Source of the DNA: Sphingobium subterraneum
GTDB taxonomy: Bacteria > Pseudomonadota > Alphaproteobacteria > Sphingomonadales > Sphingomonadaceae
Assembly (NCBI RefSeq): GCF_014199435.1
Contig: NZ_JACIJP010000002.1
Coordinates: 598,001-662,000 of the forward strand
DNA: 64,000 bases
Direction: 5' to 3'
Shown: positions 1-64,000 of the stretch, piece by piece
Layout of the letters: each line of letters begins with the position of its first letter
Position numbering within the stretch: the first letter of the stretch is position 1
The notes under the pieces: generated by a model
Told to the model about the DNA's origin: nothing
The model's database searches: none
Seen by the model: the letters and a program-made list of their open reading frames with translations, nothing else
Position numbers and translations under genes: made by a program

Positions 1-1
1 G

Positions 2-730
2 ACGCTGCTTGCAACGCTCGAGCCCGAAGCGCTGAGCGTGACCGACCATGCGCGCTTTACAACGGTGATGGACCAGCTTTCACGCGATGCCTTTGCCGCC
101 TATCGCAGTCTGGTGTACGACACGGCTGGGTTCCGCGAGTTCTTCCGCGAACTCACCCCGATCCAAGAAATCTCCGGCCTCAAGATCGGGTCGCGCCCCG
201 CAAGCCGGACCAAGAGCACACGGATCGAAGATCTGCGCGCCATCCCGTGGGTGTTCAGCTGGGCGCAAGCACGCGTGATGCTGCCCGGCTGGTATGGTGT
301 GGGCCACGCGCTTGATGCCTTTGGGGACAAGGCGCTGCTCGCGGACATGGCGCAGGCCTGGCCGTTTTTTCATTCCGCGCTCGCCAACATGGAAATGGTG
401 CTCGCCAAGTCGGATCTCGCCATCGCCGAGCGCTATCTGCCGCTGGTGAAGGATCAGGACGCCGGTCAGGCCATCTTCGGACGGATTCGCGACGGCTGGA
501 TGAAGAGCCGTGACGGGCTCTTGGGTATCACCAGCCAGTCGCGCCTGCTGGAACGCAACGAACCGCTCGACCGCTCGATCCGCCTGCGCCTGCCCTATAT
601 CGAGCCGCTGAACCTGCTGCAGGTCGAACTGCTCAAGCGGCACCGTGCGGGGGACACCGACGAACGGATCAAGGAAGGGATCGAGCTCTCGATCAACGCG
701 ATCGCGACCGCGCTGCGGAACAGTGGGTAA
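2..730 (+). CDS. ppc: phosphoenolpyruvate carboxylase, C-terminal part (5' end outside window)
   Basis: The open frame runs in from the window edge, so only about 242 C-terminal residues of an enzyme that is normally near 900 residues are present. PEPC adds bicarbonate to phosphoenolpyruvate to give oxaloacetate, an anaplerotic cytoplasmic step. The visible part carries the family signature LKIGSRPASR followed by LRAIPWVFSWAQARVMLPGW, and ends in NAIATALRNSG, the usual PEPC tail with a terminal Gly. A GTG at 38 is only an internal valine, because the frame continues upstream with PEPC-like sequence. No intact neighbour on the same strand follows; the next gene converges on it. Confidence 0.95.
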   Translation, partial: TLLATLEPEALSVTDHARFTTVMDQLSRDAFAAYRSLVYDTAGFREFFRELTPIQEISGLKIGSRPASRTKSTRIEDLRAIPWVFSWAQARVMLPGWYGVGHALDAFGDKALLADMAQAWPFFHSALANMEMVLAKSDLAIAERYLPLVKDQDAGQAIFGRIRDGWMKSRDGLLGITSQSRLLERNEPLDRSIRLRLPYIEPLNLLQVELLKRHRAGDTDERIKEGIELSINAIATALRNSG

Positions 731-775
731 ACCCTTTTTCCTATACCGCTCGAACCGAACGGATGTCTTCTGTTC

Positions 776-806
776 AAAAAAAAGGCCGGAGCATTGCCCC
801 GGCCTT
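776..806 (-). terminator. rho-independent terminator of the outer-membrane protein gene
   Basis: Read on the minus strand, an 8-bp perfect stem AAGGCCGG/CCGGCCTT closes a short loop and is followed directly by a run of eight T. It lies about 30 bases behind the stop codon of the minus-strand barrel protein gene. It may also help end ppc transcripts arriving from the other side, although on the plus strand the T-run is missing. Confidence 0.85.
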
Positions 807-838
807 CCCCTGTCTGCTGAACCTGTCCGGAGACAGTC

Positions 839-1402
839 TCAGTATTTGAGCACCAGACCGGCCATCGGGCGGATCGAGTGGAAGTTGCCATAGGTGTCGG
901 CCTGCACGCGCAGACGCAGATTGCTGCGGTCGGTTTTCAGGCCCATGTCGGCGAGGGAGAGTTCCGCACCGGCGCCATAGGTCCAGTCGTCATAATCCCG
1001 GCTGTTCTGGCCAAGCGCATCGAAGTTGACCCACTGGTAGCCAACCTTCGCGAAGATCAGGCTGTCCTTGCCGGCGCGGACGCCAACGCGACCCGCTGCG
1101 CCATATTCCCAATCGATCGCGCCATCGACGCCCTTGGTGGCATTGCCTTCAACACCCAGCATGAGCGGCCCGGCATTGAAATTGACGCCCGCGACACCTT
1201 CGACAATCCGGCCATGGAAACCGGCAGGAACGCCCGCACGGTTAGGCTCGTTGTCGAAATTATGGATACCGCCCAGCACGCCCACATAGGGTTCGATGCG
1301 GGAATTGGTCGGCGTTTCCGGACCAGCGGGGCCCGTATCCTGCGCATAAGCAGCGGGAACGAAGGCAACGGCGGCGGCCGCCGCGAAAAGCAGTTTCTTC
1401 AT
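839..1402 (-). CDS. small outer-membrane beta-barrel protein (OmpA-like/opacity family)
   Basis: A 187-residue secreted protein. It begins with a classic signal peptide (MKKLLFAAAAAVAFVPAAYA) and continues with alternating hydrophobic/polar strands, such as YVGVLGG, AAGRVGVRAG and FAKVGYQWVNF. It ends in an aromatic residue (GLVLKY), as expected for a BAM-inserted barrel. An in-frame ATG 18 bases upstream exists, but AAGAGG sits at the right distance before the ATG at 1402, and that start also gives a clean signal peptide. Such barrels are structural or adhesin-like porin-type proteins; no specific ligand can be deduced. Monocistronic, with a strong terminator. Confidence 0.8.
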   Translation of the reverse strand: MKKLLFAAAAAVAFVPAAYAQDTGPAGPETPTNSRIEPYVGVLGGIHNFDNEPNRAGVPAGFHGRIVEGVAGVNFNAGPLMLGVEGNATKGVDGAIDWEYGAAGRVGVRAGKDSLIFAKVGYQWVNFDALGQNSRDYDDWTYGAGAELSLADMGLKTDRSNLRLRVQADTYGNFHSIRPMAGLVLKY

Positions 1403-1639
1403 GTCTTTCGACCTCTTCATGGTTCGATGAATTCGCGCGGTTTGGACCCGCGTGCTGATGTCGCCTCCCCCTTCGGAATGCGCGATGCATCAGTCATGTC
1501 GTCCAATGGTCGAAGCGCGGCTTGGTTGCGTATTTTTTGAAGCCCCGTGGCTAAAACACGCTCCTGCGACAATAATGCAACGGTTTGTGAACCGTAGATG
1601 TACGGAGCCGCGACTTTATTCTTACGCTATACACAAGCA

Positions 1640-1667
1640 GGGCCGGAGTGATGTTCCACTCCGGCCC
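1640..1667. terminator. perfect 11-bp hairpin behind ppiB, probable terminator
   Basis: GGGCCGGAGTG and its exact complement CACTCCGGCCC enclose a 6-base loop. The hairpin lies about 40 bases downstream of the cyclophilin stop codon on the minus strand. It has no T-run, so termination is an inference from position and stem strength. The rest of the 1403-1705 gap shows no gene; it must contain the promoter of the minus-strand barrel protein, whose elements I could not fix. Confidence 0.5.
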
Positions 1668-1705
1668 GCCATTCAGAATCATTACTGTAATGTGTTAACC
1701 GATAT

Positions 1706-2152
1706 TCAGGAAACACTCGCCTTGACGATCTTGCCCGGCTTGGCCGGCGGCTCGCCCTTTGGCAGCGCGTCGACGTGCTCCATGCCCTCGGTCACTTCTC
1801 CCCACACGGTATATTGCCCGTCGAGGAAGGTCGCGTCGTCGAAGCAGATGAAGAACTGGCTGTTCGCGCTGTTCGGGTTGGACGACCGTGCCATCGAGCA
1901 GACGCCGCGGACGTGCGGCTCGCGGTTGAACTCGGCCTTGAGGTCGGGGAGCTTCGATCCGCCCATGCCCGATCCTGTCGGATCGCCGCCCTGCGCCATG
2001 AAGCCGGGGATTACGCGGTGGAACACGACACCGTCGTAAAAGCCCTCGCTGGCCAGCGTTGCGATGCGCTCCACATGGCCGGGGGCCAGGTCGGGGCGCA
2101 GCTTGATGACAACGTCGCCGGTGTCCAGGGTCAGGGTAAGCGTTTCGGCCAT
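1706..2152 (-). CDS. ppiB: peptidyl-prolyl cis-trans isomerase, cyclophilin type
   Basis: A 148-residue single-domain cyclophilin without a signal peptide, so probably cytoplasmic. It catalyses cis-trans isomerisation of X-Pro bonds. The active-site block FHRVIPGFMAQGGDPTGSG (catalytic Arg, Phe, Met, Gln) lies around residues 45-63, followed by NSANSQFFI and LDGQYTVWGEV, all standard for the family. Length fits bacterial PpiB. It is divergent from mgtE with about 190 bases between the two starts. Confidence 0.93.
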   Translation of the reverse strand: MAETLTLTLDTGDVVIKLRPDLAPGHVERIATLASEGFYDGVVFHRVIPGFMAQGGDPTGSGMGGSKLPDLKAEFNREPHVRGVCSMARSSNPNSANSQFFICFDDATFLDGQYTVWGEVTEGMEHVDALPKGEPPAKPGKIVKASVS

Positions 2153-2344
2153 TGGTCAGGAGACTCCATACGGAACTATGCGTTGCGCGCGCCCTATAAG
2201 ACTATCCCGGTCATGGGAAGCCCCAAAGGCCGGGCAGACCGCCGATTTCGACAAACTGCGCCATTGCAATTGCCTACCGCATGAGCGAAAGGGGGCGCAT
2301 GCACGATCAGGACGACGGTCACAACACGGGCGAAGGAGGCGGCG

Positions 2345-3799
2345 ATGAGCGAAGTTGGCGCATCCACCCCTGCGACCGCCCCGCCTGTGGGGCCGGAAGG
2401 CGATCCGCCCGAAATTGAAGGTTCCGTGCTGGCCGCGCCCCGCTCGCAGCTGGACGAGGACGACCGCCTGACTCCTGAATTCGTGTCGTCCGTGCTGGAC
2501 GCGGTCGAGGACGGCGACAGCGAGCGCGCGCGTGATCTGGTCGCGCCCCTCCACCCGGCGGACGTCGCCGACCTTCTCGAACTCACGCCGTCGGACCGGC
2601 GCGCCGCTTTGGCCGCTGCGCTGGGAGACATGGTCAGCGCCGAAGTGCTGTCCGAGCTCAACGACTATGTCCGCGACGACCTGATCGACGCGCTGGAACC
2701 CGAGCAGGTCGCGGAGCTGGCCGCGACGCTCGATACCGACGATGCGGTCGCGATCATCGAGGACATGGAGGACGCCGATCAGCAGGCTGTTCTCGATGCG
2801 ATGGGGCCGGAAGATCGCGCCGCGATCGAAAGCGCACTCGCCTATCCGGAAGAATCCGCCGGTCGCCTGATGCAGCGCGATCTGGTCGCTGTGCCCCAGC
2901 ATATGACCGTGGGGCAGGTGATCGACTATCTGCGCGACTCCGACAATCTGACCACCGATTTCTGGGAAATCTTCGTGGTGGACGAAAGCCACCACCCGAT
3001 CGGTACGTGCCAGTTGAGCTGGATCCTTACCTGCCCACGCGGCGTGAGCATCGGTGACGTCATGAAGCGGGAGCAGACATTGATCCCGGTCGACATGGAT
3101 CAGGAGGAAGTCGCGCTGCGCTTCCAGAAATACGCGTTGATCTCCGCCGCCGTCGTCGATGCAAGCGGGCGGCTGGTCGGCATGATCACGGTCGATGACA
3201 TTCTGCACATCGTCCAGCAGGAAGCGGGTGAGGATATCCTCCGCCTGTCGGGTGCTGGCGATGGCGACATCAACCAGCCGATCCTGCTGACGGTGCGCAC
3301 GCGCCTGTCCTGGCTGGTCGTCAATCTGGGCACTGCCATCTTCGCCGCCTCGGTCGTCGGACTGTTTCAGGAAACGATCGCGAAATATGTCGTGCTCGCC
3401 GTGCTGATGCCGATCGTGTCGGGCATGGGCGGCAATGCGGGCACGCAGACGATGGCGGTTGCGGTGCGCGCACTTGCCACCAACCAGCTCACCAGTTCCA
3501 ACACGCGGCGCAACATCGTGCGCGAATTGCGCATCGCGCTGGCCAACGGGCTGGTGCTGGGCGTTCTCATCGGCGTGGCGACGGGACTGATCTACGGCAA
3601 TCCCGATCTGGGCATCGTCATTGCGCTTGCCATGCTCATCAACAATCTGACGGCCGGGCTGGGCGGCATCCTGGTGCCCGTGGCGCTCGAAAAGGCGGGA
3701 GTCGATCCGGCAGTGTCGTCGGCGGTGTTCGTCACGACCCTGACCGACGTGATGGGCTTTTTCTCGTTCCTCGGGCTGGCGACCGTGTGGGGGCTGTAA
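2345..3799 (+). CDS. mgtE: magnesium transporter MgtE
   Basis: A 484-residue inner-membrane Mg2+ channel/transporter. An acidic N-terminal MgtE_N helical-repeat domain (about residues 35-170) is followed by two CBS domains (about 175-300) that sense cytoplasmic Mg2+. Five membrane helices follow, with the conserved SGMGGNAGTQTMAV motif (about 358-371) and the pore aspartate region TTLTDVMGFFSF near the C-terminus. The start has a good GGAGG six bases upstream. The next gene begins directly after the stop, suggesting cotranscription. Confidence 0.95.
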   Translation: MSEVGASTPATAPPVGPEGDPPEIEGSVLAAPRSQLDEDDRLTPEFVSSVLDAVEDGDSERARDLVAPLHPADVADLLELTPSDRRAALAAALGDMVSAEVLSELNDYVRDDLIDALEPEQVAELAATLDTDDAVAIIEDMEDADQQAVLDAMGPEDRAAIESALAYPEESAGRLMQRDLVAVPQHMTVGQVIDYLRDSDNLTTDFWEIFVVDESHHPIGTCQLSWILTCPRGVSIGDVMKREQTLIPVDMDQEEVALRFQKYALISAAVVDASGRLVGMITVDDILHIVQQEAGEDILRLSGAGDGDINQPILLTVRTRLSWLVVNLGTAIFAASVVGLFQETIAKYVVLAVLMPIVSGMGGNAGTQTMAVAVRALATNQLTSSNTRRNIVRELRIALANGLVLGVLIGVATGLIYGNPDLGIVIALAMLINNLTAGLGGILVPVALEKAGVDPAVSSAVFVTTLTDVMGFFSFLGLATVWGL

Positions 3800-3804
3800 A
3801 GCCG

Positions 3805-4215
3805 ATGGACGAGCCGCTGCACATCACAAAGGTCGCCTTTGCCAGCGCCGGTCCCGATTCGCTCCGGGCTTGGCTCGAAGGGCATGCCGACGCAGGCGAG
3901 GCGCGCCTGACGACCCGCTATCTGCCCAAGCGGGTCAGCGAGATGGCGGGCGGTTCGCTCTACTGGATCCACGGCCATATGCTCGTGGGTCGAAGCCCGA
4001 TCATCGGCTTTATGGACAATGGTGCGGGCCGCCACTGGATCCGGCTCGAACCCCGGCTTATCGCCGTGCAGCCAGTGCCGCGCCGTGCGCATCAGGGCTG
4101 GCGTTATCTCGCCCATGCCGATGCGCCGCGCGACCTGGGCGAGGGCGAAGCGAGCGGCACCGAAGCGATGCCCGCCGCCTTGATCGGCGAGCTGAGCCGG
4201 CTGGGGCTGGTCTAA
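3805..4215 (+). CDS. DUF1489 family protein
   Basis: A 136-residue cytoplasmic protein of the alphaproteobacterial DUF1489 family, recognised from the TTRYLPKRVSEM.GGSLYWI segment and overall length. Function is unknown in the family. A GTG at 3787 in the same frame would overlap the end of mgtE; the ATG at 3805 gives the natural start MDEPLHITKVAF and is preferred. Coupled to mgtE by a 5-base gap. Its stop overlaps the stop of the convergent membrane protein gene by 4 bases. Confidence 0.75.
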   Translation: MDEPLHITKVAFASAGPDSLRAWLEGHADAGEARLTTRYLPKRVSEMAGGSLYWIHGHMLVGRSPIIGFMDNGAGRHWIRLEPRLIAVQPVPRRAHQGWRYLAHADAPRDLGEGEASGTEAMPAALIGELSRLGLV

Positions 4216-4598
4216 CCGGCTGTCAGGGTCCAGCCCACCGGCGCCCAGAGAAACGGCAGGGCCACGCCGGTCGTCCACAGCAATCCCATGTCGCGGCGAA
4301 AATAGAAACGTCCGCGCAGGCTGGTAACAGAGCGCGGGCGGTTGGTAAGCCAGACATGCTCGACCTGTCGCACCCCCATCGCGAACAGGCCGGTCATCAC
4401 CAAGGCACCCATATGGCAGGGCAAGCCCCCGCCCGTCGCGTTGATGATCACCATCTGGAGCAGGGTGAACACCAGCAAGGCAGCCGCAAGATGATTGCTC
4501 ACCGCGCGCAAGGCAGGGTCACGGACCCTGGATGAGGATGAGGAGAAAAAACGGCGCAACAACAGACTTCCAGGGGATCGCTCTCTAACCGCGATCAT
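4212..4598 (-). CDS. hypothetical small membrane protein
   Basis: Up to 128 residues, not recognised. From about residue 35 it has three hydrophobic stretches that could be membrane helices (HLAAALLVFTLLQMVIINA, HMGALVMTGLFAMGV, LLWTTGVALPFLW), the first two joined by a short loop with GGGLPC. The first 30 residues are Ser/Arg-rich and unlike the rest, so the true start may lie further in. A 7-bp perfect hairpin (CAGGGTC/GACCCTG, 4514-4530) lies in this doubtful N-terminal part. Nothing around it indicates a function. Confidence 0.5.
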   Translation of the reverse strand: MIAVRERSPGSLLLRRFFSSSSSRVRDPALRAVSNHLAAALLVFTLLQMVIINATGGGLPCHMGALVMTGLFAMGVRQVEHVWLTNRPRSVTSLRGRFYFRRDMGLLWTTGVALPFLWAPVGWTLTAG

Positions 4599-4639
4599 CC
4601 TTCCTCATGGCGCAGGAATCAAGCCGTTTTATCGGTTTT

Positions 4640-5044
4640 TCAGGGTGCGCCGACCGATTGCCGCATCCGCTTCTCGGCAAACCATTGCCGCAGCATCGCG
4701 GCCGTGCAGCCGGTAAAGCCGTAACTGCCGTTGACCGAGCAGCTGCCCGGCTGCACGGCGCGCCCGGCGTCCTCCATCAATGCGACCTGCCCTGCCCAGC
4801 CCGGACCGCCGGACGGCGCCGGCTTGTCGCGCAACGGCTTCGGGATACGGTAGCGCTCGGATTCGGGCTTGCGGGCGCACACGACGATCTCGTCGCCCTC
4901 GCTCTTGGGACAGGGATCATCCCCATAGACCACCAGCGCGGCGATGCGCTGGGGCGGCGGCGCAGGCTGGCTCAGCGCCACACCCGGCGCAACCAGCAGA
5001 CCTGCGGTCAGAAGCGGCAAAAAAGGGACGGAGCAACGCTGCAT
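4640..5044 (-). CDS. secreted four-cysteine protein, paralogue A
   Basis: A 134-residue protein with a signal peptide (MQRCSVPFLPLLTAGLLVAPGVALSQ, shown in part: hydrophobic core LLTAGLLVAPGVAL), so probably periplasmic. It is clearly paralogous to the gene just upstream. Both share VVYGDDPC, DEIVVC.R..ESERYRIP, and a C-terminal SCS..G..GFTGC block. The four shared cysteines suggest two disulfides. The family is not recognised beyond occurring as a sphingomonad-type secreted protein. Last gene of the dsbB-coq7-paralogue operon, 47 bases behind its sister. Confidence 0.65.
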   Translation of the reverse strand: MQRCSVPFLPLLTAGLLVAPGVALSQPAPPPQRIAALVVYGDDPCPKSEGDEIVVCARKPESERYRIPKPLRDKPAPSGGPGWAGQVALMEDAGRAVQPGSCSVNGSYGFTGCTAAMLRQWFAEKRMRQSVGAP

Positions 5045-5091
5045 GACACTCTTCTCCGCCGTGCGCCCTGAACGGGGTATGTATGGAACGG

Positions 5092-5658
5092 TCAGGGTTT
5101 GGTGCTTGTTCCGGCTTGCGCGTCGGCCTTCGCCTTGGCGGCTTCCTCGGCTTTCACCCGTTCCTCGATGGCTTTCGAGTCGCTGTCGATCACCGACAGG
5201 CGCTTGGCGCGTTCCGCCGCGACAAGATCGGCCCAGCTCACATTATCCTGCTGCTGCCGCTCGGCCTTGGCCTGCGCCGCGATCTGCGAGAAGCATCCGG
5301 TAAAGCCGCCACCGCCCACCGGGGAACAGCTCTGCGTACCGTTGCGTCCGACATATTCGATCGACTTGACCCGGTTGGTCCACGCCTGGTTGGTGGAGAG
5401 ATTGGGGTCGGTGCCACGCAGATTTTCCGGAATGCGATACCGCTCCGATTCCGCCTGTCGCACGCACACGACGATTTCGTCGTCGCTGCCTGCCTTGCAG
5501 GGATCGTCGCCATAGACAATCACCTGCACCACACGTTCCTGCCCGGGCGCGGGGCGCTCGGCCGATTCCGCATCCTGCGCCCGGGCGGGAGACGCCATCG
5601 CGACAAGCCCCGTGAGAGCGATGCCAAGGGAAAACAGGCGACTGGTCATGATCCTCAT
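5092..5658 (-). CDS. secreted four-cysteine protein, paralogue B, with coiled C-terminus
   Basis: A 188-residue protein with a signal peptide ending in SPARAQ. Residues about 40-130 match paralogue A: VIVYGDDPC, DEIVVCVRQAESERYRIP, and SCSPVGGGGFTGC. It then adds a charged, Ala/Lys/Glu-rich helical tail (about 145-188) that paralogue A lacks. The start overlaps the coq7 stop by 4 bases, so translation is probably coupled. An ATG nine bases further in is an equally good start. Function unknown; the conserved cysteines and the dsbB gene two positions upstream make disulfide formation in the periplasm likely, by inference. Confidence 0.65.
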   Translation of the reverse strand: MRIMTSRLFSLGIALTGLVAMASPARAQDAESAERPAPGQERVVQVIVYGDDPCKAGSDDEIVVCVRQAESERYRIPENLRGTDPNLSTNQAWTNRVKSIEYVGRNGTQSCSPVGGGGFTGCFSQIAAQAKAERQQQDNVSWADLVAAERAKRLSVIDSDSKAIEERVKAEEAAKAKADAQAGTSTKP

Positions 5659-6206
5659 ATCCTTTTCGATAGCGCAATCGCGGCGCGGCAGCCCAGCCGG
5701 ATCGCCCCGGCCAGCAAGGGATAGGCCGGGGCATTTTCCGCGCCCTTGGCCAGGGCCGTATCACGATGCTCGACTTCCTCCGCCTGAAAATCCGCGATGG
5801 CCGCGCTGAGTTCCGGATCGTCGTTGCCCAGCTCCTCGCGCTGCTCCGCATAATGGCGGTCGATCTCGGTCTCGATGGCGGCGGTGCAGGCCATTGCCGC
5901 TTCCGGCCCGATCGCGGCGGTCACCGCGCCCAGCGCAAATCCCGCGACATGCCACAAGGGTTGCAGCAGCGTCGGCCGTACACCGCGCGCCTTCAGCATC
6001 GCGTCGAAATGCAGCCGATGGCGCTCTTCCTGCTGCGCCATGGCGGCGATCGAGCGCGACAGCGGATGCCGGTCGCCCATGACCGCGAGCTGTCCGGCGT
6101 AGATGCGCACCGCACCATATTCGCCCGCCTGGTCGACGCGGAGCATGGATGCGCTATCGACGGCGCGCGCCGAGGGACGCGGAAAATCGGGCGAACGGTC
6201 AGTCAT
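5655..6206 (-). CDS. coq7: demethoxyubiquinone hydroxylase Coq7 (2-nonaprenyl-3-methyl-6-methoxy-1,4-benzoquinol hydroxylase)
   Basis: A 183-residue di-iron enzyme for the last ring hydroxylation of ubiquinone synthesis. The ferritin-like ligand set is visible: DQAGEYGAVRIY (first Glu), QQEERHRLHF (ExxH), ETEIDRHY and QAEEVEHRD (second ExxH). The length fits the bacterial Coq7 family, which replaces UbiF in many alphaproteobacteria. It overlaps dsbB by 8 bases upstream and paralogue B by 4 bases downstream, so the cluster is one transcription unit. Ubiquinone is also the electron acceptor of DsbB, which may explain the linkage. Confidence 0.93.
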   Translation of the reverse strand: MTDRSPDFPRPSARAVDSASMLRVDQAGEYGAVRIYAGQLAVMGDRHPLSRSIAAMAQQEERHRLHFDAMLKARGVRPTLLQPLWHVAGFALGAVTAAIGPEAAMACTAAIETEIDRHYAEQREELGNDDPELSAAIADFQAEEVEHRDTALAKGAENAPAYPLLAGAIRLGCRAAIALSKRI

Positions 6207-6699
6207 AAGCCGGTCTCCGGCTGCGGTTCAGCAGCAGCATGATAAGAATGAACGAACCCAGCGAGATCAGCGCGTTGAACCCGGCCAGTGAAATTCCCGC
6301 CAGCGTCCACGGCGCGACGTCGCAGCGGGTGACCGGCGCGGCCATAATGCTGTCGAGCACGTCCTGCGTGCTGGTCCCGCCGAGCGTGGTCGAGCAGGCG
6401 GTCAGACCCTGCCACCAGCCATATTCGACCCCGGCGTGAAACGCCCCGATCCCGCCGCTCGCACCCATAGCCAGCGCGGCAAGGGCCGTGAACAGCGCGC
6501 TTTCGCTCGGGCGGCCCCGCACGCCGATCGCGCAAAGGGCAAAGGCAATGGCGATGAGGTGGGGCCAGCGCTGCCACATGCACATTTCGCAGGGAAACAG
6601 TCCGCCGATATATTGCGAGCCAATCGCCCCGCCGAGCAGCAGCACGGGTGTCATGATCGCCAGCAGGCGGGCAGCGGATAGGGCGGAAAGGCGGGTCAT
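6199..6699 (-). CDS. dsbB: disulfide bond formation protein B
   Basis: A 166-residue inner-membrane quinone-linked oxidase that reoxidises DsbA-type thiol oxidases. The first periplasmic redox pair is in FPCEMCMWQRWPH (about residue 40). A second pair of cysteines lies in the second periplasmic loop (GLTACSTT and TRCDVAPW). Four hydrophobic helices are visible. An ATG 36 bases upstream would add a polar 12-residue extension; MTRLSALSAARLL is the more family-like start and is chosen here. First gene of the dsbB-coq7 operon; the likely partners are the two DsbA-like proteins at 45885 and 46623. Confidence 0.9.
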   Translation of the reverse strand: MTRLSALSAARLLAIMTPVLLLGGAIGSQYIGGLFPCEMCMWQRWPHLIAIAFALCAIGVRGRPSESALFTALAALAMGASGGIGAFHAGVEYGWWQGLTACSTTLGGTSTQDVLDSIMAAPVTRCDVAPWTLAGISLAGFNALISLGSFILIMLLLNRSRRPAYD

Positions 6700-6863
6700 T
6701 GCAGTATCTATAGCCCCTTCCGTCCGCCCCGTCATCCGCGCTGTGTGCCCGATCCCGCCCTAACCGGGTATGAACGAAGCCTTTTCCCCGCGCCCACGTT
6801 GCGTTGCGCAAATTTCCCGCTATGGAGTGCGCGTTTTCCGGTCATCCTTCTCAGGAGCTTTTC

Positions 6864-7550
6864 ATGCCCACACTCGTCCTGATCCGCCACGGCCAGTCGG
6901 CGTGGAATCTCGAAAACCGCTTCACCGGCTGGTGGGATGTCGACGTCACGGAAAAAGGTGCGGAGGAAGCGCGCGCGGCGGGGCGCCTGATGAAGGAGAA
7001 GGGGCTGGATTTTGACTGCTGCTTCACCTCGGTCCAGACCCGCGCGATCAAGACGCTGAACCTTGCGCTGGAGGAAATGGGCCGCCTGTGGCTGCCGGTG
7101 GAGAAGGACTGGCGCCTCAACGAACGGCATTATGGCGGGCTGACCGGCCTCAACAAGGCGGAAACGGCCGCCAAGCATGGCGACGAGCAGGTCCACATCT
7201 GGCGGCGCAGCTTCGATATCCCGCCGCCGCCGCTGGAAGCGGGCAGCCCGTTCGATCTGTCGACGGACCGCCGCTACGCCGGGATCGCCATTCCCGCTAC
7301 CGAGAGCCTGAAGGACACGATCGCCCGCGTCCTCCCTTACTGGAACAGCCGCATTGTGCCGGAGCTGAAGGCGGGCAAGCGGGTGGTGATTTCCGCGCAC
7401 GGCAATTCGCTGCGTGCACTGGTCAAGCACCTCTCCAACATCCCCGATGCCGACATCACCGCGCTGGAAATCCCCACGGGCCAGCCGATCGTCTATCAGC
7501 TCGACGACGACCTCAACGCCGTCGATCGCTATTATCTGTCGGAGCGCTGA
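6864..7550 (+). CDS. gpmA: 2,3-bisphosphoglycerate-dependent phosphoglycerate mutase
   Basis: A 228-residue cytoplasmic glycolytic/gluconeogenic enzyme interconverting 2- and 3-phosphoglycerate. It shows the phosphohistidine motif [10 protein letters not shown] at the N-terminus, [14 protein letters not shown] (about residues 85-98) and the second histidine in [10 protein letters not shown]. The frame is open 60 bases further upstream, but AGGAG eight bases before the ATG at 6864, and the alignment of [10 protein letters not shown] with the family, fix the start. The 3' end overlaps the convergent GGDEF gene by 19 bases. Confidence 0.95.
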
Positions 7551-8206
7551 TCCGGCGCGTGGCCGGTGCGCACGTGCCATTCCCGCTTGCGGGCGTACAT
7601 ATCGGCATCGGCGCGCTCGATAACCGCGTCCTCGCGATCGTTTTCGCGAATGATCGTTACCCCGATGGATGCCGACACCGGCAGCAGGATGTCGCCATAG
7701 GCGCAGCGGCTCTCCCGCAACAGCTCGTCGAGCTGGTCGGCCTTCAGCCGGGCCTGAACTTCGTCGGCCTCTTCGAGGATCAGCGCGAATTCGTCGCCGC
7801 CGATGCGCGCGGCGACGTCGGTGCTGCGGATCTGCGCCGCGATGATCTGTGCAGCATAGACCAGGGCAAAATCCCCGGCCGCGTGTCCGTAAGCGTCGTT
7901 GATGAACTTCATGCGGTTGATGTCGATGAACAGCACCGCCGCCTGGGATTGGTAGCGGGTGCGGCGCAGGATCCGGTCGTTGAGCGCTCCGAGGAAAAAG
8001 CGCCGGTTGTGCAGCGGGGTCAGCGTATCGAGAATCGCCACCCGCTCCAGCTCGGCATTGGCCATGCGCAGCAGGCGCAGTTCCCGGTGCAGCCCGGCGA
8101 TTTCGCGCTGAAGTTCGGCGATGTCGCTTGCTTCGCCCGCTGATTTCCCCGCACTGCTCATTGTGGGCGGGACAATGTTTTCCGGCTTGTGCGGTTCCAT
8201 GGGCAC
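7532..8206 (-). CDS. GGDEF domain protein, probable diguanylate cyclase with product-inhibition site
   Basis: A 224-residue soluble protein. Residues 30-57 form a short heptad-like helix ([23 protein letters not shown]), given here only as position and character: a probable dimerising coiled coil. A GGDEF domain follows with [11 protein letters not shown] (about residue 140), the D-N-x-K-x-xN-type block [15 protein letters not shown], and an RxxD sequence (RSTD) exactly five residues before GGDEF, the allosteric c-di-GMP I-site. All catalytic elements look intact, so it should make c-di-GMP under product control. There is no sensor domain beyond the coiled coil. Convergent with gpmA; divergent from purE. 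Confidence 0.9.
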
Positions 8207-8457
8207 TCGGGCGACAATCCTTTACGGTTCCAGACAACCCATTACGACAGACACGGAATACCAGCTTCCGTCGCTCTTGCACATTCCATTATAGGCCGCG
8301 CGTTATACGCCGTGGTCGCCTTGCGCGGGCCTGAACAATCGGCGGAGCGGCACCCGCAATTTTGCATTCGGGCATTGCCCGCGCGGCTCAGGCTGGTTAA
8401 GGCCCGGAACAAGCCATATCGGCCCAACAGAATGACCCAATGGGGGGTGGACGACCA

Positions 8458-8967
8458 GTGCCAAGCCAGACCACAGATGGCGAACTCCGCGTTGGGGTGA
8501 TCATGGGCAGCCGCTCGGACTGGGAAACAATGCGGCACGCGGCGGAGACGCTCGAAACGCTGGGCATTGGGCATGAATGCAAGGTGGTTTCCGCCCACCG
8601 TACGCCGGAACGGCTGTACGACTATGCCCGGGGCGCGGCGGGAAGAGGCCTCAAGGTCATTATCGCGGGGGCGGGTGGCGCGGCGCATCTGCCGGGCATG
8701 GCGGCATCGATGACGCGCCTGCCGGTGCTCGGTGTACCCGTGGAGTCCAAGGCGCTGTCCGGCATGGACAGCCTGCTCTCCATTGTGCAGATGCCCGCCG
8801 GTGTGCCGGTGGGGACGCTTGCCATCGGGCGGGCGGGCGCGGTCAATGCGGCGCTGCTGGCGGCAGCGATGCTGGCCACGACCGACGAGGCACTGGCTGA
8901 ACGGCTCGATGCCTGGCGCGCGGTACAGACGGCTTCGGTCGCCCACGACCCGCAGGACCCCGAATGA
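8458..8967 (+). CDS. purE: N5-carboxyaminoimidazole ribonucleotide mutase
   Basis: About 169 residues; converts N5-CAIR to CAIR in purine synthesis. Visible motifs are [12 protein letters not shown] (substrate phosphate loop), [13 protein letters not shown] with the catalytic His, and [11 protein letters not shown]. Two starts are possible: ATG at 8440 without a ribosome site, or GTG at 8458 behind GGGGTGGA; the latter is chosen but not certain. It is followed by purK after 13 bases, and the pair supplies the two-step PurK/PurE route. Confidence 0.93.
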
Positions 8968-8980
8968 AGCAGAGCCGCGC

Positions 8981-10054
8981 ATGACCGTGGTGGCGCCGGG
9001 CGGAACAATCGGCATATTGGGGGGCGGCCAGCTGGGCCGGATGCTGAGCATGGCGGCGGCGCAGCTCGGCTATCGCACGCACATCTACGCGCCGGAGGAA
9101 AGTGGCCCGGCGGCGGATGTGTCCTCGGACTGGACGCGCGGCGGCTATGACAACGCGGATGCGCTGCTGCGCTTCGGGGCGTGCGTCGACGTAGTCACCT
9201 ATGAGTTCGAGAATGTCGAGACGGCGGCGATCGAGGTGCTATCGCACAGCCGGATCGTGCGCCCGGGCGTCGGCGCGCTGAAGATCGCGCAGGACCGGCT
9301 CGCCGAAAAGAGCTTCGTTGCCGGTCTGGGCGGAGCGACCGCCCCTTATCGCGCCGTAAACAGCGTGGCGGATCTGCACGACGCGATCGCGGCGGTCGGC
9401 ACGCCCTGCATCCTCAAGACGAACCGCTTCGGCTATGACGGCAAGGGTCAGGTGCGCATCGCCGATGCCGGGGAAGCGGACGCCGCATGGGACGCGATCG
9501 GCGGCCATCCCGCGATCCTCGAAGGGTTCGTGCGCTTCGATGAGGAGTTTTCCGTCATTCTCGTGCGTGGCGAGGACGGCGCGGTGCGCTTCTGGGACAG
9601 CGCGGCCAATGTGCATCGCGACGGTATTCTGGCAACGTCCACGGTCCCGGCGGGCGCGGCCATTTCTGCCCAGGTCGACACGGCACGCGCCATGGCGCGG
9701 ACCATCGCCGATGGGTTGGATTATGTCGGCGTGCTGGCCGTGGAATTCTTCGCAGGCGAGGACGGTCCGGTCTTCAACGAAATGGCCCCCCGCGTGCACA
9801 ACAGCGGGCACTGGACGATCGAGGGCGCGATCACCAGCCAGTTCGAAAATCACATTCGCGCAATTTGCGGCCTGCCGCTGGGGGCGACAGGTCTGGCGGT
9901 GCCGCGTGTCGAGATGCGCAACCTGATCGGAGACGAGGCGAACCACTGGCGCGCCATTCTGGCGGACCCCGCCAGCCACCTCCACCTTTACGGCAAGAGC
10001 GAAGCCCGCCCCGGCCGCAAGATGGGCCATGTGACCCGGCTGGTCTTTCCATGA
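8981..10054 (+). CDS. purK: N5-carboxyaminoimidazole ribonucleotide synthase
   Basis: A 357-residue ATP-grasp enzyme that makes N5-CAIR from AIR, bicarbonate and ATP. The N-terminus GTIGILGGGQLGRML is the family signature. The ATP-grasp part includes LKTNRFGYDGKGQ and, near residue 265, VFNEMAPRVHNSGHWT. The frame is open far upstream inside purE, but the ATG at 8981 aligns with the family. The last codons overlap the folA start (ATGA), so purE, purK and folA form one coupled unit. Confidence 0.95.
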   Translation: MTVVAPGGTIGILGGGQLGRMLSMAAAQLGYRTHIYAPEESGPAADVSSDWTRGGYDNADALLRFGACVDVVTYEFENVETAAIEVLSHSRIVRPGVGALKIAQDRLAEKSFVAGLGGATAPYRAVNSVADLHDAIAAVGTPCILKTNRFGYDGKGQVRIADAGEADAAWDAIGGHPAILEGFVRFDEEFSVILVRGEDGAVRFWDSAANVHRDGILATSTVPAGAAISAQVDTARAMARTIADGLDYVGVLAVEFFAGEDGPVFNEMAPRVHNSGHWTIEGAITSQFENHIRAICGLPLGATGLAVPRVEMRNLIGDEANHWRAILADPASHLHLYGKSEARPGRKMGHVTRLVFP

Positions 10055-10554
10055 ACCATCCCGAGATCGTCCTGATCCTGGCGCGCGCCGCCAACGGTAC
10101 GATCGGGCGGGATGGCAAGCTGCCCTGGCATCTGCCCGCAGATCTGCGCCGCTTCAAGATGCTGACGCAGGGTCGCCCGATGATCATGGGGCGCAAGACC
10201 TTCGACAGCCTGCCCGGCCTGCTCGAAGGGCGGCGGCATATTGTGCTGACGCGTGACCCGGACTGGCAGGACGATGGTGCAGAAGTCGCGCGCAGCTTCG
10301 AGGACGCGATCCGCATCGCCAATGCGCCGGTCATTTCGGTCATCGGCGGGGCGGAAATCTACCGCCTGTTCCTGCCGCGTGCCGACCGGATCGAGCTGAC
10401 CCAACTTGCCGTGCCGTTCGCTGGCGACACCAGCATCGACGCCCCCGACCCGGCGCAGTGGACGGAGGCCGCGCGGGAAGACCATGCGGCGGAAGGAAAC
10501 CGTCCGGCGTACAGCTTCATCACCTGGCGGCGCATCACGGAACGAACCGGCTGA
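10051..10554 (+). CDS. folA: dihydrofolate reductase
   Basis: A 167-residue NADPH-dependent enzyme reducing dihydrofolate to tetrahydrofolate. It shows GKLPWHLPADLRRFK with the active-site Trp and Asp, the NADPH-binding GRPMIMGRKTFDSLPG, and VISVIGGAEIYRLFLP. The start overlaps the purK stop by four bases (ATGA), linking one-carbon metabolism to purine synthesis. It is more often seen beside thyA; the purEK neighbourhood is less usual. Confidence 0.94.
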   Translation: MNHPEIVLILARAANGTIGRDGKLPWHLPADLRRFKMLTQGRPMIMGRKTFDSLPGLLEGRRHIVLTRDPDWQDDGAEVARSFEDAIRIANAPVISVIGGAEIYRLFLPRADRIELTQLAVPFAGDTSIDAPDPAQWTEAAREDHAAEGNRPAYSFITWRRITERTG

Positions 10555-10595
10555 TCGCACGCTAGGGCTGTCTCGCTCATGCAGGAGATAGCCCC

Positions 10596-11420
10596 ATGTA
10601 TATCGACGCCGGTGACGGCACAAAACTTCACGTCAAGGATATGGGCGAAGGCCAGCCTGTCATTCTGATCCATGGCTGGCCGCTCACTGGCGACATGTGG
10701 GAATATCAGGTCGTTGCCCTGTTGGAAGCGGGCTACCGCGTCATCACTTATGACAGGCGCGGTTTCGGTCAGTCGGGTCATCCGGCGGGTGCCTATGATT
10801 ATGATCGTCTGGCGGATGATCTCGCCGCGATTGTCGATCATCTCGATCTGTCGTCCGTGGATCTGGTCGGCTTTTCGATGGGTGGCGGCGAGGTTGTACG
10901 TTATCTTCGCCGTCATGGCAGCAGCAAGGTGCGCCGCGCGGTGCTGGTCGCATCGGTGGTCCCCTATATGCTGAAGGACGACAGCAACCCGGATGGCGTG
11001 GATTCGTCCGACTTCGACACGATGCGGGCCCAGATCCGTGAGGACCGCTTCGCTTTCCTCCAGACGTTTGGCAAGCAATTCTATGGCGTGGGCCTTGTCT
11101 CTCGCCCGGTGAGTCAGGCGCTGTTGGATTGGACCTTCACGCTCGGGATCATGGCCAGCCCGCTCGCGACATTGCGCTGTCTGGACGCGTTCGCGGAAAC
11201 CGATTTCCGTCCCGATCTCGCAAGCGTTGATGTGCCGACGCTCATCATCCACGGCACCAGTGACAAGACGGTGCCGATCGATCCGACCGCCCGCGCGGCG
11301 GCGGCGGGCATCGCCCAGGCAACGCTGATCGAATATGACGGCGAGCCCCATGGCCTGTTCGCGACCGTTCCGGACCGGCTGAATGCCGACTTGCTGGATT
11401 TCCTGCGCCCGGGCGTCTGA
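10596..11420 (+). CDS. alpha/beta hydrolase of the non-heme haloperoxidase/arylesterase type
   Basis: A 274-residue cytoplasmic hydrolase. The oxyanion HGWPLTGDMW lies near residue 26, the nucleophile elbow GFSMGGGE near 90, the acid Asp in HGTSDKTVPI near 222, and the His in GEPHGLF near 250. The YDRRGFGQSG block and overall sequence match the cofactor-free chloroperoxidase/arylesterase subgroup. These act on esters or perhydrolyse carboxylic acids; the natural substrate is unknown. It has its own AGGAGA ribosome site and a strong hairpin behind it. Confidence 0.85.
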   Translation: MYIDAGDGTKLHVKDMGEGQPVILIHGWPLTGDMWEYQVVALLEAGYRVITYDRRGFGQSGHPAGAYDYDRLADDLAAIVDHLDLSSVDLVGFSMGGGEVVRYLRRHGSSKVRRAVLVASVVPYMLKDDSNPDGVDSSDFDTMRAQIREDRFAFLQTFGKQFYGVGLVSRPVSQALLDWTFTLGIMASPLATLRCLDAFAETDFRPDLASVDVPTLIIHGTSDKTVPIDPTARAAAAGIAQATLIEYDGEPHGLFATVPDRLNADLLDFLRPGV

Positions 11421-11430
11421 CGCGGGCGTG

Positions 11431-11464
11431 GCCCCGCGCCCTGCGCTCCGGCGGGGCGCGGGGC
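11431..11464. terminator. 11-bp GC-rich hairpin between the hydrolase and ribF
   Basis: GCCCCGCGCCC and its exact complement GGGCGCGGGGC flank a 12-base loop, 11 bases behind the alpha/beta hydrolase stop and about 40 bases before ribF. There is no T-run. A terminator or attenuating hairpin is inferred from position only. Confidence 0.45.
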
Positions 11465-11501
11465 AATTGCCTCCGCGCCCAACCCTGCTATAGCCGCCGC
11501 G

Positions 11502-12443
11502 ATGGAGCGTTTCGACGATGGGGGCGATATCCCGGCGCATCTGCGCGGGAGCATATTGGCACTCGGCAATTTTGACGGATTTCATCTCGGCCACCAGGCG
11601 GTGGTCGGGCGTGCGGTCGGCTGGGCGCGGGACGAGGGCCGCCCCGTCATCATCGCGACCTTCGATCCCCATCCCGTCCGACTGTTCCGCCCCGACGCAC
11701 CGCCCTTTCGCCTGACGACCCTGGACCAGCGTGAGCGCCTGTTCGCTGCGGCGGGGGGGGATGCAATGCTGGTGTTTCGCTTCACTCCGGTGCTGGCGGC
11801 GCTCGATGCCGATGCGTTCGTCGCCATGCTGGTGGAGCGCTTCGGTGTCGCGGGCGTCGTCACGGGTGAGGATTTCACCTTCGGCAATGGGCGTTCGGGC
11901 AACACCCAGCGGCTGGCGGAGATCGGCGCGACATTGGGCATCCGCAGCGAGGCGGTCGCCCCGGTAACGAGCACGGACGGCGGCGTCGTCAGCTCCAGCC
12001 GCATCCGCGCAGCGTTGCGATCGGGCGATTGCGCGACGGCCACACAGCTGCTGACCCGCCCGTTCACCATTGAGGGTGTCGTGCAGCATGGCGACAAGCT
12101 GGGCCGCACGATCGCCTTTCCGACCGCCAATATCGATATGGGCGCCTATCTGCGGCCTGCTTATGGCATTTATGCGGTGCGCGGACGTCTGGCCGACGGT
12201 CGGTTGCTCGATGGCGCGGCGAACCTTGGTATCCGCCCGACCTTCGACCCGCCCAAGGAACTGCTCGAGCCGCATTTCTTCGATTTCGCCGAAGACCTGT
12301 ACGACCAGACCATCGAGGTGGAACTGATCGAATGGCTGCGCGGGGAAGAGAAATTCGCGGATCTTGACGCCCTTACCGCCCAGATCGCCCGCGATTGCGA
12401 CCATGCGCGGCAAATCCTTGCGGGAACTCCGCCCCTCGCGTAG
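11502..12443 (+). CDS. ribF: bifunctional riboflavin kinase / FAD synthetase
   Basis: A 313-residue enzyme that phosphorylates riboflavin to FMN and adenylates it to FAD. The N-terminal nucleotidyltransferase domain has LGNFDGFHLGHQAVV, FTFGNGRSG and SSSRIRAAL. The C-terminal kinase domain (from about residue 185) has GDKLGRTIAFPTANI. It lies directly ahead of ileS, lspA and bamF, a common bacterial order (ribF-ileS-lspA). Confidence 0.95.
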   Translation: MERFDDGGDIPAHLRGSILALGNFDGFHLGHQAVVGRAVGWARDEGRPVIIATFDPHPVRLFRPDAPPFRLTTLDQRERLFAAAGGDAMLVFRFTPVLAALDADAFVAMLVERFGVAGVVTGEDFTFGNGRSGNTQRLAEIGATLGIRSEAVAPVTSTDGGVVSSSRIRAALRSGDCATATQLLTRPFTIEGVVQHGDKLGRTIAFPTANIDMGAYLRPAYGIYAVRGRLADGRLLDGAANLGIRPTFDPPKELLEPHFFDFAEDLYDQTIEVELIEWLRGEEKFADLDALTAQIARDCDHARQILAGTPPLA

Positions 12444-12481
12444 GGCCGGACAACTTTGCTTTCTCCTTTGAGAACCGAACG

Positions 12482-15421
12482 ATGACCGACACGCCCGAAG
12501 CGCCTCGCCAAGAGGCACAAGATTACAAGTCCACCGTGTTCCTGCCCGCCACCGACTTCCCGATGAAGGCCGGTCTGGCGCAGAAGGAACCGACGATTGC
12601 GGCGCAGTGGGCGGCGGACGGCCTCTACGGCAAGTTGCGTGAACGCCGCGCGGGCCGCGAACGCTTCATTCTGCACGATGGCCCGCCTTATGCGAATGGC
12701 GACATTCACATGGGCCATGCCATGAACAAGGTGCTGAAGGACATCATCGTCCGCTCGCAGACCTTGCTCGGCAAGGATGCGCCCTATGTGCCCGGCTGGG
12801 ACTGCCACGGCCTCCCGATCGAATGGAAGATCGAGGAGGAATATCGCAAGAAGAAGCTCAACAAGGACGAGGTTCCACCCCAGGAATTCCGCGCCCAGTG
12901 CCGCGCCTATGCCGACAAGTGGGTCGGCGTGCAGAAGGAACAGTTCCAGCGGCTGGGTATCCTCGGTGACTGGGACGATCCCTATCTGACCATGAAGTAT
13001 GAGGCGGAAGCCGCGATCGTCGGCGAACTGCTGAAATTCGCAGAGAGCGGCCAGCTTTATCGCGGCGCGAAGCCGGTGATGTGGTCCCCGGTCGAAAAGA
13101 CCGCTCTTGCGGAGGCCGAGGTAGAATATGAGGACGTCACCTCGACCCAGATCGACGTGGCGTTCGAGATCACCGAAGCGCCGAACGCGCCGGAGCTGGT
13201 CGGTGCCTATGCCGTCATCTGGACGACGACCCCGTGGACGATCCCGACCAACCAGGGCATCGCTTATGGGGAGGGGATTGAGTATTCTCTTCTACCGCTC
13301 GACGACAGAAGATACTTGGTCAACACCACCAATGTCGGGGATTTCTTGCACCGTCTAGCGGCGGGCGATCATCAAGAATTGATCCGTTTGTCTAGTCAGA
13401 CACTAGATCCGAGCGGACAATTTAATTGCGTCTTTGGTAAGGGGAAGAGGCTCGCCGGAGCCACCGCCCGCCATCCGATGCACCATCTCGGGGGCTTCTT
13501 CGCCAAGCCCCGCCCGTTCCTCGCCGCGCCGCATGTCACCACCGACGCGGGTACCGGCCTCGTCCATATGGCGCCCGACCATGGCGAGGAGGATTTCCTC
13601 GCCTGCAAGCCGCTCGGCATTGATCCGGTGTTTGCGGTGCAGGGCGATGGCATGTACCGCGCCGACTGGGCGTGGCTCGGCGGGCAGGGCAGCGTTATCA
13701 ACACCAAGTTCAATGGCCCGGATGGTCCGATCTGCACGGATCTGCGCGGAGCGGGCGCGCTGCTCTCCGCCGCGCCGTTCCAGCACAGCTATCCGCACTC
13801 GTGGCGATCGAAAGCGCGGATCATCTACCGCTGCACGCCGCAGTGGTTTATCCCCATGGACAAGCCAACGTCTATCTCCGTTCCGGCTGAGCCTGTCGAA
13901 GCCCCGTCCTTCTCGTCGGAAGGAAATGCGGCCCTTCGACAAGCTCAGGGCGAACGGATGTTGAGCAACGCACCCACCCTGCGCGAAACAGCGCTTGACG
14001 CTATCGCCCACACCCGCTGGGTGCCGGAGCGATCGACCAACCGTATCCGCTCGATGGTCGAGGGCCGTCCGGACTGGGTGATCTCGCGCCAGCGCGCATG
14101 GGGGGTGCCGATCGCGCTTTATGTCCACCGCCAGTCGGGCGAATATTTGAACAACCCGGCCGTCAACGCGCGCATCGTCGAAGCGTTCAAGGCGGGCGGG
14201 GCGGACGCATGGTTCGGCGCGGACCATCAGGCGCTGCTCGGCCCGGATTACGCGCTCGCCGATTATGAGGTGGTAAACGACATCCTCGACGTGTGGTTCG
14301 ACAGCGGATCAACCCACAGCTTCGTGGTCGAGGCACGCTATGGGGAAGGCGTGCGCGCCGACCTCTATCTCGAAGGCAGCGACCAGCATCGCGGCTGGTT
14401 CCAGTCGAGCCTGCTCGAAAGCTGCGGCACGCGGGGGCGCGCTCCCTATGAGGCGGTGCTGACCCACGGCTTTGCGCTCGACCAGTCGGGCCGCAAGATG
14501 TCGAAGTCGCTCGGCAATGTCGTTGACCCGCTGAAAATCATGAGCGAGAGCGGCGCGGACATCCTGCGCATGTGGGTCGCCAGCACCGATTATTTCGACG
14601 ATGTGAAGGTCGGCAAGGAAGTACTCGCGGGCGCGTCCGACGCCTATCGCAAGCTGCGCAACACGTTCCGTTACCTGCTCGGTGCGCTCGCCGATTTCCG
14701 CGAGGATGAGAAGGTCGCGGTTTCCGACATGCCGGAGCTGGAGCGCTATATGCTGCACCGGCTGGCGGAACTGGACGCGGAGCTGAAGGGCGTGGTCGAT
14801 CGTGCCGCAGGCAGCGAGAGCTGGCTGGAATTCGGCCGCTACACCCGCGCGTTGAACGATTTCGCGAACAGCGATCTGTCGGCCTTCTTCTTCGATATCC
14901 GCAAGGACTGTCTCTACTGCGACGTCAACCCGGCCACCGGCGCGCAGACCGACAAGCGCCGCGCGTACCGCACCGTGCTCGACACGCTGTTCCACGCCCT
15001 CGTCCGCTACGCCGCGCCGATTATCCCCTTCACGGCGGAGGAAGTGTGGAAGAGCCGTTTCCCGGGCGCCGACAGCGTGCATTTGCTGGAATGGCCGGAG
15101 GTTGATGCGGGTTGGAAGAATGAAACACTTGGAGACAAGTGGGCGCGTATCCGTAACACGCGTGCACTCGCCACGGAAAGAATTGAACCGTTGCGACGTG
15201 AAAAGGTTGTCGGTTCAAGTCTCGAGGCCGAAGTCTATGCTCCTGTCGAGCTAGGCGATGTTGACTGGAGTGAACTCTTCATCTCGGCAACGGTGCATAA
15301 AGGAGAGTGGAAGGTCGAAAAAACCACCCACCACAAATGCGGCCGCTGCTGGCGGCACCTTCCCGAAGTCACACAGGACGGCGACCTGTGCGACCGTTGT
15401 GAAACGGTGCTGGCGCAATGA
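12482..15421 (+). CDS. ileS: isoleucyl-tRNA synthetase with an in-frame repeat insertion
   Basis: A 979-residue class I synthetase charging tRNA-Ile. The HIGH-type motif is in GDIHMGHA (about residue 75), KMSKS in GRKMSKSLGN (about 671), and a C-terminal zinc site in CGRCWRHLPEV...CDRCETVL. ATG 12482 gives the natural N-terminus. Three oddities are visible. An 80-base palindromic repeat (13878-13957) is translated in frame between FIPMDKP and TLRETALDAIA. Bases about 13275-13440 (editing-domain region) and about 15100-15335 (C-terminal part) use AGA, TTG, CTA, TCT and AGT codons that are rare in the rest of the gene. The reading frame stays open throughout, so the gene should be functional. 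Confidence 0.96.
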   Translation: MTDTPEAPRQEAQDYKSTVFLPATDFPMKAGLAQKEPTIAAQWAADGLYGKLRERRAGRERFILHDGPPYANGDIHMGHAMNKVLKDIIVRSQTLLGKDAPYVPGWDCHGLPIEWKIEEEYRKKKLNKDEVPPQEFRAQCRAYADKWVGVQKEQFQRLGILGDWDDPYLTMKYEAEAAIVGELLKFAESGQLYRGAKPVMWSPVEKTALAEAEVEYEDVTSTQIDVAFEITEAPNAPELVGAYAVIWTTTPWTIPTNQGIAYGEGIEYSLLPLDDRRYLVNTTNVGDFLHRLAAGDHQELIRLSSQTLDPSGQFNCVFGKGKRLAGATARHPMHHLGGFFAKPRPFLAAPHVTTDAGTGLVHMAPDHGEEDFLACKPLGIDPVFAVQGDGMYRADWAWLGGQGSVINTKFNGPDGPICTDLRGAGALLSAAPFQHSYPHSWRSKARIIYRCTPQWFIPMDKPTSISVPAEPVEAPSFSSEGNAALRQAQGERMLSNAPTLRETALDAIAHTRWVPERSTNRIRSMVEGRPDWVISRQRAWGVPIALYVHRQSGEYLNNPAVNARIVEAFKAGGADAWFGADHQALLGPDYALADYEVVNDILDVWFDSGSTHSFVVEARYGEGVRADLYLEGSDQHRGWFQSSLLESCGTRGRAPYEAVLTHGFALDQSGRKMSKSLGNVVDPLKIMSESGADILRMWVASTDYFDDVKVGKEVLAGASDAYRKLRNTFRYLLGALADFREDEKVAVSDMPELERYMLHRLAELDAELKGVVDRAAGSESWLEFGRYTRALNDFANSDLSAFFFDIRKDCLYCDVNPATGAQTDKRRAYRTVLDTLFHALVRYAAPIIPFTAEEVWKSRFPGADSVHLLEWPEVDAGWKNETLGDKWARIRNTRALATERIEPLRREKVVGSSLEAEVYAPVELGDVDWSELFISATVHKGEWKVEKTTHHKCGRCWRHLPEVTQDGDLCDRCETVLAQ
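13878..13957. repeat. palindromic CCGTTCG-type repeat inserted in frame in ileS
   Basis: The left arm CCGTTCCGGCTGAGCCTGTC continues to GAAGCCCCG; the right arm is its imperfect reverse complement, ending CAGGGCGAACGG. The ends match the elements at 16411 and 50966. Translated in the ileS frame it gives a stop-free Ala/Glu/Pro/Ser/Gln-rich segment (includes AEPVEAPSFSSEGNAALRQ). The length keeps the frame of the flanking IleS motifs. It resembles, in behaviour, the protein-coding palindromic elements known from Rickettsia (RPE). Confidence 0.8.
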
Positions 15422-15474
15422 CGCCAACCTTTGTTCATCCCGCCGACAGGATCGGGCGTTAAGGGATGGCCACC

Positions 15475-15993
15475 ATGCCGCGCACCCGCCATCGCCCGCT
15501 TGGGCTGTTCACCGCGCTGGTCGTGCTGGGGCTCGATCAGATCATCAAATATATCGTCACCTATCCGCTGTCGCTGCAATCGCGCGGGGATGAAGGGCTA
15601 GTCCTGCTGCCGATCTTCAAGCTGAGCTGGCTCGAAAATCGCGGCGTGTCGATGGGGTTCTTCCACGCGAACACGGAAACCGCCCGCTGGCTGCTGGTGG
15701 CGATGACGAGCGCCATCGCGCTGTTCGTGGCTGTCTGGATGTGGCGTGAGAAGGCGCGGCAGGATGTGCTGGCATTGGGGCTGGTGCTCGGCGGGGCGAT
15801 CGGCAATATCGTCGATCGGATCCGGCTGGGCTTCGTCATCGATTATGCCGATCTGCACTTCGGCGAATGGCGCCCGTTCCTCGTTTTCAACCTGGCGGAC
15901 GCCGCAATTACCATCGGAGTGCTGATCCTGCTTGCGCGGGCGGTGCTGCTGGGCGAAAAGAGCCCAAAGACGGAGAGTCACGAAAATGCGTAA
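15475..15993 (+). CDS. lspA: lipoprotein signal peptidase (signal peptidase II)
   Basis: About 172 residues with four membrane helices; it cleaves prolipoprotein signal peptides at the lipid-modified cysteine. Both catalytic aspartate blocks are visible: GGAIGNIVDRI and VFNLADAAI, with ENRGVSMGFF in the first periplasmic loop. An ATG nine bases upstream (15466) abuts the AAGGG; the ATG at 15475 has better spacing. Its stop overlaps the bamF start by 8 bases. The neighbouring product is itself a lipoprotein and so a substrate. Confidence 0.95.
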   Translation: MPRTRHRPLGLFTALVVLGLDQIIKYIVTYPLSLQSRGDEGLVLLPIFKLSWLENRGVSMGFFHANTETARWLLVAMTSAIALFVAVWMWREKARQDVLALGLVLGGAIGNIVDRIRLGFVIDYADLHFGEWRPFLVFNLADAAITIGVLILLARAVLLGEKSPKTESHENA

Positions 15994-16399
15994 AGTTTCT
16001 GTTGCCGCCAGCCTCGGCCTTATGGTGACCTTGTCCGCTTGCGGGTCGAGCGGCCTGTTCAACCGCAGCCGACCGGATGAGTTTGCGGTCTCGCGGCAGG
16101 CTCCGCTCGTGATCCCGCCCGATTTCGCGCTGATTCCGCCGGTTCCGGGCGCCGCGCCGACCGCCACGGCGGAAAGCAGCCGTCAGGCGATGGAGGCGAT
16201 GTTCGGCGGCCCCGCGCAGCGCAGCGCGAGCGAAAGCGCCGCTCTGGGTACGGCTGGCCGCGACGCCGCCGCCCCGGGCATCCGCTCTTCGGTGGGCGAT
16301 CCCAACACCAATGTCGTCGAAAAGGGCGCTACTACGCGCGACATCATCGCCGCACCGGAAGGCGATGGCCAGTTCGCACGGGCTGCGGCTGGGAAGTAA
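15986..16399 (+). CDS. bamF: DUF3035 / BamF-like outer-membrane lipoprotein
   Basis: A 137-residue lipoprotein with lipobox LSAC after a short signal peptide. The region RPDEFAVSRQAPLVIPPDFAL is the DUF3035 signature, known in Caulobacter as BamF, an accessory subunit of the outer-membrane barrel assembly complex. The rest is low in complexity and probably disordered. Translationally coupled to lspA by an 8-base overlap. Confidence 0.8.
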   Translation: MRKVSVAASLGLMVTLSACGSSGLFNRSRPDEFAVSRQAPLVIPPDFALIPPVPGAAPTATAESSRQAMEAMFGGPAQRSASESAALGTAGRDAAAPGIRSSVGDPNTNVVEKGATTRDIIAAPEGDGQFARAAAGK

Positions 16400-16410
16400 G
16401 CTGCGTTACA

Positions 16411-16502
16411 CCGTTCGCCCTGAGCGGCTGGCGTAGCCAGCCAGTCGCAGGGTCGTCCTTTTTTCTGAAAGGACAGGACTCCAACAGGCTCAGCCCGAAC
16501 GG
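16411..16502. repeat. compound palindromic repeat (CCGTTCG ends) between bamF and ung
   Basis: Outer arms CCGTTCGCCCTGAGC and GCTCAGCCCGAACGG enclose two further hairpins: a perfect GGCTGGC-GTA-GCCAGCC (16426-16442) and a GTCCTTT/AAAGGAC pair. It sits between the convergent bamF and ung genes, where it could end transcription on both sides. Same family as the copies at 13878 and 50966, but with a different core. Confidence 0.8.
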
Positions 16503-16517
16503 ATGCAGGCTGGAGCG

Positions 16518-17234
16518 CTACGCAGTGTCCGGCAGCGACCAGTCGATTTCCGGTTCTCCTTGCTCGCGCAGGAAGGCGTTGGCGCGGCTGAACGGGCGGC
16601 TGCCGAAAAATCCGTTGTGCGCCGATAACGGCGAGGGATGTACGGATTTGATGACCAAGTGCCGCCCACCCTGTTCGACGCTTTTGACGAACGCGGCCTT
16701 GCGCTGCGCATAGGCGCCCCACAGGATGAAGACGATCGGCCGGTCTTCTCTGGCAACCAGCTGGATGACGGCGTCGGTAAACTGCTCCCACCCTTTTCCC
16801 TGATGCGACGCGGCATTGCCCATCGCGACCGTCAGCACGCTGTTGAGCAGCAGCACGCCCTGTTCCGCCCAATGGGTCAGGTTGCCATGGCCCGGGCGGG
16901 GGATACCGAGGTCAGCCTCCAGTTCCTTGAAGATGTTGAGCAGCGAGGGTGGCGGCCGTACCCCGCGCGGCACCGAAAAGCTCAATCCATGCGCCTGCCC
17001 CTCGCCATGATAGGGGTCCTGCCCCAGAATGACGACGCGAACGCGGTCGAGCGGCGTGATATCGAGCGCGCGGAAATATTCGCTGCCCTTGGGAAAGATG
17101 CGCTTGCCCGCCGCCTTCTCGCTCAGCAGGAACTGCTTGAGCGCGGCCATGCGCGGGCTGGTGAGCGTCTCGGCAAGCGGTTCGCGCCAGCTGGCGTCGA
17201 GCTTGACGGGGGAGGGGGTTGCGGTGTCGGCCAT
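16518..17234 (-). CDS. ung: uracil-DNA glycosylase
   Basis: A 238-residue family 1 UDG removing uracil from DNA. It carries the water-activating loop VVILGQDPYHGEGQAHGLSF (about residues 67-86), LLLNSVLTV, and the DNA-intercalation loop HPSPLSAHNGFFGSRPFS. Length and motifs are standard. Divergent from the GNAT gene with 83 bases between the starts. Convergent with bamF across the palindromic repeat. Confidence 0.96.
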   Translation of the reverse strand: MADTATPSPVKLDASWREPLAETLTSPRMAALKQFLLSEKAAGKRIFPKGSEYFRALDITPLDRVRVVILGQDPYHGEGQAHGLSFSVPRGVRPPPSLLNIFKELEADLGIPRPGHGNLTHWAEQGVLLLNSVLTVAMGNAASHQGKGWEQFTDAVIQLVAREDRPIVFILWGAYAQRKAAFVKSVEQGGRHLVIKSVHPSPLSAHNGFFGSRPFSRANAFLREQGEPEIDWSLPDTA

Positions 17235-17317
17235 GCTCTACCCTATGGCAGAGGCTTGGGGCAGGCAAGCGGCAGAGGACGGCTTGACCGGCGCGCGACG
17301 GCCTGCGCAATAGGGAT

Positions 17318-18391
17318 ATGACCCTCGTCGTCACCCTTGAACCGGTTACGGACATCGCCGCGCTGGAACAGCGCTGGCGGGCGTTGGAAACGCATTGCGT
17401 GGCCTCCTTCTTCCTTGGCTGGACATGGATGGGGAGCTGGCTGTCGGCATGCGTGGAGGGAACCGCACCGCTGCCTGATCTGCTCGCGGTGCAACGCGGT
17501 GGAGAGGATGTTGCCCTCGCGCTCGTCGGCCACTCCGTCGAACGCCGGACCTTTGGCCGGGCGCGGACGTGGTGGCTCAATCAGGCCGGACACGGGGACG
17601 CCGACCGTCCCTTTATCGAATATAACGGGCTTCTAGTGCGCGCCCAGGATGCGAACGAGGCGGCCCGCGCTGCGTGGGACGCGATCATGACGCGCCGCGA
17701 CTGGTCGGCGCTGATGCTGTCGGGGATGGCACCGGACGATGCTCTGCTGACGGCTGCTCCTGCGGTACGGCGGCGTACCCTGCGGGACAGCTCGCCCGCC
17801 TATTTTATGGATCTGCATGCGGTGCGCGCGGCGAAGGGTGATGCCCTGTCCCTGCTCAGCAGCAACACACGCAGCCAGATCAAGCGATCGATCAAGGACC
17901 AGCCGGGCGATATCGTCATCGACCGCGCACAGGACGACGCAACCGTGACGGACTGGCTCGCTGAAATGAAGCAGATGAACAGCGGGCGTCATGCCGATAA
18001 TGCGTGGGATCTGCCGATTTTTCAGCGCTTTGCTGCGCACATTACGCGTGCGGGAATGGCCGGCGGATCGGTCGAATTGCTGCGCTTATGCTGCAGCAAT
18101 GCTGCACTGGGATATCTCCTGAATTTCGTGCACAATGGCTGTGCCATGAATTACCAGTCGGCCTTTGCCGAGCCGCTTACGCCGCGCTCGAAGCCAGGGT
18201 TGATGTGCCACATGGCTGCCGCGTCGCGCTACGCCGATGCGGGGCTGGAGCGCTATTCGCTGCTCGCAGGGAAAGACCGCTACAAGCAGAGCCTTTCCAC
18301 CGGGGCGGAGGAACTGCACTGGCTGCGGCTTGAACGTTTTACTCCGGCGCTGGAAGCCGAAGCATGCGTCCGGCGGATCCTGCGCCGCTAA
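17318..18391 (+). CDS. GNAT-type acetyltransferase, BioF2/CelD-like, A
   Basis: A 357-residue cytoplasmic protein of the BioF2-like GNAT group (peptidoglycan/FemAB-like fold). Recognisable blocks are SNTRSQIKRSI (about residue 187), the acyl-CoA side AALGYLLNFVHNGCAMNYQSAF (positions about 262-283), and LMCHMAAASRYADAGLERYSLLAGKDRYKQSLS near the end, where K and YK are typical of the family (given as position and key residues, about 295-330). The acyl group and acceptor are unknown. Its stop lies one base from the convergent cupin gene, and a second GNAT of the same kind follows, so the three are likely one functional group. Confidence 0.75.
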   Translation: MTLVVTLEPVTDIAALEQRWRALETHCVASFFLGWTWMGSWLSACVEGTAPLPDLLAVQRGGEDVALALVGHSVERRTFGRARTWWLNQAGHGDADRPFIEYNGLLVRAQDANEAARAAWDAIMTRRDWSALMLSGMAPDDALLTAAPAVRRRTLRDSSPAYFMDLHAVRAAKGDALSLLSSNTRSQIKRSIKDQPGDIVIDRAQDDATVTDWLAEMKQMNSGRHADNAWDLPIFQRFAAHITRAGMAGGSVELLRLCCSNAALGYLLNFVHNGCAMNYQSAFAEPLTPRSKPGLMCHMAAASRYADAGLERYSLLAGKDRYKQSLSTGAEELHWLRLERFTPALEAEACVRRILRR

Positions 18392-18392
18392 G

Positions 18393-19274
18393 CTAAAGAC
18401 CGATCCGTCGCGCGACGCGGAACAGGCCGCGCGCAAACATCTGTCGCTCAGGCCGCGCGCCAACCGCAACGAGCGGCAAATGGCGACGGCGCAGGCGACC
18501 GTTGAGGCTGTGCAGCTCGCCTTCCGCCACGCTACGGCTTGAGCGCCAGGTAATCGAAAAGCTGACCGAGGCCTGGTCGCCGTTCTGCACGAAATGCGGG
18601 GCCTTCACCGGGACATGGATTGCGTCCCCCGGTTGCAGATGCACGGCGGTGCCCCGCGCCGCGAATGCGTCGTTCCAGATGAGGTTACGGTGCCCGCCGC
18701 TCGCGAAACTCTCGCTCTTTTCCGGCGGAACGAGCTGCGAATCGCTGGCAGGAAAGACGGTCATCGTCTTCTCGCCCTCAATCTGGAGCAGGATATTATG
18801 CTCCGGGTCCATGTGGAACGGCGTCACGCTGCCCGGCGAGGTGATAAACGCAAAGGCCTCGCGATGGAGCATCGGACCGGTAGCCGCCCGCACGATCGGC
18901 TCCAGCGGCGCGAGCGCCTCGTCGAGCAGCGCGCCATAGGCCGGATCGCGCTCGACATTCTTGAGCACGGCCCAGCTGCCATTGTCCGCGATCGTCGCAA
19001 TCGTTTCGGCAAGGGTCAAGCCGTTGTGCGGGGTCTCGTCCGGATCGACGCCCAGCGGCAGGCGGCCGAGATTATATTCGACGCTGGATGCGGGCATGCG
19101 CGCCGCCAGTTCGCCGAGCGCCGCCCGCGTCAGCAGCGGATGCCCGGCGAGCTGATGGGTGAGCTTGACCGAAGCATCGGGATAGGCCGTGGCGAAATCG
19201 GTTAGCGCCGCAGTACCGAACGATGGCAAGAGATCGGAACCGGGTGTTATGCTGCTGTGCAGGGTCATCATCAT
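18393..19274 (-). CDS. cupin-like (JmjC-type) protein, possible Fe(II)/2-oxoglutarate hydroxylase
   Basis: About 293 residues. The core reads SPGSVTPFHMDPEHNILLQI with the HxD of a metal site (about residue 162), followed by GEKTMTVFP, and a later His in GDAIHVPVKAPHFVQNGD (about 240). This is the layout of cupin_8/JmjC-like hydroxylases. Its ATG-ATG-ATG start overlaps the stop of the upstream GNAT gene (ATGA), so the two are translationally coupled; an open frame further upstream is ignored for that reason. Substrate unknown: a peptide, protein or amino acid is plausible for this family. Confidence 0.75.
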   Translation of the reverse strand: MMMTLHSSITPGSDLLPSFGTAALTDFATAYPDASVKLTHQLAGHPLLTRAALGELAARMPASSVEYNLGRLPLGVDPDETPHNGLTLAETIATIADNGSWAVLKNVERDPAYGALLDEALAPLEPIVRAATGPMLHREAFAFITSPGSVTPFHMDPEHNILLQIEGEKTMTVFPASDSQLVPPEKSESFASGGHRNLIWNDAFAARGTAVHLQPGDAIHVPVKAPHFVQNGDQASVSFSITWRSSRSVAEGELHSLNGRLRRRHLPLVAVGARPERQMFARGLFRVARRIGL

Positions 19275-20422
19275 GCCTTTCTGCGCAAGCCCCGCCGGGC
19301 GCGTTCGACGCTGCCCGCGAGAGTGAAGGATGTGGCACGGGACAGGCGGGCGAAGCCGCGCCCGTGCAGCGCCACGCGATATTGGCCGATTCGTCGCCGC
19401 TGCGCCCACAGACCGTCGATCATCGGGTGGTCGGGTGCGGCGCAACTGTCCATCCAGTCGAGCGCGTCATCATCTTGCGTTCGGTAAAGATTATCGATCT
19501 CGATCAGCACGCCGGGGGAAAAGCGGCCAAAATTCTCGTCGATCGCGATCTTGTAGGAAAAGCCACCCCGGCCGTGGCGGAAGTTGACCAGCATGGCAAT
19601 CGCGTGTCCGTCACAGTCGATGCGCAGCATGTCGAGCATGCCCGCCTGTTGCGCCCCGGCAAGGGCGGCACGGAAATAGGCGTCGGTCGCCGGATGGCTG
19701 GCGATCGCGCTGCCGTTCGCGCCTTTCCAGCCCGATGCCTCGATCCGCAGAAAATCCTCGGTCCAATCCGGCAGCTCCGCCGGATCCGCGAGGCGGCGGT
19801 GGACGACGGTGCCCATCTCATCCAGCCGGTTGATGAGCCGCCGGATCTCCTTGCGCTTCTTGGGCCGCATCTGCGCTTCCCAATAGTCCTGTGCGGAAAG
19901 CGGCGAGGCAAGCAGCGCCCGCTCATAATGTCCGACGCGGTCAATGCCCCGGCCCGTGCGCGCGCACAGGCGCTGAAGCGCCGCCAGAACCGGCCCGTCC
20001 TCGTCCTGCGCGGTGAGGTGGAGAAGCTGCCCGGCCCAGGGCGCGGCGTCCAGTTGCGTCAGCAGCGCCTGCCAGCCTTCTTCCTCGCGGCCACTGCACA
20101 GCAAGGGCGCGCCGAAGAAGCAGTGGGGGTGGACCCAGTTGACGACATTGGCGATCGGCAGGCGTCCGTGGCGCGGGGCGGACATGACAGGCATGGCGGC
20201 GATCAGCATGCCCCCTTGTTCCGCCGTCAGCAGGCGGGCACCATGACCGAGATCAAGATGGTCGAGCGCGGGCAACAGCAGTGCGGGATGGTAAAAGGGG
20301 TTCGGTTCCGCGCACTGTTCCGCGAGTTCTCCCAGGGCTGCATGGCGGCTGTCGGACGCAGTGGGCCACGCTATGCCGGGCGCGTCTGGTTCGCGAAAAA
20401 GTCGGGCGGGCGCCATCTTCAT
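19271..20422 (-). CDS. GNAT-type acetyltransferase, BioF2/CelD-like, B
   Basis: A 383-residue protein of the same GNAT group as A, with PKKRKEIRRLINRLDEMG (about residues 187-204), GWKGANGSAI (about 232), HAIAMLVNFRHGRGGFSYKI, and FGRFSPGVLIEIDNL near the C-terminus. Sequence identity to protein A is low, so they probably act on different acceptors. It is the first gene of the minus-strand pair with the cupin-like hydroxylase (4-base ATGA overlap). About 50 bases separate it from the flavoprotein gene upstream on the same strand. Confidence 0.75.
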   Translation of the reverse strand: MKMAPARLFREPDAPGIAWPTASDSRHAALGELAEQCAEPNPFYHPALLLPALDHLDLGHGARLLTAEQGGMLIAAMPVMSAPRHGRLPIANVVNWVHPHCFFGAPLLCSGREEEGWQALLTQLDAAPWAGQLLHLTAQDEDGPVLAALQRLCARTGRGIDRVGHYERALLASPLSAQDYWEAQMRPKKRKEIRRLINRLDEMGTVVHRRLADPAELPDWTEDFLRIEASGWKGANGSAIASHPATDAYFRAALAGAQQAGMLDMLRIDCDGHAIAMLVNFRHGRGGFSYKIAIDENFGRFSPGVLIEIDNLYRTQDDDALDWMDSCAAPDHPMIDGLWAQRRRIGQYRVALHGRGFARLSRATSFTLAGSVERARRGLRRKA

Positions 20423-20474
20423 GGTCCGGCCCTATCCGAAAATGATTAGAAAATGCTTGCGGACCGCGGGCGGC

Positions 20475-21779
20475 TTACGCCGAGGGCAGGAGTGCAGCGA
20501 CCATGTCGCCGACATGCACGAACTTTTCGCGCGGCGCGCCGGGGCGCGCCCGGGCGATTTCGGCGGCATCGATATTCTGCCAGTCCTGGAACGTAACGAT
20601 GCGGGTGCCGCGCTGTTCGATCAACGCCTCCAGCGCCTCCCGTCCCGCCTTGCCGGACCCCTCGCCGATGTCCTCGGCGATTTTGTCGGCGATCATTGCG
20701 CCGTCCGGCTTGTTGGTGCCGATCGTACCCGTCGGCCCGCGCCGCGCCCAGCCGACGCAATACAGGCCGGGAAGGATCCGCCCCTCGTCGCTGGCAAATC
20801 GCCCACGCTCCTGTTCGTAGGGCACGCCCTCGATGGGCGGCGTCTGATAGCCGATGCAGCTGACGACCAAAGACGCCTCGATGGCGTAACGCTCCCCGGT
20901 GCCCTGGCTCCGCCCCGCCTCGTCGACCTGCGTGCGCTCGACGATGACCCGTTCCACACGCCCGTTACCTTCCACCGCGACCGGCATCGCGAAAAAGTCA
21001 AATGCAACCGTGACCGGCCGGTCGACGGGGTTGGCGGCGAATTCGCGCAGCAGCGTAACGGATTTGCGCACGCCCGGTTCGAGCAGCGCGTCGGCGCCTT
21101 CGTCGGGCAGGTCGGCGGGGTCGACGCGCGGCGCCGCGCGTTCCAGTCGCCCCAGTTCGGCCAGTTCCTTGGGTGTCATCGCGATCTGGTGGGGACCACG
21201 CCGTCCCAGCAGCGCGATCGTGCGGATCTGCGACCGTTCCAGCATGTCGCGGGCATGCGCGACGATATCGCTGCCGTGGAATTCTTCCGGAGTCTTGGCC
21301 AGAATGCGCGCCACGTCGAGCGCCACATTGCCGTTGCCGATCACGACCGCGCCCTGGCCATCGAGCGGCGGGTCGAGATGCGCGTAATCCGGATGGCCGT
21401 TATACCAGCCGACAAAAGCCGCGCTTCCCACGACACCCGGCAGGTCGGCGCCAGGAATGCCGAGCGGCCGGTCGTGCGGGGCCCCGGTGGCGATCACCAC
21501 TGCGTCATAGAATTGCTGCAGTTCCGCGATGCTGACATCCTCGCCGACCGAAACATTGCCCATGAAGCGTACCGTGTCGGTCAGGGCCACCGCCTCATAG
21601 CGGCGCGACACCGCCTTGATCGACTGATGGTCGGGCGCGACGCCGGTCCGGATCAGCCCGAACGGCACCGGCAGACGGTCGATCACATCGATTCTCGCTC
21701 CATCGCCGAAGATATTCCGGCACGCTTCGGCCGTATAATATCCCGCCGGACCCGATCCGATAATTGCGATATGCCGCAT
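20475..21779 (-). CDS. FAD-dependent ferredoxin/adrenodoxin-NADP reductase-like protein
   Basis: A 434-residue flavoprotein of the FprA/adrenodoxin reductase family, moving electrons between NADPH and a ferredoxin. The FAD motif IIGSGPAGYYTAEA is at the N-terminus, then PFGLIRTGVAPDHQSIKAV (about 40-58), the NADP motif VVIGNGNVALDVARIL (about 145), and the closing CVGWARRGPTGTIGTNK. The ATG at 21779 has GGAGAG six bases upstream and gives the family N-terminus; the frame is open upstream but is ignored. Possible partners are cytochrome P450 or Rieske-type ferredoxins; none is adjacent. Confidence 0.88.
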   Translation of the reverse strand: MRHIAIIGSGPAGYYTAEACRNIFGDGARIDVIDRLPVPFGLIRTGVAPDHQSIKAVSRRYEAVALTDTVRFMGNVSVGEDVSIAELQQFYDAVVIATGAPHDRPLGIPGADLPGVVGSAAFVGWYNGHPDYAHLDPPLDGQGAVVIGNGNVALDVARILAKTPEEFHGSDIVAHARDMLERSQIRTIALLGRRGPHQIAMTPKELAELGRLERAAPRVDPADLPDEGADALLEPGVRKSVTLLREFAANPVDRPVTVAFDFFAMPVAVEGNGRVERVIVERTQVDEAGRSQGTGERYAIEASLVVSCIGYQTPPIEGVPYEQERGRFASDEGRILPGLYCVGWARRGPTGTIGTNKPDGAMIADKIAEDIGEGSGKAGREALEALIEQRGTRIVTFQDWQNIDAAEIARARPGAPREKFVHVGDMVAALLPSA

Positions 21780-21905
21780 CCGATCTCTCCATCGCTTATG
21801 TTTCAACATGCTAGCGGGATAACGGTTTGCCGCAAGCGCAAAAGTTACGGAAATCGGCGGCATCGGGTAACCAGATGGTAAGCGTTATGAGTGCAAGGAG
21901 AAGAG

Positions 21906-24530
21906 ATGGCACTCTCACGCATTCGATTGCACAAACAGGAAGTTACGGCGCATCCGTCGACCATCGTGTCGCTCGGGCTGGCCGACGCGCGGCAGGATAT
22001 GACGGCGCAATGGAACGCCGAATCGATCCGGGCGATTTCGTTGCTGTGGCCGGTGCTGATCTTCGCCAAGCTGTGTTTGCTTGCGGGGTCGGTCGATCTG
22101 CGCCATCTGGCCGAAGGCGGACACTGGGCACCGCTGGTACTCATACTCGGGATGTTCTGCGTCGACATCGCCATCTGGATAGCGCCGCGCCTTCCGATGT
22201 TGCGCCGCCAGTTGCCGCATCGCCAATTCTGGCTGCTGCTGGGGCTGATGCTGTTGTCGGGGGTCATGACCAATCTGTCTTACGAGCAGGTGCCGGAACC
22301 CCTGCTTTCGGGCGTCATGTCACCCATGATCGGTCAGATGGCGCTCGCCCTTCTGGCTGTCAGCATCTGTGGCGCGCGGCGGTTGTGCGGGCTCGTCTAT
22401 TGCCTGGGCGCGGGAATGGCTACGCTTCTCCATGGCGGGATGGGCACCAGCGCGGTGTTCGTGCTGTTCCTGATGTCGATGGCGCTGGCGACGCTGGCGC
22501 AGGCACGGATGGAGCAGGCGCGTCTGGCGGTGATCCAGGCAAACGAACTGCGCGGGCGGCGGTCGGAGCGGCTGCTGCTCGAATATGAAGAGGCGGGGCG
22601 CGGCTGGTTCTGGGAAACGGACCGTACCGGCGTTCTCACTTATATCTCGGACCGGTTGGCGCGCTCGCTTCACAGCAGCGCGGAGCAACTGACCGGACGT
22701 CCGCTGACCGACCTGATTGCCGCGGGAGATTCCATGGCCCGCGAGGGTGACCGGACGCTGGGCTTCCACCTTTCCGCCCGGTCGAGCTTTTCCGATGTCG
22801 CGGTGCGCGTCGCGGTAAGCGATGATGAACGCTGGTGGGCGATCTCCGGCCGTCCGATCATCAACGAATATGGCCAATTCCAGGGCTTCCGTGGTAGTGG
22901 CGCCGACCTCACCGAGATGCGCCGCAGCCAGGCGGAGGTAAACCGGTTGGCGCAATATGATTCGCTCACCGGCCTTGCCAACCGGGTGCAGATGATGCGC
23001 ACGCTTGAACAGGCAATGACCGATCCGTCGGGCCGCATGGGCGAGTGCGCCCTGCTGCTTCTCGACCTCGACCGGTTCAAGAGCGTCAACGACACTATGG
23101 GCCATCCGGCAGGCGATGCCTTGCTGCGTCAGGTCAGCCAGCGCTTGCAGCGCGTCGTGGGCGACCGCGGCATGGTCGGGCGCCTCGGGGGCGACGAGTT
23201 CAAGGTTGTCATGCCGGGCCTCGTCGACCGGACGAAGGTCGCCATTCTGGCGCAAGCCATCATCGCCACCTTGTCTCAGGCCTATATGATAGAGGACAAT
23301 CAGGTCGTGATCGGCGCCTCTATTGGCATCGCTTTATGCCCCGACGACGGCACGACCGCCGACGCGTTGATCCGGAATGCGGACCTTGCGCTGTACGCCG
23401 CCAAGGGCGACGGCCGCGGCGTGCACCGCTTCTATTCGGCGGAAATGCATGCCGATGCCGAGGATCGCCGTCGACTGGAAGAGGATCTGCGCCAGGCCCT
23501 GGCGGGCGATGCGCTGCACCTCGTCTATCAGCCTGTGGTGAGCGCCGTAACGGAAAAGGTTAGCGGGTTCGAGGCACTGCTGCGGTGGAACCACCCGGTA
23601 CGCGGGCCGATTTCCCCGTCGGTTTTCATTCCCATCGCAGAGGATGCGGGCCTGATCCCTGCGATCGGCGAATGGGTACTGCGCACCGCATGCGCGGACG
23701 CGGTGCACTGGCCGGAAGGCGTTCGGGTAGCGGTGAACGTCTCCCCGATCCAGTTCGCCAATCCTTCGCTCCCCACGATCGTCATGAACACGCTGGCGCA
23801 GACCGGGCTGGCCGCCGAGCGGCTGGAACTGGAAATTACCGAGAGCGTGTTCCTGAACGACGACGACGCCACCGATCGCATGTTTGCGAGCTTGAAGGCG
23901 GTCGGCGTGCGGCTGGCGCTCGACGATTTCGGCACGGGCTACAGCTCGCTGGGCTACCTCAAAAAGGCGCCGTTCGACAAGATCAAGATCGATCAGAGCT
24001 TCGTGCGCGGCGCGGCCATGCGCGGCAGCCGCAACAGCGCGATTATCAAGTCGATCGTCAGTCTGGCCGAAGCGCTCAACATGGACACCACCGCCGAAGG
24101 GGTGGAAACGCATGATGAGCTGGACCTGATCCGCTCGCTGGGCTGTTCGCATATCCAGGGGTTCATCTATGGACAGGGCGCCCCGGCGGAAGAAGTGCTC
24201 GCCCGCTTTGCGCAGAAGAGCGCCCCCAAAGCGGAGGCGAGCGGTTACCAGTCCGCCCGTCCGCCCCGCAAGACGATGCTGCGCACGGTTTCGATCGCGC
24301 ATGCGGGTCAGCAATATGTCGGCAGGGTGCGCAATATATCGGCCAGCGGTGCGATGATCGAGGGTTTGTGGAATGTGCCCGAGGGCACAACCTTCACCAT
24401 TGAGCTGGCGGATGGGCTGACGGTGGACGCCACCACGCGCTGGTCGACGCAGGACCGTATGGGGGTCGTCTTTGCGGACGATATCGACCTGCGGCTGCTC
24501 AACGCCCCGCCGATGAAGATGGCGTCCTAG
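21906..24530 (+). CDS. membrane PAS-GGDEF-EAL-PilZ cyclic-di-GMP protein
   Basis: An 874-residue, four-part signalling protein. Residues 1-200 hold several hydrophobic helices (an unassigned membrane sensor), about 228-338 a PAS domain, then GGDEF (RLGGDEFKVV, about 427), EAL (FEALLRWNHP about 555, LELEITES, DDFGTGYSSLGYL about 672, TTAEGVET), and a C-terminal PilZ-like domain (about 785-865: RNISASGAMIEG). EAL catalytic residues look complete, so phosphodiesterase activity is likely. The GGDEF motif is intact, but no RxxD I-site stands five residues before it. AAGGAGAAG before the ATG at 21906 decides against the GTG at 21891. Confidence 0.92.
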   Translation: MALSRIRLHKQEVTAHPSTIVSLGLADARQDMTAQWNAESIRAISLLWPVLIFAKLCLLAGSVDLRHLAEGGHWAPLVLILGMFCVDIAIWIAPRLPMLRRQLPHRQFWLLLGLMLLSGVMTNLSYEQVPEPLLSGVMSPMIGQMALALLAVSICGARRLCGLVYCLGAGMATLLHGGMGTSAVFVLFLMSMALATLAQARMEQARLAVIQANELRGRRSERLLLEYEEAGRGWFWETDRTGVLTYISDRLARSLHSSAEQLTGRPLTDLIAAGDSMAREGDRTLGFHLSARSSFSDVAVRVAVSDDERWWAISGRPIINEYGQFQGFRGSGADLTEMRRSQAEVNRLAQYDSLTGLANRVQMMRTLEQAMTDPSGRMGECALLLLDLDRFKSVNDTMGHPAGDALLRQVSQRLQRVVGDRGMVGRLGGDEFKVVMPGLVDRTKVAILAQAIIATLSQAYMIEDNQVVIGASIGIALCPDDGTTADALIRNADLALYAAKGDGRGVHRFYSAEMHADAEDRRRLEEDLRQALAGDALHLVYQPVVSAVTEKVSGFEALLRWNHPVRGPISPSVFIPIAEDAGLIPAIGEWVLRTACADAVHWPEGVRVAVNVSPIQFANPSLPTIVMNTLAQTGLAAERLELEITESVFLNDDDATDRMFASLKAVGVRLALDDFGTGYSSLGYLKKAPFDKIKIDQSFVRGAAMRGSRNSAIIKSIVSLAEALNMDTTAEGVETHDELDLIRSLGCSHIQGFIYGQGAPAEEVLARFAQKSAPKAEASGYQSARPPRKTMLRTVSIAHAGQQYVGRVRNISASGAMIEGLWNVPEGTTFTIELADGLTVDATTRWSTQDRMGVVFADDIDLRLLNAPPMKMAS

Positions 24531-24642
24531 CTCCCTAATATCTACGCATTGATTTTCACGGATTACGCCGCTTTCCGCTCGCCTATCCAGATCGTGTATC
24601 GTGAGCAATGCGGCTTAAGGTAGCCCGAATACGGGCGCCTTC

Positions 24643-24792
24643 ATGCCCATAGAATCTCGTCTGAGCCCACAAGAAAACTACTGGCAATGCAACGGATCAC
24701 CGATGCGCGCGTTAGTGTGGAAAGATCTCCGAAAGAAGATCCGTACAGACGGCTATTGGGCAATGTTCCCGGGCCGTCCCGAATTCGCATGA
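24643..24792 (+). CDS. possible 49-residue protein in the gap after the c-di-GMP gene
   Basis: The 324-base gap 24531-24854 holds one short frame that reads like protein: MPIESRLSPQENYWQCNGSP, then a basic stretch LVWKDLRKKIRTDGYWAMF. It has no clear ribosome site (only GGGCG ten bases upstream) and no recognised family. Composition is less GC-rich than the flanks. Offered as a candidate only; nothing else was seen in the gap. Confidence 0.3.
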   Translation: MPIESRLSPQENYWQCNGSPMRALVWKDLRKKIRTDGYWAMFPGRPEFA

Positions 24793-24854
24793 CAGGTATC
24801 AGGTTGGCGATGCAGCCTTAGCGCGCGCATTCGCCCGCACCAGGAGATTGGGTT

Positions 24855-25070
24855 GTGAGCGAGTTGATCACCAAGACAGGAATGGACCCTTCGAAGGGAC
24901 AGTCCACGCCAATGCCCCGTCGGGAACCCGCAGGTGACGTGCAGCCTGACGAAAACGACATCGATCCGCGTACCGCTGGCGGGCAGCCGCAGGAGAAGGT
25001 CGAGGATCGTCCCAATGTCAGCACGGTGACTCCGGAAGATTATCCGGAAGCGGATCGGAACAAGGGATGA
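24855..25070 (+). CDS. small acidic hypothetical protein
   Basis: A 71-residue hydrophilic protein, rich in Pro, Asp, Glu and Gly (DPRTAGGQPQEKVEDRP), without hydrophobic segments, probably disordered. GTG start with AGGAG ten bases upstream. The last codon and stop overlap the ATG of the DUF1810 gene (ATGA), which supports it being a real, coupled gene. No function known. Confidence 0.6.
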   Translation: MSELITKTGMDPSKGQSTPMPRREPAGDVQPDENDIDPRTAGGQPQEKVEDRPNVSTVTPEDYPEADRNKG

Positions 25071-25576
25071 ACCTGTATCAGCGCGATATCGTAACTCCTC
25101 CACCTCCTGTTTCCCTCGCGGGCAGAAGGGACGAGGCTATGCTCCAGCGTTTTGTTGATGCACAGGCTACGGCTTATGGGGGCGCGCTGGCGGAAATCCG
25201 GCGCGGTGCGAAGCATGGGCACTGGATGTGGTTCGTCTTTCCGCAGCTTGCCGGTCTGGGCCGCAGCTCGATGGCGCACTTCTACGGCATTCGTTCGGCG
25301 GATGAGGCACGCGCCTATCTCGACCATCCGGTGCTGGGGCAGCGTTATGTGGAATGTGTCGAGGCGCTGCAGGATCTCGCATCGAGCAACGCGGTGGCCG
25401 TGTTTGGCGATATCGACGCGATGAAGCTGCGATCCTCGCTCACGCTCTTTGAAGCCGTGGCTCCACATCCCTTGTTCGCTGCGGCGCTCAATCGCTGGTT
25501 TCGCGGCGAACGCGATGCGATGACGCTGGCACTTCTGGACGAGCCGCGCGTCGGGCAGGATCTCCCGCTGTCCTAG
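25067..25576 (+). CDS. DUF1810 family protein
   Basis: A 169-residue cytoplasmic protein of the DUF1810 (calpastatin-named) family, recognised from HGHWMWFVFPQLAGLG (about residues 49-64), the MAHFYGIRS..EARAYLDHPVLGQRY block and LRSSLTLFEAV. The first 25 residues are a variable leader. The family's role is unknown. Coupled to the small acidic protein by a 4-base overlap. Confidence 0.85.
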   Translation: MNLYQRDIVTPPPPVSLAGRRDEAMLQRFVDAQATAYGGALAEIRRGAKHGHWMWFVFPQLAGLGRSSMAHFYGIRSADEARAYLDHPVLGQRYVECVEALQDLASSNAVAVFGDIDAMKLRSSLTLFEAVAPHPLFAAALNRWFRGERDAMTLALLDEPRVGQDLPLS

Positions 25577-25681
25577 CGCCCGTCATCCTGACCATCGCGG
25601 TATCTTCCCGAATCAGAATCGACTTCATCCGGAACCCTCCCGCTGCTGTCCGGTTTCAAAGACAGAGAAAGAGGTTCATCC

Positions 25682-27853
25682 GTGCAATCCGATAAACTTG
25701 CGTTGTGGGCGGGACCAGAATGCACGATCGCCCGTGTCGGTGATGTGTGGCGAAACCAGGTTGTGGAAACCGGGCACAGCGATCGCCCAGAGGATCTGGC
25801 CCGGTTTGCGGAGCTGGGCGTAGAAGCGGTCCGCTATCCCATTCTCTGGGAACAGATTGCACCCGATAACCTCGACGCATGCGATTTCAGCTGGACCGAC
25901 GCACGCATCTTTGCCCTCTTGGGAGCGGGTATCGAGGTCATTGGCGGATTGCTCCACCATGGATCGGGGCCGCATTATACCCATCTGCTCGACCCCGAAT
26001 TTCCGGACACGTTCGCCGCGTTCGCGCAGCGCGTTGTCGAGCGCTATCCGTGGATAGACAAATGGACCCCGGTGAACGAGCCGCTGACAACCGCGCGCTT
26101 TTCGGCGCTCTACGGCCATTGGTATCCCCATCATCGCGCCTTCCGTTCCTTCGCACGAGCGCTGGTCAACCAGTGCCTGGGCACCGTACGGGCAATGCGG
26201 GTCATCCGTTCCGTCAATCCCCAGGCACAACTGGTCCAGACCGAGGATCTGGGGCGGACTTTTTCCACGGCTCCCTTGCGGGGGCAGGCGGCGCATGACA
26301 ATCAGCGCCGCTGGCTGACGTTCGATCTGTTGTGCGGCAAGGTGGTGCGCGGCCATGTTTTCTATCGCACGCTGCTGGAAGCCGGTATCGGCGAGGCGGA
26401 ACTTGCCGAACTGGCGACCGGCGATGGCAAGCCCGACATCATGGGCATCAACCATTATCTGACGAGCGACCGCTATCTCGACGATCGCACGCAGCTCTAT
26501 CTCGCCAGCCAGATCGGCGGAAACGCGACGCAGCGTTACGCGGATGTCGAGGCTACGCGTGTTCATCATCTCGCGGGCCAGACAGGGATCCGGCGGCGCC
26601 TGCACGAAGCGTGGAAACGCTATGGCATCCCTATTGCGGTGACCGAGGTCCACCATGGCTGCACGCGCGAAGAACAGACGCGCTGGTTTTGCGAAGTGTG
26701 GGACGAGAGCACGCGAGCGAGGCGCGAAGGCGTCGACCTGCACGCCGTCACCTTGTGGTCGGCCTTTGGCGCGATGGACTGGCGCTCCCTGCTCACCCGG
26801 CGCGAGGGCCGCTACGATGTGGGCGCGTTCGACCTACGGGGCAGCGAGGCCCGGCCTACGCTGGTCGCGCAGGCCGCCAAGGCGCTGGCGGCGACAGGTT
26901 CGTTCGACCATCCGGTGCTCGACGCGCCGGGCTGGTGGAAGCGTTCGTCACGCCTATACGACTGGCACGGCGCGGATCGCGAAGAGAGGCCCCATGCTGG
27001 TCGGCCCATCTGGATCACCGGGGCGACCGGAACGCTGGGGCAGTCGCTCGCACGCATCTGCAGCCATCGCGGCCTTGCCTGTGTGCTGACAGACCGCAGC
27101 GCCTGCGATATTGCCGATCAGGCTTCCGTGCAGTCGGCCCTGCACCGTATCAGGCCGTGGGCGGTCATCAACACGGCGGGTTTTGTCCGCGTCGACGATG
27201 CCGAGCGCGAAGTAGAGGCCTGCATGGCGGTCAACCATGCCGGAGCGGTCGCTCTCGCCGCCGCCTGTCAGGGCGCGGACATTCCCTTCCTGACCTTCTC
27301 GTCCGACCTGGTGTTCGACGGGGCGAACGGCCCTTATGACGAGGCGGCCCCGACCTGCCCCACCGGGGTTTATGGGCAGAGCAAGGCGATGGCCGAGCAG
27401 GCGCTCACGGGCATGTCGGACAAACATCTGATCGTGCGGACATCGGCCTTTTTCAGCGGATGGGACCGGTATAATTTCGCCTATCATGTGGCGGCGAGTC
27501 TGATGGCCGGGCGGCTGGTGCGCGCGTGCCCGGACACGGTCATTTCCCCCACCTTCGTGCCCGACCTGTGCCACGCGAGCCTCGACCTGCTGCTCGATGG
27601 CTGTACCGGCATCGCCCATGTCGCGAACGAGGGCGCGGTGAGCTGGTACGCGTTCGCCCGGATGGTCGCGGACATTATGGGGTATGACAAGGCATTGGTC
27701 GTAGCGGCCGCGAGCGGCCAATCCTCCGACACAACGTTGTTGAGCACCCGTTTCGCGCCGCTCCGCCCTTTGAACGAGGCGCTGGGCGACTGGGCGCATG
27801 ATGTCCGTTTGGCCGACATTCTGCCGGTCCCGCTGGTATCCGCCGCCGAATAA
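25682..27853 (+). CDS. fusion: GH1-like glycosidase domain + RmlD-like dTDP-sugar reductase domain
   Basis: A 723-residue two-domain protein. Residues 1-410 are a GH1-like barrel with KWTPVNEPLTTARFSALYGH (acid/base Glu near 129) and VTEVHHG (possible nucleophile Glu near 320). Residues from about 442 form an RmlD-type short-chain reductase: ITGATGTLGQSLARI, INTAGFVRVDDAE, DLVFDG, and the YGQSK catalytic Tyr/Lys. RmlD enzymes reduce dTDP-4-keto-6-deoxysugars. The combination suggests glycan or nucleotide-sugar work rather than catabolism. GTG start with AGAGG upstream. It converges on the glycosyltransferase-Glf fusion, sharing the terminator between them. Confidence 0.85.
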   Translation: MQSDKLALWAGPECTIARVGDVWRNQVVETGHSDRPEDLARFAELGVEAVRYPILWEQIAPDNLDACDFSWTDARIFALLGAGIEVIGGLLHHGSGPHYTHLLDPEFPDTFAAFAQRVVERYPWIDKWTPVNEPLTTARFSALYGHWYPHHRAFRSFARALVNQCLGTVRAMRVIRSVNPQAQLVQTEDLGRTFSTAPLRGQAAHDNQRRWLTFDLLCGKVVRGHVFYRTLLEAGIGEAELAELATGDGKPDIMGINHYLTSDRYLDDRTQLYLASQIGGNATQRYADVEATRVHHLAGQTGIRRRLHEAWKRYGIPIAVTEVHHGCTREEQTRWFCEVWDESTRARREGVDLHAVTLWSAFGAMDWRSLLTRREGRYDVGAFDLRGSEARPTLVAQAAKALAATGSFDHPVLDAPGWWKRSSRLYDWHGADREERPHAGRPIWITGATGTLGQSLARICSHRGLACVLTDRSACDIADQASVQSALHRIRPWAVINTAGFVRVDDAEREVEACMAVNHAGAVALAAACQGADIPFLTFSSDLVFDGANGPYDEAAPTCPTGVYGQSKAMAEQALTGMSDKHLIVRTSAFFSGWDRYNFAYHVAASLMAGRLVRACPDTVISPTFVPDLCHASLDLLLDGCTGIAHVANEGAVSWYAFARMVADIMGYDKALVVAAASGQSSDTTLLSTRFAPLRPLNEALGDWAHDVRLADILPVPLVSAAE

Positions 27854-27854
27854 A

Positions 27855-27886
27855 GAAAGCCGCCTGGCCATAACCGGGCGGCTTTC
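27855..27886. terminator. bidirectional terminator between two convergent fusion genes
   Basis: A 10-bp perfect stem GAAAGCCGCC/GGCGGCTTTC with a 12-base loop lies one base behind the GH1-RmlD stop and 20 bases behind the Glf fusion stop. The short A/T stretches at the stem feet work in both directions. Confidence 0.75.
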
Positions 27887-27906
27887 TGTAATGGGGTCGT
27901 GACCGA

Positions 27907-30258
27907 TCAGGCGGTCTGGACGAGCGGCTCCGGCGCGGCCTCGACAACGGGACCTATGCCAAGCTTGCGATAGGTGGCGAGCGCCTGTCCCACGACCTGA
28001 TCCATATTATAATAGCGGTAGGTGGCAAGGCGGCCGACGAACAGCACGTCCTCTGCCGCATCGGCCAGCGCTTCGTACCGCTTGTACAGCAACTGGTTCG
28101 CCGCACGCGGAATGGGGTAATAAGGGTCACCTTCTTCGCTCGGAAATTCGTAGGTGATGCTGGTGCGCTCGGCGCGTTGCCCGGTGAGGTGCTTGTACTC
28201 CGTCACGCGGGTATAGGGCACCGATGGTTCGGGATAGTTGATGACAGCGACCGGCTGGAACTGCGCGGTATCCACAGTCTCGTGCTTGAACTGGAGCGAG
28301 CGGTACGGCAAGCGGCCATAGCAATAATCGAAATATTCATCGACCGGGCCGGTAAAGACGAGCCGGTCGAAGCTGACCCGTTCGCGGACATCGCGATAAT
28401 CGACGCCCAGTTCGATATCGATATTGGGATGCGACAGCATATTCTCGAACATCGCCGTAAACCCGTTGCGGGGCATGACCTGGAATTTATCGGTAAAATA
28501 GCGGTCGTCGGTGTTCGAGCGTGTTGGTACGCGGGCCGTGACCGACTTATCCAACTCGGATGGGTCCATGCCCCACTGCTTGCGGGTGTAGCCCTGGAAG
28601 AATTTCTCGTAGAGGTCGCGTCCGATCTTCGAGATCACCACATCGGCCGACGTCCGCACCACCTCCACCGGTTCCGCGCGGCTGGCGAGAAAGGCGTCCA
28701 CTTCGTCTTCGGTGGTGAGATCCAGGGCGTACAGCGCGTTAATCGTGGTCCGGTTGATCGGCATGGGCACCAACATGCCATCCACACTGGCGAGCACGCG
28801 ATGCTCGTAAGACCGCCAGGATGTGAAGCGCGAGAGATAGGCGAAAATATCTTCCGAATTGGTGTGAAAGATATGCGGACCATATTGGTGGATCAGGATG
28901 CCTGCATCGTCGAGGCGGTCAAACGCGTTGCCCGCTATATGGGGGCGCCGGTCGATGACCAGAACCTTCTTGCCCGCGTCGGCGGCCAGCCGTTCGGCCA
29001 TCACCGATCCGGCGAACCCGGCGCCGACAACCAGATAGTCATAATGCGGGCCATCCCGGCGGGCGTTCGCCGGGCGGTTCCAGCCCTGCGGGCGCTTCAT
29101 GCGCGCGGCGACAAGTTCAGCCATGTGGCTGAATGTCTTGTCCCACGACATGTCGGCGAGCAGGGCATCGGCCTGATCGCGCCAGGCGTGGCTTTCGCGA
29201 CGGAGGGCGAGCAGGGCGTCACAGGCTTCGACAAAAGCGTCGGGCGTATCGGCGATGCGCACGGCGGCAAGGTCGCCATAATGACGCACGACATCTGCGA
29301 TCGGCGTGCTCACCACCGGGCAGCCCCCGGCGAGATATTCGGGCGTCTTTGTGGGGCTGATGAACCGCGTTGCCTCGTTGATCGCGAATGGCATCAACGC
29401 AACATCCCAGCCGCCCAGATAGGCCGGCAGTTCACTGTAATCCTTGCTGCCCAACCAATGGATATTGGGATGACGGGGCAGGGTCGCGGGGTCGATCTTC
29501 ACCACCGGGCCGATGAGCACGATCGACCAGTCGGGCCGCGCCTGTGCCAGATGGCTGACCAGGTCGAGATCCATCCGCTCGTCGATGACGCCGTAAAAGC
29601 CCAGGCGGGGGCGGGGCAAATGCGCCTGATCCTCAGGCTCCTGCTCTTGCGTTCGGGCTGTGTTGAAGTGGGCGACGTCGACGCTGGACGGGAAAGGATG
29701 GATATCGTCGTGCCGGTCCTGCATCGCTTCATAAAGGCTGTATCCGCCCGTGAACACGAGGTCAGCCGCCTCCAGCAGGTCTGCCTCACGGCTCAGCAAT
29801 TCGGGCGGCGCATTCTTGAAATTGGCGAGCGCATCCATGCAGTCGTAGATCGTGCATTGCGCCGCGATGTGTCGGGAGAACGGGAACATCATCGGCGTGT
29901 AGTACCAGCGCACGAGCGGTCCGGTTTCGGTGGTCATCAGCGTGTCGAGCAGGCCGCGCAGGCTGTGCTCTTCATCCTGCGGACTCATCCCGGCGGGCAG
30001 TTCCGGCCGTGCAACAATGACACCGGTCTTGGCGCAAGGACGGATATCGAGGCGGGCGGTGCCTTGGGCATCAGCGAAATATTCGGGCTCTTCCCAGAAG
30101 ATGACGCGATTGTCTTTGGCGAAACGCGCCATCAGATGCTGAGGGCGCTGGAAGACAAAATCCCACCGTAAGTGGCTAAAACAGATAATAGTGGCACCGG
30201 ACCGCGTGTCGCTGTTCAATAGGCGCAATTTAGCGGCCTGAGCCGAGGTTTGGTTCAT
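27907..30258 (-). CDS. glf: fusion: glycosyltransferase (GT4-like) + UDP-galactopyranose mutase
   Basis: A 783-residue two-domain protein. Residues about 20-390 are a GT-B glycosyltransferase: FVFQRPQHLMARFA near the N-terminus, LGFYGVIDERMDLDLV mid-domain, FISPTKTPEYLAGGCPVVST with the donor-binding Glu. Residues from about 403 are UDP-galactopyranose mutase: YDYLVVGAGFAGSVMAERLA, IDRRPHIAGNAFD, HQYGPHIFHT, GYTRKQWGMDPSEL, and a closing YRYYNMDQVVGQAL. Glf makes UDP-galactofuranose, so the fused transferase may use that donor directly. The ATG at 30258 is chosen; the open frame upstream has no support. It converges with the GH1-RmlD fusion. Confidence 0.9.
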   Translation of the reverse strand: MNQTSAQAAKLRLLNSDTRSGATIICFSHLRWDFVFQRPQHLMARFAKDNRVIFWEEPEYFADAQGTARLDIRPCAKTGVIVARPELPAGMSPQDEEHSLRGLLDTLMTTETGPLVRWYYTPMMFPFSRHIAAQCTIYDCMDALANFKNAPPELLSREADLLEAADLVFTGGYSLYEAMQDRHDDIHPFPSSVDVAHFNTARTQEQEPEDQAHLPRPRLGFYGVIDERMDLDLVSHLAQARPDWSIVLIGPVVKIDPATLPRHPNIHWLGSKDYSELPAYLGGWDVALMPFAINEATRFISPTKTPEYLAGGCPVVSTPIADVVRHYGDLAAVRIADTPDAFVEACDALLALRRESHAWRDQADALLADMSWDKTFSHMAELVAARMKRPQGWNRPANARRDGPHYDYLVVGAGFAGSVMAERLAADAGKKVLVIDRRPHIAGNAFDRLDDAGILIHQYGPHIFHTNSEDIFAYLSRFTSWRSYEHRVLASVDGMLVPMPINRTTINALYALDLTTEDEVDAFLASRAEPVEVVRTSADVVISKIGRDLYEKFFQGYTRKQWGMDPSELDKSVTARVPTRSNTDDRYFTDKFQVMPRNGFTAMFENMLSHPNIDIELGVDYRDVRERVSFDRLVFTGPVDEYFDYCYGRLPYRSLQFKHETVDTAQFQPVAVINYPEPSVPYTRVTEYKHLTGQRAERTSITYEFPSEEGDPYYPIPRAANQLLYKRYEALADAAEDVLFVGRLATYRYYNMDQVVGQALATYRKLGIGPVVEAAPEPLVQTA

Positions 30259-30376
30259 GGGGGACTCGCTGAAAAGAGAGGACAATCTCTTCAACGAAAG
30301 GCGATGCAACCAGTTCCTGACGCAACCGGGCACAGCGCCGATTTGCGACAGCCTGAGTTGATATGTTGTCGGAACT

Positions 30377-31252
30377 TCAACGCGTCTTGGTTTCGACAAT
30401 CAAATCCATGGAAAGGGTCATCTCCTCTCCTGCACCAAGCGCGCGAATACCCAGCATGGCCCGTTCGCCGTCGGGGCGGGACAGGGCGTCATTGGCGTGG
30501 GTCACCGGCTCCGCAACAAAGATGCCGCCCCCTGGCGGCGAATAGAGCTGGAAATACGGGACAGCAGGTGAGGACAGAATGAGGTCGAACGGGCGACCGG
30601 GCTCGCAAATGCGTGCCGTGCCGCTCCAGCCATCATAGCCGTTGTCGAGATCGCGTCCACAAACCGGCCCGTCGAGGGAGAAGCGGCCTGTGGCGGGAAT
30701 GCGTTCCACCGGCAGCACGTCCTCGTCGACCGTCCAGACATGGCCGACGTCGGTTTCGAGCCGTGTGGTAGCGTCGCACAGGAAATAGGGATGGAAACCG
30801 AGCCCGCACGGCATGGGATCGGGTGAAAGGTTGCGGCAGGACAGAGTAGCGACCAGCCGATCGGCATGCAGATGATAATCGATCCGCGCCGCGTAATCCC
30901 ACGGCCATTCGTCCGCCACATGATGATAGGTGAGGATGGCGCGATCCGCACCGCTGCTGTCGACGCGCCACGGAACCAGCCAGCCCTGCCCGTGCAGAGG
31001 GCTGGGATCGCCCTTCATATTGGGCGCAAGGAAGATGCGCCTGTCCTGCCAGACAAAGGTGCCGCCGCGAATCCGGTTCGAGAAAGGCACCAGGGGGAAA
31101 CAGCCGCATGCGAGCGCATGTTGGGCGTCATCCGGGGCGGGGCGAAGGAGCGGAAAGGTCTCGTCATCCCGCCGATATTTGAGGCGTCCGATCGATCCGC
31201 CCCATTCGGGCAGGACAGTCATGCGGAGCGGACCGGACGTTAATTCCAGCAT
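30377..31252 (-). CDS. aldose 1-epimerase (galactose mutarotase-like)
   Basis: About 291 residues with the family blocks FPLVPFSNRIRGG (substrate Arg, about residue 53), HGQGWLVPW with the catalytic His (about 85), and GLGFHPYFL (second His, about 148). It interconverts alpha and beta anomers of free sugars. Given the neighbouring D-galactose pathway, D-galactose is the likely substrate. Start set at MLELTSGPL; an ATG 54 bases upstream adds an unlikely tail. It points away from, but lies next to, the galactonate genes. Confidence 0.87.
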   Translation of the reverse strand: MLELTSGPLRMTVLPEWGGSIGRLKYRRDDETFPLLRPAPDDAQHALACGCFPLVPFSNRIRGGTFVWQDRRIFLAPNMKGDPSPLHGQGWLVPWRVDSSGADRAILTYHHVADEWPWDYAARIDYHLHADRLVATLSCRNLSPDPMPCGLGFHPYFLCDATTRLETDVGHVWTVDEDVLPVERIPATGRFSLDGPVCGRDLDNGYDGWSGTARICEPGRPFDLILSSPAVPYFQLYSPPGGGIFVAEPVTHANDALSRPDGERAMLGIRALGAGEEMTLSMDLIVETKTR

Positions 31253-31401
31253 GAGAAGGGCCTGCAAAGCATGCGGCGGGCAAAGGTTCCCTTCCGTTCG
31301 TCGCATTTATGGGAATTTTCGCACGACTTAACGTAAAATGCGGATATTCTGGGCAAATAGTGGATGTGTTGGTTCAGTGTCCACTTATGCGGGGATGGCA
31401 T

Positions 31402-31650
31402 ATGGCAACGATGATGAGAGAGTTTGCACAGGTTCGTGAGCCGGTGGGGCTGGACGATCTGATCGAGGCGCTGACGCAACTGCGCGCGGCGCTTCCGGAA
31501 GGCGCGGAGGCTGATGTGCGGTTCAAGGGCGACGACGTATTCGGTCGCCAGATCTGCATTTCCTGGCTGCGCGAACAAACGGCCGAAGAAGCCGAGCTCG
31601 ATGCACGCTATACCGCGGCGTCTGCCACGTCCCTGTCGCTCGCCGCCTGA
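31402..31650 (+). CDS. small hypothetical protein
   Basis: An 82-residue soluble protein, unrecognised, with a helical middle (LDDLIEALTQLRAALP) and RFKGDDVFGRQICISWL. GGGGATGG precedes the ATG at 31402; the same frame is open back to 31309, but that part is lower in GC and has no ribosome site. Its stop is two bases from the convergent dgoD stop. It lies between aldose epimerase and dgoD, on the opposite strand to both. Confidence 0.5.
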   Translation: MATMMREFAQVREPVGLDDLIEALTQLRAALPEGAEADVRFKGDDVFGRQICISWLREQTAEEAELDARYTAASATSLSLAA

Positions 31651-31652
31651 CA

Positions 31653-32792
31653 TCACCATTCGGCAAAGCTGCCGTCGGCATTGTGCCACACCGGGTTGCG
31701 CCAGCGATGACGATCCCGGTCGGCGGCGCGAACGGCGGCTTCGTCGATATCGACCCCTAGCCCTGGCCCTTCCGGAATGGCGAGAAAGCCGTCCACCGTG
31801 GCCAGTACCTCGGGATTGGTAACGAAACTCAGCAGGTCGTGCCCGACATTGTAATGGATGCCGAGCGAGATTTCCTGAATCGCGACATTGGGCGTGCATC
31901 CGGCGAGTTGCAGGCACGAAGCGAGCGCCAGCGGCCCAAGCGGGCAATGCGGTGCGACCGCCACATCGGCGGCCTCCGCCATCGCCGCGATCCGGCGGCA
32001 TTCGGACAGGCCCCCGGCATGGCTGAGGTCGGGTTGGATAATGTCGACCGTCGCACTCGCCAGTAAGGATTTGAAATCCCAGCGGGAATAGAGCCGTTCG
32101 CCCAGCGCGATCGGTGTGCTGGTAATCGCCGCAATCTGTGCCAGTCCCTCCCAGTTTTCCGACAGCAGCGGCTCCTCGATAAAGAGCAGGCCCAAAGGTT
32201 CGAGCATCTTGGCAAGCTGCTTCGCCATCGGCTTGTGAACCCTGCCGTGGAAATCGAGGCCGACATCCATCCCCTGCCCCTGCGCGGCTTCGACCCGGCG
32301 AACGACATCGTCGAACAGCCGGGGTGTACCCAGCCAGTCCAGTTCGGCGGTGGCGTTCATCTTGACAGCGGAAAAGCCCTGCGCCTTGCGGGCGGCGGCG
32401 GCCTCGGCGATCTCGTGCGGCCGGTCCCCACCGATCCACGCATAGGCGCGGATCTTGTCGCGCACCCGCCCGCCCAGCATGTCCCACGCGGGAAGGCCGG
32501 TTACACGCCCTTTCAGATCCCACAGCGCCTGATCGAGCCCGGACAGCGCGCTCATCAGCACCGGGCCGCCGCGATAGAAGCCGCCGCGATAGGCGATCTG
32601 CCAGATGTCCTCGATCCGGCGGGGATCATAACCCAAAAACCGGTCGCGCAGCGCCTCGAACGCCCCTTCTACCGCCTCGGCATGTCCTTCCAGGCTGGCC
32701 TCGCCCCAGCCGACGGCGCCATCCTCGCTCTCCACGCGGACGAACAGCCAACGTGGCGGCACCAGGAAGGTTTCGATGCGCCCGATCTTCAT
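31653..32792 (-). CDS. dgoD: D-galactonate dehydratase
   Basis: A 379-residue enolase-superfamily enzyme converting D-galactonate to 2-keto-3-deoxygalactonate. Nearly all family landmarks are present: IETFLVPPRWLF, RGGFYRGGPVLMSA, LDFHGRVHKPMAKQLAKMLE (Asp ligand and acid His region), FIEEPLL, LGERLYSR, IQPDLSHAGG, APHCPLGPLALA, and the C-terminal WRNPVWHNADGSFAEW. Length equals E. coli DgoD. Start overlaps the GH1 gene stop (ATGA), making a lactonase-GH1-dgoD operon. Confidence 0.95.
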   Translation of the reverse strand: MKIGRIETFLVPPRWLFVRVESEDGAVGWGEASLEGHAEAVEGAFEALRDRFLGYDPRRIEDIWQIAYRGGFYRGGPVLMSALSGLDQALWDLKGRVTGLPAWDMLGGRVRDKIRAYAWIGGDRPHEIAEAAAARKAQGFSAVKMNATAELDWLGTPRLFDDVVRRVEAAQGQGMDVGLDFHGRVHKPMAKQLAKMLEPLGLLFIEEPLLSENWEGLAQIAAITSTPIALGERLYSRWDFKSLLASATVDIIQPDLSHAGGLSECRRIAAMAEAADVAVAPHCPLGPLALASCLQLAGCTPNVAIQEISLGIHYNVGHDLLSFVTNPEVLATVDGFLAIPEGPGLGVDIDEAAVRAADRDRHRWRNPVWHNADGSFAEW

Positions 32793-34087
32793 GTTCCGGG
32801 CTCCACAATGCTGGGGACGGGCGGTTCGTGGGCCATGCGCGCGGCCGCCTGCACCTGCTGTTCGCGTGCGTCGAGCCGGTTCCAGTGCGAAGGTGGAACA
32901 ATCGGTACGGAGAGGCACAGGCTTTGCGCCGGGAGCACTTCCTTCCAGGATGCGATGAGCTCCTTGTACGCCCTGCCCACGGGGCGGATATTCCGGTCAA
33001 GGTCGTAGAGGCCCAGTGGATTGACGGTGCCGTTCTGTTCGCGGAGTGCGGTGTCCCAGTCGACCTGATCGGTCAGCGAATACCAGGTGAACCCGACGGT
33101 GGGGATGCCGACGTTGCGGATGCGCAGCACATTGGCCCATTCCTTCCACAGCCAGTTGACCGCCTCGTCGCCGTTCGGGCCTTCCTTGAAGTTGGTCTCG
33201 GTGTGCATGACCGGCAGGCCGTAGCGGCCGTAATATTGGCGCGTGATCTCGCTGTACCCGAACACCTCGCCGCTCGCCCAAGTGCGCCCGTCAGCGTGAA
33301 CCCGGTGCTCGTTCGTGCAGTAATAGTCGTTGCCCAGGATGCAGTGCTGCTTCAGCCGGTTACCGAGGAAGAAATGATATTCCTCCTTCGTCATGCCGTT
33401 ATCGAGCAGATATTCGTACATCTCGCTGTCGACCCGGCGGCCGTAATTGAGGTCGAGCGAGAGAAACCGCATCGAGTTGAGGATTTCGGCGGGGCCGATC
33501 GCGTCGGGGCTGTCGGCGTGGAAATATTCCGACGATTCGCTCTGGATGAAGATCGCATCGGGGCGTCGCTTCAGGATCGCCTGCATGGCCAGGACGTTCG
33601 CCTTGACGATATGCTTGAGCGCGGTGACGAAGGTCTGGTCGGTGGTCCCCTGCTCGTTCCACCATCCATATTTGGCGGAAAACATGGCGCAGATGAACAT
33701 CTCGTTGACGGGCGTGTAGAGCTGCACCCACGGGAAGCGTTCGGCGAAATCCCCGGCGTAGCGGGCGAACAGGGCGGGGAAATCCGGGTTCTGGAAATTG
33801 CCGATCCAGTCGGGCACACCGAAGTGGCAGAGATCGACGATCGGATTGACATCGCGGCGGCGCAGCTCGTTGAAGGTGAGATCGGCAAACTCCCAGTCAT
33901 AGCGGCCGGGACCAAGGTAGGTACGGTGGATCGGCGGCCCGTAGCGCAGAAAACCGATGCCCATTTCGCGCAGCAAATCGAAATCCGTCCGCCAGTGCCG
34001 ATAATGGCCGCACACCTCCATCTGATCCACACGCGTGCGGCCGTTGTTGATCGTCGGAATGCTGTTTTCGATTCCGGTGCAGAACAT
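32789..34087 (-). CDS. family 1 glycoside hydrolase, probable beta-galactosidase/beta-glucosidase
   Basis: A 432-residue cytoplasmic enzyme (no signal peptide). It has QLYTPVNEMFICAMF with the acid/base Glu (about residue 128) and MHTETNFKEG with the nucleophile Glu (about 295). It probably releases galactose or a related sugar from a beta-glycoside; the pathway around it argues for galactose. It stands between the lactonase and dgoD on the same strand, coupled to dgoD by a 4-base overlap, and separated from the lactonase by 89 bases that hold a palindromic repeat. Confidence 0.85.
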   Translation of the reverse strand: MFCTGIENSIPTINNGRTRVDQMEVCGHYRHWRTDFDLLREMGIGFLRYGPPIHRTYLGPGRYDWEFADLTFNELRRRDVNPIVDLCHFGVPDWIGNFQNPDFPALFARYAGDFAERFPWVQLYTPVNEMFICAMFSAKYGWWNEQGTTDQTFVTALKHIVKANVLAMQAILKRRPDAIFIQSESSEYFHADSPDAIGPAEILNSMRFLSLDLNYGRRVDSEMYEYLLDNGMTKEEYHFFLGNRLKQHCILGNDYYCTNEHRVHADGRTWASGEVFGYSEITRQYYGRYGLPVMHTETNFKEGPNGDEAVNWLWKEWANVLRIRNVGIPTVGFTWYSLTDQVDWDTALREQNGTVNPLGLYDLDRNIRPVGRAYKELIASWKEVLPAQSLCLSVPIVPPSHWNRLDAREQQVQAAARMAHEPPVPSIVEPGT

Positions 34088-34115
34088 GAAGTGGGTGATA
34101 ATCCTTGCTCCTCAA

Positions 34116-34161
34116 GCATCGGGCCAAAAAGTGGGAACCGGCTTTTGGCGATAAACGATGC
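34116..34161. repeat. palindromic GCATCG...CGATGC repeat in the galactose operon
   Basis: GCATCG and CGATGC bound the element; inside, GCCAAAAAG and CTTTTGGC pair with one bulge around TGGGAACCG. This form is familiar from intergenic repeats of several alphaproteobacteria. It lies between the lactonase and GH1 genes, where it could lower read-through or stabilise mRNA ends. Confidence 0.7.
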
Positions 34162-34176
34162 GACAACAGATAATGT

Positions 34177-35055
34177 TCAGCCGCCGAAGGGGACATCCGC
34201 CATGCCGCCGACCGCTGGTGTGGTTATAAAGAGCGCGCCCGCCAATGGTTGCCTCGCCAGCTCATTTTCCGGGATGCCGATGCGCGCTGATGTGATCACC
34301 AGCGTGTCGAGGCCCGACCCGGCGAACGTGCAACTGGTGGGCCGCTGCACCGGCACCTCCAGCGTCTCCACACAATGACCTTCGGGAGAAAGGCGGCGCA
34401 GGCACCAGCCGTCCCAGAAGGCGACCCACAGATGGCTCTGCGCATCGACGCTCATGCCATCGGGATATCCGTCCGCCCGTTCGAAATGGACGAACTCCTC
34501 GCGTGTCACGATCTCACCCGCTTCGTCGAGCGCGTAGCGATAGATCCGGCCGAGCGCGGAATCGGCGTGGTACATGATGCGATTGTCGCGGCTGAATGCC
34601 GGGCCGTTGGTCACCCGGTAGCCGCCATCCATCAGGGTCCAGTGGGTTGGCGAATCGACCCGAAACAACTGCCCGCTCGCCTGTTCCTCGGCATCGTCCA
34701 TTGTCCCCGCCCAGAAGCGGCCCGCTCGGTCGACCTTGCCGTCGTTGCAGCGATTGCCGGGGACGTCGGGTTCCAGATCGGCCAGATGGTCATAGGCGCC
34801 GCGTTCCGGATCGATCAGCGCCAGCCCGTGCATTGTTCCGGCTATGAAACCGCCCGCCGCGTGCGGAGCAAGCGCAGTGACTGGCCAGGGCGGGTCATAG
34901 AGGGTGACGTCGCCGCTGGCCCAGTCCCGCCGCCAGATAGCGGGGGTGCGAATATCGACCCAATACAGGCTCTGGTCCCGCTCCACCCAGACCGGGCCTT
35001 CGCCCAGTCGGTTGCGGCATTCGACCAGAGGTGTCGCGGAGGAAGACATGGGCAT
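34177..35055 (-). CDS. SMP-30/gluconolactonase family protein, probable D-galactonolactonase
   Basis: A 292-residue six-bladed propeller lactonase. It has RLGEGPVWVE (metal Glu, about residue 18), GNRCNDGKVDRAGRFWAGTM (metal Asn/Asp, about 100-119), TNGPAFSRD and YPDGMSVDAQSHLWVAFW (Asp near 200). It would hydrolyse D-galactono-lactone made by galactose dehydrogenase to galactonate. Substrate is inferred from the operon; the family also takes gluconolactone and others. First gene of the minus-strand operon, divergent from dgoK. Confidence 0.85.
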   Translation of the reverse strand: MPMSSSATPLVECRNRLGEGPVWVERDQSLYWVDIRTPAIWRRDWASGDVTLYDPPWPVTALAPHAAGGFIAGTMHGLALIDPERGAYDHLADLEPDVPGNRCNDGKVDRAGRFWAGTMDDAEEQASGQLFRVDSPTHWTLMDGGYRVTNGPAFSRDNRIMYHADSALGRIYRYALDEAGEIVTREEFVHFERADGYPDGMSVDAQSHLWVAFWDGWCLRRLSPEGHCVETLEVPVQRPTSCTFAGSGLDTLVITSARIGIPENELARQPLAGALFITTPAVGGMADVPFGG

Positions 35056-35123
35056 GGATCAGGAAACCCGTCAGACGCGCGAGGGTTTCGCCGCCACCCG
35101 TCTATCACGCGTCTATTCGGCCA

Positions 35124-35146
35124 GTTGTGCGTTCATTGCGCGCAAC
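35124..35146. promoter_or_regulatory. imperfect inverted repeat in the divergent galactose promoter region
   Basis: GTTGTGCG and CGCGCAAC (seven of eight positions pair) are separated by seven bases in the 105-base gap between the divergently read lactonase and dgoK operons, just ahead of the dgoK ribosome site. An operator serving both operons is possible. No regulator gene is present nearby, and I could not identify -10/-35 boxes with confidence. Confidence 0.35.
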
Positions 35147-35160
35147 ACCGGAGGATCAAC

Positions 35161-36042
35161 GTGGCGCAGAAGAGTTTCGTCGCCGTCGACTGGGGCACCA
35201 GCAGTCGGCGTATCTATGTCATCGAGGGCGGTACGGTGGTTGCCGACGAGCAGGAGGATTGCGGCGTCACGCGCTTTGCCCGCGACGATTTTCCCGCCGA
35301 GATCGCCGCGCTGCGCCGCCGTTTCGATGGACGGCCGCTGTTGCTGTGCGGGATGATCGGGTCAAACCGGGGGTGGGTGGAGGCCCCCTATGTGCCCTGC
35401 CCCGCCTCACTCGACGATGTGCGGAGTGGCGCAATCGAGCCGGACGACGGCGTCTTCATCATCCCCGGGGTGGCCTATGACGACGGCACCCGCTGCGATG
35501 TGATGCGCGGCGAGGAAGTGCCGCTCTTTGGTTCGGTGGCGCGCGGGCTTGTCGATCCCGACGCGCTGCTGTGCCACCCGGGAACGCACAACAAATGGGT
35601 GGAGCTGGAGCGGGGCAGGGTGGCCGCATTCCGCACCGTGATGACCGGTGAGCTGTTTGCGCTGCTGCGGCAACACAGCATCTTGGGAGAATTGTTGCAG
35701 GGCGACCCGCAGCCCGGAGCCGCGTTCCGGCGTGGGGTGGACCATGCGTTGAAGCACGCCGATCTGCCCGCCGCGCTGTTCGGCGCGCGCGCGGACCATC
35801 TGCTCGCGCGGCGGGAGGACGACCCTGCATCCTATGTCAGCGGGCTGCTGATCGGTACCGACATCGCCATCGGGCTGGACAATGCCGTGGAGCACCGTGG
35901 CCCGGTCGCGATCATGGCGCGGCGCGACCTCGCCCTGCTCTATCAGGCGGCGCTCGATGTCGCGGGGCGGGAAGGGACATTGATCGACAGCGACGAAAGT
36001 TTCGTCGCGGGCGTCGGTCTGCTGGCGGGAGAATTGTTGTGA
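35161..36042 (+). CDS. dgoK: 2-dehydro-3-deoxygalactonokinase
   Basis: A 293-residue kinase phosphorylating 2-keto-3-deoxygalactonate. Landmarks are VAVDWGTSSRRIY (phosphate loop), LLCGMIGSNRGWVEAPYVPC, LCHPGTHNKWVE and TVMTGELFALLRQHSIL. GTG start with GGAGG ten bases upstream; the frame runs far upstream across the lactonase gene but that part is antisense shadow. The stop overlaps the dgoA GTG by four bases. Confidence 0.95.
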   Translation: MAQKSFVAVDWGTSSRRIYVIEGGTVVADEQEDCGVTRFARDDFPAEIAALRRRFDGRPLLLCGMIGSNRGWVEAPYVPCPASLDDVRSGAIEPDDGVFIIPGVAYDDGTRCDVMRGEEVPLFGSVARGLVDPDALLCHPGTHNKWVELERGRVAAFRTVMTGELFALLRQHSILGELLQGDPQPGAAFRRGVDHALKHADLPAALFGARADHLLARREDDPASYVSGLLIGTDIAIGLDNAVEHRGPVAIMARRDLALLYQAALDVAGREGTLIDSDESFVAGVGLLAGELL

Positions 36043-36686
36043 CAGTGCTGGAACGGTTTCACGCCCTGCTGGGCGAATGTCCGCTGATCGCCATCATTCG
36101 CGGTATCCGTCCGGACGAGGCGGAGGCGATCGGCGCCGCGCTCTTCGAAGCGGGTATCCGTATCATCGAGGTGCCGCTCAATTCGCCCGATCCCCTGCGC
36201 AGCATCCATACGCTGGCCGAGCGGTTCGGCGGCCGCGCGATCATCGGCGCGGGCACGGTCATGACCGTCGAAGAAGTCATCCATGTAGCCGAGGCAGGCG
36301 GGCAGATCATCGTGTCCCCGTCAACCGACACCGACGTCATCGCTGCGACGGTCGCAGCGGGGCTGGTGTCCGCGCCCGGCTATTTCACGCCCAGCGAGGC
36401 CTTCGCGGCGCACCGTGCGGGCGCCCACGCGCTCAAGCTTTTCCCGGCGGAGGGCGCGTCGCCCGCCGTGGTGAAGGCGCAGCGGGCGGTCTGGCCGATG
36501 GGGGTGCCGCAGATTATCGTCGGCGGCATCACGCCGGATAACATGGCGGGTTACTGGAAGGCCGGAGCCGACGGGTTCGGGCTGGGCGGTGGGCTGTACA
36601 AGCCGGGGCAGGGCGCGGATGACGTATCGCGGCAGGCGCGTGCCTATGTTGCCGCGTTGCGTGTGGCGCAGGAGGCGGGGCGATGA
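36039..36686 (+). CDS. dgoA: 2-dehydro-3-deoxy-6-phosphogalactonate aldolase
   Basis: A 215-residue class I aldolase splitting KDPGal to pyruvate and glyceraldehyde 3-phosphate. It shows LIAIIRGIRPDEA, IEVPLNSPDPL, IIGAGTVMTVEEV, GYFTPSEAF and HALKLFPAEG with the Schiff-base lysine, and the phosphate loop GGITPDNMAGYW. GTG start within the dgoK stop (GTGA overlap); 4-base overlap with the next gene too, so dgoK-dgoA-gal are tightly coupled. Confidence 0.95.
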   Translation: MTVLERFHALLGECPLIAIIRGIRPDEAEAIGAALFEAGIRIIEVPLNSPDPLRSIHTLAERFGGRAIIGAGTVMTVEEVIHVAEAGGQIIVSPSTDTDVIAATVAAGLVSAPGYFTPSEAFAAHRAGAHALKLFPAEGASPAVVKAQRAVWPMGVPQIIVGGITPDNMAGYWKAGADGFGLGGGLYKPGQGADDVSRQARAYVAALRVAQEAGR

Positions 36687-37615
36687 GCGATCCGGTCCGC
36701 ATCGGCATCATCGGTCATGGCAAGATCGCGCGCGATGCGCACATTCCGGCGATCCGGGGCGCCGCCGACTTCGCGCTCTCCGCCATCTGCGACCGGAGCG
36801 GCCCGGGAGAGCCAGACGTGCCGCTGTTCCGTACGCCCGCCGCGATGTTTGCGGCGGGGGCGGTCGACGCCGTCGCTATCTGCACGCCCGCGCCGCCGCG
36901 TTACGCGATCGCGCGGGACGCCATCGCGGCTGGGGTAGCCGTGCTGCTGGAAAAGCCGCCCTGCGCCACATTGGGGGAGGTCGAGCAGCTGGTTGCTCTC
37001 GCGCAGGAGCGGTCCGTGCCGCTGTTCGCAGCATGGCATACGCAATATCACCCCGTCATCGATGCCGCCGCTGCGCTGGTCCGGCGCGAAGGGCTGGCGC
37101 ATGTCGAAGTGCGGTGGGAAGAGGATGTGCGGAAATGGCATCCGGGGCAGGACTGGATCTGGCGTGCCGGGGGTTTCGGGGTGCTCGATCCGGGCATCAA
37201 CGCCTTTGCGGTGCTGACGAAGTTGCTGGGCGCGCCCATTGTGGAAAGCGGGCGGTTCGAGATTCCGGCGGGCGCGGAAACGCCGGTCAAGGCTGTGCTG
37301 CACCTGAGCGCTGGCGATGCCGGGATCGACGCGGTGTTCGACTGGACCGTGACCGAACAGGACCGATGGACAATCGCCGTCGACACGCTGGCGGGATCGG
37401 CGCTGCTGCTGGATCTGGGTGATGGATCGCTCCGCATCGACGGGGAGCGCGCGCCGGTCACCGCCGATTACGGCACGGAATATGACGGCATCTATCGCCA
37501 TTTTTCGACGTTGCTTCGTGAAGGCCGGTCTAGCGTGGAAATCACGCCCCTCCGCATGGTTGCAGACGCGATGCTGGTCGTGGAGCGATCGACGAGCCTC
37601 TGGACAATAGCCTGA
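36683..37615 (+). CDS. gal: D-galactose 1-dehydrogenase (Gfo/Idh/MocA family)
   Basis: A 310-residue NAD(P)-dependent enzyme oxidising D-galactose to galactonolactone. The Rossmann motif IGIIGHGKIARDAHIPAI is at the N-terminus, then LLEKPPCATLGEVEQL (catalytic Lys of the EKP motif, about residue 93) and EDVRKWHPGQDWIW..GGFGVLDPGINA, which matches the Pseudomonas Gal subgroup rather than other family members. It is the last gene of the plus-strand operon, and it performs the first step of the De Ley-Doudoroff route. Confidence 0.88.
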   Translation: MSDPVRIGIIGHGKIARDAHIPAIRGAADFALSAICDRSGPGEPDVPLFRTPAAMFAAGAVDAVAICTPAPPRYAIARDAIAAGVAVLLEKPPCATLGEVEQLVALAQERSVPLFAAWHTQYHPVIDAAAALVRREGLAHVEVRWEEDVRKWHPGQDWIWRAGGFGVLDPGINAFAVLTKLLGAPIVESGRFEIPAGAETPVKAVLHLSAGDAGIDAVFDWTVTEQDRWTIAVDTLAGSALLLDLGDGSLRIDGERAPVTADYGTEYDGIYRHFSTLLREGRSSVEITPLRMVADAMLVVERSTSLWTIA

Positions 37616-37800
37616 ACCCTCGTCCCGCCCGCTATCGGACTGTCCATAAAAAGGAACGCACGGACGCGTCCCCGCACTCGGGGAGGAACGGGCCGTTGCA
37701 CCGCTCGTCTCCCGCTCGACAACCGCACCGACGGGCTTCCTCCAGCGTCAGCATGGCTCGCCCGTCACGATCCATTCCCCCACCTGTTCAGGAGAAGACC

Positions 37801-38115
37801 ATGAGACATTCTTTCGTCTTTGGAGCCGTATTCCTCGCGCCGTCGCTGGCGTTCGTTCCTGTAACCGGTGGTGCCACCGAAGCCACCGCGACGGCCACAA
37901 CGACCAGCGCGGCATCGTACATCGCGCAGGCGGGGGCTGGCGATCTGTTCGAGATCCAATCGTCGCAGCTCGCCCAGCAGAAGCGGGCGCACCAGATGGC
38001 GCTGGATCTGCACCAGAGCTATGGAACGCCGGGCGATCGGCCCGCCCTGAAGCAGGTGGCCGCCAAGGCGGTACCGATCGTCGAAAAACACATCGTCGCC
38101 CTGAAGGCCCTCTAG
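37801..38115 (+). CDS. shortened DUF4142 protein, secreted
   Basis: A 104-residue protein with a signal peptide (FVFGAVFLAPSLAFVPVTGG) and two pieces that fit opposite ends of the DUF4142 domain. YIAQAGAGDLFEIQSSQLAQ is the usual N-terminal helix; HQMALDLHQSYG..GDRPALKQVAAKAVPIVEKHI is the usual C-terminal half. The central helices with the conserved DH are missing, so about 60 residues seem to have been lost in frame. AGGAGAAG precedes the ATG. It may still fold, but the typical ferritin-like bundle cannot be complete. Confidence 0.65.
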   Translation: MRHSFVFGAVFLAPSLAFVPVTGGATEATATATTTSAASYIAQAGAGDLFEIQSSQLAQQKRAHQMALDLHQSYGTPGDRPALKQVAAKAVPIVEKHIVALKAL

Positions 38116-38148
38116 GCGCAATATTCTCACACCGACCGGAGTTCCTTT

Positions 38149-38466
38149 ATGCGAACAATATTATGTGTCCCCGCCATCCTCTGCCTTGCTCTTGCCGCAT
38201 GTGGCGGGAGTGAACAGGATTCCAGCGCCCTGAACAGCAGTGCGAATTCCGACATGATGATGAACAGTTCCACCGACACGATGGGGACGTCATCCAACAT
38301 GGCTATGCCGCCGATGGACGCGACCAACGGTGCCGGGTCCATGAACGGACCGGGCAATAGCACCGGAACGACCGGAAGCGGCGGATCGGCCGTCCCCGGC
38401 GGTGCACCGACCGGCACCACGACCAGCGGCAGCACCACTGGTTCGATGGGTGGCACTGGCCAGTAA
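38149..38466 (+). CDS. small low-complexity lipoprotein
   Basis: A 105-residue protein with lipobox LAAC after a 17-residue signal peptide. The mature part is almost only Ser, Thr, Gly, Asn, Met and Pro (NSDMMMNSSTDTMGTSSNMA, then GGAPTGTTTSGSTTGSMGG), so it is probably disordered. Methionine is unusually frequent in the first half, which recalls metal-binding periplasmic tails, an inference only. GGAG precedes the ATG, and a terminator follows, 30 bases behind the DUF4142 gene. Confidence 0.65.
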   Translation: MRTILCVPAILCLALAACGGSEQDSSALNSSANSDMMMNSSTDTMGTSSNMAMPPMDATNGAGSMNGPGNSTGTTGSGGSAVPGGAPTGTTTSGSTTGSMGGTGQ

Positions 38467-38491
38467 CACCAGAACTTTTGTTACCTTTTTT

Positions 38492-38524
38492 GGGCGGCGC
38501 TCGGCTTCGGGTGTCGCCCTTTTC
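38492..38524 (+). terminator. rho-independent terminator after the small lipoprotein gene
   Basis: GGGCGGCGC pairs with GTGTCGCCC (two G-T pairs) and is followed by TTTTCGT. It stands 26 bases behind the lipoprotein stop and ends the DUF4142-lipoprotein pair. Confidence 0.7.
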
Positions 38525-38621
38525 GTGTAACTCTAGCTGAGCCAGAAGCGGAGGATCGCCGCCCACAGCCCGACAAACCAGCCACGCCGCTTTGCCAACG
38601 GCGGCCGGTCGGGCAGGCTCG

Positions 38622-39692
38622 TCAGTTCTGGAATATCGCGGGCGTGCTGACCTTCACCATCTGCGCCAGCCGCGCCACGTCCCAGTTGGTGAGGCGCACG
38701 CAGCCATGGCTTTCCGCGCGGCCGATCGTTTGTGGTTCGCCCGTGCCGTGAATGCCGTAATGCGGCTTGGACAGATCAAGCCATGCCACACCCACAGGGT
38801 TGTTGGGTCCGGGCTTCAGCAGCGCAGACGCTTTGCTGTCGCTGACATCCCAGAACAATTTGGGGTTGTAGCGGAAGTCCGGGTTGCGGCTGACGCCCTG
38901 AATTTTCCAGGTGCCGATGGGCAGCGGGTCATGCGCGCTGCCCATCGTCGCGGGAAACTGGGCGATCAGCTTGCCTCCCTCGTCATAGGCGCGCAACGTG
39001 CCTTCGGACTTGTCGACCACCACTTTTGCCGCCTGCGGCTGTTTCGGCGAAACGGCGAGCTTTTGCAGCGTCGCGTTCCAGCCGCGCGCATCCTCGCCCA
39101 AGGTGGCAGGATCGATATCCGCGATGTTGGGCACGATGAGGCTCGCCTGCGCGGTGATCGGCCCGTTCCGGTTAAGCTGGGCCAGCACGGCGGGCGTGGT
39201 GTGGAAACGCTCGGCCAGCGCCTCGGTCAGGTCACGATAGCCGATGGCGGGCAGCTTCGCCTGTGCCGCAGCATCCTTGGGCAGGTTCGGGAAGAAGGGT
39301 CCGGCGGCAAAGGCCGGAGGAATGCGGACCGCGCGCATCGGTGCGACATCGCGCCAGCGGGTGAGCGCCTTGCGGGTCGGATCATCGAGCGTGCCGGTGG
39401 GGGAAAGATCGTTTGCCTCCTGAAAGCCGCGCAGCGCAAGCGCCAGTGACGGACCGGACTGGCCGTCGATAACGCCCGGCGAAAAGCCGAGCCGGTCGAG
39501 AACAACCTGAACGCGGAACGCTTCCGACACGGCCAGCGTCGCGGGGACCGGCCCCGCGTCCTCGAACCCCAGCGGAGTACCGGCATCGCGGGTGTCGACA
39601 GTTTTGGCGGGTGTGGCGTCTGCGGAATTGGACGGAGCTTCCTGGCATGCGGTGAGGAGGATCGGGACAAGAAAAAGGGTGGCACGCTTCAA
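38622..39692 (-). CDS. L,D-transpeptidase (YkuD) with peptidoglycan-binding domain, lipoprotein
   Basis: A 356-residue envelope enzyme forming L,D-crosslinks or attaching proteins to peptidoglycan. It has a lipobox (ILLTAC), a peptidoglycan-binding_1 domain (LDRLGFSPGVIDGQSGPSLA, about residues 65-110), and a YkuD domain with HYGIHGTGEP and the catalytic SHGCVRLTNWD near the C-terminus. A TTG at 39692 with AGGAG seven bases upstream gives a textbook lipoprotein signal (KRATLFLVPILLTAC), and is preferred to the ATG 33 bases upstream. Divergent from the YihY gene. Confidence 0.88.
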   Translation of the reverse strand: MKRATLFLVPILLTACQEAPSNSADATPAKTVDTRDAGTPLGFEDAGPVPATLAVSEAFRVQVVLDRLGFSPGVIDGQSGPSLALALRGFQEANDLSPTGTLDDPTRKALTRWRDVAPMRAVRIPPAFAAGPFFPNLPKDAAAQAKLPAIGYRDLTEALAERFHTTPAVLAQLNRNGPITAQASLIVPNIADIDPATLGEDARGWNATLQKLAVSPKQPQAAKVVVDKSEGTLRAYDEGGKLIAQFPATMGSAHDPLPIGTWKIQGVSRNPDFRYNPKLFWDVSDSKASALLKPGPNNPVGVAWLDLSKPHYGIHGTGEPQTIGRAESHGCVRLTNWDVARLAQMVKVSTPAIFQN

Positions 39693-39911
39693 GGGAGGCT
39701 CCTGCAACGGGGGTTCTATGCTCAACGCTGTGGGGCCGAGAACGATGCACGCCCTGCGACGGGGCGAGGAACTTACTTCCTTGCTGGCGCGATATGGTCA
39801 CGAAGGCGCGTCTGCGGGCCTGCGCAGAATTGCCCCACCACGCGCCGCACGACAGCCGATACGAAGGAGCCACGCCGTGCCAGCACTATCCCACGCCGCC
39901 ATGCGCCGCCG

Positions 39912-41018
39912 ATGACCGAGCATAGTGCCGCAAAATCCGGTGAAGGACCGGTCGACGAAAAGGGCGAGCCCGTCGATCCGCAGGCGCTGGACGTGATCGC
40001 ACAGACAGTGCCCGGCGCGACGGGCGAGTCCCCCGCAGACATGCCCGGTGCAGCATGGTGGGCTATCGTCAAGCGCGTCTACATCATGACCGGGTTTCAT
40101 AATCTCAGCCTGTTGGCGGCGGGCGTTGCTTTCTTTGCATTCCTCGCTTTTGTGCCGCTGATCGCGTCGGTTGTTCTGGTCTACGGCTTGGCGGGCGATC
40201 CCCAGACGGTGGCGGGGAATATCGATCTCCTGCGCGGTATCGTGCCGTCCGAGGTTCTGACCATCCTGCGCGATCAGATGATTGCCATCGTTACGAGCAG
40301 CGAGACGGCCAAGGGGGTGGGTCTCGCGCTCGCGATCCTGTTCGCACTCTATGGTGCGATGCGCGCGGCTTCGGCCATGATGGCGGCCCTCAACATCATC
40401 TATGAAGAGCATGAGACGCGCAGCATTATCCGCACCACATTGGTGGCGGCGGCCATCACGGCTGGCATGGTCGGCGCGGGGCTGATCGGCACGGCGGCGA
40501 TTTCGCTGTTCACCTATACCAGTAACGTTCTCGCCGCCTATCTGGGGGACGCGATCCGTTTGCTGATCCAGATTCTGATCTGGGCCGTCGCAGCGTGCCT
40601 CATCAGTTTCACCTTCGCGATCTTTTTCCGCTACGCGCCCGACCGGCGCGCGGCCAAGTGGCGCTGGTTGTCGGTGGGGTCGGGGCTGTCCACGATTCTC
40701 TGGCTGCTGACGACGCTGGGCTTCGGGTTCTACGTCGCGAACATCGGCGATTACAACGCGACCTACGGATCGCTTGGCGGGATCGTCATCTTTCTGATGT
40801 GGCTGTTCCTGTCCGCCTATGCCGTACTCATCGGGGCGGAGGTGAACAGCGAGATGGAGCGCCAGACGATGGTCGATACGACCGTGGGACCGGACCGGCC
40901 AATCGGCATGCGCGGCGCGGTCATGGCCGACAGCGTGATTGTCGATGAGGCGAGCCGGGCGCTGATGGAGAAAAAGCGGCGTCGCGATGCAGCGCGTCAG
41001 CTCGAACGCGGGCGCTGA
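39912..41018 (+). CDS. YihY/BrkB family inner-membrane protein
   Basis: A 368-residue protein with a 50-residue polar N-terminus, six predicted membrane helices (about residues 68-310) and a charged C-terminal tail. Family blocks are NLSLLAAGVAFFAFLAFVPL, ALYGAMRAASAMMAALNIIY, and YGSLGGIVIFLMWLFLSAYA followed by GAEVN. Once called ribonuclease BN in error; the true role, possibly transport or envelope upkeep, is unknown. Convergent with cysQ at 9 bases. Confidence 0.9.
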   Translation: MTEHSAAKSGEGPVDEKGEPVDPQALDVIAQTVPGATGESPADMPGAAWWAIVKRVYIMTGFHNLSLLAAGVAFFAFLAFVPLIASVVLVYGLAGDPQTVAGNIDLLRGIVPSEVLTILRDQMIAIVTSSETAKGVGLALAILFALYGAMRAASAMMAALNIIYEEHETRSIIRTTLVAAAITAGMVGAGLIGTAAISLFTYTSNVLAAYLGDAIRLLIQILIWAVAACLISFTFAIFFRYAPDRRAAKWRWLSVGSGLSTILWLLTTLGFGFYVANIGDYNATYGSLGGIVIFLMWLFLSAYAVLIGAEVNSEMERQTMVDTTVGPDRPIGMRGAVMADSVIVDEASRALMEKKRRRDAARQLERGR

Positions 41019-41027
41019 GGCTGGCGA

Positions 41028-41819
41028 TTATTCCTTGGCCAGCACCGCTTCGACCCGACCACGCAACCGTTCGACGGCGGCATCATGTATGGCGGGGGCA
41101 CAGCACAATACGCCGAACGCGCTGGGCACCGGCCGGTTGAAGCGCAGCTTCCCGCCGAGCGCATCGGTCACGGTGGCGCCCGCCTCCTGCGCGATGAGGG
41201 CAGAGGCCGCGATATCCCATTCATTGCCCCAGCGGATCGTCGCCACGAGATCGGCCTCATCGGCGGCGACCATTGCCATGCGCAGGGCGATACTGTTGGG
41301 CTTGTGGACGGTGCGCAGATCGCTGTCGGCGCGCGGCAGGACATCGGACGGCACCCGTGCGCCAGGCAGGCGGGTACGCCCGCTCGCACTCAGCAAGGTT
41401 CCGTTGCGCCGCGCCCCCTGGCCCGCCTGTGCCACCCACAGCTCGTTGCGGGCGGGCGCGGCCAATATGCCGATGATCGCTTCGCCGTCCTGCACCAGTG
41501 CGACCGAGACCGCCCAGCCGGGCCGCCCGCCCAGATAATCGCGCGTGCCGTCGATCGGATCGACCACCCACAGGCGGTCGGTCGAGAGGCGATCCTGATT
41601 GTCGACCGTCTCTTCTGACAGCCACCCCGCGTCCGGGTCGATGGCGCGCAGGGAAGCGCGTAGCATGTGGTTGACCGCGATGTCCGCCTCGCACACCGGC
41701 TCGCCGGGCGACTTTTCCCAGCGCTCCACCCGCGTCTTGCCGCCTGCCCACAACGTCAGCGCGTGATCGGCCGCTTCCGATACCGCATCGATCAGGGGGC
41801 GGATCGCGCGATCAGCCAC
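41028..41819 (-). CDS. cysQ: inositol monophosphatase family, probable 3'(2'),5'-bisphosphate nucleotidase
   Basis: A 263-residue Mg2+/Li+-sensitive phosphatase. Metal-site motifs LSEETVDNQD (about residue 67), WVVDPIDGTRDYLGG (about 84-98) and GNEWDIAASALIAQEAGA (about 198) are complete. The DPIDGTRDY form, rather than DPLDGTxNF, favours the CysQ subgroup, which recycles pAp from sulfate assimilation. GTG start overlapping the pmbA stop by 8 bases. Confidence 0.85.
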   Translation of the reverse strand: MADRAIRPLIDAVSEAADHALTLWAGGKTRVERWEKSPGEPVCEADIAVNHMLRASLRAIDPDAGWLSEETVDNQDRLSTDRLWVVDPIDGTRDYLGGRPGWAVSVALVQDGEAIIGILAAPARNELWVAQAGQGARRNGTLLSASGRTRLPGARVPSDVLPRADSDLRTVHKPNSIALRMAMVAADEADLVATIRWGNEWDIAASALIAQEAGATVTDALGGKLRFNRPVPSAFGVLCCAPAIHDAAVERLRGRVEAVLAKE

Positions 41820-43158
41820 CAGCGACCATCATGCCGTCGATCCGCAGGGTCGGCACGTTCACAGCGTAACGGAAAACCAGATCGTTCGCGGGAACCAGTG
41901 CGGCGAACATATCCTTGAGGTTGCCCGCAATGGTGATTTCCGCGACCGCCTGCGCCACGGCGCCGTTTTCTATCAGGAAGCCCGATGCGCCCCGGCTGTA
42001 GTCGCCGGTCACGCCGTTGACGCCCATGCCGATCAGCTCGGTGACATAGAGACCGCGCTTGATGCCTTGCATGAGGTCGGCGGCGGTGGCCGTGCCGGGG
42101 GCGAGATGCACATTGGTTGCCGACACGCCGGGCGATCCGCCGATCCCGCGACTGGCATGGCCGGTCGGCGCGCCGCCCAGCTGCCGCGCCGATGCGCTGT
42201 CGAGCAGCCAGCCCGTGAGCCGCCCTCCCTCGACCAGCGCGGTCTGGTGCGTCGCAAGACCCTCGCCGTCGAAGGGACGGGAACGCAGTCCGCGCTTGCG
42301 CAGCGGATCGTCGATGATCCGGATCGCGCTGTCGAAGAGTTGTGTGCCCAGGTCGTCGAGCAGGAAGCTCGAACGCCGGGCGATCGAGGGGCCTGCGATT
42401 GCGCCGATAAGGTGACCGATGATGCTCGATCCAACGCGCGGGTCGAAGATGATCGGCATCGTACCGCTGTCGATCTTCACCGGATTGAGCCGCGCGACGG
42501 CGCGATGTCCGGCGCGGCGGCCGATATCTTCGGGATCCTCGATGTCGACCAGATGGCGCACCGAATGGCTGGCATGGTCGCGCTGCATCGACGCGCCCTC
42601 ACCGGCCAGCACGCTCGCCCAGGTGCCGTGGCTGGTGGTCGCATAGCTGTTCGCAAAGCCGTGGCTCGTGACAAGCGCCACCTGCGTGCGGCCCTTGCTT
42701 GCGCCGCCGCCTTCGCTGTTGGTGACGCCAGGGACCGCACGCGCGGCCTCTTCCACGGCGAGCGCCCGTTCGCGCAGTTCGGCGGGTTCCGGGTCGGCAT
42801 GATCGGCAAGGTCAAGGCCGGGCACACGGCCCCGCAGCAGCAGGTCTTGCGGCGCAAGCCCGGCATAGTCGTCTTCCGGAGCCTCCTTCGCCATGGCGAC
42901 GCAGCGGTCGACAAGCGTGGACAGCGATGCGGGGTTCATATCCGACGCCGACACCGTCGCCGAACGCCTGCCCACGAACAGGCGCAGGCCAATCTCCTCA
43001 CCCTCGGACTGCTCGACGTCTTCCAGTTCGCTCAGTCGCACCGACACGCCGGTAGAGGCATTCCCGATATAGATGGCATCGGCAGCGTCCGCCCCGACCT
43101 TGCGAGCCTGGTCGACCAGCAACTCCGCGCGATCCTGTGCCTGAGAAAGTGTGAGCAT
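41812..43158 (-). CDS. pmbA: TldD/PmbA family protein (PmbA/TldE subunit)
   Basis: A 448-residue protein of the TldD/TldE metalloprotease pair. It shows the N-terminal VRLSELEDVEQSEGEEIGLRLF block (positions about 39-60), PIIFDPRVGSSIIGHLIGAI, and C-terminal GVNGVTGDYSRGASGFLIENG. The zinc-binding HExxxH of TldD is not present, which matches PmbA, the partner without the metal site. In E. coli the pair matures microcin B17 and degrades CcdA. tldD is not in the window. Confidence 0.9.
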   Translation of the reverse strand: MLTLSQAQDRAELLVDQARKVGADAADAIYIGNASTGVSVRLSELEDVEQSEGEEIGLRLFVGRRSATVSASDMNPASLSTLVDRCVAMAKEAPEDDYAGLAPQDLLLRGRVPGLDLADHADPEPAELRERALAVEEAARAVPGVTNSEGGGASKGRTQVALVTSHGFANSYATTSHGTWASVLAGEGASMQRDHASHSVRHLVDIEDPEDIGRRAGHRAVARLNPVKIDSGTMPIIFDPRVGSSIIGHLIGAIAGPSIARRSSFLLDDLGTQLFDSAIRIIDDPLRKRGLRSRPFDGEGLATHQTALVEGGRLTGWLLDSASARQLGGAPTGHASRGIGGSPGVSATNVHLAPGTATAADLMQGIKRGLYVTELIGMGVNGVTGDYSRGASGFLIENGAVAQAVAEITIAGNLKDMFAALVPANDLVFRYAVNVPTLRIDGMMVAGG

Positions 43159-43268
43159 GAGGGGTGAGCAATTCCTGTAAAAGGGGTCCGGTGCCGGGCC
43201 TTAACGCCGCCGGAGAAAAGGTGCAAATCGCGCAAGGCAAGCGAAGCGCACCTGGGAAGAACCGGCCA

Positions 43269-44156
43269 TCACGCCTCCTGTTCCGTCAGCCAGTGCAGCA
43301 ACAGGTGATGCGCGACCGTCATTTCGCGGGGAAAGAGGAAGCGTGCGTCTGGACTGCCTTCGAAAGCGGTACGGACGCCGGCTGCGTCGATCCAGAAGGC
43401 ATCCTCGATTTCGGTGGCATCAAGCTTCAGCCTTTTGTCGGGCACCTGGGCGATGCACGCGATCATCAGCGAAGAGGGGAAAGGCCAGGGCTGGCTCATC
43501 ACATAGCGCACATCGGTCGCGACAACGCCCGCCTCCTCGAACAGTTCGCGGGCGACCGCGCCCTCGACGGTCTCGCCCGGCTCAATGAACCCGGCGAGCG
43601 CGGAATAGCGGCCCTGCGGCCAGCGATGCTGACGGCCGAGCAGGATCTCGCCCTCGCATTCCGCCAGCATGATCGTGACCGGATCGACGCGGGGAAAATG
43701 CTCCGCCCCGCACTGGCCGCAATGGCGTGACCAGCCCGCCTTTGCAGGCACGGTCGGCGTTCCGCATACAGCGCAAAAGCCATGGCGCGCATGCCAGTCG
43801 AGCAGGCTGCGCGCGCCGCCATAGAGCGCCAGCTCTTCCGCACGCAGCACGTCCGCCGCGTCCCAGACCCCCTGGCTCTGCGTCACGCCATGGGGAATGT
43901 CGGCGGACAGCTGAACGAACAGCGGCGCTTCCGCACCCTCCAGCCCGAGCAGCACATAATCGTCCATCCTCGCGCCCGCGGGCAGCGGTTCCCGCTCCAG
44001 CATGTCGCCCCACAGCACGGGATCCAGGCCACGAAGCACCAGTCGCGCGGCCTCGGGATGGGCGAAGGCGCGCGCGATCGCGGCGGGGTCGGTGCGCACA
44101 TGGTCGGCGCGGTCGATACTGGGCGCGGCAAATCCGGGCAGCGACTGTCTCTTCAT
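43269..44156 (-). CDS. nudC: NAD(H) pyrophosphatase / NAD-capped RNA decapping enzyme
   Basis: A 295-residue Nudix hydrolase. It shows a zinc ribbon (FCAVCGTPT...HCGQCGAEHFPRVDP), the Nudix box GFIEPGETVEGAVARELFEE, and the NudC-specific SQPWPFPSSLM after it. It splits NAD(H) and can remove NAD caps from RNA. ATG 44156 has GGGAGA upstream and overlaps the mutY stop (ATGA). About 110 bases separate it from pmbA. Confidence 0.93.
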   Translation of the reverse strand: MKRQSLPGFAAPSIDRADHVRTDPAAIARAFAHPEAARLVLRGLDPVLWGDMLEREPLPAGARMDDYVLLGLEGAEAPLFVQLSADIPHGVTQSQGVWDAADVLRAEELALYGGARSLLDWHARHGFCAVCGTPTVPAKAGWSRHCGQCGAEHFPRVDPVTIMLAECEGEILLGRQHRWPQGRYSALAGFIEPGETVEGAVARELFEEAGVVATDVRYVMSQPWPFPSSLMIACIAQVPDKRLKLDATEIEDAFWIDAAGVRTAFEGSPDARFLFPREMTVAHHLLLHWLTEQEA

Positions 44157-45268
44157 GCATTCTCCCGGAGGGCGAGGCGGGCAACCTTGGCGAACACGCC
44201 GGGCAACCCGGCATCGGCCAGCGATGCGAGCGGCCACCATTCTCCATCGCCGCCCGGCAGGCAATCACTTTGTTGCGCAACGCGCAGCCGCTCGACGGTC
44301 AGCGTCAACGCAAAGTGCGAAAACACATGCTCAACCGGACTGTTGAGCGCCTGCCACGGCCCCGCCAGCGGGGGCGGTGCGGTCTGTTGCCAACTGGTAC
44401 GGCTGTCCCAGTCGGTGCCGGGTAGGCCGCGCATTCCGCCGAGCATCCGTTTGGCCGGGCGCTGCTCGATCCATACCTGGCCGTCATCGCGCTCCAGCCA
44501 CCAGACTGTGCCGGTGCGGCGGGGTTTCTCCCCCTTGGCGGGCTTGACCGGATAGGCGGCGGGATCGCCCGATTGCGCCGCCCGGCAGTCACTTCGCAGC
44601 GGGCAGAGCAGGCATTGGGGATTGCGCGGCGTGCAGAGGCTTGAACCCAGATCCATCATCGCCTGCGCGAAGTCGCCCGCTCGTTCATTCGGGGTGATAC
44701 TGTCCGCCGCCGTGCGGATCGCGGGACGCGCGGCGGGCAGCGGCGTGCCGATCGCGAACAGGCGCGCGACCACCCGCTCGACATTGGCGTCGACCACCAC
44801 CGCGCGCTGGCCAAAGGCGATCGCCGCAATCGCCGCCGCCGTATACGCCCCGACGCCTGGCAGCGCGCGAAGGCCCGCTTCGCTATCGGGGAAGCGCCCG
44901 CGCTGCTCCCCCGCAACCACCCGCGCGCAGGCGAGCAGGTTGCGCGCCCGGGCGTAATAGCCCAGCCCCGCCCACGCCGCCATCACGTCGGCGTCAGCGG
45001 CATCCGCCAATGCATCCACCGTAGGCCAGCGCCGGGTGAACGTGTCAAAATAGGGGATGACCGCCGCCACGGTCGTTTGCTGGAGCATAATTTCCGACAG
45101 CCAGACACGATAGGGATCGGGCTGTTGCGTGCTTCCGGGACGAATGCGCCACGGCAGGGTGCGGGCATGCGCGTCATAATGCGCCAGCAACCTGTCGGCG
45201 ATGGACGGCGCCGGGGGAGAAAGCGGTGGGGTGGGAGCAACAGGCAACGTTCGGCACTCGACGGGCAT
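44153..45268 (-). CDS. mutY: A/G-specific adenine glycosylase
   Basis: A 371-residue base-excision enzyme removing adenine opposite 8-oxoguanine. The catalytic Glu is in WLSEIMLQQTTV, the helix-hairpin-helix in LRALPGVGAYTAAAIAAIAFG with the Asp in VVDANVERV, the 4Fe-4S site in CTPRNPQCLLCPLRSDC (C-x6-C-x2-C-x5-C), and a NUDIX-like 8-oxoG recognition domain follows. It starts the mutY-nudC-pmbA-cysQ operon, divergent from dciA with 25 bases between starts, so the promoters must overlap. Confidence 0.95.
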   Translation of the reverse strand: MPVECRTLPVAPTPPLSPPAPSIADRLLAHYDAHARTLPWRIRPGSTQQPDPYRVWLSEIMLQQTTVAAVIPYFDTFTRRWPTVDALADAADADVMAAWAGLGYYARARNLLACARVVAGEQRGRFPDSEAGLRALPGVGAYTAAAIAAIAFGQRAVVVDANVERVVARLFAIGTPLPAARPAIRTAADSITPNERAGDFAQAMMDLGSSLCTPRNPQCLLCPLRSDCRAAQSGDPAAYPVKPAKGEKPRRTGTVWWLERDDGQVWIEQRPAKRMLGGMRGLPGTDWDSRTSWQQTAPPPLAGPWQALNSPVEHVFSHFALTLTVERLRVAQQSDCLPGGDGEWWPLASLADAGLPGVFAKVARLALRENA

Positions 45269-45293
45269 GCCCCCCTATGCCATGATGCGCGCC

Positions 45294-45851
45294 ATGACGG
45301 AACCGGGCAAAATCGATGGCAAAAAGCCTGCGCGCAAGGGCACAAAAGCCGCGGGCGATGACGAACCGCGCCGCGTTAATGGGCCGCGCGCGATCGCCGA
45401 CCTGATGCCGCGAATCGGCGACGCCGCGTTCCGTCGCTTCGGCTTCGTGCAGTCGAGCATTGTCACCCGCTGGGCGGAAATCGTGGGCGAGCGTACAGCG
45501 GCGATATCCGCCCCGGAGTCGATCCGCTTTCCGGCGGGCAAGAAGGCTGAAGGGACGCTGGCCCTGACGGTGATGGGTGGCCACGCGCCGATCGTCCAGC
45601 ATATCGTCCCCGACATCATCGAGCGGGTGAACCGTTTTTTCGGCTATGCCGCTGTGACGCGCGTCGCCATCAAGCAGGGGGAGGTCGCCCGGCGGGAACC
45701 GGAGCGTCGCCCGCCGCCCGCCAATCTGCGTCCGATCCCGACCGAGCTGGGCGATTCGCTGCGCAGCATCGGCGATCCGGAACTGCGCGCCGTGCTGGAA
45801 GCCATGGCACAGGGACTTGCCAACAGCGCGCCCATCGGCAAGATCGGCTGA
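45294..45851 (+). CDS. dciA: DUF721 protein, probable DciA helicase loader
   Basis: A 185-residue protein. The DUF721 domain covers residues about 30-125: IADLMPRIGDAAFRRFGFVQ, VTRWAEIVGERTAAISAPES, LTVMGGHAPIVQHIVPDIIE, RVNRFFGYAAVTRVAI. DciA is the ancestral loader of the replicative helicase DnaB in bacteria without DnaC. The C-terminal 60 residues are Pro/Arg-rich and probably flexible. Several in-frame starts exist (45267, 45294 and between); MTEPGKIDG is chosen. It is followed by the DsbA-like and smc genes, an order common in alphaproteobacteria. Confidence 0.8.
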   Translation: MTEPGKIDGKKPARKGTKAAGDDEPRRVNGPRAIADLMPRIGDAAFRRFGFVQSSIVTRWAEIVGERTAAISAPESIRFPAGKKAEGTLALTVMGGHAPIVQHIVPDIIERVNRFFGYAAVTRVAIKQGEVARREPERRPPPANLRPIPTELGDSLRSIGDPELRAVLEAMAQGLANSAPIGKIG

Positions 45852-45884
45852 ACCCTCCTCTCCCAGTCGCCGGACCTGTTCATC

Positions 45885-46571
45885 ATGCCCTTCACCCGCG
45901 TTGTTCTCTCGTTGCTGGCCCTTATGCTTATGCAGGGAATGGCGCATGCTGCGCCGCCCCGGGACTGGACGCGGGCTGTCGCCTCTTCGCCCATCGGAGG
46001 GACGATTATGGGCAATCCCGCCGCTCCCACGAAGCTCGTCGAATATGTGAGCTATACCTGTCCGCATTGCGCGCACTTTGTGGCGGATGCGAGCGCACCG
46101 CTGCGCAGCGGCTGGATACGCGGCGGCAAGGCGAGCGTCGAGGTGCGCAATCTGGTGCGGGATCGCTACGACCTCACGGCCGCGCTGTTGGCGCGCTGCG
46201 GAGGCCCGGCGCGCTTTTTCGGTGACCACGAAGCGCTGTTCGCCGCGCAGCAGGCCTGGGTCGAAAAAATCATGGCCTATGAAAAGACGCCGTCCACCCT
46301 GCCCGACGATGCTCCGCGCGCGGCGGTGCTCGCCGACATTGCCGACAAGACGGGCTTGCTCGCGCTGATGGCAAAGCGCGGGATCGCTCCCGCCCGGTCG
46401 CGCCAGTGCCTCGCCGATCCCAAGGCGATGCAGGCGGTCCTCGCGATGACCAAGGAAGCGATCGAGGATGTGAAAGCCACCGGCACGCCGAGCTTCGTCA
46501 TCAACGGCACACTGGTCGACGCGCACAACTGGGCCGACCTCGCGCCTTTGTTGCCCGCACCGCAGAAGTGA
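45885..46571 (+). CDS. DsbA-like periplasmic thiol oxidoreductase
   Basis: A 228-residue secreted protein with a signal peptide ending in GMAHA. A thioredoxin_4/DsbA-like domain carries the redox site YTCPHCAHF (about residue 58) and the cis-proline loop GTPSFVINGTLV (about 204). An extra CGG and QCL cysteine pair is present in the helical insert, as in its neighbour. It probably introduces or edits disulfides in exported proteins, being reoxidised by DsbB. Followed after 51 bases by a second, lipid-anchored homologue. Confidence 0.85.
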   Translation: MPFTRVVLSLLALMLMQGMAHAAPPRDWTRAVASSPIGGTIMGNPAAPTKLVEYVSYTCPHCAHFVADASAPLRSGWIRGGKASVEVRNLVRDRYDLTAALLARCGGPARFFGDHEALFAAQQAWVEKIMAYEKTPSTLPDDAPRAAVLADIADKTGLLALMAKRGIAPARSRQCLADPKAMQAVLAMTKEAIEDVKATGTPSFVINGTLVDAHNWADLAPLLPAPQK

Positions 46572-46622
46572 TCTAGTACCGTTCCTGCCCGTACCGAGCC
46601 TATTTCCGGAGCCCGATTCCCG

Positions 46623-47363
46623 ATGAAATCCCTTCGCCTTCTTGCCCTCGTCGTCACCGTCGCCCTCGCTGCCTGCGGTGGCAAGGATGCCGGCAACAGC
46701 GCCGCGCCCGCAAACGCCGCCAATCTTGCGGCGGTCCCGCCCCCGGCGGGCAAGCAGTGGGCCGACGTGGTTGCGGAAAGCCCGGAGCATGGCTTCGTCA
46801 TGGGCAACCCCAGCGCCGCGGTCAAAGTGGCCGAATATGGCTCGTTCACCTGCCCGCACTGCCGCGATTTCGCGACCGAATCGGCCGCTGATGTGCAGGC
46901 GATGGTCAATACCGGCAAGATGAGCTTCGAATTCCGCAACTATGTTCGCGACCCGCTCGACATGACGATGGGCCTGCTCGCCCGCTGCGGCGGCGCGGAA
47001 CCCTTCTTTCCGCTGATGGAGCAGCTGTTCCAGAATCAGGCGGCCGCGTTCGAGAAGTTGCAGGCGGGCGGCGATGGGCCGTATCAGGCGGCGATGGCGC
47101 TTCCGCCCGAGCAGCGCTTCTTCGCGCTGGCACAGGCGGCCGGACTCATCGATTTCGTCAAGCAGCGCGGCATATCGGAGGAAAAGGCGAAGCAGTGCCT
47201 GGGCGATACCAAGACCATCGAGCTGCTGGCGAAGGGCGTGCAGGACGCCAACACACAATACAACATCACCGGCACGCCGACCCTGCTCCTGAACGGCGCC
47301 GTTGTGCCGGAAACGGCCACATGGGACCTGATGAAGGCCAAGCTGAAGGAAGCTGGCCTCTGA
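46623..47363 (+). CDS. DsbA-like thiol oxidoreductase, lipoprotein
   Basis: A 246-residue lipoprotein with lipobox LAAC after a short signal peptide. It has the redox motif FTCPHCRDF (about residue 78) and cis-Pro loop GTPTLLLNGAVV (about 220). It shares with the preceding protein the CGGxxxFF segment and the KQCL/RQCL cysteine, so the two are tandem paralogues, one soluble and one membrane-anchored. It precedes smc by 43 bases. Confidence 0.87.
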   Translation: MKSLRLLALVVTVALAACGGKDAGNSAAPANAANLAAVPPPAGKQWADVVAESPEHGFVMGNPSAAVKVAEYGSFTCPHCRDFATESAADVQAMVNTGKMSFEFRNYVRDPLDMTMGLLARCGGAEPFFPLMEQLFQNQAAAFEKLQAGGDGPYQAAMALPPEQRFFALAQAAGLIDFVKQRGISEEKAKQCLGDTKTIELLAKGVQDANTQYNITGTPTLLLNGAVVPETATWDLMKAKLKEAGL

Positions 47364-47406
47364 TCAGCGCAATCCTCCTTTCCAGCGAGGCGCGGGGGTA
47401 GCGCCG

Positions 47407-50400
47407 ATGGAGATCCGGCGGCTCAAGCTTTCGGGATTCAAAAGCTTCGTCGATGCGACCGAGCTGCGGATCGAGGCTGGCCTGACCGGCGTCGTCGGCC
47501 CCAATGGCTGCGGCAAGTCGAATCTTCTCGAAGCGATCCGCTGGGTCATGGGAGAGGCAAGCGCCCGTTCCATGCGTGGCGGCGGCATGGAAGACGTGAT
47601 CTTCGCGGGCACCGCCACCCGCCCGCGCCGCGACTTCGCAGAGGTTACCCTGCACGCCAGCGTCGCGCCCGGTGAGAGCATCCCTGCCATTGAGGTAGGC
47701 AGCGACGGAGAGCTGGAAATCGTCCGGCGGATCGAACGCGGCGCGGGCAGCGCCTATCGCGCCAACGGGCGCGACGTGCGCGCGAAGGATGTCGCCCTGA
47801 CCTTCGCCGACGCCGCGACCGGCGCGCACAGCCCCGCGCTGGTGAGCCAGGGCAAGATCGCCGCCGTCATCGCCGCACGGCCGCAGGAACGCCGCGCGAT
47901 GCTCGAGGAAGCCGCCGGGATCGCCGGGCTGCATGTCCGCCGCAAGGACGCCGAGCAGAAACTGCGCGCCGCCGAGGCCAATCTCGCGCGGCTCGACGAA
48001 ATTCTCGCCGATATGGACAACCGCGCGGCATCCTTGCGGCGGCAGGCGAAAGCGGCGGAGCGCTACACCCGCCTGTCGGAAGCGATCCGCCTGGCCGAGG
48101 CGCGCGCGCTCTGGTCGCGCTGGCGCGAAGCGGCGACCGCAGCCGAGGCTGCCGTGGTCGAGGCGCGCCTCGCCGAGGAGGCCGTAAGCAAGGCGCAGGA
48201 GGCGCAGCTTGCCGCCGCTGCCTATGCGCGCACCGCGACGGATTCATTGGCCGAGGTGCGCGCCGCCGCCCAGCGTGCACGGGAGGGCGCGAACGAGGCC
48301 GGGCACCGGCTCGCTGCTCTGGAAGCGCAGCGGCAGGAGGCGGTTCGCCGCCTTGCCGACATCGACGCGCAGATGCTCCGGCTCGCCGAGGACCGGGAGC
48401 GGGAAGGCGCGCTCGCCAATGATGCCGCCGACGCCATCGCGCGGCTGACGGAGGAAATTGCGACGCTGAAAGACCGCGTCCGATCCGCCGAAGCTCTCGC
48501 GCCCGAGCGCGCGACGCGCATTTCCGCCGCACAAGAGGATGCCCGCGACACGGAACTGGACCTCGCCCGCGCGATGGCGCGACAGGCGGGCGAGCAGGCG
48601 GAGCTGCGCGTGGCGCAGGCGGCGCTCACCGCCGCGCAATCCCGGCTCGAACGGGCGCAACGGGATGTGACCCGGCTGGAGGCGGAGGCGACAAGCCTGC
48701 CCAACCCGGCACCGCTCGAAACGCAGCGGGAAGAGGGGCTCGCTTCCGCCGCGCAGGCCGAAGCCGAGCGCGAAGATGCCGAAAAAGCCCTGGCCGAAGC
48801 CGAGGCGATCCGCGCGCAGGCGACCGAGGCGCGATCGCACGCTGAATCCGAGCTGTCCGCGGCAAAGGCGGCGCTGGCCGCTCTGGATGCGGAGGCCAGC
48901 GCCCTTACCCGCGCGCTCGACCAGAAAGCGGGCGGGGCACGCCTGCTCGACACGATCAAGGCCGCGCCGGGCTATGAGCATGCGCTCGCCGCCGCGCTGG
49001 GCGATGATCTGGAGGCCGGACTGGACAGCGCCGCCGCGCGCCATTGGGCGGGGGCGGAGGCGCTTCCTGGTGATCCGGCTTTGCCCGACGGCGCGACGGC
49101 CTTAACCGATCATGTCACCGCACCCGCCGCGCTTGCCCGCCGCTTGGCGCAGGTTGCCGTGGTGGAGCGGGATGACGGGTCACTGCTTGCCGTGGGTCAG
49201 CGCCTCGTCACGCGCGATGGGCAGATGCGCCGGTGGGACGGCTATGTCGCGCGCGAAGGGGGAGCCGCCGCCGCGCAGCGTCTGATCCGGCAGAACCGCC
49301 TCGACGCAATCGCCGCGCAACGGCCTGAGGCTGCCGGAGCCGTGGAGGCCGCGCAGGACACATTGGCGCGCGTCACCGCTGCCGCCGCCGAAGCCAGCGC
49401 GGCCATCACCCAGCACCGCGCCACGCTCGCGCAGGCGGAACGCACCATCGCGGACGCCACGCGCCGGGCAGGCGACGCCGCCGCGCAGATCGAGCGCATT
49501 GCCGCCCGGCGGGAGGACAGCGCCGCCCGCCTCGCCCATGCGCGGGAAGATTTCGCCGCCAGTCTGGCCGAGCATGAAGCTGCGCAGCAAGCGCGCGCCA
49601 ACATGCCCGACGGCACCGAGACCGCCGCGCTCGTCGCGACCCTCTCCGCCACCAGCGAAAAGGCGCATCAGGCGGTCAGCCAGTTGCAGGCCGACGCCGT
49701 GCTGGCCGAGCGTGCGCTGGCAAGCGACCGCGACCGCATCACCGCCGCCGAAGGCGAGATCAAGAGCTGGCGCGCCCGATCCGGCGAAGCCGTGCGACGC
49801 GTCGCGGACATGGCGGCGCGGCATGAGGCTATGCTGGTGGAGCAGCAGACGCTGCGGGATCGCCCCGCCGCGCTCGACGAGGACATCGCCGGGCTGCGCG
49901 AAGAAAGCGCCACCCTTGCCGCCGCTGCGCAGGCCGCGCAGGAAGAGGAGCGCGCCGCGGAAGGCGCGCTGCGTCAGGCGGAGGAGCGCCATCACCAGAC
50001 CGGGGAGGCGCTCTCGCTCGCCCGCGAGGCGCGCGCCGGGGCCGCCGCCCGCGCCGAAAGCGCGCAGGCGCGCCGGGTCGAACTGGCGCAATCGTCGGGC
50101 GAGCGTTTCGAATGTCCGCCCGCCGTGCTGCCCGAGCGGCTGGGCTTTGCCAGCGCGGACGTCGGCAGCGCGCAGACCGAGCAGGCGGAGCTCGACCGGC
50201 TGACCGCCGAGCGCGAACGGATCGGCCCGGTCAACCTCGTCGCCGCGAGCGAACTCGCCGAGCTGGAAGGGCTGCAGGAAACCAGCCGCGCAGAAAGCGC
50301 CGAACTCACTCAGGCGATCCACCAGTTGCGCGGATCGATAGGCAGTTTGAACCGCGAGGGGCGCGCGCGGCTGCTTGCCGCGTTCGAGGCCGTCGACGGG

Positions 50401-50847
50401 CATTTCCGCCGCCTGTTCACCGCACTGTTCAACGGCGGGCAGGCGCGGCTGGAACTGATCGAGAGCGACGATCCGCTGGAGGCGGGCCTTGAGATCCTCG
50501 CCCAGCCGCCGGGCAAGAAGCTCTCGACCCTCACCCTGCTGTCCGGCGGAGAACAGGCGCTGACCGCGGTCGCGCTGATCTTCGGCCTGTTCCTCACCAA
50601 CCCCGCGCCGATCTGCGTGCTGGACGAAGTTGACGCGCCGCTCGACGACGCCAATGTCGAGCGCTTCTGCGACCTCCTCGACCAGATGGTCCGCGACACC
50701 CGCACCCGCTACCTCATCGTCACCCACAACGCCGTCACCATGGCGCGCATGCACCGCCTGTTCGGCGTGACGATGGTGGAACAGGGCGTGAGCCGGCTGG
50801 TATCGGTGGACCTCGGCGCGGCGGAGGAACTGCTGGCGGCGGAGTGA
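47407..50847 (+). CDS. smc: chromosome segregation protein SMC
   Basis: A 1146-residue ATPase of chromosome condensation. Walker A GPNGCGKS is at residues 31-38, two long Ala/Glu/Arg-rich coiled coils flank a hinge at about 515-620, and the C-terminal head carries LSGGEQALTAVALIFGLFL (signature) and ICVLDEVDAPLDDAN (Walker B, D-loop). Length fits the family. No scpA/scpB is nearby. The block dciA / DsbA-like / smc is a recurrent alphaproteobacterial arrangement. Two palindromic repeats follow the stop within 12 bases and may end transcription. Confidence 0.96.
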   Translation: MEIRRLKLSGFKSFVDATELRIEAGLTGVVGPNGCGKSNLLEAIRWVMGEASARSMRGGGMEDVIFAGTATRPRRDFAEVTLHASVAPGESIPAIEVGSDGELEIVRRIERGAGSAYRANGRDVRAKDVALTFADAATGAHSPALVSQGKIAAVIAARPQERRAMLEEAAGIAGLHVRRKDAEQKLRAAEANLARLDEILADMDNRAASLRRQAKAAERYTRLSEAIRLAEARALWSRWREAATAAEAAVVEARLAEEAVSKAQEAQLAAAAYARTATDSLAEVRAAAQRAREGANEAGHRLAALEAQRQEAVRRLADIDAQMLRLAEDREREGALANDAADAIARLTEEIATLKDRVRSAEALAPERATRISAAQEDARDTELDLARAMARQAGEQAELRVAQAALTAAQSRLERAQRDVTRLEAEATSLPNPAPLETQREEGLASAAQAEAEREDAEKALAEAEAIRAQATEARSHAESELSAAKAALAALDAEASALTRALDQKAGGARLLDTIKAAPGYEHALAAALGDDLEAGLDSAAARHWAGAEALPGDPALPDGATALTDHVTAPAALARRLAQVAVVERDDGSLLAVGQRLVTRDGQMRRWDGYVAREGGAAAAQRLIRQNRLDAIAAQRPEAAGAVEAAQDTLARVTAAAAEASAAITQHRATLAQAERTIADATRRAGDAAAQIERIAARREDSAARLAHAREDFAASLAEHEAAQQARANMPDGTETAALVATLSATSEKAHQAVSQLQADAVLAERALASDRDRITAAEGEIKSWRARSGEAVRRVADMAARHEAMLVEQQTLRDRPAALDEDIAGLREESATLAAAAQAAQEEERAAEGALRQAEERHHQTGEALSLAREARAGAAARAESAQARRVELAQSSGERFECPPAVLPERLGFASADVGSAQTEQAELDRLTAERERIGPVNLVAASELAELEGLQETSRAESAELTQAIHQLRGSIGSLNREGRARLLAAFEAVDGHFRRLFTALFNGGQARLELIESDDPLEAGLEILAQPPGKKLSTLTLLSGGEQALTAVALIFGLFLTNPAPICVLDEVDAPLDDANVERFCDLLDQMVRDTRTRYLIVTHNAVTMARMHRLFGVTMVEQGVSRLVSVDLGAAEELLAAE

Positions 50848-50858
50848 GGTCCATACTC

Positions 50859-50940
50859 CCGTCACCGCAGCGCAGGCTGGGGTCTCAGGCCCGGAAGCGC
50901 GCCATTCGGCACAAGATGGCAGCCTGCGCTGGCATGACGG
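50859..50940. repeat. palindromic CAGCGCAGGCTG repeat behind smc
   Basis: The left arm begins CCGTCACCGCAGCGCAGGCTG and the right arm is its imperfect reverse complement ending AGCGCTGGCATGACGG or close to it (CAGCCTGCGCTGGCATGACG). It differs from the CCGTTCG family and represents a second palindromic repeat type. It starts 12 bases behind the smc stop, where it can fold into a long hairpin. Confidence 0.75.
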
Positions 50941-50965
50941 TTAGAGCATCAAGCCTAATCTTACC

Positions 50966-51068
50966 CGTTCATCCTGAGTAGCCATTGAGCTTGTCGAAAT
51001 GGCGTATCGAAGGACGGCCCTTCGATACGGGCCTTCGCCGAGCTCAGTCCCTACTCAGGGCGAACGGA
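50966..51068. repeat. palindromic CCGTTCG-type repeat, third copy
   Basis: Outer arms CCGTTCATCCTGAGTAG and CTACTCAGGGCGAACGG pair; the core holds a perfect 11-bp hairpin CGTATCGAAGG/CCTTCGATACG (51005-51030). Same family as 13878 and 16411. With the element at 50859 it fills almost the whole 264-base gap between smc and the next gene. Confidence 0.8.
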
Positions 51069-51111
51069 GGTGATTCAGATTGATGGTTCGATCCTCTGTT
51101 TCGCAAACCCC

Positions 51112-51504
51112 TCAGTAATGTCGCGCCGATGGCGCTGCACGCCAGATATACAAATCATCGTCCCGGTAAATAATTGCGCTGTCGTTCTGCCAGCGGTCAG
51201 AGCGGGGTCTGTCGCCCACGCGGATCGTTTGTGATCGAAAGCCGCATCGATATACCCGCGAAAAGTCTATTCCATACTGCAAGCGATCTGACCGGGTAGC
51301 AGGGGTACATCGAGCACCTTTCGTGACAATCCTAAAGATGTTCGCTACCGGACAGTCATTATCGGGGCCCAGGCCAGCGCAACTGTCATCAAAACGATCG
51401 AAGGTGAGCGCTCGGCCTATCTCTTTATGGGAGGGACCGTCGCTGACATCGATAGCGCCCTTGTTGAGGGCTGCCGAAGCGAGAATGGCCAACAGTGCCG
51501 ACAT
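51112..51504 (-). CDS. hypothetical secreted protein of unusual composition
   Basis: A 130-residue protein, unrecognised. The first 18 residues (SALLAILASAALNKGAID) look like a short signal peptide; two or three cysteines (DSCAG, NDCPV, ARCTP, YRCGF) would be exported. Codon use is less GC-rich than in the flanking genes. It lies two bases behind the PhnA-like gene on the same strand and next to the palindromic repeats, so it may be a recent insertion. Low certainty that it is a genuine family member of anything. Confidence 0.5.
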   Translation of the reverse strand: MSALLAILASAALNKGAIDVSDGPSHKEIGRALTFDRFDDSCAGLGPDNDCPVANIFRIVTKGARCTPATRSDRLQYGIDFSRVYRCGFRSQTIRVGDRPRSDRWQNDSAIIYRDDDLYIWRAAPSARHY

Positions 51505-51506
51505 CC

Positions 51507-51812
51507 CTACCGCTTCTTCACAAACTCCGCCCGCAGCACCAGGCCCTTGATCCCCTCGTAGCGGCAGTCGATTTCCTGGGGGTCGCCGGTCAGGCGAATG
51601 GACTTGATGAGGGTGCCGCGTTTCAGCGTCTGGCCCGCGCCCTTGACGGTCAGATCCTTGATGAGTGTCACCTGATCGCCATCGGCCAGCAGATTGCCGA
51701 CCGCATCGCGCACTTCCACCGCGTCACCCGCCGCCATACTCGCGGCCACCTGCGACGCGGGCAGCCATTCGCCGCTCGCCTCGTCGAACACATAGTCTTC
51801 ATCTTCGCCCAT
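51507..51812 (-). CDS. PhnA/YjdM-like protein without the zinc ribbon
   Basis: A 101-residue protein. Residues 33-101 match the C-terminal PhnA domain closely: VRDAVGNLLADGDQVTLIKD, LTVKG, KRGTLIKSIRL, EIDCRYEGIKGLVLRAEFVK. The N-terminal Cys4 zinc ribbon of E. coli YjdM is replaced by an acidic stretch (DEDYVFDEASGEWLPASQ). The family was named for phosphonate use but its function is unknown. Follows lysE in the lepA operon after 31 bases. Confidence 0.8.
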   Translation of the reverse strand: MGEDEDYVFDEASGEWLPASQVAASMAAGDAVEVRDAVGNLLADGDQVTLIKDLTVKGAGQTLKRGTLIKSIRLTGDPQEIDCRYEGIKGLVLRAEFVKKR

Positions 51813-51843
51813 AGACGGGGCATGGACGAGCGGGGGACACCCG

Positions 51844-52464
51844 TCAACCGCGCAGCGCGATCCAGATCGCCAGCCCGACGAGCAGCAGCGCGAACCCCTG
51901 GCGGATGCGGGTTGCGCGGGCGGGATCGGACAGCCAGCCGTGCACCCGGTCCGCCATCAGGACGATCGCAAGGTGGACCGCGCTCGCCACAGCGACATAA
52001 ACGAGCGTCAGCGTCAGGGCCTGCTGCAGAGGCGCAAGGCCAGGGTGGAAAAATTCGGGCAGCACCAGCGCGAAGAACAGCGCGGATTTGGGGTTCAGCA
52101 GGTTGAGCACCAGTCCGTGACTGAACGTGCGCACCAGATGCCGGGCGGTGTGTTCCTGCGCTGCCCTGCTCGCGGCCCGGCGTGGCCATGTGTCCCACGC
52201 GATCCACAGCATAGTGGCACAGCCCGCCCAGCGCAGGGGACCCAGCAGCATGGGCATTTCCGTCGTGAGCCGTGCCATCCCGAACAGCATGGCAAGCCCG
52301 AGACCGAGCAGGCCCACCGCCACTCCCAGCACCGCTACAAGCCCCGCCCGCCGTCCTTCCAGCGCACACAGCAGTGCCAGCCAGCCCATATTCGGACCCG
52401 GCGTCAGCTCGATGACCAGCACCGTCAGCAGGAACGCCGCGTCGACGGGGCCGGATCCGATCAC
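51844..52464 (-). CDS. LysE/RhtB family amino-acid exporter
   Basis: A 206-residue inner-membrane protein with about six helices. It begins with the family signature VIELTPGPNMGWLALL (about residues 17-32), and has NLLNPKSALFFALVLPEF (about 122-139). LysE/RhtB proteins export basic or neutral amino acids, homoserine lactones or similar; the substrate cannot be told. It starts 7 bases after the lepA stop, so it is cotranscribed with it. Confidence 0.88.
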   Translation of the reverse strand: MIGSGPVDAAFLLTVLVIELTPGPNMGWLALLCALEGRRAGLVAVLGVAVGLLGLGLAMLFGMARLTTEMPMLLGPLRWAGCATMLWIAWDTWPRRAASRAAQEHTARHLVRTFSHGLVLNLLNPKSALFFALVLPEFFHPGLAPLQQALTLTLVYVAVASAVHLAIVLMADRVHGWLSDPARATRIRQGFALLLVGLAIWIALRG

Positions 52465-52471
52465 CCGGCCA

Positions 52472-54280
52472 TCAGCTTTCGTCCCCCATGCGCAGCGCGG
52501 CGATGAAGGCTTCCTGCGGAATGCTCACGCTGCCGTATTCGCGCATGCGCTTCTTGCCCTCTTTCTGCTTGTCGAGCAGCTTCTTCTTGCGGCTGATGTC
52601 GCCGCCATAGCATTTGGCGGTCACGTCCTTGCGCATCGCGGCGATGGTTTCGCGCGCGATCACCTTGCCGCCGATGGCCGCCTGAATGGGGATCTTGAAC
52701 AGGTGGCGGGGGATCAGGTCCTTGAGGCGCTCGCACATGCCGCGCCCGCGCGTTTCGGCCGATCCGCGATGGACGATCATGGAAAGCGCGTCGACTGGCT
52801 CGCCATTGACCATGATGCTCATCTTGACGAGGTCGCCATCGCGATAGCCGATCTGGTGATAGTCGAAGCTCGCATAGCCGCGGCTGATGCTTTTCAGGCG
52901 ATCATAGAAGTCGAACACCACTTCGTTGAGCGGCAGTTCATAGGTCACCTGCGCGCGGTTGGCGACATAGGTGAGGTTCTTCTGGATGCCGCGCCGATCC
53001 TGGCAGAGCTTGAGGATCGAGCCAAGATATTCGTCCGGGCAGTAGATCACCGCCTCGATCCATGGCTCCTCGATCGCGGCGATCTTGGTCGGGTCGGGCA
53101 TGTCGGCGGGGTTGTGCAGTTCCATCTCGCCATTGCCGTGGGTGAGTTGCAGCTTGTACACCACCGACGGCGCGGTGGTGATGAGGTCGAGATCATATTC
53201 GCGGGTCAGCCGCTCCTGAATGATCTCCAGATGGAGAAGGCCGAGGAACCCGCAGCGGAATCCGAAACCCAGAGCGGCGCTCGACTCCATCTCGAAGCTG
53301 AAGCTTGCGTCGTTCAACCGCAGCTTGCTGATCGAATCGCGCAGCTTTTCGAAGTCGTTCGCGTCGACCGGGAAGAGGCCGCAGAACACCACCGGCTGCA
53401 CTTCCTTGAAGCCCGGCAGCGGGGTGGCCGCGCCATTCTTGACCGTGGTGATCGTGTCACCCACGCGGGTCTGGCTGATGTCCTTGATCTGCGCGGTGAT
53501 GAAGCCGATTTCGCCGGCCGCGATCTCGCTCAGCGTCTCGATCTTGGGGCGCATGCAACCGACCCGGTCGATCAGATGCTCGGTCCCGCCGATCATGAAC
53601 TTGATCTGCTGGCCCTTCTTGATGACGCCGTTGACGACGCGCACGAGGATCACGACGCCGAGATAGGGGTCGTACCAGCTGTCGACCAGCATCGCTTCCA
53701 GTGGCGCGTCGCGGTCGCCCTTGGGCGCGGGGATCTTCTTGACGATGGCTTCGAGCACCTCGTCGATGCCGATACCGGACTTGGCGCTCGCCAGCACCGC
53801 TTCGGACGCGTCGAGGCCGATCACTTCCTCGATCTCCGCCTTCACCTTTTCCGGTTCGGCGGCGGGCAGGTCGATCTTGTTGATGACCGGCACGATTTCA
53901 TGGTCATGCTCGATCGACTGATAGACGTTGGCGAGCGTCTGCGCCTCCACGCCCTGTGCGGCGTCGACCACCAGCAGCGCGCCCTCGCAGGCGGCAAGAC
54001 TGCGGCTGACTTCATAGGCGAAGTCGACATGGCCCGGCGTGTCCATCAGGTTGAGCTCGTAGGTCAGGCCGTCGGACGCGGTGTAATCGAGCCGCACCGT
54101 CTGCGCCTTGATGGTGATGCCGCGTTCCTTCTCGATATCCATGTTGTCGAGCACCTGCGCGGTCATCTCGCGGTCGGTGAGGCCTCCGCAGCGCTGGATC
54201 AGCCGGTCGGCGAGCGTCGACTTGCCATGGTCGATATGGGCGATGATGGAAAAATTGCGGATACGCGAAAGATCGGTCAT
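52472..54280 (-). CDS. lepA: translation elongation factor 4 (LepA)
   Basis: A 602-residue GTPase that back-translocates or remodels stalled ribosomes. It begins with [21 protein letters not shown] (G1, described here in part), then [16 protein letters not shown] (G3), [11 protein letters not shown] (G4), and the LepA-specific C-terminal end [18 protein letters not shown]. The ATG at 54280 matches the family; the upstream open frame is ignored. Followed by lysE, phnA-like and a hypothetical gene on the same strand. Confidence 0.96.
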
Positions 54281-54438
54281 GGCGCGCGCGATAGCAGGGG
54301 AGCGGGATCGGTGCAAACCATCGCCGCTGCAGCACACTTGAACCCGGACGGCCTTGTGATAAGAGTCACTGCCATTCCGGGCACGCACGCATAAAGACGC
54401 GTCCAGATATTATTTTTACCTAATCCAGGGGGATTTCG

Positions 54439-55209
54439 ATGCTGAAGATCGCGACTGCCGCATCCGCGCTGTCATTGTTGCTGGTTTCCGTGGCTCCGGC
54501 GCAGGCGGCGGACAAGGGGTCATCCGGCCATCAGGCGCAGGAGAAAAAGCAGATGGAAATCCCCGTCTGCACCAAGAAGCTGGGCACGGTCGCCATTGTC
54601 GAGCCGGACACGCAATGGTGGCGCGAGCTGAGCCTGGGCAGCCCCGAAGCGATCATCAAGCTGTTCGTACAGCAGTCCGGCTGCTTCGGCCTCGTCAACC
54701 GTGGCCGGTCGATGGCGAGCCGCAATCTGGAACGCGCGATGGCGGATTCGGGTGAGCTTCAGTCCGGATCGAACCTTGGCAAAGGTCAGGTGAAGGCCGC
54801 GGATTACTTCCTGCAGCCCGACATCGTGACCACTAACAACAACAGCGGCGGCAACGCCTTCGGCGGTATGCTGGGCGGCATGCTTGGTGGCCGTCTGGGC
54901 GGCGCGGTGCTCGGTGGCATCTCGATCAAGAAGAAGGAAGCGACCGTCACGCTCTCGATCGTCAACGCCCGCACGACCGAGGAAGAGGCGATGACGCAGG
55001 GCTATTTCCGCAAGTCGGACCTCAGCTTCGGCGGCGGTGGCGGCCTTGGCTGGATGGGCGGTCTCGCGGCGGCGGGTGGCGGCGGCTACCAGAACACGGA
55101 CATCGGTCAGGTCATCGTCCTCGCCTATCTCGACGCCTATACGAAGCTTGTCTCGCAGCTTGGTGGCCTGCCCGCAAACGCGGCGGCAGCGGCGCCCAAG
55201 GCGAAGTAA
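54439..55209 (+). CDS. CsgG/HfaB-like secreted protein
   Basis: A 256-residue protein with a signal peptide (SALSLLLVSVAPAQA). The mature part has KLGTVAIVEPDTQWW, then SPEAIIKLFVQQSGCFGLVNRGRSM (positions about 74-98), GQVKAADYFLQPDIV and a terminal block resembling the CsgG fold used in curli export and holdfast anchoring. Two Gly-rich stretches (GGMLGGMLGGRLGG; GGGGGLGWMGGLAAAGGGG) are membrane-active or flexible. There is no lipobox, unlike CsgG itself. GGGGGAT ribosome site; strong terminator behind it. Function open. Confidence 0.6.
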   Translation: MLKIATAASALSLLLVSVAPAQAADKGSSGHQAQEKKQMEIPVCTKKLGTVAIVEPDTQWWRELSLGSPEAIIKLFVQQSGCFGLVNRGRSMASRNLERAMADSGELQSGSNLGKGQVKAADYFLQPDIVTTNNNSGGNAFGGMLGGMLGGRLGGAVLGGISIKKKEATVTLSIVNARTTEEEAMTQGYFRKSDLSFGGGGGLGWMGGLAAAGGGGYQNTDIGQVIVLAYLDAYTKLVSQLGGLPANAAAAAPKAK

Positions 55210-55226
55210 TTTTCGCACGGTATGGG

Positions 55227-55258
55227 AAAAACCCGCTCCTCACCGGGGGCGGGTTTTT
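55227..55258 (+). terminator. rho-independent terminator of the CsgG-like gene
   Basis: A 10-bp stem AAAAACCCGC/GCGGGTTTTT with a 12-base loop, ending in a T-run, 17 bases behind the stop. It separates the general genes from the catabolic island that starts at 55313. Confidence 0.9.
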
Positions 55259-55312
55259 TCGTGTCGGCCTGATCCTCGCTCGTTGAACCGAGCGTTCCCT
55301 CGGTCTCTATCG

Positions 55313-57091
55313 TCAAAGGGCGTCCACGAACGCTGACCGGACGAGACCGCCGGGCGTTGCGCCGGTCGGTACGTCGCCCCGATGGGTGAACGTTCCGCGC
55401 AACATCGTCGCGGTATATCCCACCGCCCGTTGCGTGATGCGTCGTCCGTCGGCGGGAAGGTCTCGCACGACTTCCGGCATCTGTGCGTCGATCCGATCCA
55501 GATCGATGATGTTCAGGTCCGCCCGCATGCCGGGCGCGATCAGGCCACGATCCATAAACCCGAAGAGTTCTGCGTTGCGCCGCGAAAGCATGTTGATCGC
55601 CTTGCCCAGTGGGATCTGGCCTTCGCCCTGCCGATCACGCACCCAATATCCCAGCAGAGTGGTGGGAAAGCCCGCGTCGCAAACAGAGCCGTAATGTGCG
55701 CCGCCGTCTCCCAGTCCGACGATCGCATTGGGGTCATGCAGCATTTCCGCGACATTTTCGAGGGTTTCCGAACCGACATTGCCGCCTGGCGCCAGGTACA
55801 TGGTCGTCCCATCGCCGTCGAGAAGCCAATCGAGGGCAACCTCGAAGAGTGACACGTTGCGACGTTCCGCCTCGGCGCGGAGACTGCGGTCAGGCCCCAA
55901 GGTATAGCGCGGCGGATTGCCCAGCCGATAGCCCTCCAGCGCGATGCTGACATAGGCTGCGCCTTTCGCGCCCGCTGTGGTTGTATCGGGCTCTTCCGAC
56001 AGAAGCTGTTTGCGTGTTTCGGGGCGGCGCAGGATGGCGACGCGCTCGTCGACGGGGAGATCTTTGATCCGCAGATAGGTCGGGTGATACATGAAGGGAT
56101 GAACCGAGAGATCGAGGCCGATCAGCATCCCTATCGGGCGCGGGAAAATCTGAGGTCTGATTTGCGTTCCATGTTCCGCATTCACACGCGCTGACTCTTC
56201 CAGCGCATGAGTATAGATACCCGGCGCCCAGGCTGCATCGGTAAGCGAGAAGGTAACCGGGCCGCCGGACGTTTGCGCGATTTCGCGGAACAGCGCCAAC
56301 TCGCGTGCGACGAATTGAGGTTGTCCTTCCACAGCGACTTGATGTTGGGCTGCGTGATCGATCATCTGCGGTATGATCTGAAACACGCCGCGCCCCGCCT
56401 CCTTGAGGCCGCGCGCGAGTGCCAGCAATTCGTCCCGGTCCGATTGGACGTGCGGAGCCATGTTGCCATCGGACCCGCGGTGCATCAGGTTGCGGGATGT
56501 AGAAACCCCGATAGCTCCCGCGCGAACGGCTTCGGCGACGATCGCGGTCATCTGCGCTAGGTCCTGCTCTGTCGCTTTCTCGCTGGCTTTCGCGCGCTCG
56601 CCCATGACATAAACGCGCAACGCAGCGTGCGGTAGATATGCCGCAACATCGGCATCGAAGGCGCGCGCGCCGATGAAATCGAGATAGTTGGGAAACGTCT
56701 CCCATTGCCATGGCATTCCTTCGGTCATGACGATTTCCGGAATGTCCTCGATACCTTCCATAAGCGTGACGAGGATATCGCGATGCTGCGGCTTGCACGG
56801 CGCAAAGCCGACCCCGCAGTTGCCCATTACGACCGTGGTGACCCCGTGATATGTGGAGGGCCTCAGCGAATGGCTCCACGTGACCTGAGCATCATAATGC
56901 GTGTGCGGATCGATGAAACCGGGGGTGACGAACTGGCCGGTCGCATCGACCTCCACCCGGCCCACGTCATCAATCTTGCCGACCACGCTTATCGTGTCAC
57001 CCACGATGCCCACATCGGCACGATAAGGCTCTCCACCGGAGCCGTCGACTACGGTTCCCCCTCGAATAACGACGTCGAGTGCCTGGGTCAT
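55313..57091 (-). CDS. amidohydrolase, N-acyl-D-amino-acid deacylase-like
   Basis: A 592-residue metal-dependent hydrolase of the D-aminoacylase group. It has [11 protein letters not shown] (N-terminal strand), [19 protein letters not shown] (metal HxH, about residues 54-72), [10 protein letters not shown] with the bridging Cys (about 93), and [14 protein letters not shown] with the catalytic Asp (about 472). Such enzymes free D-amino acids from N-acyl derivatives, but the family also includes dihydropyrimidinase- and urethane-type activities. ATG 57091 has GAGAGG upstream. It is divergent from the dioxygenase gene and stands at the left edge of the catabolic island. Confidence 0.85.
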
Positions 57092-57347
57092 GTCAAATGC
57101 CTCTCGCAGCTTTCCTGCATAAGAACCCATGCAGCTCGCGCATAACGTCCCATGTTTGACGATGGCAGGCGTTGCGAATCCGATGTCACAGGGGCGTACA
57201 CCCACAGGTCCATCAACCGAAAAGACGCTGAATATTAATGCTTATTTCGAATGATAGAATACGCACAATATATTGGACTCATCCCGGAAAGGCAGGCTTG
57301 ATCGACAGGCCGACTGCGGATGCATGCATGCAACGCGGCGAATGGGA

Positions 57348-57364
57348 CCGCCTGACAAAGGCGG
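57348..57364 (+). other. leader hairpin before the dioxygenase gene
   Basis: CCGCC-TGACAAA-GGCGG lies seven bases before the GAGGAGG ribosome site, so it would form in the 5' leader of the dioxygenase mRNA. The 293-base divergent gap (57092-57384) also contains a perfect 12-base palindrome TGCATGCATGCA (57321-57332) and an AT-rich stretch (about 57228-57275) that should hold the promoters; no gene is seen in it. Confidence 0.4.
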
Positions 57365-57384
57365 CCCGATGAGGAGGCACATGG

Positions 57385-58263
57385 ATGCGCGAAACAAGTG
57401 AACTGACACGGTTTTCCTGCCGTAACCTGCATCCCGCAATTGGTGCCGAAGTGCTTGGATTGGACTTGTCCGTACCGCTGGCGCCCGAAGTTGTGGCCGA
57501 CTTGATCGCCCTGTGGGAAGACCGGTCGGTCCTTGTGTTCAGGGATCAGAAGCTGTCTCCGCAAGACCAGTTGCGTGTGACGGATTATTTCGGCCCGCCG
57601 TCCCAAAACGAGCACAAGAAGGATATCGGTGTCGATCTGCCCGAGCAGGAGACGCCCGGCATCGTGCTGATTTCCAATGTCCAGGTCGATGGCAAGCCGA
57701 TCGGTTCGATCGGGGACGGCGAACTGTGGTTCCACTCGGACAACTGCTATTTGCCCAAGAGCGCCAAGGCGAGCCTGCTCTATGCGGTCGAGATCCCCCG
57801 CGCCGGGGGCGAGACGCGCTACGCCAGTGGCTACGCCGCGTATCAAGCGCTTTCGCCCGAGACCAAGGCCAAGCTCAATGGGGTGATGGCTGACTATGTT
57901 TTCGACTATAAAATCAACACTCAAACCCGACGCTTCAAGCCGGGTCCCGATGCATTTCACGCGGTCCATCCCGCGGTGGTGCTCCACCCCGGCACGGGGC
58001 GGCCCGCGCTGTTCGTCAACCGCCAGACGACGGAGCGTTTGATTGGCATGGACCCGGAGGAGAGCGAGGCATTGCTGCAGGAGCTGTTCGATTTTCAGGA
58101 AAGACCCGAGTTCGTCTATGACCACCAATGGCGGCCCGGCGACCTCGCGATCTGGGACAACCGCAGTTGCCTTCACGCACGCAAGGATTTCGATCCCGGC
58201 GAGCGCCGCACCATGCGCCGGACCACGGCCGGTGAGCAGAAACTCGAACCAGCCCTCGCCTGA
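57385..58263 (+). CDS. TauD/TfdA-type Fe(II)/2-oxoglutarate dioxygenase
   Basis: A 292-residue oxygenase. The iron site is WFHSDN (HxD, about residue 116) with a distal His in SCLHARKDF (about 267), and Arg of RRTMRRTT for 2-oxoglutarate. Relatives open ether, sulfonate or phenoxy bonds (TauD, TfdA). GAGGAGG lies seven bases before the ATG; an out-of-frame ATG four bases upstream is ignored. It heads the plus-strand genes of the island: cupin, GMC oxidoreductase, MFS and Rieske oxygenase follow. Confidence 0.9.
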   Translation: MRETSELTRFSCRNLHPAIGAEVLGLDLSVPLAPEVVADLIALWEDRSVLVFRDQKLSPQDQLRVTDYFGPPSQNEHKKDIGVDLPEQETPGIVLISNVQVDGKPIGSIGDGELWFHSDNCYLPKSAKASLLYAVEIPRAGGETRYASGYAAYQALSPETKAKLNGVMADYVFDYKINTQTRRFKPGPDAFHAVHPAVVLHPGTGRPALFVNRQTTERLIGMDPEESEALLQELFDFQERPEFVYDHQWRPGDLAIWDNRSCLHARKDFDPGERRTMRRTTAGEQKLEPALA

Positions 58264-58370
58264 GCGAGCCGTAGCTGACAGCACAAGACACGAGGCAATG
58301 GATGACATGGAGTAAGCGGAGCGTGACCGCCCGATCTGCCGATGTCTGAATTCTGATGTGGAGAGACAAT

Positions 58371-58889
58371 ATGGTGAGCGAGACAGTATCGAAGGGCAAG
58401 GGAGTGGAATTCTTCTCCGCCAAAAATCTGGATGCCGCTTCCCAGACCGCAACCAGCCTCAAAACGGAACGACTGGAAATCGGTTTCAAGGAGGGGGTCG
58501 ACGAACAGCTTTTCATGGAAGGGAGCGTTTCGTTTGCGAAGCATATCAAGAATGTTGCATTCAGCTTCCCGGATAGCGGCCTCCATATCGGCATTTTGGA
58601 GCTGGAGCCTAATTTGCCGTCCCCCCTGCACAGCCATTCGGATGATTGCGCCTATTATGTGGAGAAGGGCTCTCTCATTATGGGCAACCGCGAAATCGGC
58701 GCGGGGGAGGGCTTTCTCACCCGGAAGGATCAGCCTTACGGCTTTGTCGTCGGTCCAAATGGCGCCAGGATCATTGAATTCACCACGCATCCCAGGGCGA
58801 CCCTGATGGTCCATGATCGAAGAATCGCCGCCTGGAGAGAGCGCCTTGATCGAGCGGTGGAACGCCTCGACCACCCCTTGTCGGCGTGA
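58371..58889 (+). CDS. single-domain cupin
   Basis: A 172-residue cupin. The double-barrel strand motifs are SPLHSHSDDCAYYVEKGSL (metal His pair, about residues 84-102) and GAGEGFLTRKDQPYGFVV (third His absent, replaced by Gln-Pro), so metal binding may be altered. GGAGAG before the ATG at 58371 favours it over one 15 bases upstream. Cupins next to oxygenases act as isomerases, dioxygenases or regulators; the role here is unknown. About 100 bases behind the dioxygenase. Confidence 0.75.
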   Translation: MVSETVSKGKGVEFFSAKNLDAASQTATSLKTERLEIGFKEGVDEQLFMEGSVSFAKHIKNVAFSFPDSGLHIGILELEPNLPSPLHSHSDDCAYYVEKGSLIMGNREIGAGEGFLTRKDQPYGFVVGPNGARIIEFTTHPRATLMVHDRRIAAWRERLDRAVERLDHPLSA

Positions 58890-59104
58890 GGCGATCGCCA
58901 GCGCGGGGCGTTCCCGGAAAAACTGACTGGGAGTTTCCTGGATGGTGGACTTCTGTGGCTGGTTTTATCGGCTGCATGTCCCGGGGGGAGTGTGCCTATG
59001 CCGGTTACGCTGAGGACGTCCAAGACCGAGGCCAGGGGCTGCGATGACAGGCAGAGTTTCGAAAAGCGCGCGACAGCCAACATGAAGATCAGGGATTGAT
59101 AACC

Positions 59105-60760
59105 ATGGACGAGCTGGACGCTGACTATGTGATCGTGGGAGCGGGGTCTGCGGGCTGCGTCCTTGCAAACCGCCTGAGCGCCGACCCTGGTGTGAAGGTT
59201 CTGCTGCTCGAAGCCGGGGGTGACGACCGTCCGACAAAGAACCTGTCGCAATTCTATCTCAACATGATGATCCATATGCCCGCCGGGTTCATGAAGACGA
59301 TCCCGAATCCGAAAACAGCCTGGCACTTCCATACCGAGCCAGACCCCGGCACCAAGGACAGAGTGCATATGTGGCCGCGCGGCAAGGTGCTGGGCGGGTC
59401 GTCCTCCGTGAACGGCATGCTCTACGTCCGCGGGCAGCACGCCGACTATGACGGTTGGCGCCAAATGGGCTGCGATAGCTGGTCGTGGGATGACGTGCGC
59501 CCTTATTTCATCCGGGCCGAGCATCAGGAACGCGGCGCAGACGAGTGGCACGGTCATGGGGGGCCACTGAACGTTTGCGACATGCTGGAGAAAAATGCCG
59601 TCAGCGACGCCGTGATTGATGCCTGCGAACAGGCGGGCATTCCGCGCAATCCTGACATCAACGGCGCCGAGCAGGAAGGCGTTGGCTATTTTCAGAGTAC
59701 GTCAAAGAACGGCCGGCGGTGCTCCACTTCGACGGCCTATCTGCACCCCGCGATGCATCGGCGCAATTTGAGGGTGGTGACGAACGCGTTGACCACCAGA
59801 GTGCAGTTTGAGGGAAAACGTGCTGTCGGTGTCGAATTTATAAAGGACGGGATTGTGTGCCGAGCCGGAGCAAGGCGCGAGGTTATTCTGAGCGGCGGCG
59901 CCATTAATTCGCCTCAACTTCTTCAGCTTTCCGGGATCGGGCCGGGCGAACTGCTTCGTCGCTACGGTATCGAGGTGCGGGTCGACTCGCCGAATACCGG
60001 CGGAAATCTGCAAGATCACATCCTGTTTCAATCGATGTTTCGTCTCCAGGATGGCGCCTACAGCCTCAACGAGCGAACACACGGACTCAAATTCCTGGGG
60101 GAGGTGCTGACCTATGCGGTCAAGCGCCAGGGACTCCTTTCTTCCGGGACGGCGCAGGTCGTCGCATTCTGCAAATCGCGGCCGGAACTGGCGCACCCCG
60201 ATGTTCAATTTCATTTCCTCGCCGCGACGATGGATATTGAGTTGTTTGCTCGAACGCAGCGCATGGAACTGGAAAAAAAGCCCGGCATCACCATCGCTCC
60301 ATGTCAGGTGCGGCCCGAGAGCCGCGGCACGATTCAGATCAACTCGGCCGATCCGAAAGTGGCGCCGACAATTCGGCCCAATTATTTGAGCGACAGTTTG
60401 GATCAGGAGGTGGCTGTTGCGTCGATGCGGCTTGCGCGTCGGATCGCGAACGAGCCAGCGCTGCAACGCTGGATCACTCATGAGATCACGCCGGGACCGC
60501 AATGCTCGACGGACGAAGAATTGCTCGACTATGCGCGTATGACGGGTGCCTCCGTGTACCACCCAGTCGGAACCTGCGCGATGGGCGGTCGGGACACAGA
60601 TGTGCTCGATCCCCAGTTGCGGGTGAGGGGGGTGGAGGGGCTCCGCGTTGTCGACGCGTCGGTTATGCCCCGGATTCCGTCGGGGAACACGAACGCGCCA
60701 ACGATCATGGTGGCCGAAAAGGCAGCGGACATCATCCTGGGAAAGTCGTCGGCGTCGTGA
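59105..60760 (+). CDS. GMC family FAD oxidoreductase (choline dehydrogenase-like)
   Basis: A 551-residue flavoprotein oxidising an alcohol. The FAD motif VIVGAGSAGCVLANRLS is at the N-terminus, MWPRGKVLGGSSSVNGMLYVRG (positions about 88-109) is GMC signature 1, REVILSGGAINSPQLLQLSG signature 2, and the active-site His is in VYHPVGTCAMGG with the second catalytic residue in SGNTNAPTIMVAEKAA. No signal peptide. The closest types are choline, aliphatic-alcohol and polyethylene-glycol dehydrogenases; substrate unknown. The 215-base gap before it shows no gene. Confidence 0.92.
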   Translation: MDELDADYVIVGAGSAGCVLANRLSADPGVKVLLLEAGGDDRPTKNLSQFYLNMMIHMPAGFMKTIPNPKTAWHFHTEPDPGTKDRVHMWPRGKVLGGSSSVNGMLYVRGQHADYDGWRQMGCDSWSWDDVRPYFIRAEHQERGADEWHGHGGPLNVCDMLEKNAVSDAVIDACEQAGIPRNPDINGAEQEGVGYFQSTSKNGRRCSTSTAYLHPAMHRRNLRVVTNALTTRVQFEGKRAVGVEFIKDGIVCRAGARREVILSGGAINSPQLLQLSGIGPGELLRRYGIEVRVDSPNTGGNLQDHILFQSMFRLQDGAYSLNERTHGLKFLGEVLTYAVKRQGLLSSGTAQVVAFCKSRPELAHPDVQFHFLAATMDIELFARTQRMELEKKPGITIAPCQVRPESRGTIQINSADPKVAPTIRPNYLSDSLDQEVAVASMRLARRIANEPALQRWITHEITPGPQCSTDEELLDYARMTGASVYHPVGTCAMGGRDTDVLDPQLRVRGVEGLRVVDASVMPRIPSGNTNAPTIMVAEKAADIILGKSSAS

Positions 60761-60929
60761 GGCTGAGGCGCCATCCGCCAGACACCGGCAAGCTGTCGAA
60801 AGCCCATGTCGGAGAAACAAGGATTCTCGGTAAGTTGGGATCAAAGACCTCCTCGCCCGGTTTGAGCGGCGGACATGTGTCGGTCGCTCCGGTCGAGGAA
60901 GTAGCTGGCCCAAAGAAAGTGGGCATTCG

Positions 60930-62201
60930 ATGAGCAAGGGCGACAACCGACAGGAATGGCGAGACCATTGGCCCGTCGTGCTGGCGGCTGCGGTCGGGTG
61001 CACCGCTTCGCAATCCTATTTGCATTCCATGGGCGTCATGATCGCGCCGATCGAGACGGAATTGAGCTGGTCGCGGGCCGAGATTACCTCCGGTCTCTTC
61101 ATCGTTTCGCTCCTCGTGTTGCCTTTGTCACCCCTGGTGGGCACTGCGATTGATCGCCATGGGCCGCGTCGGCTCGCCATCCTGGGCATTATTATCTACA
61201 GCCTGTCGCTTGCAGGCCTGTCGCTGGCACAGCACGCGATCTGGACTTGGTGGCTGTTATGGCTTCCACTCTCGATCGGCATCCTGTGTCTAAAGCCAAC
61301 GGTTTGGGTAGCGGCTATCTCAAGCCTGTTTCATACGCACCGGGGGCTGGCCATTGCCTGCGCGCTGGGGGCGACCGGCCTCATGTCTTCTGTCGCCCCT
61401 TCATTCACCAATTATCTTGTCGGTCAATTCGGATGGCGCGCTGCTTACGGCGTCTGGGGCGCGATTACGTTGGCCGTCGCCTTGCCGGTGGTTTACACCT
61501 TTTTCACAAGCGCCCGGGACCAGAGCCGTTCCGCCACCGGAGGCGGTCCTACGGCCCACGGATTGCCCCATCTCGATACCGGTGAGGCCCAGCGGTTCGG
61601 ACGCACGGTGATGTCGGCACCGTTTATCAAACTGGCGACGGTGGCCGTGCTGATGTCGGTGGCCAGCCTCGCGGTTGTGGTTAATCTCGTTCCGATCCTC
61701 TCGTCGCTTGGCATGGATGTCGGGCGCGCCGCTGCCGTCGTCGGGATTGTAGGTGTTTCTCAACTTGTTGGCCGATTTGGGGGAGGCTTCCTCCTGGATC
61801 GGTTTGACGCGCGCCTTGTTGGAGCGCTGGTCGCGATCCTCCCGGCGATTTCCTCGGTGCTCATCGTCGGCCTCGGCCCTTCGATCATACCGGTAGCCAT
61901 TGGCGTTCTCATGTTCGGGCTGACGATCGGCGCCGAGGTCGATGTCATCGCGTATCTTGCGGCGCGATTTTTTGAGGGGCGCAATTTCGGTGCCCTTTTC
62001 GGTCTCATCGTGGGCCTTCTGACACTCGGCGTCGGCGTGGGACCCCTTTTGGCGAGCGTCGTCTACGACGTCACGAAATCCTATCTGCCTGTGCTCTGGG
62101 CGGTGATCCCGATGTTCATTACCGCCGGCGTTCTGCTGCTGACCATGGGCCCTTATCCGCAGCGGCGGAACGGGTCTCTTATGCCGGTTGAGGAGGCGTA
62201 G
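60930..62201 (+). CDS. MFS transporter, monocarboxylate-porter-like
   Basis: A 423-residue inner-membrane protein with about 12 helices in two halves joined by a hydrophilic loop (about residues 195-225). DRHGPRRLAILG (loop 2-3 signature) and LDRFDARLVGALV (loop 8-9) are visible. SQSYLHSMGVMIAPIETELSW at the N-terminus recalls carboxylate importers of the MCT/OFA kind. It probably takes up the substrate or an intermediate of the island's pathway across the inner membrane, matching the outer-membrane receptor at the window's end. Confidence 0.88.
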   Translation: MSKGDNRQEWRDHWPVVLAAAVGCTASQSYLHSMGVMIAPIETELSWSRAEITSGLFIVSLLVLPLSPLVGTAIDRHGPRRLAILGIIIYSLSLAGLSLAQHAIWTWWLLWLPLSIGILCLKPTVWVAAISSLFHTHRGLAIACALGATGLMSSVAPSFTNYLVGQFGWRAAYGVWGAITLAVALPVVYTFFTSARDQSRSATGGGPTAHGLPHLDTGEAQRFGRTVMSAPFIKLATVAVLMSVASLAVVVNLVPILSSLGMDVGRAAAVVGIVGVSQLVGRFGGGFLLDRFDARLVGALVAILPAISSVLIVGLGPSIIPVAIGVLMFGLTIGAEVDVIAYLAARFFEGRNFGALFGLIVGLLTLGVGVGPLLASVVYDVTKSYLPVLWAVIPMFITAGVLLLTMGPYPQRRNGSLMPVEEA

Positions 62202-62410
62202 ATGAACGGTGACACAAGACGACACTCCCAGGCCAGGCTCAGCAACCGATCGGCCAACGATCTGGGTCGGCCAGTGTCACATCGCCCTGCGCCCGCCAAT
62301 GATAGCCGACACTGATATGTTCATACGGAGCGCGAAGCTATGTTCTGGTCAGGCCGATTTTATAAGCAGTGCTTGGCTCACGGTAAACGAGAAAGCGGAA
62401 GCGTAGCGTG

Positions 62411-63442
62411 ATGAACGAAGCAGCCACCTTCACCGAAAGCGCCCGCAAGCGGCATCTCGATTTCGATCTTGGTCCGGGTGCGCACCAATGCTGGTATCCG
62501 ATGGCGTTGTCGCCGGATGTGCCCGTCGGCAAAGTCATCGGCGCAGATCTCGCTGACGGACGTATCGTCCTGTATCGCGGTGAAGATGGAACCGTACGGG
62601 CCATGTCGGCCTATTGCCGACATATGGGCGCGGACTTGAGCGCGGGGGGAGATGTCGTCGGGAATGACATCCGGTGCCCCTATCACCATTGGGCGTATGG
62701 TGACGGCGGGGTCTGTAACACTATTCCGTCAGGCGACAGGGTTCCGCGGGGTTCGAACCTCGTGCACCTGCCCACTCAGGAGCAATTTGGACTGATCTGG
62801 GTCTTCCTGGGCGAGACCCCCCTCTACGACCTCCAGACGTTCAAGAGCTTTGATCCGGACAAGCATGTCTACCGATCGTTCCAAGTGCAAATGGAGGACA
62901 AGCTCAAGGTAGAACCCTGGGTCTTCACAACCAATGTCTTCGACATCGTTCACCTCCGCTTCCTTCATGGGATGGATATCGCTGGCACGGAGATCGAGGA
63001 AGTGTCGCCCTATCTGCGGCGCATGTACTGGATCGCGACGCATTCCGGCGAGAAGGACGAAGGGGAGTTGCGCCTCGGCATCGACGTGTTTGGCGCCAAC
63101 AGTGTCCGGACCGAAGGAGAGATGAATGGCCGCCTGCACTGGTACATCTCTGCGAGCACACCATTCGGACCGGGGGACACACGGTTTTTCTTCACCGTCA
63201 TCACCACCAAAGGCGACGGGCAGGAGGATTTTCTCGACAGTTCGCAGGCTCTGGCCACAAGGCTGATCAACGAGGATCTTCCGGTTCTGAACAATATGCG
63301 CTTTGGGACGCCACGTCTGGTGGCCTCCGACAACGCGCTCGGCAAGTTCATCCGGGCGGCTCGAGAATATCCCAGAACCACTCTCGATGCGCTCGAAACA
63401 GCGGCAAATCGTCCGAAGGCGACCACGACGATCGCTGACTAA
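62411..63442 (+). CDS. Rieske non-heme iron oxygenase, large subunit
   Basis: A 343-residue ring-hydroxylating or demethylating oxygenase. Rieske cluster ligands are in AYCRHMGADL (CxH) and IRCPYHHWAYGD (CxxH), about residues 67-98. The mononuclear iron site is in TNVFDIVHLRFLHGMD (Asp, His, His; about 176-191). Single-component-like length suggests the vanillate demethylase/KshA/dicamba-demethylase class. No ferredoxin or reductase gene lies in the window, so electrons must come from elsewhere. GTG at 62408 is in frame, but ATG 62411 is more probable. Confidence 0.9.
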   Translation: MNEAATFTESARKRHLDFDLGPGAHQCWYPMALSPDVPVGKVIGADLADGRIVLYRGEDGTVRAMSAYCRHMGADLSAGGDVVGNDIRCPYHHWAYGDGGVCNTIPSGDRVPRGSNLVHLPTQEQFGLIWVFLGETPLYDLQTFKSFDPDKHVYRSFQVQMEDKLKVEPWVFTTNVFDIVHLRFLHGMDIAGTEIEEVSPYLRRMYWIATHSGEKDEGELRLGIDVFGANSVRTEGEMNGRLHWYISASTPFGPGDTRFFFTVITTKGDGQEDFLDSSQALATRLINEDLPVLNNMRFGTPRLVASDNALGKFIRAAREYPRTTLDALETAANRPKATTTIAD

Positions 63443-63838
63443 ATCAGGCATTCCCCGGTTCTGGAAGATCCGTCGCCATCGCTGGGAACGGAGAGCGTGT
63501 CACGGGTCAATACACCCATGAGCTATAAGGCAGACGGATAAGTCTATAACGCCTAAAACCTGAATAAAATCGCAATGTTGCGTTACGTCTATGTGGGCCC
63601 GTGAAGTCGCCAAGATGATTTGGCGCCGTGTATCGTGTTGAGAAATTGGTATTTAAGTAAATCATTATCCTTTTGCGCAATGGATATGAATGTAACTTTC
63701 TACGATACCTTTAATAAAAACTGTAATTTACAATAATTCCATCTGAAATTGATAATAGAACAGCAATAACATTCTTCATAAGCTTAAAAATATTTAAAAA
63801 ATCAATACATAAATAATGTGTCGGAGAGGAGAATAACT
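63443..63838 (+). promoter_or_regulatory. AT-rich intergenic region before the receptor gene
   Basis: About 396 bases without a convincing gene. From about 63540 the sequence turns strongly AT-rich (many A/T runs such as TTAAAAATATTTAAAAAATC), quite unlike the rest of the window. This probably contains the promoter and upstream elements of the TonB-dependent receptor, and may mark acquired DNA. A good ribosome site (GGAGAGGAG, 63823-63831) closes it. Confidence 0.5.
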
Positions 63839-64000
63839 ATGAAAATTCGCAAAATAATGCGCAACGGAGCTTCTAGAATTTCAATCGGAATCTCGCTCTG
63901 TGTTTTTTCATCGACGATGATCGCGAACAATGTTTATGCGCAGGACAGCAGTTCCCCGCGCGGAACCGGTGTGAGCGTCGATAACTCCGAAATCATTGTG
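63839..64000 (+). CDS. probable TonB-dependent receptor, N-terminal part (cut by window end)
   Basis: A frame from ATG 63839 stays open to the window edge (54 residues). It reads MKIRKIMRNGASRISIGISL and continues through a hydrophobic core to VYAQDSSSPRGTGVSVDNSE and IIV. The long signal peptide ending in AQ, then a stretch ending in EIIV, is the usual beginning of sphingomonad TonB-dependent receptors (TonB box region). GAGAGGAG lies seven bases before the ATG. It would import the large or scarce substrate of the neighbouring oxygenase genes. Called from the start only. Confidence 0.6.
   Translation, partial: MKIRKIMRNGASRISIGISLCVFSSTMIANNVYAQDSSSPRGTGVSVDNSEIIV

Follow-up and report, generated by a model that had tools for sequence, protein, structure and literature searches.

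Palindromic repeats of several families lie in frame in the same loops of isoleucyl-tRNA synthetase and other conserved proteins of sphingomonads

The gene encoding isoleucyl-tRNA synthetase (ileS) of Sphingobium subterraneum, located in a window of 64,000 nucleotides (the whole stretch of DNA that was analyzed), carries an 80-base palindromic element that starts with CCGTTCC and finishes with CGAACGG (Table 1). The reading frame of this essential gene runs through the element without a stop codon, and the flanking protein is normal, with a score against TIGR00392 above the cut-off of 621 bits; the open frame and the normal flanks had been made in a first-pass annotation of the same DNA and are borne out here. 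The element, which is presumably translated as a protein segment of approximately 27 amino acids, is bracketed by T at position 13877 and A at position 13958, as are many other copies of the same repeat (family A). Its RNA has a predicted folding energy of -44 kcal/mol, compared to a mean of -26.8 kcal/mol for shuffled sequences (z = -5.2), and none of 200 shuffles equaled this value. A search of positions 13600–14300 against Rfam yielded only two matches, whose scores (18.4 and 15.4 bits) are far below the gathering score of 97.

Table 1. Features of the ileS locus (positions in the window)
Feature	Position	Strand	Evidence
ileS, isoleucyl-tRNA synthetase, host gene, 979 aa	12482..15421	+	TIGR00392 759 bits, PF00133 422 bits
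Hypervariable loop, residues 460–499, WFIPM to LRETALDAI, recurrent repeat site	13859..13978	+	129 loops compared
Family A palindromic repeat, approximately residues 466–492	13878..13957	+	Genome copies, fold, arm matches
Left arm: CCGTTC end, GGCT..AGCC inner stem	13878..13903	+	By eye, fold, arm matches
Right arm: GCCCT..AGGGC inner stem, GAACGG end	13930..13957	+	By eye, fold, arm matches

The element in ileS is a copy of a multi-copy palindromic repeat. Family A gave at least 29 hits at no fewer than 22 distinct places in the genome of S. subterraneum (18 top-ranked, 2 weaker full-length, and 2 partial places), which is a lower bound based on 40 scored candidates out of 52 and agrees with the mobile appearance noted in the first-pass annotation. 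A 23-base pattern derived from the arms matched 41 times in the same genome, and the reversed control pattern did not match at all. Across the genus, matches to family A are present in at least 90 of 94 genomes and those to a second family (family B) in at least 76 of 94, with at most 9 candidates scored per genome.

The genome-wide search for the element in other genes, which had been proposed in the same annotation, located copies of family A in frame within three recognizable proteins of S. subterraneum, encoded by ileS, sufC, and a nuoF-like gene. Long reading frames over seven other copies were rejected as genes and are taken as shadow frames over intergenic copies because they matched no Pfam family at an E value of 0.001; the ten full copies that remain appear, from the layout of open reading frames alone, to be intergenic. 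The idea that the repeat is built to be translated was dropped, since its open frames (2.9 of 6) scarcely exceed those of shuffled sequences (2.4 of 6). Family A has two properties of a protein-coding palindromic element of the kind known from Rickettsia: it is a multi-copy palindromic repeat, and in ileS and sufC it lies in frame and free of stop codons in a conserved gene but is missing from some orthologs. Elsewhere in the window, a degenerate remnant resembling family A (right half by search, left half by eye) is located around positions 16412–16505, between an open reading frame at 15932–16399 and one on the minus strand at 16518–17234, and a repeat of family B (CGTC-type) at 50860–50939 directly follows an open reading frame of 1146 amino acids (47407–50847).

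In an AlphaFold model of IleS computed with 40 aligned sequences (mean pLDDT 87.8), residues 471–495 form the sole run of at least three residues with a pLDDT below 50, apart from residues 1–5; nearly all of this run belongs to the insert, although the low values partly reflect that the loop cannot be aligned. The extra residues expected in the first-pass annotation have no counterpart in three solved structures: in the IleRS chains 8c9e, 8c9f, and 1ffy, which were among the matches listed, the flanks meet at chain residues 414–418, and no segment corresponds to the insert. The gene contains two further unusual regions. A hypervariable, AT-rich stretch in the editing domain (approximately 13270–13455) has a GC3 of 0.56, compared to 0.79 for the rest of the gene, and the GC3 of this stretch is more than 0.1 below the rest in 89 of 98 measurable ileS genes; it could represent a tract of rare codons that has been conserved or a further site prone to insertions. 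Close to the end of the gene lies another AT-rich stretch (approximately 15110–15310; GC3 about 0.5), which does not show in the mean over the measured ileS genes (0.81).

The loop was read between the motifs WFIPM and LRxxAL in 93 of the 94 genomes of the genus (the remaining one has no full ileS) and in 36 named loci considered to belong to Sphingomonadales. These 36 were drawn from 80 named ileS loci, of which 42 were omitted as non-sphingomonads by title and two (L110 and L125) escaped the pattern. The resulting 129 sequences include one that is titled only Alphaproteobacteria and two pairs that are counted twice (one with the same protein, one with the same loop). Loop length ranges from 4 to 71 amino acids, and a repeat was recognized in 33 of the 129 loops (20 of the 93 genus genomes and 13 of the 36 named loci), using short patterns that were written after inspection of the loops. 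No stop codon is present in any of the 129 loops or in the ileS matches listed. In other bacteria, nearly all of them Alphaproteobacteria by title, 28 of the 42 omitted loci matched the loop pattern; after removal of 6 mis-spanned loci, the loop comprises 4–13 amino acids in 19 of 22 cases and 25, 25, and 58 in the others.

The repeats in the loop belong to several families. Family A is present in two loops (S. subterraneum and one other genus genome), family B, a dimer of CGTC-type REPs, in seven (among them that of Sphingobium lactosutens DS20, L091), family D, which shares the CCGTTCG end with family A but has a different stem, in six, and families C and E, rich in CCCTCTCC/GGGGAGGGG and treated as one loose, composition-like class, in 18. 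One additional loop (L221) looks D-like but was missed by the patterns, and the loop of a Boseaceae locus is also C/E-like. Within-genome repetition was checked for the genus genomes. Every genome whose IleS loop carries family A or B contains several matches to that family, and families C, D, and E are each repeated in three genomes. A query with family E in G074 returned only the copy in IleS; a query with family C in G083 returned two weak matches, and queries with family D returned one match in G049 and three weak ones in the D-like G037, in each case none at ileS. Seven IleS loops from records of the Novosphingobium, Sphingopyxis, and Erythrobacter type share, by eye, a W-E-x-E-G-G motif that resembles the peptide RWEGEGD/EWEGEGD of two repeat-bearing loops (L093 and L123); it is possibly an old insert that was kept at the protein level after decay of the palindrome.

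When the loop states were mapped onto a tree of IleS proteins without the loop, Fitch parsimony required 25 changes (A 2, B 4, D 6, and C/E 16 for each label alone). With the additional D-like loop included, the count was 26, compared to 30–34 in 200 shuffles, which suggests some inheritance of the loop labels but rapid turnover; all counts derive from gene trees and include losses.

The loops of two other proteins show the same phenomenon. The match of the SufC of S. subterraneum to TIGR01978 (325 bits) is divided into two parts, and the better one begins behind the insert. A strong match to SufC was found in 91 of the 94 genus genomes, and 90 loci were compared (that of G073 was not fetched). 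The corresponding distance between motifs is 37 or 41 amino acids in 86 of the 90 loci; inserts are present in the other four and represent family A (S. subterraneum), the CGTC type (G068), and the C type (G077 and G061). The latter three are nearest neighbors on the SufC tree, with the SufC of S. subterraneum close by, so the four inserts may not represent four free insertions; G018, which has no insert, is also near the carriers. In G061 (L236), the C-type insert seems to be broken by another small palindrome, so that one repeat would sit inside the other (by eye).

The nuoF-like gene encodes a 51-kDa protein, presumably FdsB of formate dehydrogenase, whose score of 365 bits is below the NuoF cut-off of 559; another match in the same genome, 40% identical to this protein, may be NuoF itself. 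PF10589 matches the product in two stretches, the better of which stops at residue 497, and the insert lies around residue 501. Among the 30 best-scoring loci, 17 carry a repeat by peptide patterns without control windows (A 10; B 5, one of them a remnant; CGTC-type 2), a proportion that is biased upwards because the query carries the insert. In the 13 loci where none was recognized, two hold a shrunken family A repeat (L336 and L339), with full copies beside them in L328 and L329. Families A and B start and end alike (CCGT...ACGG) at a nearly identical nucleotide position. Different families also occur within the same clades: one clade combines two loci with family A, one with the CGTC type, and three with family B (support 0.989), and another combines two loci with family A and one with family B (support 0.93), its sister pair of A (L327) and B (L352) having a support of only 0.476.

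Because relatives carry quite different repeats at this position, a small number of flexible loops in proteins appear to offer palindromic selfish DNA a safe place to land. The preferred explanation, with a probability of roughly 0.85, is that the repeats move blindly, survive in tolerant turns, and then undergo turnover and decay. Family A would be a non-autonomous repeat that consists of two short, REP-like arms placed face to face, with the ends CCGTTC and GAACGG. Repeats would enter at many places, and insertions into genes would be lost except where a tolerant turn receives them in frame; the copy that landed in ileS would owe its survival to an intact frame, the absence of a stop codon, and its location in such a turn. 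Most likely, it is translated as a floppy loop without a function of its own, probably neutral and located at the protein surface. The enlarged loop would then become a safe harbor that further repeats, whether of the same family or unrelated to it, enter or replace, and in which in-frame deletions gradually shorten what is left of a repeat. A life cycle of this kind is also seen in the nuoF-like gene and, with fewer cases, in sufC.

We infer tolerance rather than targeting; targeted insertion is a less likely alternative. It posits a shared machinery that reads the CCGT/ACGG ends of families A, D, and B and prefers certain sites, for example an existing palindrome. The similar ends and almost identical position of families A and B in the nuoF-like gene would be expected from such a machinery, as would the clustering of SufC inserts in related species and the apparent palindrome inside a palindrome in the SufC of G061; moreover, all three intragenic copies of family A found in S. 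subterraneum (ileS, sufC, and the nuoF-like gene) occupy sites where different repeats are present in other species. However, the repeats of the C/E class have different ends, the family boundaries in IleS are several residues apart (by eye), and repeated sites would also result from tolerance alone. There is also no transposase candidate: a RAYT-type Y1 transposase (PF01797) was considered as the mover, but the search gave 0 matches in the genome of S. subterraneum, whereas it was positive in 5 of 14 control genomes, and the family is present in 23 of the 94 genomes. An extended version, in which a few loops of essential enzymes in sphingomonads serve as docking sites where one machinery reading CCGT/ACGG exchanges unrelated families, is speculative and rather doubtful. 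If true, these places would be a recurrent source of new protein segments.

It is very improbable that the segment is part of an ordinary length-variable loop, with the repeat being one more sequence within it. The first-pass annotation had proposed that unrelated nucleotide sequences in the relatives would identify the segment as such a loop. The relatives do carry unrelated sequences, but 32 of the 128 loops other than that of S. subterraneum match palindromic repeat patterns, so that an ordinary loop is only half the answer; the ileS loop is a tolerant loop that collects repeats. It also varies without them, as 96 of the 129 loops contain no recognized repeat and still comprise 4 to 53 amino acids. 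By contrast, the copies elsewhere in the genome contradict the ordinary-loop reading for this segment, empty sites exist in SufC, and repeats are far more common in the loop (33 of 129) than in control windows of the same length from the rest of the ileS genes (41 family hits in 4377 windows: A 0, D 1, B 10, and C/E 30), a control that bounds chance matches but not the choice of patterns. The folding energy per base is -0.555 for repeat loops of 60 or more bases, -0.402 for other loops, and -0.348 for control windows; loops without a recognized repeat therefore also fold somewhat more strongly than the controls.

Skipping of the hairpin, either by ribosome bypassing or by mRNA cleavage, would produce an enzyme without the additional residues. 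The hairpin is very stable, and bypassed palindromes are mentioned for yeast mitochondria (PMC6649704), but this explanation is scarcely credible because all 33 recognized loops are free of stop codons and maintain the frame on either side, which would be unnecessary if the repeat were bypassed. Out-of-frame loops would escape the loop pattern, but only two of the fetched sphingomonad loci were missed, and both the C/E-like repeat of L125 and the short loop of L110 are in frame. A sequencing or assembly artefact of the draft genome (34 contigs) can practically be dismissed, given that the frame is continuous and that some 30 similar in-frame cases exist in other genomes.

Coding palindromes are best known from the intracellular Rickettsia; here, they occur in a free-living, culturable group, in which different repeats have on more than one occasion come to occupy the same loops of ileS, the nuoF-like gene, and sufC. 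Empty, filled, exchanged, and shortened loops can be compared side by side and provide replicated natural experiments on the gain of protein segments. The same cases are informative about the tolerance of individual loops to random peptides and about the movement of repeats for which no transposase is known.

The repeats resemble several known systems. Like the GTAG REPs and REPINs associated with RAYT, they consist of short palindromes that face each other in pairs and are dispersed across the genome, but they have no GTAG tag, and no PF01797 gene was found in the genome of S. subterraneum. Family B fits the CGTC REPs of Alphaproteobacteria (PMC3733652), both of which include intragenic copies: the loop of L057 (by eye) shows the CGTC tag, an 8-bp stem, a 4-nt loop, a 3-nt tail, and a facing dimer, with the tail CTC instead of the common CCA. 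Family A does not fit the CGTC REPs (CGTC tag, stem of 8–9 bp, loop of 4–5 nt); it has CCGTTC ends, inner stems of 4 and 5 bp, and loops of approximately 11 nt (by eye).

Intragenic REPs have been reported for several species, including REPs in tRNA synthetases of Xanthomonas oryzae, Erythrobacter lithoralis, and Sphingopyxis alaskensis (PMC3733652). Since the latter two belong to Sphingomonadales, the assumption of the first-pass annotation that such insertions had not been described in sphingomonads is contradicted by that study, published in 2013. The sections of it covered here neither state which synthetase is affected nor name a shared ileS loop. The nearest printed hint of a common intragenic site is recB of Xanthomonas, where different REPs lie near the same site in two species (PMC3733652); the section on this case concerns two species and one gene, without counts, empty sites, or trees. 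The literature matches listed, which exclude supplements and most subscription papers, contain no report of the ileS loop as a repeat site, and the recurrent occupation of the same loops by repeat families that are unrelated to each other looks new.

The closest parallel in kind is the palindromic elements of Rickettsia (RPE), which lie in frame in conserved genes, are translated, and are thought to be neutral (PMC2229807, PMC10969869). The likeness drawn here is one of description, namely in-frame palindromes in conserved genes. In contrast to RPE, the repeats described here occur in free-living sphingomonads, have other lengths, and include several unrelated families that have the same loops in common.
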